From: Gavia stellata | Taxonomy: Eukaryota; Chordata; Aves; Gaviiformes; Gaviidae | Reading direction: 5' to 3' | NCBI RefSeq assembly: GCF_030936135.1 | Contig: NC_082597.1 | Coordinates: 42,787,095-42,851,094 of the forward strand | Length of the DNA: 64,000 nucleotides | In this document: in pieces, positions 1 to 64,000 of the stretch | Numbering within the stretch: the first letter of the stretch is position 1 | How the letters are laid out: each line of letters begins with the position of its first letter | Position numbers and translations under genes: made by a program | Notes under the pieces: model-generated | Seen by the model: the letters and a program-made list of their open reading frames with translations, nothing else | Told to the model about the DNA's origin: nothing | Databases searched by the model: none

Positions 1-2900
1 AGAATTGCAGGTGGTGCTGGCCTCATTTTGTTATTATTGCTTCTTTGTACCACCAAGGCAGCTGGACGCAGAGTTAGGTTGTTGTATTAATTACCCTTTA
101 AATAAAAAGTGCACTCACATTTGACTGGAACATCTTGCTCCAGTCTCGTATTTTGGTCCCTTTGAGGTGTAAGCTGGCTTCCAGGGAGTTACATCTACTC
201 ATATCAAGGCTCCATTTTGTCCTTTAGAGAATGAGAAAGTGCAGTAATGAACTGTGAGTATTGAGAGGATGGAGACATTGCCAGACTTCTGCCCCAGGGA
301 GGGGCCAGGAGGGAAAATCCAACCCAGCAGCAGTTGCTGACATGCTTTCCCCTCAACCCCTGTACATATACTGACTCCTTGTGAGCACGAGTAAGGTAAT
401 ATTTAAAAAACTTGCGATCTCATCTCCACCTTACCACACTTGCACACCCCTTGTACACTGGTTAAAATGGCAAGTCCAGGATGGGGAGGACTCTACGGCC
501 ACCCATGTCACCATCTTCACATCTTCTTGAGAGAAAGAGAGGTTTTCTGAGAATTGCAGCTGCATTTCACTTTTTCTAACTTAAATACAATAACCTCCCT
601 CAATTTCCCCTTTCTTGCCTTCACAAAAAAAGTGCACCATTGTCAACCCAGCTGCAAACGTGAATGCAGCCTATTTGTATCACCTGTTTCTCGTGTGAGA
701 AAGCCAATTCAGGTTATCTGCCCAATCCCAGCCTTGCTGAAGTTGATTGCAGTGTTTGTTAGCCCGAAGCCTGGCCCTGTTGCACTCCCCAGCATAATTC
801 CCACTGACTTCAAACAGGTCCCAGGTCTGGCACAGTGACCCCTGCGGGCTTGGCACCAGGCTTTAAATCACTGTACAAAGTCACTCGAGAAGCTGTCGGC
901 AGTCAGAAATGAGTCATTAGTATGCTGCCAACACAGTATTCAGTGACAAAACCCAGCTGCCACTGTAGTCAAGAATGCAGTTTCTTTAGCACTACTGTAA
1001 GTCTTATTAGCATAGAAATCAAGTGTATGTATGTAATTGAATTTCTTTGTCGCATCCTAGCATGAGATTTTCCATCAATCCTGATTGTTACTAAATTTGA
1101 ACTAACAGCCCATATTTGCACTTAAGCAACATCTGAAAGGGGGCTACACAAAGAAAGACTTTCCTAAGTCAACACGTCCTAGAAAACAGCAGCTGCGCAA
1201 AGGCAGAGGCAAGCAATATTTCATTTTCCTCCCCATAGCACCCTATCTTTTGGCAGCTCTGCTTTAAAACTGGGTTCTGCTGGCAGCCTCACATTTTCTC
1301 TCTGAAGAAAAGAGCTGCGATGCAGCCCGTGTGAGAGCAGGGGCTGTCCCCAGCAAGAAAGTCTGTCTGTCAGACAGGCTGTTACTGTTGATTAGAAAGC
1401 GAGATAATACTATAGGTACAGTTCATTTCAGGCCACTGGTTAAACTCAACTCCTGGAATAGAAAGAACTAATAAAGCCAAGAGGGGAGTACCAAAAGAGT
1501 TTAGGAGCACATTTTCAGGATTAACTTCACTGACATAAGAATGACCGTTCAGAAGCAAAATGAGTCTCAGAAACAGAGATACAGGGGTTATCTCTGTGGG
1601 TTTGGGATGTGCTGGGGGTGGGTGAGGACTGACCAACCTAGCCTGGATTGAGAAGGCAGCTACCATCACTGTGGCCGCCTTTTCAGTGGTGATTTCTCAA
1701 GAAGGACTATATTAATCCAGATGAACCACATAGCCATATTTTCCTACATTTTCCAAGCATAACTGTGGTCAAAACCACAGACACCTGATGAGGTGGAAAA
1801 AGATGGCAAGCAAGGAAATTAAATATCCCCTCCCCGTACAGATGGTCATTGTAGACCTTGATTGGGTTGTGTTGCTAACGACTGTGCTGTGAACGCATCC
1901 CTCCAGCTTTGCTACTAAAACAACGCTTCACCAAAGTCACTGTCCAAGCAATCTCCAAAGCTATCAGCCCTTACCCATGAAGTCAAGCAACCAAGTCTCG
2001 TAACCCCCAGGCAGCCTAGCACCAGAGAGGGGCAGGAGCCAGGGTACAAGGTGGATCCAAGGTTCCGAGGTAGAGTCACTCTGCAAAATTTCACAGTTCA
2101 ATCTATCGCAAGAGCCTGACATGAACGAGTTTCCCCCCTGATGGCCACAAAGTTTCAGGAAACATGACTCTTACTCCTACAGCTCTCAGGATTTTTGCAA
2201 AGCAGAATTTTGCTCATGGATTTTTTTTATAGCGATAACTGCAACTAAATAGAGGCAATGGGGGCAGAATAACTGCTAATGTTGGATGCTCTGTAAGTGG
2301 CAGATCATAGTCAGATTTTTCCCAGTACGTCACAATGCCATGTAATACTGTTATTATGAAATGGGTATCATCACCCACTGCCAGGAATGGGCAGACACGG
2401 AGTTCACTTCAGGGTCCAAAAGTTCCCACTGAATTTTTTCTTCCTCAAGTAATAAGCCCCAAGATCAGGACTCTTCAGAATGAGTCGGAAGGAAGGAGTG
2501 AGCTCCTTCCTCCCCTGCCACAACGCAACAGTACAACGGAAACCAAGAAACACGCAGGAGCAGCTAATTCCCGCCATGAGCCATGGCCCCCAGCCTTGGC
2601 TTCCACTGTACAACGCTGGGATGAGGGCAGGCTGGACTTTCCCTTTGGGAAATGATGGGGAAGGGAGGCAGTGGGTAGGCCATGTGTGGGGAACATTAGC
2701 TTTTAACTGGAGTTTCCATCCATGCTGTGTCCCCCTTTGGACCTCTGTAAAACTGACTTTTGTTCCAGGCTTGATTTATCATTATTTCATTTTTCACTTC
2801 TCCTGGGCTTTTTTTTTTGCTACCTTGATTTCAGTTATTGTGAGCTCAGTCCCTTTTCAATTTTACACAAAATCCTATGTGTATAAGGTAATAAGTTAGG

Positions 2901-2937
2901 AAAAAGTAAGGATTTCAGAAAAACGTAAGGATTTCAG
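2901..2937. repeat. Short tandem duplication, 19-nt period
   Basis: The 13-mer GTAAGGATTTCAG occurs at 2906-2918 and again at 2925-2937. Each copy is preceded by an A-rich pentamer. It is a local duplication with no evident function. Confidence 0.85.
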
Positions 2938-5900
2938 CAGGGCACTATCAGGGAGACCTCCCATGCTACCCTGTGGCTTCCCTTGCCTTCCTGGCTCAAC
3001 AACGCCAAGCAGCTACCAGTCTACCCTCTGTAAAGTAGGGTGAATCAAGCAATGCTTTTTGGAGGCACGATCTAATTTCAGTTAGCATTTGGAAAGTGCT
3101 CTACATCTGCTCTGCAACAAGGCCTTACCAGGCATTTCTGCAGAAGCAGGATCCTAGCTCTGTCCCTGAGTTGGTGTTTTTGGCAGTAAGTGAGTGATAT
3201 AAACTGGGGTACCTCTGATGTCAGCATTGCATTTGTCAGATCCTGTTGCAGATACTAATTATCCCCAAGGACATGTGAGTGCATTTGCTCCAACAAAACA
3301 CTTAACATCAGCTGATATCACTGCCAGTCTGTCTCTCTTGGGGACTTTTTTCTTTTTTGGCTAGTTTGCTAATTCAGTAAATATTTAGAAATCCATGTTC
3401 TTATAAAACTGCAACACTGGATACCATTCCCTTTTGTTCAAAATTGTTTACAGAAATAGGCACAATTATATTAGGATTCCTAGTTAATACTCACCGGGTT
3501 AAAAGCAAGAGATCCTAAGTAAAAAAGGGGTGGGGGGAAAAGCGAGAATTTGTTACAGCAAAGTTCAACACTGCCTTGAAGCCCTCATGGCTGAAGCTTT
3601 AACAAGAAATCTGTTTCTAAACAGAAAACAGGAGGAGTTCAAAAATAAGGCAGTGAAAATGAATACCCAAGAGAGAATATCAAATGCTAACCCTTAAAAG
3701 ATGACAGATAGATGGGAAGAGGTTGCCTCTAGCACATGGCACAGAAAGCCAGGTCATGCATAGAAAACATCTGTAGGGGCACAGCTGGCAGGGAGAGGAT
3801 GCCTTCTGCCCAGGGAAGTGCTTCTGGTAAGCCCAGGCTGCTGGGCTGCCTACCCACCTGTCTACCCCTGCCTGAAATGTTCATATCTGAGGGAGTCAGC
3901 AAACTGCGAGCACAGTCACCCAGCAGGGCAGAGGTTTCCAAACCAGAGCAAATACAGCTCTTGACACCAGAGAGCCTGGTTGTGAAGTCCAGACATTTTT
4001 AGGAGGAAACTTCCAATTCCCACAAATCTTTAGCAAGCCTGAAGATTAAAGAGAGGCCAGAATACAACCCAAAATGTCGGCAAGGAACCGTGGTGCCCTG
4101 GAGGAAACAAAAGGCACCTTTTGACAACAGGCACACTGGGCTTAGCTTCGGACTACCTAGCTCAGGGACTTGCCAGGGGCCACAGTTGCATGGCTTTTTC
4201 TCCCCTCTCCCAGGCAGACTTCCTAATCCCTGCTGCTGTGGCCACGCTGTGAGCAGCACCCATGGTAGATGGTTAAAAATTGGTTCAGCTGTGTCCATAG
4301 GAGTTGCAGCCATCTCTAGCTGCTTGGTGAAAGATCCTGGAGCCACTACACTCTCACCACCATCAGCTTGCACCAGCTTTATTAAAGAAATACATTGCTA
4401 TTTAGGTAACTTCTGGAGCTAGCTAAAGCAAAAGGGGTAGGGGATGATGCAGAAACAGCCCTGCTTTGCAGGATCCAGTTAGGAAGGTTTGCCCAGCGCA
4501 GACATAATGCGTTGGGAGAGCACAAATTTGTGCTGCCTTAGGCAGCAGACAGGTTTGCACGCTCCAGCATTGAGACACAGCTCCAATTATTCAGCCAGCC
4601 AGCAGGCAGTTCCACTCTCAAGTGTCCAGGCAGAGGTCAGTAACCGTACACCCTAAAATTACTTTAATTATGGGACAATCACTTTCCAGTGTATTGAATA
4701 ACCACCTGTTTTAGACAGGACCAAGCCCAGGAACTTAGCTCTACTTTAAAAGGAAAGCTAATCAGCATGGTTTACAAAGCACACACATGGCTTCTTTGAG
4801 CCAGCTTATCAAGATAGTTCTTTATGGGAGCATAATTTACCTTTTCACAATGCGGGTCAAAGCATGAGGCTCTCAATGGAGAAACTTCCTCCAGGATGAC
4901 AGACTGGGGAGGCAGTCTTCTTGCTGACTTTGATAAGGATGCAAAGCAGAGAGTTAGGAATTCACATTATAGTGTAATAAGTCCTCCTTTCACCTGCCAC
5001 AGCAACCAGCCAGGGCAGAACAAAGAACCGGTTTCAAAGGGCTGGAGGCACAGTGTTTCTGCACAGTGTAAGACTGCATCCCCAACATGAGTGCTCCCAG
5101 GGAATCCCCAGTACAAATCCACTGCAGTTCTCTGAAGGAATAAGAAATAATTGTCCTCTATTCTGTCAAGAAACATGAGACAATCCATGGGATCTGGGTC
5201 TCTGAGGATGCACTTGTGGATGCTGAAGTTAGTCCTGAACACTACTGAGGAGTCTGATCTTCTTTCATGGTGCAAAAATCTCAAATATGAAAGGAGCCCT
5301 CCTGGCTAACAACACCCCCTCATATGCTTCTGCCCCTTAACATTTCCCATCTGGTTTCAAATCTTTGCATTTCTCCTCTCTTGAAAAATATAGTTTAGTA
5401 GGATTCAAACTCTTCCATCCTGGCAGGCTACATGTCTCCTTTGCAGGGGGCTGGAGGCGACAGAGAAAGGGCGCTCTGGGATGCACTACATGTCTTTAGC
5501 TCCTCTGACATGTGAATATAAAGCATGACAGACCCCTGGCACATGACACCAGACTCCTGACCCCACACTCTATATCTGAAAGAAGGACCAGGCATCCTGT
5601 GATCAACAGTGTAATTTATGTGAGCCCTGGTACACCATCTCAATGTACTTTACCATGTGTGCATCAAAATAACATGGAGAGTTGAAGTGCATTAGGACAG
5701 CATCTATACCTGAATCTGCTGATTCAACTCTCAAAGCTGCATTAAGCAGCTGTACTCTTCAAGCCCTGCAGATGTCTATTTTAATCATCTGTCTTAAAAT
5801 ATCAGCTGGTTTTATGCCCTATTCTGAAGCTTACCATCCCTCACAGAGGCTGAGTTGTTTTCTCTAAGCACTGCCATCCAATCAAAATTGCAAACAGGCA

Positions 5901-8900
5901 GGAAAGAGAAAATAAGAACTTTCGTTCGTACTTATTCCCACACATCTTGCACAGCTTGCAGCTGAAACACCGTGGGAGGGTGTAGCTGCAGAACCTGAGC
6001 CTGCCATCCGGATGAGACCATTGGGACACTTTTATTGGAGATCTGAAATGTGGCTAACAGAGGTACAATCCTCATCAAAAGCAACGACTCAAGGTGGCAG
6101 AGATGTCCCTTCTCCAAGCCCTCCTCCTTCTCTTCTGACTTGCTGGCTAAGAAACATGCCCCTGTACAGCAGAGAAGCTGTTCCTTTCCATGGCAAAACA
6201 TCCTGCCCCGAAACAAGCCCAAAGGTTCTTCCTAAGCCACACTCATAGCATCAGCTTACTGACTTCTCCACTGCCCTTTTAGTTTATTTTTTAGCAAAAA
6301 CTAACAAAAAAAATTTTTTTAAATAATATTGTTCCTCTCTTGAAGGGTCTTCTCCCTCTCTCTGCCGTGCCAGACTGCACTCTGAACTTCCAAGGTGTGC
6401 TGTGCTCATGTAGTCTAAGTCTTTTAGCTATCATCTCCACTCTACCTGCAATTTGTGCAGACACAGAGCCTAAGATCACCTGCAATCTTGTTAATTATGA
6501 TAATTATGGTCATTAAGGATGTATTATGGAGTTCATTGTTAACAGGAGCTTCTATAGACACTTGCCGCCAAAACAGCCAAGGCCATCTCTCCATACATAA
6601 CTCTTCATGATTACCAAAGAAGAATGAGTGTGAAGCATGCGATCTCACAGCCCTGCCCTGCACTCTCAACCAGGGAGCTCATCCACGGCCTGTGTCTGTT
6701 ACTCATCATTACGAAGCAAAGGACTTTAGCAGGTCTCCTTCTCGTGGCTATGCTAAGAAGGCAACACCCAGCAGAGAAAATTGGAGAAAAATATTTTTAA
6801 CTCTTTACTTGTTCCTGGACCTCCCCCACAGCCTAGATAAACTAATTAAGCTAAAATAATTAAGCACCTCACACTTGCTTTGCAGAGCTTTTCTGCTTTG
6901 AACGAACAGAAGAACATTGGAGTGGTAAGATATGCGTTGTGCCCCGCAAGATAACTGCTCGCAGCCCCTGGTTTCAAAGAACCTGGCATGTCTGGCTCAG
7001 ACACGAAGCAGCACGCTTGCTTTCCCTCCAGTGACTCATTTAACAACTCCGCGAGGGAAAATTACTACTATTGGAAGAACACAAACAGCCTCCTAGGCAC
7101 TGTTAGGATCAGCTGGGTGGAAAGGAGCTGGTGAGTACGAAGAGGTGAAAATGATGCCTGGGAGGGTGGGCCAGAGCCCAGCAGCTGGAGGTGGGAGAGG
7201 TGTGAATGGTCCATGGACTGGTGGCCCTTCTAACGACTGTGAGGAGAAGCTGCTCTTTGGCCTCTACCATGAGCCAGTTTTACACCTGCCCTGGCCAGAG
7301 CCGATGCCTTTCTTTCATATTGCAAGAGTGGATGAGGTGGCTCCAACCTTCATGCCGTGGTCTCCCCAAGGGAGGCAGTCGGCCTTGCTCCCCAGGGCAG
7401 TGACCACAGGTTGAGGCCAGGTGAATCATCCGCTTGACTCACAGTGATCCTCCTTACTACGCTTACACCCTTCAGGCTGGGGTTTTGGCTTTTCCTCGGA
7501 TCAGCCAGGCCTTCCGGAGGGCAAGCCAGGCCTTCGCAAGGCACTCGTGTTTAGATGGATGGGAGGAGGCTCTCCCTCCAGAGACAGCAGCCTCTCCTCG
7601 CAGCAAAACAGCTCAAGTGAGTTATGGTTTCTCATGCGGTGGCATGCAAAATTGTCAGGCTCTTGGCACGTGAGTGGCTGTCCGTATACCTCAGAGAGAC
7701 AACTTACAAAGAGATTCTGAGGGGTTTTATGCTAATAAAGCTCTGATTTTTCTGCTTTGAGTTCAGAAATCTTTATTTTAGCTGGTGTTTTCGGTTTTCG
7801 AAGCCTGCTTTGTCAGTGAAAACCCGTGTCCTCCTAACTGTGGCATGGAAAACACTGCTGACGATTATTCCGCAGTTACAACACATCACGTTAGGTGGTC
7901 CTATCTCAATGCAGTAGGCAGCTGATGGTTGGGGAGGGGAAACTGATATAGCCTAACCATGAGGTCTCGCTGCCTGCCTGGGAAATAAAGGACACTGAAA
8001 TATAACTGCGTGGGAAGGACTTCCAAGAAGAATTTGTCCCAAACCATTTCTGGAAACAGATGATAACATTATTTATCCAAATACAGGAAGCTCGAGATTG
8101 CAATGAATGACGAAAGGCAAGAATTAAGGATGAGGGAGAGAAATATGTCCTTCCCCCTCCCCCTTCCCAAAAGAGAGAAAGAAAAACCCCACCAGTAAAC
8201 CCCTGGTTATTAGGCTGTGCACTCACAAGCTGATACATCCCTCTGTGTTTTTGCATGTGCATCTCACACCCACACACTCCTGCCTGGCCCCCTTTGGATC
8301 CTAATGCCAGGGGCTCTTTCCAAAACCAGGCACGGTATCCTGCAGAGAAGAGTCCAGCTGTTGGGATCCTTCCCAGAAATCAAACACTGCAGCATTCAAG
8401 CCTTTCAGTAGTTAATCTGGGGATACCCAGAAACCCGAGAGCAATGCAACCCCCTCCAATGAGAAAGTCTGGGAAGCGATGGGGTGTGCTTCAAAGCCTT
8501 CATATTTATTTATTTATTTGTGTTCATGTTTATGTAAATTTCGCATAAACGTGGATTGAACTTTGGGAGCCCGAGCTCTCAATTACAGAATCCAGCTGTT
8601 TGAAATCACGAGGAATGTACATTCCCACCAGCAGCGCAAATCCAAAATATAAAAAGGCAAACAGCTCAGCTAGCCAAAGGAGGGGCCGAGGGGGGATTAG
8701 CACTCACAGAACGGCATCCTATCTTCTTGTGTATGTATTTATTTTTTTAATGTTGCTGCCTGTTCTGTAGTAAAAAAAAAGACGCTGGTTATTTTGGAAT
8801 CCACAGCGATACGAAGCGTTCCTCAGCATCTGCTGGCAGTGGTTCCCAGCCATGGCCTCTGCTGCGCTCAAACCAAGTGAAAGCAGCACAGACCCAAGGT

Positions 8901-11570
8901 GTCTTACTACGGTGACAGCCCGACCAGTCTGGATTCAGCAGCATTTTACTTACCTCGGGCAGTGCCAGTCAGCCCAGCCACTATGAATCTGCTGGAAGAC
9001 CAAAGGGTCCCCCCTCACCTCTGGCCATGGCTCAATGACCCCAAGGCCAGCTCAGCTCTTCTGGGGTTTAGGAAAACTGCAGATCGCAGTCACTCTGGTC
9101 TGGGCTTTCCCAGTCTGGTTGTGGGATGCCAAGCGCCAAGTCAATACAAACTCAAGATTTTGATTTGTCTGTCCTCAAAACAATTCAGCTTATGAACTTT
9201 GTTTTAAGGAGCTTTACATTAGCTCAGGTATCAGCTGTAGTCCCCTCCACCAGCATCAAGCCACATCTTCAGCATATGCTCCATATCATGTGCTTTGTAA
9301 AATCTAAAAACAATGCCAGCACATGCACATCTGAGATGAACATGCTCGTACAATGGGGCACTCTAGTAGGCAGCTGCAGTACTGGTGACTTCTGAGGGTC
9401 AGGCTGCCACCCATTGACTTTAGGGTAAGTTAGATCTGCCCCTTAGGTGCGGAGACTTATATAGGATCTCTGCAGAAGACATTAAAGTGCCTGCTACAGA
9501 GATCAGCCCTCCATCCCCAGCTATTACTTTATAAAAGGGGGAGAAGTTAACCTTCTGAGCATTTATTTAAGCCCTAAATAAATTATTGGCTTTTCAAGAG
9601 TGTTCTTTTAGTGAAATCTGTGAACATTATAGTTATTATAATAAAGATTATAGTAAAGATTTTGACAATCTGCTTTGACACCTAAATGTGGAATTGGAAT
9701 TATAATGCAAAAATCTCAGGTCAAGTGGGAAAAAAAAGTTAATGTATCCTTAGGGCAAGCATATACCTAGCCTTACATTCTAAATGAGCTATGCAGTAAG
9801 TACAAATACATGGATTAACAGGTCCCCATTTTCTACAAATAGGCATTTCTATACACACACAAAAATGCATTGGCAGAAAGGAGTAAGCAAGGGTTAAGTT
9901 GGCAATTCAAAGGTTAATTAGTATCATTAAGAAAAAAATCCCACTTCAGGCACATCAGCTTTAAAGCTGGTTGGAAGTGGCTCTCTAAGAGATGGAAGCA
10001 GTGGACAGCCATAAATAGAAACTCTTCAGCCTATGATATAATGTGTGATGTGATACAAAGTCTGTGATAAAATTTCACTGTAAAAGCACCTTATGAAACA
10101 AGAGAAGGGGCAAATCAGTTCAACGAACTCTGAGAGCCCCTAAACCCAACGGGATCTTTCACTGATGCCTAAGGTGTTCTCTCTGCTGGCCTGGTGCAGG
10201 TCTGGGGCTGTGACCAGTAAGCTGGCCTGATTTACACCAGGCCTCCAGTCAGCAGTAATAGGTGAGCCCTGGTCCTTGCCACATTGGGACCCTGACTTCA
10301 CCACTACAGAAAACTCCCTGAAGCACATACAAACCCTCTGCATCTTCAGGGCTGATGCCATCCACCTGCCTAACCCAGTTTTCTCTCCTCATGTTTTCCA
10401 GGCAGGAGCTGAAAGGGAATGAGGCTCCCCCAAAGCCCCCCTGGGTGGCTCTTCATCTTTTCAGCATTCAACACCATCTTTGCTAGTCCTCAAGCTGGTC
10501 TCTGCTAGTCCTTGTTAGGTGAATAGCTGTGACTGAGCAAGAGGTAGGAATAGCACTTGTTGGTGGATACACCTCGGGGACAAAGTTAAGACTTCAGCTG
10601 GGCACAGGCAATTGCCTCCTGGTGACACCGATGCATTTCAGTGTCAGGTATCACATACTAATGGTTAGGTGACAGCTTTTTTTGCAGTAACAATGCCTGT
10701 GTTACAATTATACCCCTCCAGAGCCCACTGGTGACTGAGTGCTGGTAATTAAAATGATTCAGACCATCCTTAAGCAGTCTATTTATGCATTTGTTTTACC
10801 ATGCCTTTTCCCAGTGAAACTGCCTTGATGACACTTTCTTTAAATGCTCCTGTGACACCTGCCACTGCAGAGAATCACTAAGGAATGAATTACAGCCATG
10901 ATTAACTCTCAGCTAAACAGAAAAGAAAATACTTGAACTAAAACATATCACCTGTTTTGATACAAATTAAAAACATTGGCTTTTTCAGTAAGGCAAAGCT
11001 GCAAACACTGCAACACCCTAAATTCATGCAGATGTTATTGAATCACAGCTATCTGCTGTTACTTTTTCCTCAGCTAAACAACAGTGCAGTTAGCAGAAGT
11101 CATGTGAAAAGGGCTGACATTAGATAGAGAACGTCGTTAATGTTATGGTTCCAAAGAAAAGTGAGATTTCTTTTATATTCGTTCATGGCTGCGGCTGATA
11201 ATTGCTTCCTGTCTTACACCTACACAAAATCCATGAATATAATTACAGCAGCACAGTGCAGAGTTCAATCAGAAGGGAGTATTGATTTGTGTATAAATCA
11301 AAAGCCATCTTCCTCTGGTTGTATTTACATGAAAAAAAATAATAGGACTTTTCTGAAAAAGCTGCATAATCAAGAAAGGGTAGTGTATTGAAGAAAACCT
11401 CACTCATAGATTATATGGCCAGAAGGGAATAATATGAGCATCTAAATGTGTCTACATATGCAAGCCACAGGATTTCCCAAATTAATTAAGCTTTGATCTA
11501 CAATGTATTTTTTGGAAGAAAAAAATCCACTTATTTTGATAGATTTTTAAGAGCATAATTTCATTTATAT

Positions 11571-11611
11571 GCACATAAATTATTATCATAAATTATGCAC
11601 ATAAATTATTA
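11571..11611. repeat. AT-rich direct repeat, 26-nt period
   Basis: GCACATAAATTATTA occurs at 11571-11585 and again at 11597-11611, with ATCATAAATTAT between them. It looks like slippage in AT-rich DNA. Confidence 0.85.
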
Positions 11612-14600
11612 GCATGTTCTCCTGTGCAGCAGAGCCTGTTTCTGTTCTTGGGGTGCACAGCCAGGTGACTATCACTCACCAGCAAAGACAGGGATGTCAG
11701 CACTGGGGTTGCTAACGGGAGTGGGGAGGAGCATCTGTAATTTTTTAGCTCTGTCACCTGCTTCCCCTGGTAAGTCCTCATCAAGACTGGGAGAGGCATC
11801 ATGAACTTTGCAGTAAAGACAACATCTGAATGAGGGGTTGTTTCCTTTCTTGGTAGGTAGTGTACTTTGGGGAATCCTGTCTATAGGGCTATGAAATCAA
11901 AGGTAAGAAAGCAGAGGAAAGTCTGAATTTGGCATTGTGGAGCCAGATCCAAAGCTCAGAAAGGCGCATCCCTTGCATAGGCTGGGGTCCAGCTGGGGAG
12001 GCTCCCTGTCCAACACATGGTACCTGCAGAAAAACAGTAGACTGGCTTTTTGCACCTGAAGCTAGATGGGGGGAACACAAACCTATTTTCAGCTAGATCT
12101 GCCCTGCTGAGAGCTCCCTCCTACACATCAGTCTTTATTAAAGGATGATTTGTTCTGCGTTCTCTTCATGAGTAAATGGCATCCTCCACCGTAAACACTA
12201 ACCTTGCCCCAGAGAAAAGGGTAGCATGCTCCTCCTTCCCCATCACCCAGGCTTCATAAAGATAACTTGCTTGCCTATATAATTCTCTGCAGTTTGTCTG
12301 AAGGGAGCCTTTAGGACAGAAGGACTGAATGGAGACATTTCTATAGCTTCCTCATTATTTTAGCTGCCAGCACGGGGTTCAGGAAGGATACAGAACCACA
12401 AGGTCTCGTCTCTGCACAGGGGTTGCACTGAGTATTAATGGACAACTAGAAAGCGGCAGAGGCACATACTGTTATGAAAGCATTTACACGGCTCAGGGAA
12501 ATGGAAAAGGGTGTGCATGTGAAAGATCGTTTGAACCCGGTAGAGCTGCCACTTCTTCAGAAGGTACAATAACATCCATAAAAACCTTCCTTTACACTCT
12601 CTCTAGCTACACAAGCACAAAATGAGACCACATTGGTACCTCTGCTAAACGTCCATCACTGAGTACTCAGCTCAAATTAACTGTTTTGGGAGCACTTACA
12701 GTGTCCTGACCTTGCCTGGGGCTACTAGCAATTAAAGCTCACTTTTTGTCAGCTGAGAAGGAATCAATCAGAACTGATGACTGCGTTAATGTTATTCATC
12801 ACCTCCTGAAGATTTCTTTCTAGTGAGCCACCTAAATAATTAATATTAAAATTGATTTTGTGAAGCATTCTCAGATGTTGTAATAAATGTATACTAACAG
12901 TCTATTTATGAGGCCACAGTGTAGAAGGATTAAAACCTGATCAATTATGACATGCCTTCATTTTTGAATAGAAGTCTGTTTGAAGAAACACAATCTATGC
13001 AGAGTATAATTACATGTATTAAGTTACACCACAATCTGTTCTGCCACTGACTGACTAGTGTTTGCTAGATTAAAAACACTGCTAGGAAATGGCTAACTAA
13101 TTAATCAAACTGGCTCATTTCCAACAGCTTTCATTTGATCAACTGTGCCTCAGATCTATTTTTATAGAAACCGTCAACTGAACAGAAAAAGTTACTGCAA
13201 GGGAAAGACAAGAGCAGCGCTTTAAGAAATCACAGTAAGGAGTGCATATATTTTTTTCATGGCTTTGACTAATATGAGTCAGAAATTTAAAAAAATGTAT
13301 AAATATCTTATTTCCAAGTATCAAGGAAAGATGATGGATGAGGAGGACTGCCAAAGCACACCCTATATATGTATATATACAACAGCTATCCTGTTTGCCA
13401 AGTGCCATCCTCCATAGATAAAAAATCAGCATGACATATTTTAAGTCTTCTTATGACTTAGGAAGCTGCATTATATTGAGCACTTGTGTCACTGAACTTG
13501 GAGAAGATACATGAAGCTGGCCTTGTACCCGAGAAATAGCTATAGCTAGGTAATTAAGGACCTAAAGCTATGGAAAAAGCCTTGTGGGATTTTCCATGAA
13601 GTTTCATTATTAGTACGACCCCTGCCAGACTCTTGAAGACCTTAATGTTGTATTCCTTTGCCTAGTAAGGCAATACCCAGCTCTACAGGGGGAGTCCACA
13701 GGCTAAGGTTAAGAGCAAACACTCACACAAAACCTAGAAGAAGAGTTTAGCACCTCAAAATGGCATCCTAAGCAGACACCAGGTAGCTACCCAAGAAGAT
13801 GCTAAAAGGCAGGGGTCGGGTCCTGCTGCTTCCTCAGATGTAGCACCCCGTGAGCCGCTGAGCCAAAGCGACAACCCCCTTCTGAGGATGAACATGTTGT
13901 CCCATGGGGCATGGAGGGTGGCCATGTCTCCATTTTCTCTGTAAACAGAGAGCACATTAGCAGTCTTATTGAACCCAGGGTGATCTAAAGGTTGTTAGAA
14001 AGACAAAGGGGAGGATAACATAATAAAATTAGCAATTTTTCAGCAATGTTTCTAACACAGAGTTTCTATGACATATTTTGTCTGTTAATAAAAGAGTATC
14101 TAATGACATTAAATGTATGATCAAACAGCTAATAAAAAAAGCTGTCTCAGAAAGCAACATCAAGAGACATGGTAACCCCTAGCTTTTGGTCTTGGATCTA
14201 GAATACTCATAGAGAGACCCTGGAGAAAACATTCCCTCCCATCCCTTCCTGTGAGGCAAGAATGCTGGGCAGACAGGGCTGGGAAGGTGATGAGGCAAGG
14301 CAGAAACTAAGCAAGAAAATAAGTTGATTATGTAAAGTGAAAACCCCTGTGTATAGACCATAAAGAAGACAGTCCCCTTGTGAAGACAGTCGCAGATATG
14401 CAAGTCCTTTTATGAAGATACATATGATTTTTCTCCTGCTGAATCCAAGAGGATTTAGACAGTAAGCCTACTAAGGTGCTTTGGAAGCTCACTCAATAGC
14501 ATATGTGCATATTGACTTGTCTACCAGCTTGAGAAATTGGACCCTGACTGTTCACAGCATGACAGCCTAAGTAGCAAGAAGGTGATGCTGTCTTCTGTGT

Positions 14601-14683
14601 ACAGAATTAGTTAATCCCCATCTGCTGGTGTGCCTACAATTCTAGTCATCTCCCGAAAAGAGACTGAAAGCCAGGCAGATAAT

Positions 14684-14734
14684 TAAAACACAAAATGTTT
14701 TAAAACACAAAATGTTTCAAAACACAAAATGTTT
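14684..14734. repeat. Minisatellite, three copies of a 17-mer
   Basis: Three adjacent copies of a 17-nt unit, TAAAACACAAAATGTTT, lie at 14684-14700, 14701-14717 and 14718-14734. The third copy begins with C instead of T. The copies are otherwise identical, so the expansion is recent. Confidence 0.95.
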
Positions 14735-17700
14735 CACTCAGGCTAGCAGCTGAAATAATTTTGGTGTTATGTCTTTTTCATCTTTTCTTCCCCAAACATT
14801 TAGTCAATTTGCTTTCTGACAGGGATGTTCACTAGACATTCATGTTTTATGAAATTCTTAAAGAATGTTTTTAAAAAGCAGATCTCAAATATCTCACCAC
14901 CAATGTTTGCATTATGCAGCCTACACCTTGCCAGTCAGGAGTCAACTGCATGTCACACATACTCACGGATGAAGTAGAACACAGTTGAGAAGTCCAGGGA
15001 TAAAGAGAAAAATCAACAATTTAAATGGGCACAGTAAGTTTTACAGAAAGACCAATATATTCCATAATTTGAAGATGTCAATTTGACCAGGCAACGTCAT
15101 AAGCCTAATCAGCAAGCAGGATCTTTAACGAATACATAGGTGGAGAAGTACCTAGGAAGAACATCAGTAAAACCAGCTTAGGACAGTACAGGCTAGACTC
15201 CCCAGCAAGACTATGGCCCAACAATGGGCAGGTCTTTGCTCCATCCCCTCCAGGGACCAACATGAGCTGTTGTTACACAAGGATATGAGAAGCCTTAGTG
15301 GCTCCAACACAGGATCATACGAGTATGGCTGGGCAGATCATGGATCAGAGTTGGCTTGGGTCCAGCTGGCTAGGGACATGCCACTGCTGGCACACATCCA
15401 TGCAGGCACTCCATTGAGGACCTTGCCATTTAGGCACCTCTAAGATCAATTAGCCTTTTAGCAAGGGCTTTGAAGATTGCATTTCTCAGCTGATGATCCC
15501 ACAGCGGTACTGAGGCAGTTTCTGTTCATTTGTCTGCCTAAACCCCAATTATTTGAGAAAATTTTCCTAGCAAAATCACAAGGAGTTAGCTTTATTCTTT
15601 GTGCACTTCACACAGGGTTAAATTTTGCTAAAGCCCCTTCGGAACTCCATAGTCCTTAAAGGCCTTGGAATTTGAACCATCATACCAACCAATTAGTTAA
15701 TATCTGTGGCCCAGTTTGAAGTAATTATGGTAGTTTCACCTTCATTTACTTGAATTAGAGTTTATCCTGAGTACAGGCTACGTAAAACGTGAGAGATTTC
15801 TGAAGATTAAATGGCTTACAAATGATCCCTGCATAATTAATTTTTGTTCAAATGCTTACTGAATTACACATGTATGCCCCATAATACATTCAATAATTTC
15901 AGAAATGTCATCTCTGTGGTAAAAGTGTCCTGACGTAAGGACAGTTCAGGTTCCCCAAATGCATCTATTTGTTCACAGAAGAGATCTCTGGTTACAGCCT
16001 ATCCAAAACCCTCCTCTAGCACAGGACAGTTAAAATCTCTCCATTTACTAGTGAAAAGGTTTTGTGACAAGGAAATCTGGAAAAACAGGAAAAGCTTTTA
16101 TAGTAATGATTTTTTTTGCCTGCGAAATCGACTAGTGGAAGTTACTACATAGTAACTGTTGTCTGAGCATCAAGAAATGGAAATAGTGTTCTTTTGTCCC
16201 TCTTTTTTACAGGGCTACTTTCCCACATGACATTGATATATGCTGTTACATGTGTCTATACAGACAACCATTCACAGCGTCCACAGGAGACTTGGTACGT
16301 GATGAGGACATCAGGGTGAATGAGACAACTCACCTGTTAACACTACAATACTGCTTTAAACAAAACATCCAAAAATATTAACCTAGGCTTGATTCCAGTT
16401 GTGTTGAGGGTAAAGTCCCTTTACCTCTCTCTACCTATGCATTTCTGTCACTCTGGGTCTCACAACATCACTGAAGTCCAGCCTTCTCCTACTGGCAACA
16501 CCAGGTCTCTCTCTCCATGAGAGTAGGACAAAGCTCTTTACTGGTACACTAGTTCAGCACCTGACTACCCTGTGATAAGCTACCTGGAGTACAATGGTGT
16601 AGAGGGTTAGTCTCCAAATCTGGAGGCTCTTGATTCATAGGAATTCTCATTCCTGCACCCTCCCTTACGTCTCTTCCTCGCCCATGGTCATGGGGATCTT
16701 AGTCCCCATGGGCACAGTCCCACACGGAGAGGTTCAAAACAGAGACGGAGGCAGGCAAGGGAACCAGCTCGCACAAGCTCCTGGCAATACTGGTGCAATC
16801 TGCAGGAAGCTTAAAGGACCCTTGGAAGGAGCATAGGAATCAGAAAGCTCCTTGCCTACAAGACCAGCAACCCAGAGGCGCTGCGGGAGTGGGTGTAACA
16901 TGCAGAAGGGAGTGTGGTGAGAGGACTTGGATGGGTTTTGTGAAACCATACTCGTACCCGCTGTTATCCAACATGCGTGAGGCTGTGGGGATGCTCTGCT
17001 ATTTAACTACCACCACTACACAGTCTGTTTTAAACTGTACGCTGTGTCTACTGAACGTTGCCTGAGGGTAGTTCTCTGGTTTCCCTTGTAACACCAATCT
17101 GCTATCAAGACAAGGAAAACAAATAAACCAAACCTTACAATCAAGCAAGTAGCAGTTCCTCCAGCTTATTGTTCAAGGGGGAAAACTAGATAAGAGACAT
17201 GTTGGCCGGCCCAGGTGGATGCTCCAGGCTGGACCGGGTTTTCCTCTCAGTGCTGTGGGGTAGAGCTTGTGCCCGGCAGCAGCAGCGTGTCCCCCGCAGG
17301 AGAGGGGCACGTCCTGGCCTCCTGACCCGCGAGGGGGTGAGCCTCCGGGGCAGCCAGGTTTCAGCATTCAAACATGTGCGGAGGAGCACAAAGAAGCCCT
17401 TTATGCTGCTGCAATTGCAACATTAGATTTCAGTTTTATTCGCAAACATGAGACGAGCTCTCAGTCATAGACAGGCTTTTTAATCAGCCCTGGCAAAGAT
17501 GAAAAGCCTTGAGAAAGAGAAGCAGTGTCTATGCAAGAAGGACTCATTTACATTAAATAATTACCCTGAAGGAGAGAAACAGCAAGGGAGTGATTTTTTA
17601 ATTATAAAGAAATAATTGCAGTCTGGAGGAGTATATAGAGTCCTAGCTTTGTTCCCTATGTACAGTAAAACCTAAACAGTAGGTTTGAGAGGTAAGAAAT

Positions 17701-20700
17701 ATCTGTTATTATTTTCAAAACAGAGTATCATATGAGAAGGAAGACAGGGAAATACTTCTGCACTCCCAAAAGGCTGCTGCTTTTATAATGTCTCCTCTGC
17801 ACAGCAGGACATAAAATCAGTATTGCAAACATAAATGCTAAAAATACAAGAGCTGACATAGAAACACATTCTGTAACAGGTTAGGAATGACTGTCAATGA
17901 GTGTGTGTCTGTGTGTATGTGAGAGAGAGATACAGCGTTGTACAAGCGTATCTGTCTGCTACACAGCCTGCTTGTGCAACATGGTACATGCTTCCGCTTC
18001 TTTGTTATTAATTATTTAGTAAAAAATAGAGAGGATTTGACTCCAACATTTCCCCACAAAAATTACTTTTGAGCTGAGATGAAAAATAACAGTACCAAGT
18101 CCCCACATCAGGAACTTTTTTTTAAATTCTGAGGAATTTACGATAGGGGCTGCAATCTGTGCTGTGCTTTTGTGATTAATTCCCTGGACGGAGCTGAAGT
18201 CCTGAGCATCCTGGCACCTAGCACAAGAGCACGATTTTTGGGTACGTGAGCACTCCACTGCAGGCTTTATTGCTTCCACTGAGGAAAGTGACAAAACCTG
18301 GGAAAACCCGGCGCGTTCCTGCGGCAGAATCAGGGCAGCACTCAGCAGCTCACAACTGGTCCTCAATACAGGGCAGTGAACACACTTCAGCTTTACATGG
18401 GTAGCTCATCGGCTGACCAGTCTGGGAGATGACCAGCAGTACATATAATATCAATGTGAAGACAGGCAATAGGGGAGAGGGAGCTCCTGTGTCCCTGCCG
18501 ACCTGAGAAGTCCCTCCGCAGTGCATCCCTGGGCATGGCACGTGCCTCAGGGCCACCAGTGGGGACCTATGGGCAGAGCAGTCTGCAGCACCCCGGGGTG
18601 CCCTGCTGCCCCATGCCTGGCTCCTGTCCCTGGGCCTGGGCCTGTGAAAATTACAAGTGTGCCCTATTTCTGCTCTGAGTTGGTCTGCCTCCAGCTTTCA
18701 TCCACTGCATCTTATTGTGCCTTCCCTTCCTTGATTAAAGACCTGCTTGGTAATTACCTCCAGCAATGCTGGCAGCTTAAAATTTTTGAAAAAGATTATT
18801 TCACTTTGCAAAAAGAGAGGCATGCAAGGGATAGGAGAATCCAGCAGAAGAGAGGCTAGAGAGAAAAGAAATGGCAGTGGTCGCTGGCGTTGGGACACAG
18901 CAGGGAAGGGCTCCCAGACTCAGGAAAAGAAGCAAAGAAACAAGGCTGGGTTTCCACAGGAGAGCACACGGCAACTGCTGCTTTGCACCTCAGCTTTGCC
19001 CTGTCACCCAAACCAAGTGGTGGCATGGTTTATCAATTCACATAAGCCTGACTTAATTTTTACACGGGTAAAAATTCTGAAATACTGGTTTCTACTTGTA
19101 AGCGAAAGTGAGCTGTGAGCTGACAGTTAGATATCATCTTCCTGTGATGATCAAAATGGCTGCTGCCAAGTCACGCAAATGTAATTAGTACATAGCTTTT
19201 GTATTGCATACAATAGCAGAAAAATATATAGACAAGCTATATAAATATATTGCCTTACAGAATAAAATGAACTACATTAATTCCTTCATCAGCCCATTCT
19301 AAATTTTTCTTGTTTACTTAAATTCCCAGTAAACCTCCTTTTCAGGCCCTGCAAGCTACTGTGTTGAAAAATTTAAAGGCTTACAATAGCAGATATACAA
19401 ATCAGACTGTAGTGTCCATCTATACAAATATCATTGAAACGTGACCACCAGGAACACTGATCTACATGTACAGCTCTAGAAATAGGATTTGGTGTCATGG
19501 ACTGTGTCAAGTACCTGGGACAGCATAGCAAAAGTTAATGCGCATAACGCATTAAGCTAATGGGATTCAGTCAAGGGTGAATATGTCTCTTCAGGCTAAG
19601 AAAGCAACAAGTCTGCCCACGTTTTCTGAATACTCTACAGCCTGTCGAGTGCTTCTGCTATGGGCATGAATGTGGAAACAGAGCAGGAGAGGAAAAGAAG
19701 CAGGGTGTATCTGAGAGAACAGCAGTGAAACGATGTCAAGGAACACTAAGAATTACCTATTCTCTTCACCTGGGAAAACCAACACAACAAGTTTCCTTCA
19801 TATGCCTATTTTGAACCAAATCCAGCCTTGAGAGGCTGACCCCTCTGCCTTGGAAGAATATGGTCAGAATGGCATTGTTCAAGGTGAAGTGGATTTAAAA
19901 CAGCAAACATTATTTATAAACATGGGTGAAAAAATACTTCCCTCAACTTTTTTACACAGATAACTCCCTCCCACTTCCACCCCACCATGGAAGTTAATAG
20001 GGAAGAAAGTTCAAAGAAAAGACTGAAAATGAAATCTGAAAAATAAAGATAAATGCCGTTGATTTGATGGATTATATTTCAACCTGAATTCATAGTATTT
20101 CCACAGATTAGTAGAAACAGAAGCGCCCCCCCCCTTAGCCAGGGCTTCCAACAGGTGGTTCCTTGACTTTGGCCCCTTCCTATAAGGAAGCAAGGGAAGA
20201 GAGAATTTACTTTTACCTAAAGACAGCAGATGAGTCAGGTTCCCAAACACAGAGAGCAGTCCAGAGTACAGCCAAGAGTTTCTCCTGCAAACTCTCTGCT
20301 TGCAAGGACTGAATTGTCACTTGTCTTCAAAAATCCACACATAATTTTTGAGGTCAGCTCTTAAGACTACAGCTTTTCAGCTGTTTCGGATGCTAATATA
20401 GAATCACGTTTGCTGTGTGGTTTGGCCAACAATTTTTTAATGGTAATGCATTTTATTGCAAGACTTCAGCATTTTCTATCATTCTCAAATAATTTGAATT
20501 CGAAAAGCTGAAGAAATTCTTCTTCATAAGGTGTGATATAAAATATGGGTAAAATTTCCAGCAGAGTATGTTCATATAAGTATTAGCAGACCCCTGTATA
20601 TGTCTGTGTTTGTATCCGGGGGGGTCTAAGCTCACTATGTCTTCTGATACAACTCCTTGCATTCATAGTTTTCCTTCTGGGTATCTGCCTTTTGTCTTGT

Positions 20701-23348
20701 CCACATCCTAACAACCCACTCAGGTATGCCTCTGCTTTCTCCTCTTTGGCTGGCAGTCTGATCTCAGGCACTTGTTAACTCTCCCATACCATGGTACATG
20801 CTGGAGCCTTTCAGGAAAGGTTTTGTCATACAGTGCCATCACAAAGACACATAGGATACACAGGGCAGGAGGGGCCACATTTGCACCTCTGCTATGAGAT
20901 GGCTTGAGTTTTCTCTACAGGCATTCCCTGAAGGTTGTGGACTTTTCTCCCTTGATTATGGGGTTACATCAACATACTTTGGAAGCAAGGCAAGTTTAAA
21001 CATATATGTGGATGAACATAACAATGGTGAGGCACTAAATATATCAAAGTAGCTGATATTACAAAACACTGATACGCCTTGAGTCTTTCTAGCCTGACCA
21101 CATAATATAGATGGGCTGGTTTCTCTCACCTTCCTTTAGCACTTTATTCCTCCAGCTGTCTCAGGACTTACTTACAGTGTTATCTGAGCAAGTGGCTCAG
21201 AAACTCACATTTGCGTGTGTGCAGGTAAATATAAGCACAATAATCAAAAAAGCGAAATTAAAAGTTAGGGCATTTGGAAGTGCTGCTATCCCACTCCCTT
21301 TCTGCAGAAAGCATAGTCACTGGCCTCTGGGATGGTGCTGAGGCAGAAGCCTCCTTCCCGCTCACCATGGGCTGCACACACACACACAGAGGAGTGAACA
21401 GACCATGTCAAATACTGTGATATTCTTGGGCATACCAGATTCATTTTTAAACGAGGCTCACAATTACTCAACACAACAGAAACCATACAGTATTTCCCAA
21501 TGGATAGAGAAGTTTAGTGTGTTGATAGTGTTTTCCTGAGTGCAAAAAGGCCAGAATAAATTCAGATATGATCATAACTCCAAGCTAAACACTAACTGGT
21601 CATCAGACTGCAATGCAGATGTAATTATGTGCTTAAATATTGGACTAAAATGGCAGAAAGCTGGTTGTCTCTGGAAGGTGCATCATACATAATCAGTGAC
21701 CTCTTCAAGAACTCAGGAGAAAGCTTAAAAAATTATAGACCCAGCTTTGTGATCTAGCAGCCAAGTTCTAGCCACATTTTGAGGGAAGATGGAGACATTA
21801 GGACAGAGACAAGCTACAAAATATTAAAAATACTTGGAGGGCTGGAGCAGTAAATCTTCCTTGTCAGCAAAAGATATTAAAACATAAAGGCCCAGATTAT
21901 GCTGCACTGAGTCTTGCCCCAGAAGTAGATCCACACAAATAAATAAAATTAAAGTAACAGAACTATGCAAAGGCTTCATTATTGTTCACTAGAAGGATGT
22001 CAAAATCTCATCTCAAATAAAGTAGGTTCTATTCCTTCCCCTTACTGATCTTATGATATTATTTGCAAAGCTATGATCAGTCACATGGGCCAGTTTTTAA
22101 TTAAAACCCAAGTATTGTGCTAATATGAATACTGGTCATGACCCAAATGGTACCAAGATCTGAAATAAGAGAATAAATGAACTGTGGGGAGTTAGATCAT
22201 CCTCCAAATAAAACCTAGGCAGAAATGTTAAACCCCTGTGAAGGCTGGGTGCAGGAGGGAGTGCACAGACGTGTTGGCAGGGCAGACTAAGCTTTTGCCA
22301 CTGGACGCAGGTGAGAAGCTCTGCCTTCAAACGCTGGCTACTGACCAGCTTCATTCAATCTCGATTTTGTAGCCACTTACAGGTGGTCCTGCACAAGTAA
22401 AACCCAGCTGAAAGACAGCAAGTAGCAGAAGATCTTTCCTAGAAACAAGTAATGTACTATTTTAGTGGATTATTGTTGAGACTAATGCCTGATGTACAAG
22501 GAAACGAGCATGAGATAACGTTTTCAAAATAGACCGCGACACTTTTGCTGCATCGGGTCCATGGTATTCTGGTGAGTAATGTCCGTCCTTATCAATGTGT
22601 CGTGTGATTCATGCCCAGGAGCTGTGCAGCCGTTAGCCGGGTCCAAATGCGAGCCAATGCCACCGCACCCACCCCGTTATGCAGAGCAGCCGTCATTAGC
22701 AGATGTAAACCTAAATTTGCTCCCTCGCAAAAACAAAAAAAATGTTTGCCTTGTTTTCACAGCTCTCCCTGAACAAGGCACCCTGGGCAAGAGGACTTCG
22801 GGGCACAAACATTCTCCTTGGGTTCTGCCAGCCCAGCCACGAGGCCGGAGCAGCACTGGTAGCCGTTCGCAGCCCCCCTGGTGCCAGACCTGTGTCCCCC
22901 CTCCACAGGGCTGTATCTGCACAGCACAGCTACTGCTGGCACCAGCACAGGATCCAGGAGGACATTTCTGTGCTAAATTAAAATTCTCCTCCTCTGGAGA
23001 CATATCAGGTCTTCCACATTGCCAGGATGGCCAAGCACATGATAGGAATTACTGCAGGGAAAGAAGTCAGAGACAAGAGGCTTTTGGAGAAGGGGAGCAC
23101 AACTGGAAGGGTGAAAGCCATATCCAACAGGATTTTGTTCCCCTTGTCCTGAAAAGCTGCATGAACGGTCTGGCAGTAAACCCAGCTGGCCTCGCATGAA
23201 ATGCGTCTTCATGGAAGGTGGAGTGATGCTGAAATAGTCGTAGCAGCCCACATCCCATGCCATGAGTGGAAAGGAAATAATTCAAGGCATGAAAAAAATC
23301 ACGGCGTCTCCTGATTAGAAAGACACAACTCATGTTTTCAGTGCCATG

Positions 23349-23370
23349 GTATACATGTTTACATGTATAC
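23349..23370. repeat. Inverted repeat, 10-bp stem and 2-nt loop
   Basis: GTATACATGT at 23349-23358 is followed by TT and then by its exact reverse complement at 23361-23370. The stem is AT-rich and could extrude as a cruciform. No gene is adjacent. Confidence 0.9.
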
Positions 23371-26300
23371 ACAATCAATGTTTACAGTAGCAATAGAAAT
23401 GTTTTTGTCACACAATAATAATAGTTTACATCAAAAAAGTTATTTATTTTCTTATTAATTTCTTTGGATATTCATTCTTATTCATTTCTCTGGATAGATA
23501 GTACATGTCAGACAAAACCTCCAAGTCATATATTTTTTTTCCCCATAAAAATACATTTTTACTTCACTCATTTCTAGACTTTTCTTCTCCCATTTCCCCT
23601 CTCATTGTCCAACCCTCATAATAAAAAAAGTAATGTGTAAAATAAGAAAAATCAGATTATGTATCTAAATAGATGGAGAACTCCTCAGACCCTTTCACAG
23701 CCCAGCCAGGACTTTGGAGTAAAGCAAGAGGGAAGGGAAGAAGATCAATCCAGGTTACCTGTGTCATATTATGCTCAGGAATTACTTTTTTTTATTTGAA
23801 AGTAGTTCCTAAGTAAAAGGAATTTGAGGGTATACCGACAGTCTTTCCAGCCAGATACTCTCCTTCATGAATCATTTCCTCTGAAGTTAAGGAGATGAGG
23901 TACACAATCGTATCATTGCACATGCTTGTATAAAAGGTACAAAAGGCCTTTTCTTTTAAAGTTAATAGCAGGAGAATGAAATAATCTCTTCTTTTTTACA
24001 AGAGAATAGTTTCATTGTTCTGCCCACATACTTTATTTGTTGAACTGACATCTGTAATAGTGAAATGGAAGAGGAAAGGGAAGCGGATGAGAGAAATAAG
24101 TGAATTAAAATATTTGGGATAAGCTTTTGGAGAACACTATACAACTATGTTTGAGTAAACTTGACATGATCTAAGCAATAGCACAAATAATCAAACACTG
24201 AAGGAAAAAGTCCACGCTGATCTGGTTGCAAACATTGACCTCTCTCATACATCACCCTTCCTACAGTGTTATTCTAATTTGCTTGTAAGGCTGTTCCCTG
24301 AAGGCCCAATTCCACTTTGTGCACAGACAAAATTTCCACTGCAGGCTCAGAGAGTTGTTTTTTTACTATAATGTGTTTGTTTCCAACAGTAGTTCACTGG
24401 GCAGGGTTAACTCTTTCAACTTAAATTTTGTTCCGCAGTTTTAGATGCCCCATGGGGTTCACACCATACTGTTGTGGACAGTGCCAAAAATATCTACTCC
24501 TCAGCAGGGCTGAGGAGTCTTGTCCTTATCTCCAACCCAGAATCCAGGCGAGGTGGCATGCCTTGGCCTTGCAAGGTATGAACCAACATGTGGGTGATGA
24601 GAGCCGTTACATCCCACTTCTGCCAGAGAGGACCAACACGTGCCCAACACCAGCATGCCCAAGCCACCATTCCCAAGGGTGAGGTCCTGCCACCGCCAGC
24701 ATCCCCACTGGGGACATAACTCATGCAGAACAGGGCTGTCTGGAGGGCCAGCAGATGTCTGGCTTGGTGGCTCTGCTCCTGCCACCAGGCACTGGCAGAG
24801 AAGGAGGAGAAGGGTGAACTGCAATGGAAAAAAAAATGCCAAGTTTTGCAAAGTTCTGCTGATGAAGGCAACAGTCTTTGTTTTCCCTCTTTGTGCCAAG
24901 GATCTTGCTGAACCAACGAGAATTACGACCTTGCATAGTAGGTTAGAAGAATATGGTGCTGTGCAAGGAAGCCCCTCAAATTTTGCCAGTATTCCTCAGC
25001 AATGTCCCTGCTTGTTAAATATTCTCTGGGTGTAATGCAAGGGATAGGTTAATTAGCACGTACATTTTTATGTGGACCAGCTGTCTACTCTGTTTGTTGT
25101 CAGAAATGCAAAGTCCTCTGGGAATCCCTATGAGAAAACATACTTTGTCTTCTAGGAACAGAATGGTTTTCTTTTAATATCCGCTTCAACTGTAACTCAT
25201 TTAGCTTATAAATCTTGACAACAGATTCTGGCCATTGATGTATTGTTTTCTTATGCTAAGCCTTTTTTTTTCTATCCTTCCTCCTTGGATACCTTATACT
25301 CTGGGTTTAAATGTGAGACACAGCTGTCTCTGCCAGCAGGAGTTCACATTATAAAAATCACCAAGATTTATGCAACAGGTGTTCTACCAATCCACTGCGC
25401 TAACATTTTCTCCATGCAATGAAACAATATACTGGGCTGGGATAAAAAATAAATCAAATTAAAAGAAGAAGAAAACATATGCTGGCTGGAGATTAGACTT
25501 GGCGCAACTTCAGCTTAAGAGCCGAGACTTTATTTTTCTCCTACAGGAACCCTAAATAGGTTCCATAGAAGTGGATGGGTGAAATTGGTCAGGCAGAATA
25601 CACATAAAGGAGTGGCAACCCTGGGACAAGGCTTAGTAGAAGGAGGATAATTGGGAAGAATCATCTTTTAAAAAATATGCTTATCAGTTGTCCTGATGCC
25701 ACTTCATTGAATAGTCCAGGGACACTTACAAAACAACAGAAACAAGGCCACAGACTACTGCATTTCAACCTTTTGCAACTTTTTGTCCTGTAAGTTTTTT
25801 CCAGTCCATCATGTGCAGAGCCCTGAGTAGAGACTTTTAAGCCTACTGATTTTCGTTTTTCCTTGTAGTCCCTTTTTGAAGACCCTTCAATTACCCACAG
25901 ACCACAAGTTTAAAACCATTGCTCCAGCCAAACAAATCTCATCGCTGATGAGAGCTACTAATAGTTTTAAAACACATGCTGTGTGTATACAGTATACCCA
26001 TATATGCAGAGTCTACATATAATGTAGAATGTTATTATATTTAGTCACGTGATACATAATATAGCAAAAATGCCCCTGCTGCCAGGCAGTTGCAGAGAGA
26101 AGAACACTTTTAAGTGGTTTATTCACTGCAGTAAAGAAGCATTCAAAACCGCATGCAGTATGTGTACAAGAGACACATTGACACTTGGTACTCAAGCTTT
26201 TGACTGGATCAGATTAACTGTCCCTCAGGAGGCAGGGTTACGAGCTCAGGAAATGCTTGAGCACTTGTCTGCATGCTTTCTTCTGACAATGTGTTGGGAG

Positions 26301-27734
26301 GCAGAAAGTGGGGACAGCAAGCAAAACAGCCATTTTGTGGGGCAAATGCACAGTATAGAAAATGGCACCCGAATTCTGGGAGCAGGGGCTGCTCTTCACA
26401 CTTAAAACAAAGCTGTATTTGAAGGCTCAAAACCCTTTGCAAAGAGGATTTCCACCCTGGCCACATCTCCCCATCTCCTGCCTCTCACCATGGCCAACGC
26501 CAAGTGCTTGAATTACTTTAATTCACATTCAGGAGTAGGACCATGCTCCCCTGAGAGCTGTGTGGTTTTAAAGACAGGTGGAGCATTTCACCCTGCCTTC
26601 TCCAAAGAGATTTATGACAAGGGATTTCAAACAACGAAAGAAAACAAGCTGAAAGGGAAAGCTGACAAAAATCGTTTTTGGCTTATACATAAAACAGTTG
26701 ATCCAAAGTGTCATCATACATAAGACGAGCCAGTGCTGACCATGACCATACATACGTGTGTCCTTAATGCTAGTAACATATTTAAAGTACAAAGTCTTGA
26801 ATATTGTGTCCAAATCAGAGGATTCATTATCGAACCATGTGAAGAAAAACATGCTAAATTGCTACGACAAGGGAAAAAAATGAAAACGTGGAAGGAAATT
26901 TGAAGTATATCACTTCATGTTACTGATTTGTGGGTACCCAGCAGAAAATTGGAGTGTTGTTAAGAAACCAGGGACAGTTCAACCTGGAAGAGCATTGTGC
27001 AACTTCAAAATTATTTTATAACCCTTCCTCAATTATTGCTGATCGGCTCAGTAAGATAAACTCACTGCCTTTCAGCAGGCACAAAGGAAGCAAAACCTGC
27101 AAGAGTTACTGTGCACTTGAACAACAGTATCGATAAGCTCCTGAGGGAAATAAAAAGAAGCGCCTCCAGACAAATGTTGACTGTGCGGATTTAAAACTCT
27201 GCTGAAACATGTGTTTCACATTCATGCTTTTCCTGTGAATTACAGTTAGCTGTTCTGAGGATACTGAAGATATATGAGAAAGTCTTAAAGTCCTAAACTG
27301 AATGGAGGGATTATATTCGTTAATACTGTGCCACAGAGCTCTAAATCCCTGAGGATGAACAGTATCTTTCCGCGTATGTGACAATTGCCGTTGCAATTCA
27401 GGGTGCCTCTTTGCTAATCGTGATGCAGCCATCAGCACTGAAAGCATCCAGCACAGGACATGACATTATTAACACAACCTTTGTCTTTCTGTGGTGATCA
27501 GAGGTAGGTACGGATTGCTTTCAGAGGAAATGATCTGGCCTTCAGATGTGTGAAATGCTGAGACTTCATGCTGCTGGTTATTTTGAAAACAAGGAAGTGT
27601 CAGCCACCGTCAGCATGGCAGCAGTGAGACCCACTCAGCTGGGGGAGTTGCTCTTGCATCGCCCGCTGCACTTGCAGGAGGCCACAGGTGGGTAGTTCAT
27701 TTTGTGCTTCTGTTCTTAAATAAAGCCTCCTCTC

Positions 27735-28130
27735 CCTGCTATGAGGTTGGCCCCTCCGGTCGCAGCCACAGGCAGGATCGCACCACCGGTTGTGCATCAG
27801 CCAGCCACAGCCTGCCAGCAGCCAAGCTCCCCCGGCATCCGCACTGTGTCGGCGAGCACCGTCCCTGTGCAGGGAGATGCCGCAGAGGATGCTCCGAGCC
27901 CAGCAAAGCCCTGCTGCAGTGGGAAGGCCGTAACACAGAAGCACGATGCTCTCCTGGGCAGCCCCCGGCAACGCCGGCTGCCAAGGCAGGTGGGATGCCC
28001 AGGCAGGCTCAGCTGGTGGCGTCATGCCGGTAGCAGTGTAGACCCTCCGCTGCCGTGGTCCTCCCTGTGGCTGGCAGCCCCCTCAGGGTCACGGTAAATG
28101 GAGCTGCTTTGGCTAAAGATAAATTATTCC
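27735..28130. other. CpG-enriched block without a recognised gene
   Basis: By eye I count roughly 20 CpG dinucleotides in about 330 bp at around 65% GC, well above the flanking intergenic DNA but weaker than the PHLDA1 island. No promoter motif or convincing exon was identified. It could be a distal regulatory element, the promoter of an unannotated non-coding RNA, or simply a GC-rich patch. Confidence 0.4.
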
Positions 28131-31100
28131 TACAGGGTGTAACACGGCTCAATTTCTCAAAGGGCAGCCAGAGGCACATTCTGCCGGCGGCAGAGCACGG
28201 TTCAGCCTGTCACTGCCTCTGCCATGGAGAGAGGGCTGCCCGTTTCCCCTGTGCTCCCTGCAGCAAGAACAGCACCCTTGGAAGCAGCCTTGGCAGGAGG
28301 TCTGAGCCTCCCAGCCCTCCTGCGCCTCAGAGTGAGCCCCAGGAGCAAGCCCTCCCCTTGCCTGCCTTTTCTGCCTGCTGAAAGTGAACCCACCATATGT
28401 TATCTCCTTGTAGCTCATCTCCCTTTTAATTAGATTTCCTGTCTTACGCTGACAATTACTGTAGGGCCGTGGCCTCATGGTGGCAGTGCAAAAGGCTGAG
28501 CAGAAAGACCCGTGCGGCTCCAGGAGGATTCTCAGATGGATGCCCTGTCAGGAACACAGCTGGGAATATTATTTAGAAGCATTTCACCCGGGAACCACCG
28601 CCAGCCGACACGCTCCCCTTCTACTTTTAGCCCCTCAAACCTCTGCCCTCCATCTCAACAAGCTGCAAGATATATGACTCCGGCTTCAGCAGAAGCGCTC
28701 CCACGCCAGGGAGGGGACGGGATGGGCACACTTGCCTCGCAGATGTCCAACAGCCAAGAGGGACCAGGCATCCGCAGCAGGGGCAGCACTGCAGCCGGTC
28801 AGGCTCTGCTCCACCAAATGTGGCCGGACCCTGCCGAGAGCCCAAGAAAGCCCAGCCCCAGCTCTCTCCACCCGTCCCAGCGCTGCCAGCCACATGCGTG
28901 CCGGGAGGAAGGGGTGCGATGGAAACCTTGGAGCGTTCCAGTGAAGAAGGTGCCTGACTTGCCACTGCAGCTCCTAAGAGTCCTAACGGCAGCAATAGAG
29001 AGCACAGGGGGAAACAGGGCAGTGAAAATAAATAGCTCTACTCTGGAGGAAGTTTTGAATATTTTAGAGCTTGCAGCTGGGCAGCTTTTCTGGAAAACAT
29101 TTTAATACAGGGAATGAAATGTTTTCCCTGAAAGCCTGCACTAAAACTGGATCTCTGGAGTGAGAGGATGCATCCTTTGGGTGGTAATTTGCTGATGCTA
29201 TTTCAGAAGTGTTGAGGTGGATCACGTACAATCTCTCTCAGCATCTCAGTCCTTTTACTTTTTATGCTCTGCACTGTGGGGATGGACTTACTCTGTCTGT
29301 GCACCTCGTAACACAGCAGTATTGTATTGGCTCCTTGATGTTAATACATGGACAAAACCCTGTGGCAGCATCACTTCTGCACTCACGTGGAAATTTCGTT
29401 CCAAGGGGTAATCAGTCCAGCCTCAACTACTCTGTTTTATCAGGTTAATCTCCTTAGGAAAATCTTTCCCCTTCCATAACAAACAGGCATTTCAAACACA
29501 AGCCCATCTTCCTAACAGAGGAAGGCATGCTAGGCTTCCCTCCATCTTTTCGCTGTGCGATACTTGATTTACCATCCAGACAGTCACACATGTGAGTCCT
29601 TGCAATACTTCCAGGAGAAGCACGGCTTCTCGCATACCTGGTATATGATACCTACAGAACCTGCAGTTTTAAGTAAACAAAGATCTTAGTGACTAGGGAT
29701 GTGAAATGATGATGATAAGTTGGCTGCAGTGTCCAAGGGTCACTTAGGACCTGAAGGTCTTTTGCTTGGAGATCGTCGCCGCTCCGGGCTTCTCTTCCAT
29801 GACTCACTCCACAAACCAACCTCATTGCCACAGCCAGGAGGAAATGATTCATAAATACTGACCTTTCCCCTTGCCACCCCTGCAAAATGAGGTCTGTGTA
29901 TAAGCGCTCGCAGAGCTGGAGCCACGGGAATTGCAACTAGATAAACCATCCACTGACAACAACATCACGCAACCGCTTCCCTGCCTGTGCTAACTGCAGA
30001 TATGTTTGCTGTGAGCCAGGCACACTCACAGAAGAACAGATTTGGGGCAAAACAGGACAATTAGGCAAGGAGAAGGTGAGTCCGAACGGGGAAGGCTGGG
30101 AGGGAAGGGTCAGAGGTGGATGAAATTCCTTGGTCTCCTCTTTGCAGATACTATGAAGTCAGTATCTTGTAGAAAAATAGACACACTTAGAGCTAATAAA
30201 ACCGATATCTTTCATGCCACACTCAGTCTGTGGGATTCACAGTGGCAGATCAGCAGTCATTAAGAATCATATTGCTTTGTTATTATTTGCAACATCCTCA
30301 GGACATAGGTTGCCCAGTCCTGGGTGATCAGCCTACTGTCGAAGTGCTGCACAGACACAAGGTGATGAGGGGTTGTGACCCAAAGTGCTCTCAACCCATG
30401 CTCCTGTCTCCAGGGGTGGGTGCAGCAGATGCGAAAGGTTCCTCTTTATCTCCCTTGTGAACCACCCTCATGACCTAGGAGGTCTTTACCACTTCCATCC
30501 AGACCTCTCATCGAAACTTCCCAGTTTAAACATCGAAGAATTTACTTCAGTCCGAATACAAAGACAAACAAAATGAAACAGGGTTTCCATTTCTTTATCA
30601 CGCCCTGTTGGGCTTGACCCCTGCCCAGCAAAGCAGTATTCTTAGGACTTGCAGCATGCCTCATACAGCTATAACAAGAAGGGCCTAATTAAACTGGCAG
30701 GAATATTACTGGGGTCTGGCAAATGAGACTTGCTCCTTAGTTTTAAGTCTGTACTTCTACGAGGAGCTATCACGGAGGAAAACAGTAATGGCAAACCGTT
30801 CCCTCTCCTTCAGCGAGAATTGCCTCTAATGACTAGGTGACCAGGTGTAAGTTGCTTTTCACGTACCAGATATAATGGACCCGCCAACTTCGGACACGGT
30901 GATTGCGGATGGAGTTTATTACAGCCAACATGCGCTCACATGGAAAGCATCAGTCTTTAGAGATAGAAATTTTTTTCAAGCCAAAATGTTAGGGCCAGAC
31001 CCAGCTCTGGCACATGGCGGTGGCTAGCCTGCGGTAGGGCAGGCAGCCAGCCCCCAGCATGGCAGGCTTCCATGAGCACCACTGCACCGGGGTTCGGGAT

Positions 31101-32867
31101 GACAGCCCCCCACGCAGCATTGCCCTGGCACACCCCCAGGCAGCCATCTCCCCAACCGACCAGCCCCACAGCCACCGGCATGGGGACGTGGACATGCAGT
31201 GAGCGCAGGGCACGCAGGGCCACGGGGAAACCTCACCCCATGCAAAGGCAGATTAAGTGCCAGCTCTTGCTCCCAATGCCGCACGATGAATTTGGACTCT
31301 CACTTGTTTCCCCCCATCATTGGTAATGTCTTTGCAAAGGAGGAGGTGGCTATGAAACCACCCTAAGTGTGGGGTGCATGGGGTGCTGGCTGCCCAGCTG
31401 CAGGCAGCTGTCTCGCATGGCATTCCCAGGGCAGCTGTGTGGGGGTATGCTGCCTCCTCCTCCACAGCCCCACTCTCCCGAAAGCAGCTGCCCCACACAG
31501 CTCTCCTCGCAGGCTGCGTGGGACAGCATGTCAGGGCTTGCAGGCAGCTTCGGGGATAGACAGTATAAACATGACCCTGATAGCAGGGGCTGGCTCAGAG
31601 GCAGGGTGAGCAACGGAGGAGAAGACAGCTCGGTGATTATTTATACCATGCAGAGAAAAGACTTATTGGGCAGCTATTGACCAGCAAGCAGAGCTACCAA
31701 GATCAGCCAGGCTTCACGGTTTAAGAGCAACTCAGCGACCAAGAGCAGCATTTCAGCCACTTGGTGCTGTACAGCATGTGGCTCTGCCAGCACGACAGAG
31801 GTTTACCTTCCTCTCCACTGCTCTCAAGAAGCACATTCCCACCTACAACATCCCACTGGCGAAGCAGTGCTCGGCCCCGTTGATGCCTGCCAGGTGAGGG
31901 AGGCCAGTGGGGCTGGAGCCAGGGTACCAGTGGCCTGAGAAGCCCAGGCAGGGACAAACAGGCCCCCTCAGTCACAGCACTCGAGGCAGCCATGAGTGTC
32001 TTCCCCCAAGGGGCTGACAAGGGCAGCCCTGGCTTTCGTACCTGCATGCATGCTGCTGCACGGGTACGTAGCAGCTTTGCAACACAAAAGCAGACAGACT
32101 CAAGCAGGGACAAAGCTAGCCACAGTCAGGAGGCAGCGGAGCCAATTCCCACCCGCAGGGCAAATTTTGAGCAGGTGTTGGCACATTAGGATTTGCACAG
32201 GCTTCACTTGAAAAGGAGCAGCCTGGGTCTGTTGTTGCAGACCATGTTCCTTTTGGTACGTGCCCTCTCCTAGGATGCTATCTGATGCTGCCACGCTTGT
32301 TTTTCTCACATTTTTATTATCAGTAGCATGAGAAACAACTCATAAAACTCTGCCATTTCTGGATTGTTGTTGAGAAGAGGCCTATAGCTATTCCTCCTGC
32401 AGAGGAATGTAAAGTAATGAGAAAGATGGCAGAATTTAATCATTAATGAGCAACACCTGTTTTGTTACCACTGACCAATTTTGAGTTCCCAAAGACAATC
32501 AGGAAAGTGGAACTGTGTTGAAATGGCTGCTACAGGCTCAGGCCCAGGCCAGATGTCCCTTCAGGTGTACACAAGTGAGGACTACGTGTCAAACATGTTC
32601 TTTCTTCAACATTTAAACAAGCACTGGAGCTTCTTCTGGGACCTACAAGACCCAGTTGTCAGAAATCACCCTATCAGAGGGTAAATACCTGAATATCTGA
32701 TGCTTTTCCTTTTTGGTGCCTGCCTCTCCTTCTCCCAATAACTGAGCAGCTAAAACAGATTATGACAAAGGCAACGGAATTATTTTTAAATGTCCTTTTC
32801 ATATTGGCAATTGAATAGGATGCTGAACTTCCTAGTTTGATCCCAGACTTTCTAAAGGGACAAGTTC

Positions 32868-32936
32868 ATCACTGAAGTCAATGCAATTTTGTCATAGATT
32901 TCAGCGGTGCCATAATTTCACCTCTAGAACTTTACT
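32868..32936. repeat. Probable relic of an old interspersed inverted repeat
   Basis: The segment holds an imperfect inverted pair: ACTGAAGTCAATG near 32,873 and CATAGATTTCAGCGGT about 15 nt later, followed by a CATAATTTCACC tail. The pattern 'tgaagtcaatgg ... ccattgacttca' with a flanking 'atttcacc' is one I associate with an abundant old repeat of reptile and bird genomes, whose family name I cannot give with confidence. Similar single-arm fragments are near 800-815, 9,410-9,420, 40,168-40,185 and 43,966-43,985. Confidence 0.35.
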
Positions 32937-35900
32937 CTCTATTTTCCTGAATGTCCCCTTCACTTTAGCTGTTTCTTCTAATTTTTTTTGAAAGGTTTAA
33001 TCAGTGCTGTTACCACAGCAAAGGCAACTGCACCAGAAGTGTGTTTGCTGTGGCTGGAAGGGGTCTCCAGGAGCCTGGCTGATGTTCAGCTGAGGAAAGC
33101 CAGGTCTGGTCTTTGCTAAAGCTTCTACCAGCATGTTTTGAAGTCTATTAGAAAGACACTCTCAGATACGGGCACGGTATCTGATTATGAGGCCGGAGAG
33201 GGACAGAGAGAGGCCCTGGTGTCCTGTACCCTCAAGACTTTACACGGAGCTGCTGCTTTTGAGGTCACCGTGCTTCTCAAGCCATTTCACCAATGTGTCG
33301 CTCCCACTGAAGGACCGAGACTCTCCATATGCCACTGGGTAATGCTCAGGCTGAAGGGCAAATGCTAAGGTATGGCATACCCTTCCCTCGGGGCAGCCTG
33401 CAAGATTAGGAGATCATCTTGTCAAAGAGGCCACACAGTTAATCGGAGGAAGGGGTGTGAATTATACAGCCTCCTTCACTGTTCTCTTTCCATCAACATG
33501 TATAATGACTGCCTCCAACAAATCCAACCTCTGCAGAAAAGCCTTGCAGGGTGCCAGGGGACCAGAGAGGAGGAATCCAAGCTATTTCTCCATGTCTCCG
33601 TCCGGGACTCACCTCCTTCATGGGCACCTGGGCTCTGGTACCTGCCAGAGAGCCCTCAACGCCCCACCACTCCCATGACCCGTCCTGGGGGTGTGCACAT
33701 TTCCACTTATGTGCACGCCTCCACACACACAGACCTACATGCTTTAACTTCACAAGTGGAGCAGACCCCAGAGCTTTGCAATCCTCAAGTAGGAAAAATT
33801 CTAGTAACAAACACTCCCCACGTCTTGAGCTGCAAGATGTAGAAATATGACATCTTCTCGAGAGTGGGCAGTTATTGAACATCTCTGGCTGCTCAACAGA
33901 CTAATTTTTCCTCATTCCTGGCACTTAACTTGCACACGTGTCTCTGAACATGAAGGATTTGAACACCCTGAGTAGGTGGTGTGCAAACCTGGGGGCTGGA
34001 GATCTCTTTGAAGCTGGTGACAAACTTAAGAGCAAGGTTTCTTGGCAGAAGGAGGGGAAGTATACAAAAATTGAGCTTTCCTCTTCAGAAAGCCAATAAA
34101 GGATGTGAAGGGAGAACAGCAACAGGATTCGTAAATGCTGATGATTTTTATGGGCTGGGAGTGGGCAGCAATTAAAATAGCTGACTGCAGTTGTGAGCTA
34201 TTTAGCCCACTGACATCGTAGCATCTATAGCAACACTATTTAACAGACCAACAGCAGTGAAATGCAGACACAGCTTTCTAGTGTCATGTAGTCAACATCT
34301 GGAAGCTGAAAACAGCTGTATCCTGTGCCTTCCTGCACAGGAACAGCGATGTGACTCATGAGGGCCCCTAATGCTGGGCTAACCCTGCCAGCTCCAGAGA
34401 AAGCCATGTTTTTAGGAGTTGGGCACCTGCATAAGTATCCTGCTGAGCAAGGTCCTGGCCCTCTGACACGCATTTCTGCATGAACTGGGAATTCTTTAGG
34501 TTATAAAAGCATTTTTCTTTTCTGAATGGTACATACAAACCTTGCCAGCCTGAGCCTGTCTCTCCCAGGCTGCAAGTCAGGGAGCTATTGGATTTTACAG
34601 CAGCTGCATAAAGTCAAGGTTAAAGAAAGGCCACAAGGCATAAGATTGGAAGACCCGTTAAGAGTATCACATAAATAAACTGTGCTTTTAGATCCATCCT
34701 TGCTTTCAGGGCACCTTAACTTACTCTTGCCTGCAGCAGGTAGACAGCAATGACGGTGGCAAAGGCAAACCAGATTTTACCTTAATCAATCACACGCGGG
34801 AAGCAATGTTAGTAGCTGTGAGAGAGGAAGCACAATCCCATCTGTTTAACATCTGTGAATGCTTTTCAATGAATGCAAATGTGTGGTAATAAAAAAAGAC
34901 ACCCCTGAAGGACATCGGTGCAGGATTGCCATTGTAGGGCTTTGCCTACAAAGTACCCCTGGGCCAGTTCGGGGCAGGCTGCGACAGCTGAATTAAGAGC
35001 AAGCACCAGCTATGCCGGAGTTTCATTTTACAAGGACAAACCTAATAGATGATGACTGCGTACAGACTGAGCAGAGGACGTACCTGTGGCTGCTCAAGGG
35101 ATACCATATCTTTAGAAGGCACTAGCCTCATCAGTGAGGCACACAAAATGGATGGCGGAACAGCTGCTGGCATCATGGTTTGCAAACCTCTCCCGCTAAA
35201 TGCTGCATGCAAAACTCAGAGACGAGGAAAGGAAAAGAGGGCTGGAGAAAGACTACGTATACCCAGAGCTCAGCAAAACTAAATTACTTCTCCCGAATTC
35301 AGCTTGATTTAAGGTTTTGACTTCATTTTGAGTGAATGCATTGAAAAAAAATCCTTAAGTGAATGCTCTGGAAATTAACCATTAAATTCTCTTGGATTTA
35401 GTTAAATTAAAACATTAGGAAAACAAAGCCAGCAAATTGATCTTTGTAGCCATGCCAGCTTTGCAGAAAATCTTTCCTTTTTTGCAAGCTTCACATTGTG
35501 TTAGAGCCCTACCATTGCCCAGAACAACAATTAAATAGTAGATTAAGGCTACCTGCGTAAGCACTTACCCTTGCTCACTGAGCTTCAGCAGCAAAAGAAT
35601 TTGCTGCAGATTTCCAGCTAACAGGAAAATGACCAAATTGTTTAGAATTACCTTTGGGAAAAGAAAATACCTTTTGGTAGGTGGCTCTGTGGCTGAAACG
35701 TGCAGAATTAGGGAAAACCTAGGAAGAAAAAAAGACCCCAACCCTGCAAATAAAGGTGCCAAGCATGGGTGCTACACTCCTGCATCTGAGCCGGCTAGCA
35801 GGGCACCGGGCAAGGGTACCTCTGTTCTGGAGAGAAACGCTTTGGTTGTATGTCACACGTTCAGCTCGGAACACCTTCCCCCCAGCCCCAGATCAAGACA

Positions 35901-35979
35901 GGTCAGCAGAGCTGTTTCTGAGGTTGTTAAGAAGAGAACTGCAGGGTTGAAGGTGTTTTGGAGACCCCTGTTAAGCTTT

Positions 35980-36330
35980 CTGGAGAAGCCCTTGTTCAGC
36001 TGCTCGTCCTCGGCGCTAGCACTCGCACACTGCGGCGAGGAACGAGGAACGGCAACACTGGTGAGGCCGCCAGCGGGGCAGCGGCATGGCGCATCCCCGG
36101 AGGGCTGGCCAGCGCCTGCAAGGGCATTTACAGCAAAGCCCCTTCCTCTCCCGCATGCACAGAGGCCTTCCAAGCAGGGGCAGCCCAGGAAAGCTTCTCT
36201 GGTCAGACATACCCAGCACCCGCAGGACGGAGGCGAGGTCCAAGCCCTCCTGGCTGCCTGCCCCGAGTCACCCCGGGAGGCACCTCCCGCCCTGGGGAGC
36301 CCCTCCTCGGCCTCCCTCCGGGATGACTAA
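35980..36330. other. Orphan CpG island-like patch
   Basis: In 36001-36120 I count 14 CpGs in 120 bp at about 68% GC, close to the number expected with no CpG depletion. The density falls to about 9 in the next 210 bp. The neighbouring DNA is CpG-poor. No known gene start is recognised on either strand. Undepleted CpG of this kind usually marks a germline-unmethylated promoter or enhancer. It lies about 8-9 kb 3' of PHLDA1. Confidence 0.5.
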
Positions 36331-38239
36331 GGGTGATGGGGGGGTGCCAGGGAGCTGGTCACCCCATGGCTGCAGTTTCACAACACGAGACATCTCTGGG
36401 CCATGACTGCGAGCTGCTTAAGCCCTCAGGAAAACAGAGAGGAACAATTTCCAAATTGTTCGGGCGTGATTGTAGCAGTTTCCCTGGGGCGGCAGCTAAG
36501 TGCTCCTTTGCAGCTGCTGCTCTCAACTGGCTCTGGGCTAATTCTTAAGCACAGGACTCGGCCCACGGATTAGCTGCAGAAACAATCTCAGTTTCATCCC
36601 AGATGCGTCCATCCAGCGAGCCATCATCCTACCTTCTATTCAAGCTACTGTCTTTTTCTCCAACAACAAGAATGGGGGGAAAAGATGGCTTATGTTATAA
36701 TTATCATCATTTTATGTCTTATTGCCCTCTCAGCCATCAGATACCCCTCTCTCTTTGCATCCAACCACTCAGCTTGTGCCTGCAGAATCGTAGCAGTCAC
36801 TTTTTGCTCTGCAGCTTTATAGGTCTGACTCCACCTATGCTCGGAAAGAGATCAGCCAACCATTCCTATCCATCTTCCTCCGCTCTGGAGGGACAGTCGG
36901 TATATTTTAGAGCTCCCCTCCTGAAACGGCAGCGTTTTCCCAGGCCGGCTGGGTGCCCTGGTGAGGAATGCTGACAATCTGCCATCCGGGAGCGGAGCTG
37001 TCAGCGTTACTTCCCTGCTGCTGAGCCCTCAGTCATCACCTGCATGAAGGATAAGTATGCAGGCCGCTGCCTTGTGACAAGAGCTGTGACTTTGTGTAGA
37101 AGCCAAGCACTAGGAACAAGTACCAGGGAAACGTGGCTTAGTGGAACAGGAAATATTAACAATCCGTGATAAAAATGAAAAAAGCGGCCAGTACACATCT
37201 AATTCAGCGGGAGGCACCACTCTATGACTGGCTAAGAGTAGTGACAGCCCCCAATAAAACCAATAAAGAATTAGATTTTCCACTTGAAGGCTGACTTTTA
37301 AAAGAACGGAATAATTTTTCTCATGTTCATCCATGTACGAGAAAAGCCCCTAAGCAAGGTCGTCTGCATATTGCAGTAACTGCTGGCACAAGAAAGGGCA
37401 TGGAGGAGTTTTCAGCTCCACAGGCAGTTTAAGGGGCTGTTGCGAAAGCCCACAAAGATAGACTCGCACAGCTCCATCACCCTCCGGCAGTAGGTTAGGA
37501 TAAGCCGGTTCTCTATGAACTACTACAGCTTTGTGCATCAATCAATTTTTTTTCTGGTAGAAAAACGTGTGATTGGGATAAATATTTCTGGCTGAAAGGA
37601 TTTCTTTTAAAACTCCTTATTTCTGAGTGAAACGGTCAAGTGACAGCAGAATGGTAGAGAGAAGAAAATTATTCCCCCTTTTTTTTCCTTCGTGTGTTTT
37701 AGTTAAGGCAGTCAGCAGGCTGGAAAAGCTGCATTAATGCCAGATTCGTACCTATACAGTCCTTTCAAGTTATTATAGGGCTGATAACCTCTCTGTGTCC
37801 TTGTAATCTGCAGTAAATAGAGGAGCTTAATCGCTCCGGAAATGGGTAACCACTCACAGATCCCTTCGCTCCTAGTATGCTGTTTGCACAACACCAAGTG
37901 CTGGGAATAACCAGAAGCTGATTTAATAATCTGAAATCATCCAAAAACTCTGCTAAACCCCACATGAAACCTAAGTGTTTTGTCTTGCTCTTATCTCCAC
38001 CGGGCAAGTAGATGTATCACGATGATTTTTTTTTTTTTTAAGGCTGGAACTTACCTGGCAGGGCAGTCACTCATTTGGGTCTCCATCCAAGGACCTGCGG
38101 CACCAGTGGGGGCTTGGATTCTGCATTTGCAGTTGGCTCTAAGGAAGGTCCCTATCAAGCACAGAAAATGAAGTAGCCTCTGCTGCGTGTTTCTCACACA
38201 GGGACAGGGACTCTGCCTACGGATGGAACACTGCTCTCC

Positions 38240-38325
38240 GTCTCCCAAGGCATGACCTTGGGCAGACAGCACAGGCTCTCTGGTCCCGAGTTTCCTCTTC
38301 TCCAAAACAGAGATATGATACGAGT
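38240..38325 (+). repeat. MIR-like SINE relic
   Basis: The stretch contains TGACCTTGGGCA, then CTCTCTGGTCCCGAGTTTCC, then a TCTCCAAAACAGAGATATGATA segment, in that order and with MIR-like spacing. This matches the MIR core and its 3' flank as I know them (tgaccttgggcaagt, cctctctg, cagtttcctcatctgtaaaa, ggggataata). It is an old, diverged copy in plus orientation. The limits are approximate, because the tRNA-derived head and the tail are too decayed to place. Confidence 0.6.
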
Positions 38326-39675
38326 GGGCTGAGAGCCTTGCAGAGAGGTGCTATCGCTGGTACAGGGAGTTATCGTCCCCAGGACCCAGTGTAAAGCACA
38401 CAGAAACATGAAGGAGAGCCGTTCCCTCAGAGGACCCTGGCTCTGGCACCCAAGCCAAGAATAGGCTAGGTTTGTTCTCCAAGGGAGTCGCAGGTTCACT
38501 GTTGTTACTACACGACGTACTTTTACCGTTGTAAATGGCAGTAGGCGCAAAAGATCCTGAACACAGAGTGACAAAAACCAACAAAAATTACAGTAAATTA
38601 AATAATCTGCTCCTAAACAGTATATGACCCAATTCTAGAGCCTCCTGCAAGTTATAATCAAAACCATATGTACAGTCATAAATATCAGAAATATTTACAA
38701 AACACTGACAAGATCTTAAAAACAAAAGCAGTGATTTCCTCATCTCGCTGGAAGCCTTACAAAACATGGGGTAAATTGTCTCATTTAACATATTCTGCTG
38801 ACCACAGAGCGCTGTATGCTTCATTGTAATAGTTAGTCATTCTATATGTATTTACTGGTTTAGTTAATCTACTATGGCTGGTTACAAGCTATGGCAAGAC
38901 AAAGATTATGAAGTAGGGTCAATAAAAAATTTGTTTATGCTAAATCCACTGTTGTCATAGCACCGTTTTACACCAAAGGTAAACCAAACCCCCATCCAAC
39001 CAACCATTTCCCCTGCACTGGTGACTGGCATTGCTAGAGACGTCTAGCAGCATAACTTGGACTTGGAAGGGCTGTAAAATTGGCCAATTTGAAGTGGCTG
39101 TGATTAGTCTATGCTGGGATAAATGTCTGCTTTGATGTTTTTCTAAAAACCTAAACAAAACAAAAAAAATCCCAAGCACTTAAGCACAGAAGCCTCACCT
39201 CTGGCTTTGCCTACAAAGTCTCTCAAAAAAAATGTGTAGGTGCTGCAATCAAAGCAGCCTGTTGACGCAGAGCATGAGCTTCACGCGGGTGCCAGCTAGC
39301 AATACCTCATTTCGCAGCGCCTCACCCAAGAGCTGATGCCCCTTTCCTTGTAAATTCAGTGTGTAGCATTAGGCCGAGACCCCAGAAGTAACTGAGCTCC
39401 ATCGTGAGGTCCCAAGCAGCTCCCAGGTCCTTCAGGAGTCAGGACACCTTGAAGGTGTTCAGCTCTCAGCAAGACCAAAGTCACCATCTTTTGCTCTGCC
39501 CGTCTTCAGCACAGAAGGCACGAAGCAATGCTGTGAGCAGTGTGTAATAGCTGTGCAGCATTTCCAGGGTCCGTACTTCACACATCAAAAATCCTCCAGT
39601 GGAAAGACAGACAAAACATTATCACAAACACCCATAATACTGTTTGTAACTTTATAAATTTGGAATAAGCTTTCT

Positions 39676-39697
39676 TTAAAAGACTTAAGTCTTTTAA
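39676..39697. repeat. Perfect 22-bp palindrome
   Basis: The 22 bp are their own reverse complement, centred on CTTAAG (half-site TTAAAAGACTT). The octamer AAGACTTA recurs just to the right at 39696-39703. No protein-binding role can be assigned from the sequence alone. Confidence 0.95.
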
Positions 39698-42600
39698 GAC
39701 TTATGGGTAGGTGAGGAAAGTAATTTAGGCACTTCCTAGGAAGGACTGAGATGTTCCTACTTAGAAACATGCAGTCAAAGAAGTAAAGGCTTTGGTTTAG
39801 TTCTGATTTGGGTTCCATTACAAAGAAAATTGTTCCATTTCAGCTGTGCTGTGAATTCAATGAAATGGCAAGAAATCGCTTCATTTCAGAGGGGAAATAA
39901 GACATTTAGATGGGCCTTCTTTCACATTTTACTTTGCTCGGAAAACATAGGCATTATTGCATCTTCTTATTTCTCTCACCGTCATTTCATTGGAAAAGAT
40001 GAATGATGAGACTGTCAGCGTTACCCTAATCACCACACCATCACTACTGCCACAGATTATGGGCAAAGGTCTTGCTTCTGGGGTTTCATTCCTGGGTTTT
40101 CTAAACAGAAAGAGAAGCAGACACCATTTTTGCAAAAGGTCAAAATCTGTCTTAGTCTAGAAAAATTCCTGTTTATTTCAATGGCTTTTGAATCAGGCCC
40201 AGATTTTATCTCTGTACCTTGCATTGACCCCCAAGTTTCAGCATTCTTCCTGTCCTACTTTGGATGAGAGAAAACCCTATTAAGACAATATTCCCCACTA
40301 GGAAATTAATAGCCTAGTTTCTAGGACTATTTCATATATACCATGAATATGTGAGCAGCCTTATTTTATATCCTCTTATTCAAAAATTAAAGCAGAGAAA
40401 CACATTTTTGATGCACCTTTATAAAAATACCACCATTGATGCAGGAGCAGAAACAATGACAAATTATTAAATTCTTGTTCTACTATATGCCCTTATAGAG
40501 ACACTTATTTGTCACTCTTATTAATAGCTCATAAGGGACATGTCTGAAAGCTGTAAGCAACGGTGGGCTCTTGAATAGACAATAAATCCACAGATGCTTA
40601 ATTGGCTTTTCAAAGCTGATGAGCAGCGCTTGTGAGAGGTCAGCTCTTTAAGCCATCCTTTGTGTATCAAATATTAAGTTCAAATGCCTACAATTTGTAT
40701 GTTTACTATTGAAAAGAGAAATTGTTACAGCAATGGCCTTCTTATGGAAGAGGTTACTGACATCTCTCCAGCCAAGGCAAACAGCACCAGTAAGTCCAGG
40801 CCAATGCACATTGTGCCGCTAAAGCTAACACACTTTCAGAAGGTACTTAAAAATGAGGACCTGCTGCAATACGAATACATCTCAGGGGAGTTCAAGGCAT
40901 GTGAATGGCTGCAGTTCTGCGGAGAGCCCAAAGCAGCAGAAGTCATCATACTTTTTTCTTTTCATACCTCATTTCTTTTCACACAAAGCTGGAAGAGAAC
41001 AGATCAGAGGATACACCGAATGGTGGAAGTGTTCTTTCCAGACTGCTTTCAGGTTACTTGAAACTGAATCACAGTCCTTCCGATACATTAAAAAAAAAAA
41101 AGTAACATGGCACATATAACACTTCATTTTAGATTCCTAACGTCACACAGAGCGAGGCACTCAGGGGTAAAGATTACGAGCCTGAAGTCTGTGTCCCAAA
41201 GATCCGTTGTATGTGGGCTGTGACACCAAGCAGAGTATTACTGAAATTAGTAGGATTCTGCATGCATGCTCATACAACACGCACAAGAAGCCAGACTGAG
41301 GACTCTGAGCCTCGTAATTGTGCTATGCATAAAGATTATTTGGAGCATCTAAGTGAGTCTTTCCTTTGGAAGGTATCTACAGAGGTTCAAACCATTCCTG
41401 CTAGACGCTTAGATTGAGCTTAAGACATTGGAAAAACTTAGATGAGGCTTTAGTAATAATAGATAGTCCACCAAACCACCATTCTTCCAACATATCAAGA
41501 GCTCTTTCAATAGATACCTCTTTATTTGAAATGGAATGCATCTTGAAAAATATGAAAAATAAATCACATCTCTCAGAAATCATTTATGAGTCATATTTAC
41601 ACACAATTTTTTTTTGATGACACTGATATTTCTGCTCACAATAGGATATGCTAGAAAACATTTGGTACATCACTGCAGCTATAATTCAGAAGCTGACATT
41701 TGCATATCATGAACCTTAAAAAAGAGGAATTACTTCAGGATATCACAGAGACAACATCCACTTGATCTTCCTTTTCCTCCAATTTCTAGATTTTCTTCGT
41801 CACCATAGCTTGAATTTTCTTGCTGAATCTGCTCCTTAATCACTTTTTCTTTTTAATTAAGACATGTAATTTTGACCTCTTTATGAACTGACTGTCCACA
41901 CTTTTGCTACCTATATCAAGCATTTGTCTGTGTGTGTTTTACTGGCATTTGTTCTCTAATGAATTTACTTCAGCCATATGCTGTTGACTTTTTTTTTGGT
42001 AAGGGGAAGGACAACCTGATTTCTTTTCTTGCAAAGCTCCAATAAGACAGAGTACGATCTGCTGAACCTGCTTTCATAGCCATTGCTTACAAGGCAGTGA
42101 CAGACAGTATTTAACCAAGTAGCTCCTAAGAAGACTATGCAGTAGTAGAGGGGCAAGCCAAAAAAAGCCCACAACTACCTAATTTATAACATCAAACAAT
42201 TTCTTTGTCTAAAATAACTATCAGTCAAAAAAAAAAGTGGAATTTAGAGCGTGAGAAAGTTGTCAGATTGTCCACGTCAGACAATTTAGCCTTATTTATA
42301 CTGACATGGCATGAGCCACGCAGTCTGACTGTCCCCAGGGGACCCCAGCCAATTTGTTCCCATTCAGTTTCCAACAGACAGTCTGGAGGCACAAAGGGGA
42401 GGTTTGATCCTTACGCCCATCCCACCAACTCAGGCTGCAGGCACAGCAACAGCTCAAGGTGGATTTTGTGACGTGACTGTCTCTCACGCTAAGAGTCTGG
42501 CTGACACCAACGCTTTTAAGAAGGTAACACAGCAGGCAATGACAACTGGCAAAAGTTTGCTGGTGAACTACATCAGTCCAAGTAGTTTTGAGAGCATCCT

Positions 42601-44457
42601 TCAGACCAACTTAAAACAAGAAACGTAAGGTGAAAGTGGGACACTGACCTTGAACTGGTGAAAAAAAAGCAGCAAATTCAAAATGAAAGCTGTTTTCTCA
42701 AACCTTAATGTCAATTATATCACTAAAATTGTCATCTTTCGTTTTCCAAAGTACAAATACTTCCAGAAGAGCAGTAAAATTTCAGCTTTAGACCAGATTC
42801 ATAGACTTTTGTAGCATTCAGGGGCTTGCATCCACTGAGGACAGGAATATCTGCCTCTCCTAGAGAAATAAGTGCGTTTCCGATCACATAGGAAATAACT
42901 TTCATCAGTTACATTTATCTTTCAGTAGGCTAAAACGTATTTTAGTAGGTGAGATATCAGCGATACGTCTGTATATCTGAAAAGGTGGATTAGTTACTCA
43001 GTAAACTGTAATTAATGACTCTAAAGAGAGGAGCCAAATTACAAATTACAGTCTATTTTGTGAGTCTTTGACTAGCTCATTAGAGAATCCCCTTGCAGCT
43101 CTAACATCCAAGCATTAGCAGAATGATAATGGCAGATGTACAGAGATGTGGAAATTGGCTATTATGGTTGCCAAGACAGCGAATCTAATCCTAGAAGATG
43201 CAGGGCACCTTCGATTTCAATTAGTCTCAAAGTAATAACTTTGTTAGGACAGCTGTAACCTACCACCCCAAGCTTGTCACGCAACCTTGTCAAGGGCCAG
43301 ATTGGAAAGAAGCGCTCGGGAGTAACCACAGAGGACCGCCAAGGTTGGGCTTTAATTCTGCACCATGACACATTTTGCACCTCTGGGTACGTGACCCAGA
43401 CACCTGGGGGCAAGGAGCAAAAGAGGAGGCTAAAAGAGATCTCGGCTTACTCCTTACGGGACTGAGCTTAAGCTTAGGGTGCAGAGGAAGGGACCATCGT
43501 CATGCGCAGTAGCCAATTCTGAGATCTTCCTTTGAGTGTCACTTCAGTCTTTTGCTTTGAACACTTACAGAAACAGCTTGAACCAAGAACGTGGGGTTTT
43601 TACAGTCAAGCTACGCCTCAGTTACACAAACAGAAAAGTCCTCGATGTGTGGCTTTAAAAGGTTTTGTTTACATTCCTGTAACTCGTAAAGGGGCCAAAA
43701 GCCGTTTTCCTCACCACGCTAGTTAAAATAAATAGCTCCGCGGCTGCAACATTTTACCTTGAACCAGAGATAACGGGCCACATTGCTCCGTCCCGCTTAC
43801 AACCTCCCCACTCAATTTACACCAAAGCACCCATGCTGTAACGGCACACAATGTGAACTCACCCATCGCCTGAAGGACCCTGTCCTAGAAAGCACACCGG
43901 CCTGTGCCTGGCTCCCTCCTCTACGCCAGGGCGCACAGCTCCGACCCGCTCTCGACAGCATCGACAGCCAAACTCCCACTGACTTTTAAGAGGCAGAGGA
44001 AAGACGAACCAGCTGTGCAATTAGCCCTTTGTTTTCCAACTTCATGGCTTCGTCAACGTTTTTGAGGCGAGATCACGCGCCCCTCTCAACATCCGACAGT
44101 GCTAAACACCAAAATTAATCTAGTTTATCTCAGCTAGAGAGCAACTTTCAGCTTATGAAAACTGTGACCAAAACAATCCGTTTGCACACTAAAATGTAGG
44201 TAAGATGGATTTTAAACTAGGGGCTACTTTAATGCAAGACACTGAATGAAAATTCAACAGAGGTCGAGCACCCAGACCGCTTACAAACCGACCGTGCAGA
44301 GGGAGCCCTGGACTCGGACACTAAGAAATGTTCCTAAGTGCTGCTCAGCTCTGGCCCAGGAGCAAGCACAAATGGGCAACTGGAATCCAACTGGGATGTC
44401 CGCATCACAAAAGAGCTTGGTCAGATTCCCCTCCGCTCACACATTAAACAGATGGGT

Positions 44458-44463
44458 TTTAAT
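44458..44463 (-). terminator. PHLDA1: Candidate PHLDA1 polyadenylation signal (ATTAAA)
   Basis: On the minus strand an ATTAAA hexamer is followed about 14-20 nt later by a GT-rich stretch (TTTAATGTGTGAG). It would give a 3' UTR of roughly 0.7 kb after the stop once spliced. It is only a candidate: no canonical AATAAA is obvious nearby, and longer PHLDA1 transcripts ending further left are possible. Confidence 0.35.
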
Positions 44464-44862
44464 CTCAGAATGACAGTCAACGTTACTTTTTTGCATAACC
44501 GAACATGAATAAGTTTTATCATCTTCCACCAAGCATAATGTTTTAAAAGAAAATAATTTAAAAACCAAATTATAATTGTTATTCTCATTAGAGAGAACAG
44601 CTTTCGTATGCAGTATGGGTTTCAGCCAAATTCCAAACCACGCATCATGTTTTCCATGTTAGTGTAATACAGCGTATTTCGGGTAAAAATAAAAAACTCT
44701 TGTCAAATTGCACATGGCCAAACTACCCAGAACTTTTTAGTTCCTTTACGGAGCTAACACACACATTGTTTTTTCCTTTGCTTTTTGGATGTGGCCTACA
44801 TTCAGAAATGCCTTGCAAACAAGCCTTTTAAAAAAAAAGAAAACAACCAACCAAACAACCCT

Positions 44863-44871
44863 AATAAATAA
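44863..44871 (-). promoter_or_regulatory. PHLDA1: AU-rich element nonamer in the PHLDA1 3' UTR
   Basis: In transcript orientation the 3' UTR reads TTATTTATT at this place, within a longer TATTTTATTTTATTTATTA run. UUAUUUAUU is the classical AU-rich instability nonamer, bound by decay factors such as TTP (ZFP36). This fits an induced, short-lived transcript. Binding itself is inferred. Confidence 0.45.
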
Positions 44872-45256
44872 AATAAAATACATTAAAATAAAGTTACAGT
44901 ACATCATGTCTCCTAGAAGTCCCATCACAGCAAAGGATCCTTTCCAAGGTTCATAAATAATAGGTTTGAAATGCTTCTCGGCACCGAGGGCGGCAAAGTA
45001 GCAGCAGCAGCAGCTAGCTGGGGTTCGGGTTGTGGAGCTGCTTCTCTCCCGTCTCCCTGCAGCTCTGGCATTTGCCCAGTTTTTGATCAACTGAAGTACG
45101 TCCGCAACGAGCGCGCTCAGTCCCGCTTCCCCGAGGCGCTCCGTTAACTTAACCTGCAATAAGACAGCACAGCACAAACGGCAGCCGGTGAGTCGAGGGA
45201 GGAGAGCCCGCAGCAGTTTTCCGCGCCGGGAGCCGCCTCCAGCCCGGGGCACCCGC

Positions 45257-45283
45257 GGGGCCGGGGCCGGGGCCGGGCGGGGG
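45257..45283 (+). other. Potential G-quadruplex motif, non-transcript strand
   Basis: Five runs of three or more G (257-260, 263-266, 269-272, 275-277, 279-283, each plus 45,000) are separated by CC, CC, CC and C. This satisfies the usual G3+ N1-7 rule with very short loops. The transcript strand of PHLDA1 is the C-rich complement here. Confidence 0.85.
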
Positions 45284-45302
45284 AGCGCGGCTGGGCCGCC
45301 GC

Positions 45303-45354
45303 GGGGGCAGGAGCGGAGCGGTCCCGGGGGCAGGAGCGGAGCGGAGCGGAGCGG
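45303..45354. repeat. GGAGC pentamer tandem repeat
   Basis: A GGGGGCAGGAGCGGAGCGG unit at the left recurs after GTCCC, and the second copy is extended by further GGAGC units, so the array is a compound pentamer repeat inside the PHLDA1 intron. It is likely to vary in length between individuals. Confidence 0.85.
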
Positions 45355-45368
45355 CGGCCCTACCTGCG

Positions 45369-45824
45369 CTAGGCGGAGTTGGAGGCGCTGCGGAGGCGCG
45401 GGCCGTGGGGCTGCGCCAGGTGCTGCTGCTTCTGGCGGGTGGAGCGGACAGCGAGGATGGCCTGGCGGTTCTTGTACTGCACCATCTGCAGCGTGATCGC
45501 CGCGTTCCAGCCCTGCTCCTGCGCGCACCGAAAGTCGATCTCCTTCCCCTCGGCCATCACCACCGTGAAGTACACGTACTTGCCCTTCCGCTCCACGCAG
45601 TCCACCGTCTTCATATTGGAGAAGTGCAGCTCCTTGATCTTGGCCGCCGGCTCGGCCGGCAGCGGCGGCGGCTGCTGCTGCGGCGGCGGCTGCTGCTTGG
45701 GGGGGATGAGGAGCAGCCCCTCCTCGGTGAGGATGCAGCGCTTCTTCTTCCAGAGCTGCAGGAGCCCGTCGCTCCTCTTCTCCAGCACGCCCTCCTTCAC
45801 CGCCTTGCAGCCGCTCTCCAGCAT
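45369..45824 (-). CDS. PHLDA1: Pleckstrin homology-like domain family A member 1 (TDAG51), AUG-initiated form
   Basis: The 151-residue protein starts MLESGCKAVKEGVLEKRSDG and reads through a PH fold at about residues 11-127 (LLQLWKKK, ILTEEGLLLIPPK, IKELHFSNMKTVDCVERKG, YVYFTVVMAEGKEIDFRC, GWNAAITLQMVQYKNRQAIL). A Pro/Gln loop (residues 41-56) interrupts the early strands, where mammals carry a polyglutamine tract. The start has A at -3 and aligns with the internal methionine of the mammalian protein. PHLDA1 binds membrane phosphoinositides through its PH domain and is known as an inducible regulator of apoptosis and Akt signalling. The C-terminus is short: after TRQKQQH only about 18 residues remain, ending RLRSASNSA, whereas the human protein has a long PQ/PH-rich stretch before a similar RSTSNSA end. 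The CDS is in one exon. The frame also continues open upstream. Confidence 0.96.
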   Translation of the reverse strand: MLESGCKAVKEGVLEKRSDGLLQLWKKKRCILTEEGLLLIPPKQQPPPQQQPPPLPAEPAAKIKELHFSNMKTVDCVERKGKYVYFTVVMAEGKEIDFRCAQEQGWNAAITLQMVQYKNRQAILAVRSTRQKQQHLAQPHGPRLRSASNSA

Positions 45825-46262
45825 CCTTCTCGCATGGGCCGGCGGGGCCGGGAGCCTCCGCCCGCAGGGGCTGGGGTCGGGGGGCAGCCGGCACCAGCCG
45901 ATGACTCTCCGCCCCGCGCCGGCTCCGAGGCGGAGGGCCGGGAGCGCCCCGGCCCGCAGGAAGCGGAGCGGCGTGGCGGGCGGCGGCGGGCGCGCTGCCG
46001 GTGCGGGCGGCTGTGGCGGCCGGCTTTTCCCTCCCCTCGGCTTTTGAAGGCGCCTTTCCCACCCCAGAGTGACACCCAGCGGAAAAGGCGGCTCCGCCCG
46101 CCGGCAGCGGGGAAGCCCAGCGCCGCCGAGGTGCGGAGCGAGGCGGCTGCCCCGCCCGGCGGAGCTGGGGGCTGCGCTGCCCGGCGGCAGCTCGGCCGGC
46201 CCGGCCGCCCCTCGGGGCAGGAGCGGGCAGCACCGCCGGCCTCCGGCCCCCCACCGCTCCTC
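45825..46262 (-). CDS. PHLDA1: Possible non-AUG N-terminal extension of PHLDA1
   Basis: Upstream of the PHLDA1 AUG the same frame is open for 146 codons to a TAG at 46263-46265 and contains no ATG. Its translation includes LPRCRRAEPPFPLGVTLGW (roughly 46,059-46,115), then basic and Pro-rich sequence, and ends PAHARR next to MLES. As I remember it, the long human and mouse PHLDA1 form has a closely similar in-frame segment (FPPRCGRQEPPFPLGVTRGW) near its N-terminus and ends SYAGR before MLESS. In mammals this form begins with an AUG, but here the aligned position (about 46,158-46,160) is GCC. CTG codons at 46188-46190 (G at -3) and 46218-46220 are possible starts. Alternatives are an unseen upstream exon supplying an AUG, or nucleotide-level conservation of a 5' UTR. 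Confidence 0.5.
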
Positions 46263-46305
46263 CTAAAGCGCGGTGCCGCAGACAGACCACGAAGGTGCGC
46301 CGGGA

Positions 46306-46316
46306 GGGGTTTCCCC
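46306..46316. promoter_or_regulatory. kappaB-like palindromic site near the PHLDA1 5' end
   Basis: GGGGTTTCCCC is a near-palindrome that fits the NF-kappaB consensus GGGRNNYYCC. It lies about 480 bp upstream of the PHLDA1 AUG, inside the CpG island. A single match of this length in GC-rich DNA can arise by chance. Confidence 0.3.
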
Positions 46317-46350
46317 GCCGCGTTTAGCCAGCGGTAGGCTCACACAGGGA

Positions 46351-49300
46351 TTAAAGGCACAATTGACTCGGTCGGCAGCCCTCACCTGCTCTCAGCGGGG
46401 TGTTCCTGCAGTGTTTGCTTGGAACACATTTCCTCAGCCTTCCCCCGTGGGGAACAACAGCGAAGGGCCTCCCTTCTGGGTGTTCGCGATTCAACTCCAG
46501 TAAAACCGGTGCCAATTTGCAGCAACACCCTGATACTTAAACGATCATCGCGCCATTAAACAAAGGAGACAGCCTCACCACAACCTAGTACAACAGCTTT
46601 ACCCCTACACCCTTTCGCATTGCTCTCTGTGCTGGGAAGCAGCAGCTTCTAGTGTATATATAAAATACATCTTTACTCTCTGCAGCAGTTTGAGTAATGT
46701 CTAAAGAAAGCACATAGCCCTATCCCTTCCCAAAGGAAACACTAGAACCTCAGTGCTTGGAAATTTTAAAAGCAGACTAGGAAAAAAACCCAAACAAACC
46801 AAACTGGCGAACAGCTAGGACCACTTTTCTTGTTATTCTGCTTTGTTGCCACACATTTGCTTATTGTTTGGATTCTCCCCCGAGGTTAGCTTTTGAATTC
46901 ATTTATTTGAGTAGAAAAGTAAAGTGACCTAAGGTTAATATTAAACTATTTATTTCAAAGTCCTTTGATGTATTAGATGTAAATCAAAAGCCCACGTAAC
47001 TACATTGGCATTGTCAGCCAAATTTGAACTGAATGCTGGAAATTTCATACTGCCTTTTAGAGCACTGGGTTTTTGAAACATGTATTTAATATGGCCATAA
47101 AAAACCCTCCTCACAGTAATCTTGGCAGCTAGGAAGCAGGTCATGCTGTAGCATAGGTCAGTGGGAGCACATGAGAAAAAAAATTCAGTATTAATGATAG
47201 CTTTAAAAGAGTTTATCTCTGATAACATTTTAAAAAGGATTTCCTCTTATCTTTTACTCTTGAAGTTCAAAGTTAATTTTGATAAATTGTTGAGAGGTAA
47301 ACAATTAAGGTAATAAAGGTAATTAAAATTATTTAGCTGGTTTACCTTTCCTGAGGTAACTGGAAGACACTGAAATCAATATCAAAGGTAACTTGCTAGC
47401 CACAAACTAAACAAAAAAAAGATCAATATCTTAAACATCCATTTATCTAAAGAATAGTTCCTTCTCCTCTTTTAAGAGGCACATGCTAGTTTCCAAAAGA
47501 TGTGAACACCACTCACGGTTGTCTCAATCTGCAGTTCATTGCTATTTGAACCTAAATTCCCCAGCAAAAATATCTGCCTCTTCAGCTGCTGGTGCACATA
47601 CAAGGCGCCTCACACATGGCTTGAGCAAGGTAAGAGAACTCCTGCCTTTTTACCTGGTGTGTTTTGCATCTACTCCTGATTGTGTCACATGAGCAAAGAC
47701 TTCATGTTGAAATGGTCAAACTAGAACATAAACTGGTTAAAATGTATTCATCTATACCAAACAATTACAATACTGAGTTCATGTAAGGCATAGGACATTG
47801 AACTAAACCTGCAGAAGACTTATTTCTAATAATTCACCTGCAGAGTTTTGGTTGCTGCTCCCTTGCTGTAAGTGAATAGCCATTTGATTCCAAGTAAATG
47901 CACTAACCAGTAGTATGGAAACTTGCCTTAGACTTAGGAGTCCCACATGTTATTCTGCAACAAGCATTCAAGACCTTCCCCCCCCCGCCCCGAACACTGT
48001 GCTGTAACACTTAAGGACATTAACACATAATCTATAGCTATATATTTCAATGTGAGGGTTCTTTTTGCTTGTTCTCAGTGCTAATAGTAATTTGTAATTA
48101 ATCAAAGGAAAAAAGTGAGAAAAATGTGGAAGGCCGAAGATTTTCATCAAATATACAGGAGAAAGGGACTAAATTCATTCTACTCCAGCCTTCCATGGCA
48201 TAAAGTTCTCCAAAGTGTTGAATGTCAGATTTTTTAACCTGACTCTGAACACCAATGGACATACTCTGCTAATGTATGGACTCACAACAACAGCTGTTTA
48301 TTCCCAGTAGAATTCACCTAAGAATGCGATCAGAAATAAACATGCAAAACATCTATTTAAACTTGTACTCTGTAAGCCAACAAATATTAACAGCCTTTTA
48401 AAATACGCTACATTTGACAAAAACAGCAGGTCTAGTCTCCTAGTTTTGACTGAGTAAGATGAAATACTGACAGTTTCATGGTAAAAGAACAAAGATATCC
48501 CAATTTAATTGTGCAGAATTTGCTAGTGAAGGATAACAAACTCCATTCTCCTAGATGGAAGTCAAAACTGAACTTCCAGAAATGTTTTTTACATTAGTAT
48601 TTCAAAAACCACATTCATAGTTAAGCACACTACATTATCCCACTGAGATTTTACTTTACTTTTCTTTAAAGATATATTTAAACTACTGCAATTATATTAA
48701 ATGTTCCATGTCTGCTACCTTTATTGAAGTTTCACTAAATACTACGCAGGTTCTGCAGCTGTTCCTCCTGAAATACCTGATGTGCAGATGCCTCCTACTG
48801 TCAAACCTGAAAACTACAACCTGAAAAAACTGTCTAATCCTTGAAAATATCTACATTTTTCCTTTTCTGTGTTCAAAGTTGCTATTGTTAACAGAAATGT
48901 TTGTTTGCTAAATACACTGGTCTCCTATATCATAAGCTCCCTAACTCAGGCTCTAGTAGCTGAAATTTTGTATGTGTAACCTTAATAAAGAGTAATTACG
49001 GTAAGAGTAATTAGTGTTCTTTTTAAACCCTGAGGCAACTTAAACATTGTTTTGGGAAGCCACCACCAAAGACTAAAACGCCCATAATTTTACTAGTACT
49101 CTCCTGGATAATGAATCTGCAGACAGCAGCTTAACACCAACTATCAACTATTAGTTTCAAAGGGATGATAAAACTATCCTGAGTGACAACCCTTAAACAT
49201 CATTATTCCTGCCATTACTGAGAAGTGGCTAAAACAGGAAAAAGGGCTAAGAGGGAAACCTAAAGGAAGTATGAGCTGGTCATCACTAGACAGAAGGAAA

Positions 49301-52300
49301 ATGAGGTAAAAATAGTCAAGAGTTGAGAAATACATGACAAACAGATGTGTTGCAATATGTGATTAATTAGACAATGAGTGCTTACTTAAAGTATTTTCTT
49401 GACCTTCACCATCTCCCAGCAGTTTCTCTGGAACTTGCTACTGACTGAACACTGAAGCACTAAATCTGTGATCTGGGGGGCAGACTTTTCCTTTTATGAA
49501 CTCCATCTCACATATACCTGTATATACGTCACAGTAAACCAGACATAAATAGATGGAAGATTTACCATAACTATGAACCACATTTCCGCAGGCCTTAGCA
49601 TTGCCTATAACCCATGGCACAGACTTACTGGCATTGCAGCTGCCCAGCCAGGCTTTTCCAAAGTCCCTTGTACTACAGAGATCGCTGTCTCCTAAAATAT
49701 TAAAAAGCACTTAAGCACACATTGTAGAGCAAAGCCAGCCTGTAAGAGGGTTTAAATGACCTGATGTTTCTTAGGTTTGGTCACCTAGTCCTGAGTAAAA
49801 CATGCTGTGAGTTCAGAACATACTAGCTGCTTCTCATCAACTACAGGGTAAGCATAAGTTTGGGCAGATACTCATAACATCTGAGCATACAGAAGCACAG
49901 CTCGCAACAACTAAGTGCAGGAGCTAAGCCCCTGTGCAGCTGCTGAGAGAACTATTCTTGTCAACTCAGCACACTTCACTTAGATACCTGTGAAAAAAAG
50001 AAGAGCCCTTCTGCCACACACCCACACTCCTTGCGCACCCACTTCTGGTATACACCAAGCAGACCCAAATGTGGACTACCTTATTTTTCGCTTGGGGTGC
50101 TCTGTCTTGTCTGCTGTACTTGCTAATTTTCCTACAAAAGCTGAGACGCAGGCCACATGTGGAAGACTTACTAGGTCTGAGCAGGGGTCTAATAGGAAGA
50201 TTTAAAAAGAGTGATGAGACAAATCTTATCCAACATGCCATGTGGACAAACTTCCAACTCCTCTTGATAATGTACAGAAGTAAGACTTCCTATTTCCAGT
50301 AGATGGATTCATGTTCACTTCAGATAAGCATTAGGAATAAGTCATTACTTCAACACGCTCTTGAAAACTTGCAGGGAACCAGTGCATCTCAAACAGAACT
50401 GAGCAGTTATTAAGAAATTAAACTTAAGGTGTGGTAGCAACAACTTCTCTGACCTGTACAAGAAAGTCTTGGATTGGAGGAGGCTATATCTGCACAGAAT
50501 GAAGGAGAAAGCACTGTAGAGCTGTCTACCTACTCCAACATCTGTGCAGCTCCAGCCCCAACCTCACAAGCCATCAAGGCTGTTACATACAGAAATGCCT
50601 TCACTATCAGACTGTTCCCTTTGCACTGAGATGTTTAGCATTTTGTTTACTTAAAGCCACTGAGAATGCCACAACACAATCCTCCTCCCCAACACAAAGC
50701 ATCTGAGAAGGAACTGCTGCACCGACACCTTTGAAAACAGGAAATCTCTGGCAGACAAGCTAATTATCCATTTGTGTGTAAGTTCCCTATCAATTTCTGA
50801 ATCAGGTCTACAACAATGGACCTTAAAACACAGGGAAAATTTAAGTACCAGCTTGAAGGCAAAGATGAACATATTTGATTCCTGCAGTTTTTGATATTGT
50901 TTGGGGTTTTTTTATTTAACAAGTAAAACCCTGTCAAAATTACAGTATCTGCCACATAGCCTGGGAAATACCAGTTCCAAAAATGCAAGTAAGAATCTGA
51001 GCTTATGAAGCTAGTTAGCTGTAGGAGACATTGCTAAGAAGTGTTGATATGCCTAGTGTTGAAATAATCCAAGGTAACATTTCTAGTTGCACCTGACATC
51101 ATCCTTCTCCAGAAAGTAAAACTTCAGAATGCCAAGCTTAAATATGGTCTACTACTTTATTTCAGGATCTGTTTTAATTTATTTTTTTTTACCATTAACA
51201 AAGTTATACTAGACAAGAAAACTCTTTAGTGCTAATGTAATCTAATCTACGTCTGCTAAAAGTGTAGCATTACCAAGATGCATACCTCTCCATCAAGTAT
51301 AAGCTCTGAGCGCCCTTCCCCCTTATCCAAAGTCTCAGTTAATTCTCCTCTCTCTTTCCTCACCAACCCTTCATTTTTCCCTAAGAGAATTCTCTCTTCA
51401 ATATAGCAACCAAACCTGGATAAAAGACATTTACACAGATCTGAAATTTTGGTGAAGTACTGCAACAACTGACCAAGAAATCCCACTTCAGTGACACATT
51501 TTCCTAGCCTGAACTTGTTGACAACAAGGTAACTTATCTTCCTCAAATACTAAAGGAATAGTTTCTCTACAGCTGGGATAAATCCAAGAGAAGTGAAAAG
51601 AATGAGTCACAATACTCCAATCAATGTTGAAAGTTTAATGTTCCTGCTACATACTGCCTTTCAGAATCGCTGAACAAGTGTCATTGATGACAAAACTACA
51701 TTAAGCACCAAAACAGTTTTTACTTAACTGATGCCTTAAGAACTGGCACCTAAATTTGTATGATTATATCCTTCCTTTTGGTGCAGTCTGGAGAGCACAA
51801 GAACTGCTGATTTAGAACTAGCAAGTCAATCTAGAGAGAAGCTTACCAAAATGTGTTGACAGAGATGGTCTGGATCTTGCAGGCTGCAGGTGAGCTTGGA
51901 TACCTACCAAGTCCCCTTTTCAAGTATTGTACCCCGTTGTATGATATGAAGATATTAAATCAGAAAGCAATTGAAACACAAGCCAAATTTCTTAAGAACA
52001 GTGACTTCTGAAATTCAGACAACTTTTAACAGTACTTTTTCTCTTTAAGATACAGTTGCCAGATGCTGTTCGTAAAAATGGGCTAGATCTAAGTAAGGAC
52101 TTCAGATACTTCTCATGTCCAAAAGTATGAATCCCAAAGCCCCATATTAATGACTGCTCAAGCTTGTAACATACCATCAATTCAGTCTCTGCATGCCCTG
52201 AAATTTAAGTTTAAATTTAATCCTGGGAGACATTCAGAGAAGAGACCAAGTGATACCCAAACACCTGGCAGGGTCACTGCCTCAAAGGATAAGCATATTC

Positions 52301-53720
52301 TGTCAGGATTTATGTCATCACAAGAACACAACCACATCTACTTTAACACAGCTATCGGAGAATGCGATCTTAACCTTTCATTACTGTGTTTTTCTACACT
52401 ACAATCTATGGGTTACCTAAAAAACACCTAAGAGCACAACTGTATATAAAACAGTACTGTCGAAACTATAGATAACAAAAGCTCCTTCTCCCAAATCCAT
52501 AAATATCTAGAGGAGAAAGATGAAGTCTGACAGGGATTCTGAAATGAAGCACTGTGATATTTAAGCCTTCAAGGAATTAAAAACTATCAGTTTACTCAGA
52601 GCACACTAGACCTTCTTCCTCTCAGGGGGGCTAAGGATTCAGAAGGGCACTTGTGATAAGCCTCATTCTGTATTACTTACTCTGCAAGCAAAAGACATGA
52701 TAGAGAAACTCTTCTACCAGCCCCATCCTCATGTGGCTGTTGCCTCCTGCTTGCCCTGCTCTTTTCAAGCTTTTAACCCTTTATGGCTAAGTCAGTATAT
52801 CAGTGGCAAGAAAAAGAAAAAAAGAATAGCTACTGCAGAAATAGATCCATGGCTACGCTGGACATTTCTTTCCAACCTTACAAGGACCTCCCCATCCCTC
52901 AAAAAGTTATGTAGGTACTTACTTAGAAGATCAGAACTCCTATAGTTATGTGAAGGACAAGACTGCACAGAGTACAGTAGCATCTTACTAACTAGGAAAA
53001 CTCAAGTGGAAGACATCATCAGTTCATCATCTCTTCAACCTGAGTACACTCAAATCCACATCTGAAGAGCACCTCCACTGCTAGGCTAGAGGCAAGGTTA
53101 GTATGAGAAAGATCTTGTAAGCCCGTATGTTTCAACTGACAATGAACATCCAATATGGACAAAGTATGAACCTGAACATGCAAACATAAGCATAGTGAAC
53201 AGAACATTAGGTGAGGACAGAAGAATTCCTCGGGGTTTGTTTCCTCCTCTGTACTCAGTGTATCAACCATCTACAAACTAGTATAACATCTAAGTCTTCT
53301 AGCACTTCCTTAGTCTGCAGGGCAGATTTTGTTCAGGACAACCTAGCTCTGTCTACACAGACTGGAAATCCAAGGCACCTTTCTTGGCTTCAGATTTCCT
53401 ACTATTAACCAATGCCTTTGAGTCAGGCACAGCAATACCGAAGTCCTTTATCAGATCTAGCCCCACTTCTAAAAACTTGTCTTCTCCAAAATGGCAGTGT
53501 TGACCAATCACTGAAACATCTCGCTCAGATTCACAAGTATCACACTGCAAATGGAAAGCATGGATCAAACTTTCCAAACTATTGTGTTTGGTTTTAAAAT
53601 GCTATGTACTTTGCTTTTCAGTAACTCTCAACTTTTGTTTCTAATAAAAAGTGAACTGCAGCATGAAAGATATGCCTTACCAGTTTACACATGCAGATAA
53701 CACACATGATAATAAAACAA
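46351..53720. other. Intergenic DNA between PHLDA1 (5' end) and NAP1L1 (3' end)
   Basis: No gene is recognised in this 7.4 kb. Open frames are all under about 100 codons. The first few hundred bases may hold more of the PHLDA1 promoter. The rest is AT-rich without a recognisable repeat family. Further TTTATT hexamers (AATAAA on the minus strand), for example at about 51,166-51,171, could serve longer NAP1L1 transcripts. Confidence 0.6.
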
Positions 53721-53724
53721 GACT

Positions 53725-54410
53725 AGCTTCTGAAAATACTAGGTTTTATTCACACCCCGGTGGTAAACAATAACCTTAATATGATGACTAGGTTTCTTTT
53801 GTAGATCACTATGTCACATAAAATACAAAACCCATAGCATAAACAAGCTGACAGTTATGAATGTTTAATGTGGTCTTGTTGGAAATTAAACAAGTTATAG
53901 TCTTCTCAAGTAGTCAAATTCAAAATGCATCATCATCTCCTAGTTAGTACAAGTCACTGCCATTTCTATAACAAAGTAATGAAGGCACAGCTAGTGCAAG
54001 CAGACTTAAACCCGTTCAGACTACTGGGCTGAAAAATACTTTGGTTGGTTCTTCAGGAGAGAGTTCTCTAAACAAATATTGGTCTCAGTTAACAGTTCTG
54101 ATAATCTTTACAGCTGCAGTCTAATAGCTACATGACAAAGACTTCACAAGAACCAAACTATGTAGCAATGAATTAACATTCATGCTTTAGGGGATTTACT
54201 GCATTCTACATATTGGCAGAAAATTATACTGTTAAAATGCTAGGTAGATTGAACCTACATTTTAAACTGGTTCTTATGTGTTTGATTTCTTTTTTTAACA
54301 AATTGGTTACTTAATTCTACCAAGATACAAAACATAAGGCTGTAAGTAACTAATAGTTGTGTTTAGGCTATTACAGTGCAGGTAATCCTCAAGGCCACAT
54401 ACACACTGCT
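53725..54410 (-). other. NAP1L1: NAP1L1 3' untranslated region
   Basis: The segment runs from the base after the TGA stop to the predicted cleavage site. It has no intron and no long open frame in sense orientation. The right limit is firm because the stop codon is clear. The left limit depends on the AATAAA at 53745-53750. Confidence 0.6.
53745..53750 (-). terminator. NAP1L1: NAP1L1 polyadenylation signal (AATAAA)
   Basis: A canonical AATAAA on the minus strand lies about 660 nt after the NAP1L1 stop. It is followed within 30-60 nt by GT-rich sequence (TTGTTTTATTATCATGTGTG, then GCATGTGT), the normal arrangement for cleavage at about 53,720-53,735. Longer alternative 3' ends are possible. 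Confidence 0.6.
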
Positions 54411-54446
54411 TCACTGCTGCTTGCATTCTGCTGGGTTTTGATCCTT
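54411..54446 (-). CDS. NAP1L1: NAP1L1 last coding exon (KDQNPAECKQQ, stop)
   Basis: After the acceptor TCTCAACAG the exon encodes KDQNPAECKQQ and ends with TGA at 54411-54413. The final CKQQ is the CaaX-like C-terminus known for vertebrate NAP1L1, annotated elsewhere as a farnesylation site. The exon enters in phase 0 and continues into the 3' UTR. Confidence 0.95.
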   Translation of the reverse strand, partial: KDQNPAECKQQ

Positions 54447-56019
54447 CTGTTGAGAAAAAAGGAAATATCAGTTTACAGATACCAGTGTTTTAAAAGAACT
54501 ATTCCTATTGCTAAGCATACTTTCTCAAGTTCCAGTATTCAAGTTGTTCTTTCACCTTTTCCCTTAAACTAATTGCCTAGTATTAGTAGTACTGCTGCCT
54601 TTGGATGTGGCAACATCCACAGTGCATTTATTTTTGCTTTGTTAGTGCATAGGTATATGATCCAGACTAAAAATCTGTTCAGAACTAAGTGTGGTGGGAT
54701 ACTCTGAAAGACACTAAAACTGGAAAAAGGAGGAGGAGAGTTATGCATAGTAACAAACAACCCAGCTCAGAAGAAGCATCCAGGCCTTCTACACAGTTTG
54801 AGGCAAAAGAAACTTCCTGTGGTCAGTAACAAGGGCACGGCCTTACTCCAGAAGACACTGTAGAACAGTGCAATGGAACACCAAATCATGGTATGTTCTT
54901 AACACTCTGGAAACATCTTTCGCAATACATTCCAGTTGTTAGAAAATTCTATCGTGGAAAACTTCTGTTATATTGAGACAGACAACCAAAAATATCTCAC
55001 AGAAATATGGGAATTTAGGGAAAAAAGCTTTACTCCACTACCTTGGTCTGCATAGCTACTCTAGGATCACAGTGCTTTATAAATTCAGCTGGCTTTCAGC
55101 CTGTGATCAGCTTACAACTATTTATTCTTCTGTCAATACACTATAGTACCACTACTGTCTCTAGCCCTTTGGCAGTTCTCTCTGAGCATACAGTCTTGCC
55201 CTTTCTCAGTTCTGTTTAGCCTAGAAAAGCAATCTGAGTTGGTGGAAATAAGAAGCCCATCTTGCAGGTGGTTAATTTTTATTCCAAAACTTTCTTGAAT
55301 AGGAAGCAATTTGAATACACTATAGCAGATGAAACATCACCAACAGGTAGTACATTTTGATTAATAGTTCTATACCCTACATATTTCTAGGTACAATGCT
55401 CAGATTATGTAATTCTTTCAATAGTACTTTGATTGTAGCTCAAAGCATTCCTACTGAAAAATATGCTGCCTCCTCATTTGAAATTGCAAGCACATTTTGC
55501 AACAGACATTTTTAGTTCACACAGACTTCATTTTCATGACTGCAACTTTTACCTACCACCATCAGATGCTTTCAGGTGGCCAAATGTGCCTTTCCCTCAG
55601 CCAGGAAAGAGCTATGAATTGAGTGGCTCACAATCACTGTTCCAGCAAACTGAGCCTGACTAGTCATTTGCCCTTCCCATGGAATAAAAAAACTGCCAGT
55701 TGCTCTTGGCTGTTCGCATTTTAGTACTTGGCTGTAGATGCATTCCTGAACCTTGACTTCTGCTACCTCAAGCAATAAAAGACTTGCTATTACCTACCCT
55801 GAAAAAGCCTCAGTTTTTTACTCTTCTGGGAAAATCTCTGACAAGTTCCCAAAAACTGAACCTGGATTACTCAGTTCTCTGCATGTCCTTACAACCATTA
55901 TAGAACATTTTCAACATTAGCAGCAACTTGCTGCAAGGCAAGTTCATAGAAAACCCTACATAAAATTTTAAGTGTTTATAGGCATAAACAAACTTCAAAC
56001 ATTCTTTTTAATTCCTTAC
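54447..56019 (-). other. NAP1L1: NAP1L1 last intron
   Basis: The intron runs from the donor GTAAGG to the acceptor CAACAG, 1,573 bp. It is AT-rich, with no repeat family or RNA gene recognised. If it is retained, the frame from the preceding exon adds V-R-N and stops at 56008-56010, so the CKQQ end would be lost. Confidence 0.85.
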
Positions 56020-56070
56020 TTTTGGGTCATAATCAGGATCATTTTCTTCATCTGCTTCTTCTTCCCCCTC
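56020..56070 (-). CDS. NAP1L1: NAP1L1 acidic-tail exon (51 bp)
   Basis: The exon encodes EGEEEADEENDPDYDPK between acceptor TTTCAG and donor GTAAGG. It is phase 0 at both ends, so it can be skipped without a frame change. It forms the second half of the acidic C-terminal domain, which in this family binds the basic histone surface and is subject to polyglutamylation (family knowledge). Confidence 0.95.
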
Positions 56071-56456
56071 CTGAAAGAAAACACTTGTTTGTATTTCTCT
56101 AGCTTATCCACATTCAGCTTCCTGAGCTATTTAAGAGTAGAATTTAATTTTCTTGAAAAGACATTAATTACCACTTTAAGTTATGCATATTGTATTAGTT
56201 CGCCCTCCACAAAGCACATAATCTTTTGACAACAGGTGCAACTTCATTTCTAAGATACCTCAGGGTTGTCTTTGTTTGGTTTGGGTTTTTTTTAAGAATA
56301 TTCACCCTGGATCCACAAAACAGTATGTTTTATCTTCCATTCATAAGTGATACTTAAATATAGTGTCCAGAGCATTCGAAAACTAAAGGAACTCTTATTC
56401 CAGATAACAAACTACAAAAGCAAAACCATTTAAATAAAGGCCATTTGTCAACTTAC

Positions 56457-56489
56457 CTCATCATCTGCCTCTTCACCTTCTTCATCATA
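56457..56489 (-). CDS. NAP1L1: NAP1L1 acidic-tail exon (33 bp)
   Basis: A short exon between acceptor CTCTCCTAG and donor GTAAGT encodes YDEEGEEADDE. It is phase 0 at both ends and almost entirely acidic. Confidence 0.93.
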
Positions 56490-57316
56490 CTAGGAGAGAA
56501 AATAAATGTTTTTGATAGTGTCAAAAATGCAGCCATTTATGGCTGTAAGTACAGCCAGATAATTCAAGTAGATGCCAGAGACCACATTGTATTGTGCTCT
56601 AAGAGAACTTACTATACCTGACAGACTTAAAAATGCTTTATGTATCAGCATGAACAATGTTCAATCTTTTAAACTACGCCCTGGCAGAGACAATTGTCTA
56701 CACTGAGCTTGTTAAACTGTGATAACACTTCTGGCCAGTAGGGTGTCTCAAAGCCTAAGGCAAGCTGAACAATCAGTCACTTCCCTCTTCCACCACACTG
56801 AGCCAAGGCTTTGGACCAAGGGCTATCATTTTACATTCTAAAAATTAATTTTAAGGCTGGACTTATCTTAGCCAAATCCTTGTTTATGCAGAGGCAGGGG
56901 AGAGAAAATATTTTACCCATATAAAGTTCTGGGGTTTTGTGGTTTGCTTTTCAAGCTTAGCTCCTTTAAAGCACTTTATTCAAACTTCTGCAAAGCTTGC
57001 TTTGAATATCTTGGCATGCTTTGAATGTGCTCATCTATCATTTTCTAAGAAAAGCACCCTTCTAAAAGGATCAGGCTTGAATCTCAAGGAACTTGGTAGC
57101 CCATTATCACTGTAAGCACAAGAACAGGCTGAGCAGCTAGATAAATGAATTACCTTTGTGCTGCTCTTTACTGAACACTCTAGGAAGCTCAGCTGAAACT
57201 AATGTTGATACATCCCATTCTAAGGATACCAACATTGTAAAAGTCAGAAATTACCCTAAGTCTTTAAGCAACATTATTGCAAAGTTTTTAGCATTTTGAA
57301 AGAGTATTATACTTAC

Positions 57317-57439
57317 ATCATCATCATCATCTTCAATAGCTTCTCCTGTGAAGTACAATACTGATCGGGGGACTATACGTTCACGCAAGAAATGACCTAT
57401 TTCAAAGTCTGCAGCAAGGATTGCCTCAGCATCATCATC
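57317..57439 (-). CDS. NAP1L1: NAP1L1 exon encoding the end of the NAP fold
   Basis: This exon encodes 41 residues: DDDAEAILAADFEIGHFLRE, then RIVPRSVLYFTGEAIE and five Asp. It has phase 0 at both ends. The FEIGHFLRERIVPRSVLYFTG segment is the conserved C-terminal helix and strand region of the NAP domain. The Asp run, encoded by five GAT codons, starts the acidic tail and abuts the donor GTAAGT. Confidence 0.96.
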
Positions 57440-58674
57440 CTGCATAAAACAACATTATTTCCTAAACCATAAGCTGATAACTACTTTTTACACAAAAACA
57501 CAAGTTGCACAGTTTTTTTTATGTGGTCAGATTTATACAAATCCCACGTGCTGACTTTTTTTGGTTCAGGATTTGCTTTATAGAATTGAAATTGTGGAGT
57601 CAAGTTTTACACTTTAAGCAGCCTACCTGCAATATGCAGTGGGTCATTGCTTCTTCAGTAAGCTTAATTACACAAAATTCTGGAGTTTAAGTTTTATTTT
57701 TCCCCCACCCGCAACTTGCTTTTTTTCTAAGTAGAAAAATTGTTTAATACCTCCCATAGACTTTCAGTTTGTATGCACAACACCCTTAAGAACTAAACAC
57801 TAGCCAGGTGAGCCTATCTAAAGATTTTACAAGCTACTTCTGATTCCTACAGTGCATCGCCTCCATGATTCCCATTAAGCAAGCCATTGTGAAGCGCCTG
57901 AACACCTAAAAATGCTGTCCAATCCAATCCCAGGTTTTCACTCCTTCTGTTTACACATCAAGTGTTCTGCTGTCCCCCATCTGAGAAGTTGTCTTCAATT
58001 CAAAAAGTTTTTTTTTTAACATTATGAACATACAGCTTTTGGTGTCAATGCCAACTGGAGTTCTAACAGCATGCTTCTGGAAGCTTTAATCAGATTTATC
58101 CTGCAAGCTGCATGATGTATTCAGCACTGTTAAGTGTTTTTGGTAGTTTTCCTCCTTACATAAACGTGGCTTATTGCCACAGAGTTTTCTACTAGTGAGC
58201 ACACAGAAGAGTGGGCTTTTGCAGTTTTCTATTCTTGTTTTATTACTTTCTTCAAGAATTAATAGCTTGGGAATTTTTTAACAGCATAAAATACAAATCA
58301 GACACATGAAGCCATTAGAGAAGATCATCCAAACAATGCCTGAAGGGGAAGACTTAGACCACCCATTAGACCAAAGGCTAATAACAAAGAACACTAACAT
58401 TTGTACAACTTAACAATTTACAAGGTAGCTTTCAGGAAGGATAAGCTGTTGAAGTTTACTAGACTGAACTCTACCATCCAACTCAAATACTCCTAATAAA
58501 GAAAACTCAAATACTTACTATTCATCACAAGTATTCTCAGTTAAATATGGAAGCAGTTAAAGCTGAAGCTGTTTAACAAACTCCCAAACAATTTGAACAA
58601 ACACTTTGTATACAAACACATGAATTCTACTGGTGTTTCCCCTCCACCCCTTTGTATCAAATAAGCCAACTTAC
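57440..58674 (-). other. NAP1L1: NAP1L1 intron between the microexon and the DDDAEAIL exon
   Basis: This is 1,235 bp of AT-rich sequence with several poly-T and poly-A runs. I recognise no repeat family, RNA gene or extra exon in it. Confidence 0.7.
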
Positions 58675-58694
58675 CAGGTCTCCACTTTCAGGAA
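58675..58694 (-). CDS. NAP1L1: NAP1L1 20-bp microexon
   Basis: Acceptor TTTTGTGCAG and donor GTAAGTTG flank TTCCTGAAAGTGGAGACCTG. Its first two bases complete a Val codon begun by the previous exon, and the rest encodes PESGDL, giving ...FFSPPEVPESGDLDDDAEAI..., as expected for NAP1L1. The upstream intron is only 85 bp. Skipping this exon would shift the frame. Confidence 0.95.
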
Positions 58695-58779
58695 CTGCAC
58701 AAAAAAAGAGAGAAGAAACAAATGAGTGAAGTACATACTACTTTTAAAGTGAATGTAGATAAATGAATGTTCAGCTTAC

Positions 58780-58925
58780 CTTCAGGAGGACTAAAGAAGT
58801 TGAAGAAAGAGTCATTGGAAACAGTTTTTGTCACTGTTCTAACTGTTCCGCGACCCTTATGTTTCTGCTTCTTCTTAATGGTTTTCAAAGTAACATTCTT
58901 TCCTTTTTTCCAGTCTATTTGGCAA
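58780..58925 (-). CDS. NAP1L1: NAP1L1 exon with the basic nuclear-localisation segment
   Basis: The exon completes a split Gly codon and then encodes CQIDWKKGKNVTLKTIKKKQ, KHKGRGTVRTVTKTVSNDSF and FNFFSPPE, ending one base into a Val codon. The lysine-rich stretch KTIKKKQKHKGRG is the nuclear localisation signal of this family, carried on the NAP fold. The acceptor is CCTCTCCAG and the donor GTAAGC. Confidence 0.96.
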
Positions 58926-60660
58926 CTGGAGAGGAAAGCAAAAGCAAAAAAAGCTGCAGCTTAATACCGTTCCCCTTGTTACAGGTACCTACTGAGACAA
59001 CTCCAAGGCATACAGTGAATATAAAATATTAATGTAGTATTTATTCAGTGATACCTTTTCATTAGTTTGAGAACAAAAAGTAACAGGTTCATTTTAGGAT
59101 TGAAGTTTTTTCATCCAAAAGCTTCTCCTTCCCCACTCAATCTGAGATACTAATTTTTATCTGCTACCGAGTTCTACCTGGTTTCCTATCAAAGAATGGT
59201 GTCACATCATTTTTCATGCTACCCATCCATTATAGAGTAACATCATATTCAGTCATGCTAGCAATATGCCAAGGTTTACCACATCTATCATTGTAATCAA
59301 TAAGCCCTTAAAATAATGCAATCAAGCAGATGTGTAGTTTTTTGTTGGTTTTTAGTTGTTTGTTTGTGGGGTTTTTGCATTTTCGGTTTGTGGGGGTTTT
59401 TTAACTCTATCTTGCTATCATACCCACAGGCTTGTCTGACACTCACACAGAATTCTGGGGACATGTAAATGAAGAAGTCACATCAATAAGACCATCCACT
59501 TGTGCAGAAGTTTCTGATTAGATTCCTTTAAAGACTCAAAGGAAGGAGGCGAGTTGTTTTGGGACAAGAGGCTGTCTTAGTTAACACAAAACAAGGACTA
59601 GGAATAAATTATTTTCACAGAAGCAGAGCGTCATCTTACAGTGACCTCTGCCAGTATTTATGCTTTTGAAAAACAGTCCAAACTGAGGAAGACAAAACAG
59701 TTTGATCTAAGCTACTCAAGCACTTAAGACTAAATCTTATAGGACATTTGCAGAAATATGTTACATTAAGTGACTGGGAAATTAAGTGGTAAATAAAAGT
59801 CAGTATCAGTAACTGCAGATTAATATACGGATAAAACCAACCCTGACCATGCAGTGATAGGCTCTAAATCAGTTATTATCACTCAGAAGAGCAGTCAGAA
59901 CATTAAAGAGACAGTAACACGAAAGTAACTGAACAGGCCATGATGCATAGAGTCCTGATGTACCCATAAGGCTAATTATGTACAACTCTGGTTTCTCTCG
60001 TCCTTATGTTCACAAGAAGAGGGACATGTACAGAATGAAGAGATTATTTAGTGTGAGGAGTAACAGCTAATTTAGAACAAAAGACATCACGGAGAAAGGA
60101 GCGTGACAGCTCTTTAAAATCATTATGAACCTGGAGTTAATAGGAGATGAGTGTTCTCCATTTCTCAATTAGATTAACTGAAAGACACTCAGAGGCAAAC
60201 ATTCAACACTTAAAAACAAACTGGACAACTGCAATACAGAAAGTAAAACTGGAATAGACGTCCCAAAATGCTGCATGTCAGAAATAGAAAAAGGTTAAAA
60301 GAAGTGATCAAACAAATTTTGAAAAAAGCTATCAAGGCCTACAAAAAGATAACACCATCCACCTTCCAATTCAGCTTTAGTGATTGCAGAACAGTATTTC
60401 TAGATAAATACTCCTTAGATTTTTTTAATTTATATATGCATATATATTATATAAACTTATAATTTATAAAATACATAGTTTTATATATCGTATTGAAGTT
60501 ACTAAAAAACACTAAAAAACTCAAGTCAAACCCAGCTGTTGACAAGTTATTAGGTAGCAATATCTTTTCCAGCACCTTCCCAAGATGCTGTAAGTCTGCA
60601 GTTAGATAATGCTAAGGAAGAAACTTTTACATTGCCTTAAAGTTATTTATTAGCACTTAC
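58926..60660 (-). other. NAP1L1: NAP1L1 intron with low-complexity tracts
   Basis: The 1,735-bp intron contains a G/T-rich stretch on the plus strand at about 59,338-59,402 (A/C-rich in the transcript) and an AT-rich region at about 60,420-60,490 with the 16-bp perfect palindrome TATATATGCATATATA at 60431-60446. No gene is seen in it. Confidence 0.75.
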
Positions 60661-60800
60661 CCTGTACAACCCATGATTTCCGGTCCATCAAAGGAGAAGG
60701 GATCAGAATCATCTGGCTCTGACCTCATTCTATACGTCTTTGTCAACACTTCATTTGTGAAGTAGTCATTTGGTTCAAAATGAAATTCTAATGTGAAACT
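60661..60800 (-). CDS. NAP1L1: NAP1L1 exon (SFTLEFHFEPND...GPEIMGCT)
   Basis: The 140-bp exon encodes 46 residues, from SFTLEFHFEPNDYFTNEVLT through KTYRMRSEPDDSDPFSFDGP to EIMGCT, plus two bases of a split Gly codon. These are the beta-strands of the NAP domain. The acceptor is TTTTTAAG and the donor GTAAGTG. Confidence 0.96.
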
Positions 60801-61452
60801 CTTAAAAAGAATTGCAGAGCGACAACTTTAGCAATTTAGCAACACATACCTTTAACTTCTAAATACCTAAAATCCAAACCAAAAAATACACATGCAATGG
60901 AATATATCCATTTCCTTCAATGTTGAAATGTTGCACATATGTAACTTATTCAAGAATTTGCTGCCCAAGTTGTACAATAAATCTTCAAATGTTTTCATTT
61001 ACCATGTTGATCTTGCACTTACTAGTTAATATAATGCTTACAGTAATGACACAAGATCTCCCAGTGCACAGCTTTCCTAGTGCTAATGTATAGAGAGAAC
61101 TTCTAAATTTAAAATATTAAAACTTAACAAGCTATCTGATTTCTGGCAAGGAAATTATAACAGTTATACAAAAAGTACCTGGAGGTATCAAAATTTAAAG
61201 GTGAAACTTAGTCATCAGATATTAAGGCCAAGTTATTAACTCATGAGAATTGGAAGGTTAAATTAAGTACGAATTCATTCATATGGTACTGCAAGACTAG
61301 TACTAGTCCTTGTACTGTTTTTCAGAAGACAAGAATCAGCTGCATATCTCTCATGATTGCCATAAGACAATTGGCTATCAGAGACCATGCTACTAATATA
61401 CCAATAAGTTAACATAACACAGAAGTAATCTAGTTTAATAGGTTAAACTAAC

Positions 61453-61524
61453 CATAGGCTGTCCAACTTCTGAAAATTTCACTTTTATATCTTTTAAGTG
61501 TTTCAGGATAGGTTCATCATGTTC
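61453..61524 (-). CDS. NAP1L1: NAP1L1 exon (EHDEPILKHL...GQPM), most upstream exon in the window
   Basis: The 72-bp exon encodes 24 residues, EHDEPILKHLKDIKVKFSEV followed by GQPM, with phase 0 at both ends. The acceptor is TTCTTTACAG and the donor GTTAGT (a slightly weak GT donor). The preceding exon, expected to end in the conserved ...DLLSDMVQ, is not in this window. The CR1 element lies between the two. Confidence 0.95.
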
Positions 61525-61635
61525 CTGTAAAGAAAACACAGTTTATTCAATTTTCATAACATTAAATTGTAGACAGATTTAAGACCCTGCAGAGATAAAG
61601 CCATATTTAGAATGAGGTTTACATATGACAAGAAC

Positions 61636-64000
61636 CTTGTCTGCTGGAAATATAACACAGCAGAGAGGAAACAGTCCTGGAGATTCCTGGAGTGTGTGGA
61701 AGATAACTTCCTGACACAGCTGGTAAGGGAGCCTACCAGGGGAGGTGCCCTGCTTGACCTGCTGTTTATGAACAGAGACGGACTGGTGGGAGAAGTGAAG
61801 GTCGGAGGCCGTCTTGGGCTTAGTGACCATGAAATGATAGAATTCTCAATTCTTGGTGAAGTAAGAAGGGGGGTCAGCAAAACCACTACGATGGACTTCT
61901 GGAGGGCAGACTTCAGCCTGTTCAGGACACTGGTTGAGCGGGTCCCTTGGGAAACGGTCCTGAAGGGCAAAGGGGTCCAGGAAAGCTGGGACTTCTTCCA
62001 GAAGGAAATCTTAAAGGCACAGGAGCAGGCAGTCCCCATATGCTGTAAGAAGAGCTGGCGGGGAAGACCACCAGCCTGGCTGAACCTGGCTGGGACTCAG
62101 GAAAAAAAGGAAAAAAAGAGAGTTTATCACCTTTGGAAGAAGGGGCAGGCAACTGAAGAAGAGTACAAGGACCTTGTTAGGTCATGCAGAGAGGGAATTA
62201 GGAAGGCGAAAGCCCAGCTAGAGCTCAATCCGGCCACGGTCGTAAGGGATAACGAAAAATGTTTTTACAAATACATTAACAACAAAAAGAAAGCCAAGGA
62301 GAATCTCCATCCTTTACTGGATGTGGGAGGGAACATTGTCACCAAGGATGAGGAAAAGGCTGAGGTACTTAATGCCTTCTTTGCCTCAGTCTTTAACAGC
62401 CACACCAGGTATCCTCAGGGTATTCAGCTCCCTGAGCTGGAAGACAAGGATGGAGAGCAAAAGAAACTCCCCATGATCCAGGACGAAGCAGTTAACGACC
62501 TGCTATGCCACCTGGACACTCACAAGTCTACGGGGCCTGATGGCATCCACCCAAGGGTGCTGAGGGAGCTGGCGGAGGAGCTTGCCAAGCCACTCTCCAT
62601 CATTTATCAACAGCACTGGTTAACGGGGGAGGTCCCGGACAACTAGAGGCTTGCCAACATGACGCCCATCTACAAGAAGGGCCGGAAAGAAGATCCAGGG
62701 AACTACAGGCCTGTCAGCCTGACCTCGGTGCCGGGGAAGATTATGGAGAGGTTCATCCTGAGGGTGCTCACAGGGCACGTGCAGGACAACCAAGGGATCA
62801 GGCCCAGCCAGCACAGGTTCCTGAAGGGCAGGTCCTGCTTGACCAACCTGATGTCCTTCTATGACCAGGTGACCCTCCTAGTGGGTGAGGGGAAGGCTGT
62901 CGATGTTGTCTACCTGAACTTCAGTAAAGCCTTTGACACTGTCCCCCACAGTATTCTCCTGGAGAAGCTGGCAAATCGTGGCTTAGGCAGGTGCACTGTT
63001 CACTGGGTAAAACACTGTCTGGATGACCGAGCCCAGATAGTCATGGTGAATGGAGCAAAATCCAGTTGATGGCCGGTCACAGGGCTCAGTTTTGGGGCCG
63101 GTCTTGTTTAATATATTTATCAATGATCTGGATGAGGGGATTGAGTGCTCCCTCAGCAAGTTTGCAGATGACACCAAGTTGAGCGGGAGTGTTGATCTGC
63201 TCGAGGGTCGGAAGGCTCTGCAGAGGGACCTGGACAGGCTGGATCCATGGGCCCAGGCCAATTGTATGAGGTTCAACAAGGCCAAGTGCCGGGTCCTGCA
63301 CTTGGGTCACAACAACCCACGCAACGCTACAGCCTTGGGGAAGAGTGGCTGGAAAGCTGCCCCACAGAAAAGGACCTGGGGGTGTTGGTCGACAGCCAGC
63401 CGAATATGAGCCAGCAGTGTGCCCAGGTGGCCAAGAAGGCCAACGGCATCCTGGCCTGTATCAGAAATAGTGTGGCCAGCAGGAGCAGGGAGGTGATTGT
63501 CCCCCTGTACTCAGCCCTGGTGAGGGCACACCTCGAATACTGTGTTCAGTTTTGGGCCCCTCACTACAAGAATGACATTGAGGTGCTGGAGCGTGTCCAG
63601 AGAAGGGCGACGAAGCTGGTGAGGGGTCTGGAGCACAGGTCTTATGAGGAGCGGCTGAGGGAGCTGGGGTTGTTTAGCCTGGAGAAGAGGAGGCTGAAGG
63701 GAGACCTCATCGCTCTCTACAATTACCTGAAAGGAGGTTGCAGAGAGGTGGGTGTTGGCCTCTTCCTCCCAAGTGACTAGTGACAGGACAAGAGGAAATG
63801 GCCTCAAGTTGCACCAGGGGAGGTTTAGACTGGATATTAGGAAAAATTTCTTTACTGAGAGAGTGGTGAGACACTGGAACAGGCTGCCCAGGGAAGTGAT
63901 GGAGTCACCATCACTGGAGGTGTTCAAGGAACGTGTGGACAAGGCCTTGTGGGACATGGCTTAATGGGCATGGTGGTGTTGGGTTGATGGTGGGACTTGA
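61636..64000 (+). mobile_element. CR1 non-LTR retrotransposon, 5'-truncated, runs off the window
   Basis: From about 61,636 (CTGCTGGAAATATAACACAGC) to the right edge, the DNA and its translations follow the chicken-repeat-1 ORF2 layout: the end of the endonuclease, a linker, the reverse transcriptase and the conserved C-terminal region. The 5' UTR, ORF1 and most of the endonuclease are missing, which is typical 5' truncation. The last bases (GATGGTGGGACTTGA) are the usual lead-in to the CR1 3' end, so the element probably finishes within about 60 bp beyond the window. It is antisense to NAP1L1 and sits in an intron. The subfamily is not assigned. Confidence 0.95.
61639..63964 (+). pseudogene. 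CR1 ORF2 (endonuclease/reverse transcriptase) remnant, disabled
   Basis: Order of parts: endonuclease tail with the SDH motif (61822-61830); a charged linker; RT motifs YKKGRKEDPGNYRPVSLTS, RFLKGRS and VYLNFSKAFDTVPHS; the [17 protein letters not shown] segment; KFADDTKL with the FADD site at 63161-63172; CRVLHLG; and the C-terminal region with [10 protein letters not shown]. Lesions: a TAG at 62644-62646 where family members have Trp; Asn (AAC, 62917-62919) replacing the first catalytic Asp of the usual YLDFSKAF; a TGA at 63067-63069 next to a deletion of about 14 nt that removes part of the GVPQGS motif and shifts frame; a 1-nt loss near 63,315; and a 1-nt gain near 63,765. The modest number of lesions suggests moderate age. 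It cannot encode an active enzyme. Confidence 0.93.

Follow-up and report, generated by a model that had tools for sequence, protein, structure and literature searches.

Directly upstream of the PHLDA1 start codon of Gavia stellata lies a long open reading frame without any ATG that resembles in part the N-terminal extension of the long mammalian form of the protein. This raises the question whether the bird translates the stretch from a non-AUG codon or whether it belongs to the 5′ leader. The gene lies on the minus strand of the window, by which we mean the whole stretch of 64,000 nucleotides that was analysed, and its start comprises the following features:

45369..45824, minus strand: PHLDA1 short-form coding sequence (CDS), 151 codons and a stop codon
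45825..46262, minus strand: ATG-free open stretch in frame with the PHLDA1 CDS, 146 codons, most likely 5′ leader (called the extension below)
45797-45835, minus strand: upstream open reading frame (uORF) starting at an out-of-frame ATG (45833-45835), 12 codons, overlapping the main AUG

The main AUG (45824-45822, minus strand) has A at -3 and C at +4, and its frame ends with the stop codon at 45371-45369. An in-frame TAG at 46263-46265 bounds the extension frame upstream, and there is no in-frame ATG across its 146 codons. The ATG of the uORF lies 11 nt upstream of the main AUG in a weak context (C at both -3 and +4), and the uORF could lower initiation at the main AUG. We take the gene to be PHLDA1 on the strength of a provisional human sequence. 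Its CDS scores 15.7 bits against the Pfam PH model, which is under the cut-off of 25.1 bits, and related PH-domain loci were found at two places in the same genome (C30 and C17; E up to 0.1, 58% and 46% identity), which are presumably PHLDA2 and PHLDA3. Within the bird CDS, the proline-glutamine and proline-histidine tracts are almost missing, and the C-terminus, SASNSA, resembles STSNSA of the provisional human protein. The CDS has only 151 codons, compared to the 260 residues given for the human short form (PMC8882599).

An earlier note on this DNA had pointed to the 146 open in-frame codons without ATG. These are present, but as evidence they say little, since such a stretch is expected by chance at a GC content of 81%. 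All three minus-strand frames are free of stop codons here, and 44% of 5000 sequences simulated with a first-order Markov model were open and ATG-free. The openness of the extension frame is thus explained by chance and is no evidence for coding. Among forkhead open reading frames (ORFs) of the same genome, 3 of 18 have at least 146 ATG-free codons before the first Met. In these three (L016, L020 and L032), 146 to 212 in-frame ATG-free codons precede the first Met, and these stretches are probably leader as well.

The resemblance to the mammalian protein was measured against the 141 residues of the human long-form extension in its provisional sequence. The extension frame reached a score of 122 and the five other frames scored 45 to 54. 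Of 2000 residue shuffles none exceeded 99, and of 2000 simulations at the DNA level, each taken at the best of its three frames, none exceeded 97. The bulk of the similarity lies within a single block of 25 codons (46112-46038):

46038..46112, minus strand: conserved block, codons 51-75, PRCRRAEPPFPLGVTLGWERRLQKP, resembling the provisional mammalian long form from residue 17 on
46040..46054, minus strand: 15 nt inside the block, 13 of which agree with a published primer for mammalian PHLDA1

Codons 51-68 of the extension frame encode PRCRRAEPPFPLGVTLGW, and the motif EPPFPLGVT.GW..QK is shared, in the same frame, with the long form (401 aa) of mammalian PHLDA1/TDAG51, presumably the same gene. 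Downstream of the block the similarity is weak, and it is best in the extension frame by both local and global alignment (reached by 33 and 10 of 2000 simulations, respectively). Upstream of the block no significant alignment to the provisional human extension was found, the local score being reached by 367 and the global score by 74 of 1000 shuffles. The mammal-like extension described in the earlier note therefore holds, relative to the provisional human sequence, for codons 51-75 and weakly for the part downstream of them, where the residues stand in the same frame as in the mammalian long form, but not for the part upstream. Its further suggestion that the mammalian AUG aligns with a GCC in the bird lacks a firm basis; since nothing aligns significantly upstream of the block, no bird codon can be matched to that AUG. 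The distance from the block to the main AUG differs between the bird and the provisional human sequence by a whole number of codons, and this, together with the frame-specific downstream similarity, mildly favours coding in the past or present. A literature search for the peptide PPFPLGVT found no paper.

Three published observations agree with the provisional human sequence. The two human forms are given as 401 or 260 residues (PMC8882599), and the difference of 141 equals the length of the provisional extension. An in-frame deletion in PHLDA1 has been numbered Gln204 (PMC9609193), a position that lies within the polyglutamine tract of the long form in its provisional sequence. Moreover, each of two published primers (PMC8882599; PMC8589446, PrimerBank 83977458c1) has one frame in which it can be read as a peptide of the provisional sequence, RWPIQK in one case and LRVSLL in the other. 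Since all three fit, we regard the provisional sequence as corroborated to the extent of these published passages. The primers are termed mouse in PMC8882599, while the passage in PMC8589446 names no species, and we call them mammalian; as they were used for RT-qPCR in the former study, the mammalian mRNA evidently includes the extension region. At the DNA level, the match of the forward primer within the block has a score of 20, which 3 of 1000 simulations attained within the extension. However, the window contains a slightly better match at another place (score 22), and nothing in the extension meaningfully matches the reverse primer (score 13), so that the primer DNA evidence is weak by itself. 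Among the matches listed (40 of 46 and 15 of 150), a search for other published PHLDA1 oligonucleotides in the extension gave one primer pair only.

Base composition by codon position speaks against coding. In GC-rich coding DNA of this genome, the scarce A/T bases fall mostly on positions 1 and 2, and our test statistic was the share of A/T bases that fall on position 3. A or T occupies positions 1, 2 and 3 in 27, 33 and 22 of the 146 extension codons, and in 54, 91 and 3 of the 151 codons of the PHLDA1 CDS. The position-3 share is thus 22/82 (0.268) for the extension, which is compatible with one third (p 0.24), 7/22 (0.32) for the block and 3/148 (0.02) for the CDS; correspondingly, GC by codon position is flat in the extension (.82/.77/.85) and steep in the CDS (.64/.39/.98). 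Controls came from 18 motif-bearing forkhead ORFs of the same genome, found in 22 loci scanned out of 30. For coding sequence we pooled 50-codon bins with a GC content of at least 0.74, for which 12 genes qualified, the other six having no such bin; for leaders we took the 438 nt upstream of the first Met of all 18 (one shorter), seven of which had a GC content of at least 0.73. The twelve GC-rich coding sets gave shares of 0.015-0.196 and the seven GC-rich leaders 0.27-0.42, which places the extension at the edge of the leader controls and outside the pooled coding sets. Among 38 overlapping coding windows of 146 codons (GC at least 0.74), the highest share was 0.19 and none reached 0.268, which was equalled or exceeded in 3 of 68 GC-rich coding windows of 50 codons. 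Compared with the two most leader-like GC-rich coding controls, the extension gave p values of 0.065 and 0.069. Since five forkhead N-terminal segments of lower GC content (0.40-0.70) also had leader-like shares (0.255-0.389), the test is informative at high GC only. Overall, the extension is closer in composition to untranslated leaders than to coding sequence with the same GC content, and this composition is still compatible with weak or recently lost translation.

Upstream of the block, the extension frame contains only two near-cognate codons, both CTG, and these lie where the earlier note had placed them. A third CTG lies within the block, and one of the upstream pair within a local repeat:

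46218..46220, minus strand: CTG, codon 15, C at -3 and C at +4
46188..46190, minus strand: CTG, codon 25, G at -3 and C at +4; of the two upstream CTGs the better candidate
46065..46067, minus strand: CTG, codon 66, A at -3 and G at +4, the best CTG context of the frame
46133..46192: tandem repeat of a 25-bp unit, 2.3 copies, containing the CTG at 46188-46190

As the CTG at 46065-46067 is itself inside the block, it cannot account for the conservation of EPPFPLGVT. Initiation at CUG, which the note had proposed, was not borne out by the leader-like composition and by a better upstream CTG that sits in a tandem repeat and has C at +4.

The block is the A/T-richest patch of the leader. When Trp is excluded, 7 of its 24 third positions are A or T. 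The CDS, without Met and Trp, has only 3 such positions among 145 (Fisher p 4.5e-5), and the remainder of the extension has 15 among 119, from which the block differs only suggestively (p 0.059). This use of A/T at third positions suggests a constraint on nucleotides. Because the composition is leader-like, the similarity is concentrated in the block and the better upstream CTG belongs to a tandem repeat, we favour, with evenly balanced confidence, a conserved CpG-island 5′ leader segment whose mammalian counterpart is read as an extension beginning with AUG, the bird protein starting at 45824. The stretch would then be the CpG-island 5′ leader of bird PHLDA1, and a promoter-proximal segment in it may go back to the shared ancestor of birds and mammals and may, as judged from the peptide EPPFPLGVT, be maintained mainly through constraint on nucleotides. 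In mammals, the same segment would fall in an AUG-bearing reading frame and form the annotated beginning of the 401-residue protein, and in this bird the ribosome most likely begins at the AUG at 45824 to yield the 151-residue form. The force that maintains the block, the site of transcription start and the absence of translation upstream are points that we infer rather than observe. Conserved promoter-proximal leader segments occur in CpG-island genes, and the bird locus resembles them in having a short, A/T-richer conserved patch near the CDS. It differs in that no factor, promoter element or RNA family could be assigned to its block, which has no Rfam match (none up to E 1 over 45700-46700) and carries one ETS-like core on the other strand at 46079. 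If the segment is leader DNA, which we think likelier, peptide-level similarity upstream of a CpG-island AUG can stem from nucleotide conservation, and the question arises whether the mammalian long form is under selection at the protein level.

Alternatively, a long bird PHLDA1 might be made from a near-cognate codon, most plausibly the CUG at 46188-46190, and the short form by leaky scanning to the AUG, which we consider possible but unlikely. The in-frame amino-acid score of 122 against null maxima of 97-99, the weak frame-specific similarity also seen downstream of the block, the G that this CTG has at -3 and the freedom of the frame from ATG, with a lone out-of-frame ATG just before the main AUG, are all consistent with such a start. 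However, the composition is leader-like, the candidate codon has C at +4 and sits inside the repeat, and the region upstream of the block shows no significant similarity that would mark a conserved start. Furthermore, the predicted RNA fold of the leader is no stronger than that of shuffled sequences (z-score -0.02; 49 of 100 shuffles fold as well). N-terminal extensions with non-AUG starts are described for PTEN-L/M, c-MYC1, WT1 and FGF2 (PMC12045569), and the bird locus is like these in having an open, in-frame, ATG-free leader with CTGs upstream of the AUG form. The L, M and N forms of PTEN begin at CUG and AUU codons whose conservation extends over 52 eutherian species, and these proteoforms have been experimentally tested (PMC4892431), whereas bird PHLDA1 is known here from the DNA of one species. 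If the bird leader were very short, a CUG close to the cap would be a poor start, since mRNAs whose leaders do not exceed 40 nt are reported to use downstream starts more often (PMC13219423). No paper that treats PHLDA1 together with non-AUG initiation was found among the open-licence papers searched. It is doubtful that, in addition, the CUG-started extension already existed before birds and mammals diverged, with the mammalian AUG arising later to strengthen a leaky non-AUG start. If the stretch is translated, the locus would show an AUG-started extension growing out of a non-AUG one, and a stress-response regulator would have a second form in birds.

An ancestral extension started by AUG, like the mammalian one, could also have lost this codon in the bird lineage, its relic frame now being retained only where it also acts as a DNA element. 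This would fit the strong similarity of the block, the weak but frame-specific similarity downstream, the part upstream that does not align and the leader-like composition of a frame without AUG; decay, however, would be invisible, as all three minus frames are open to the extent that chance allows, and we rate this history as rather improbable. Splicing of an upstream exon with an ordinary AUG into the extension frame is very improbable. The frame itself lacks an AUG and ATGs occur farther upstream (46429, 46548, 46556, 46620 and 46670), but a strict scan of 45700-47000 on the minus strand, which can miss weak acceptors, found no polypyrimidine-AG acceptor inside the frame and only one at 46788. 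That the resemblance is a chance product of GC-rich composition is hardly credible: long ATG-free frames do precede other genes and the primer DNA matches are not distinctive, but neither shuffles nor simulations reached the score of the extension frame, the only frame to score so high, and the provisional human protein is corroborated by the published primers as far as these can be read.

The two mammalian forms are given as 29.7 and 45 kDa in PMC8882599, whose passages on them state lengths of 401 or 260 residues and mention three splice variants, but no alternative starts. Endogenous mouse TDAG51 was reported at 40 kDa (PMC10875272), which falls between these two sizes. A genome-wide search for a second copy of the extension gave 16 matches at E up to 10, none convincing apart from the extension itself (E 1.8e-86; next match 0.286), and single scans of the genome-contig and the viral-contig collections for PHLDA1 of other vertebrates found no relative. 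At least 150 matches to the beta-keratin family, in several clusters, mark the genome as that of a bird. Inspection of the sequences by eye revealed no PHLDA1-like extension at the paralogue loci. At the C17 paralogue (L012, plus strand), a repetitive open stretch rich in Arg, Ser and Gly lies right before the start of the PH-domain ORF. Finally, an antisense open frame of 381 codons (45192-46337, plus strand) spans the entire start of the PHLDA1 gene, which is unsurprising in a CpG island with codons ending in G or C.
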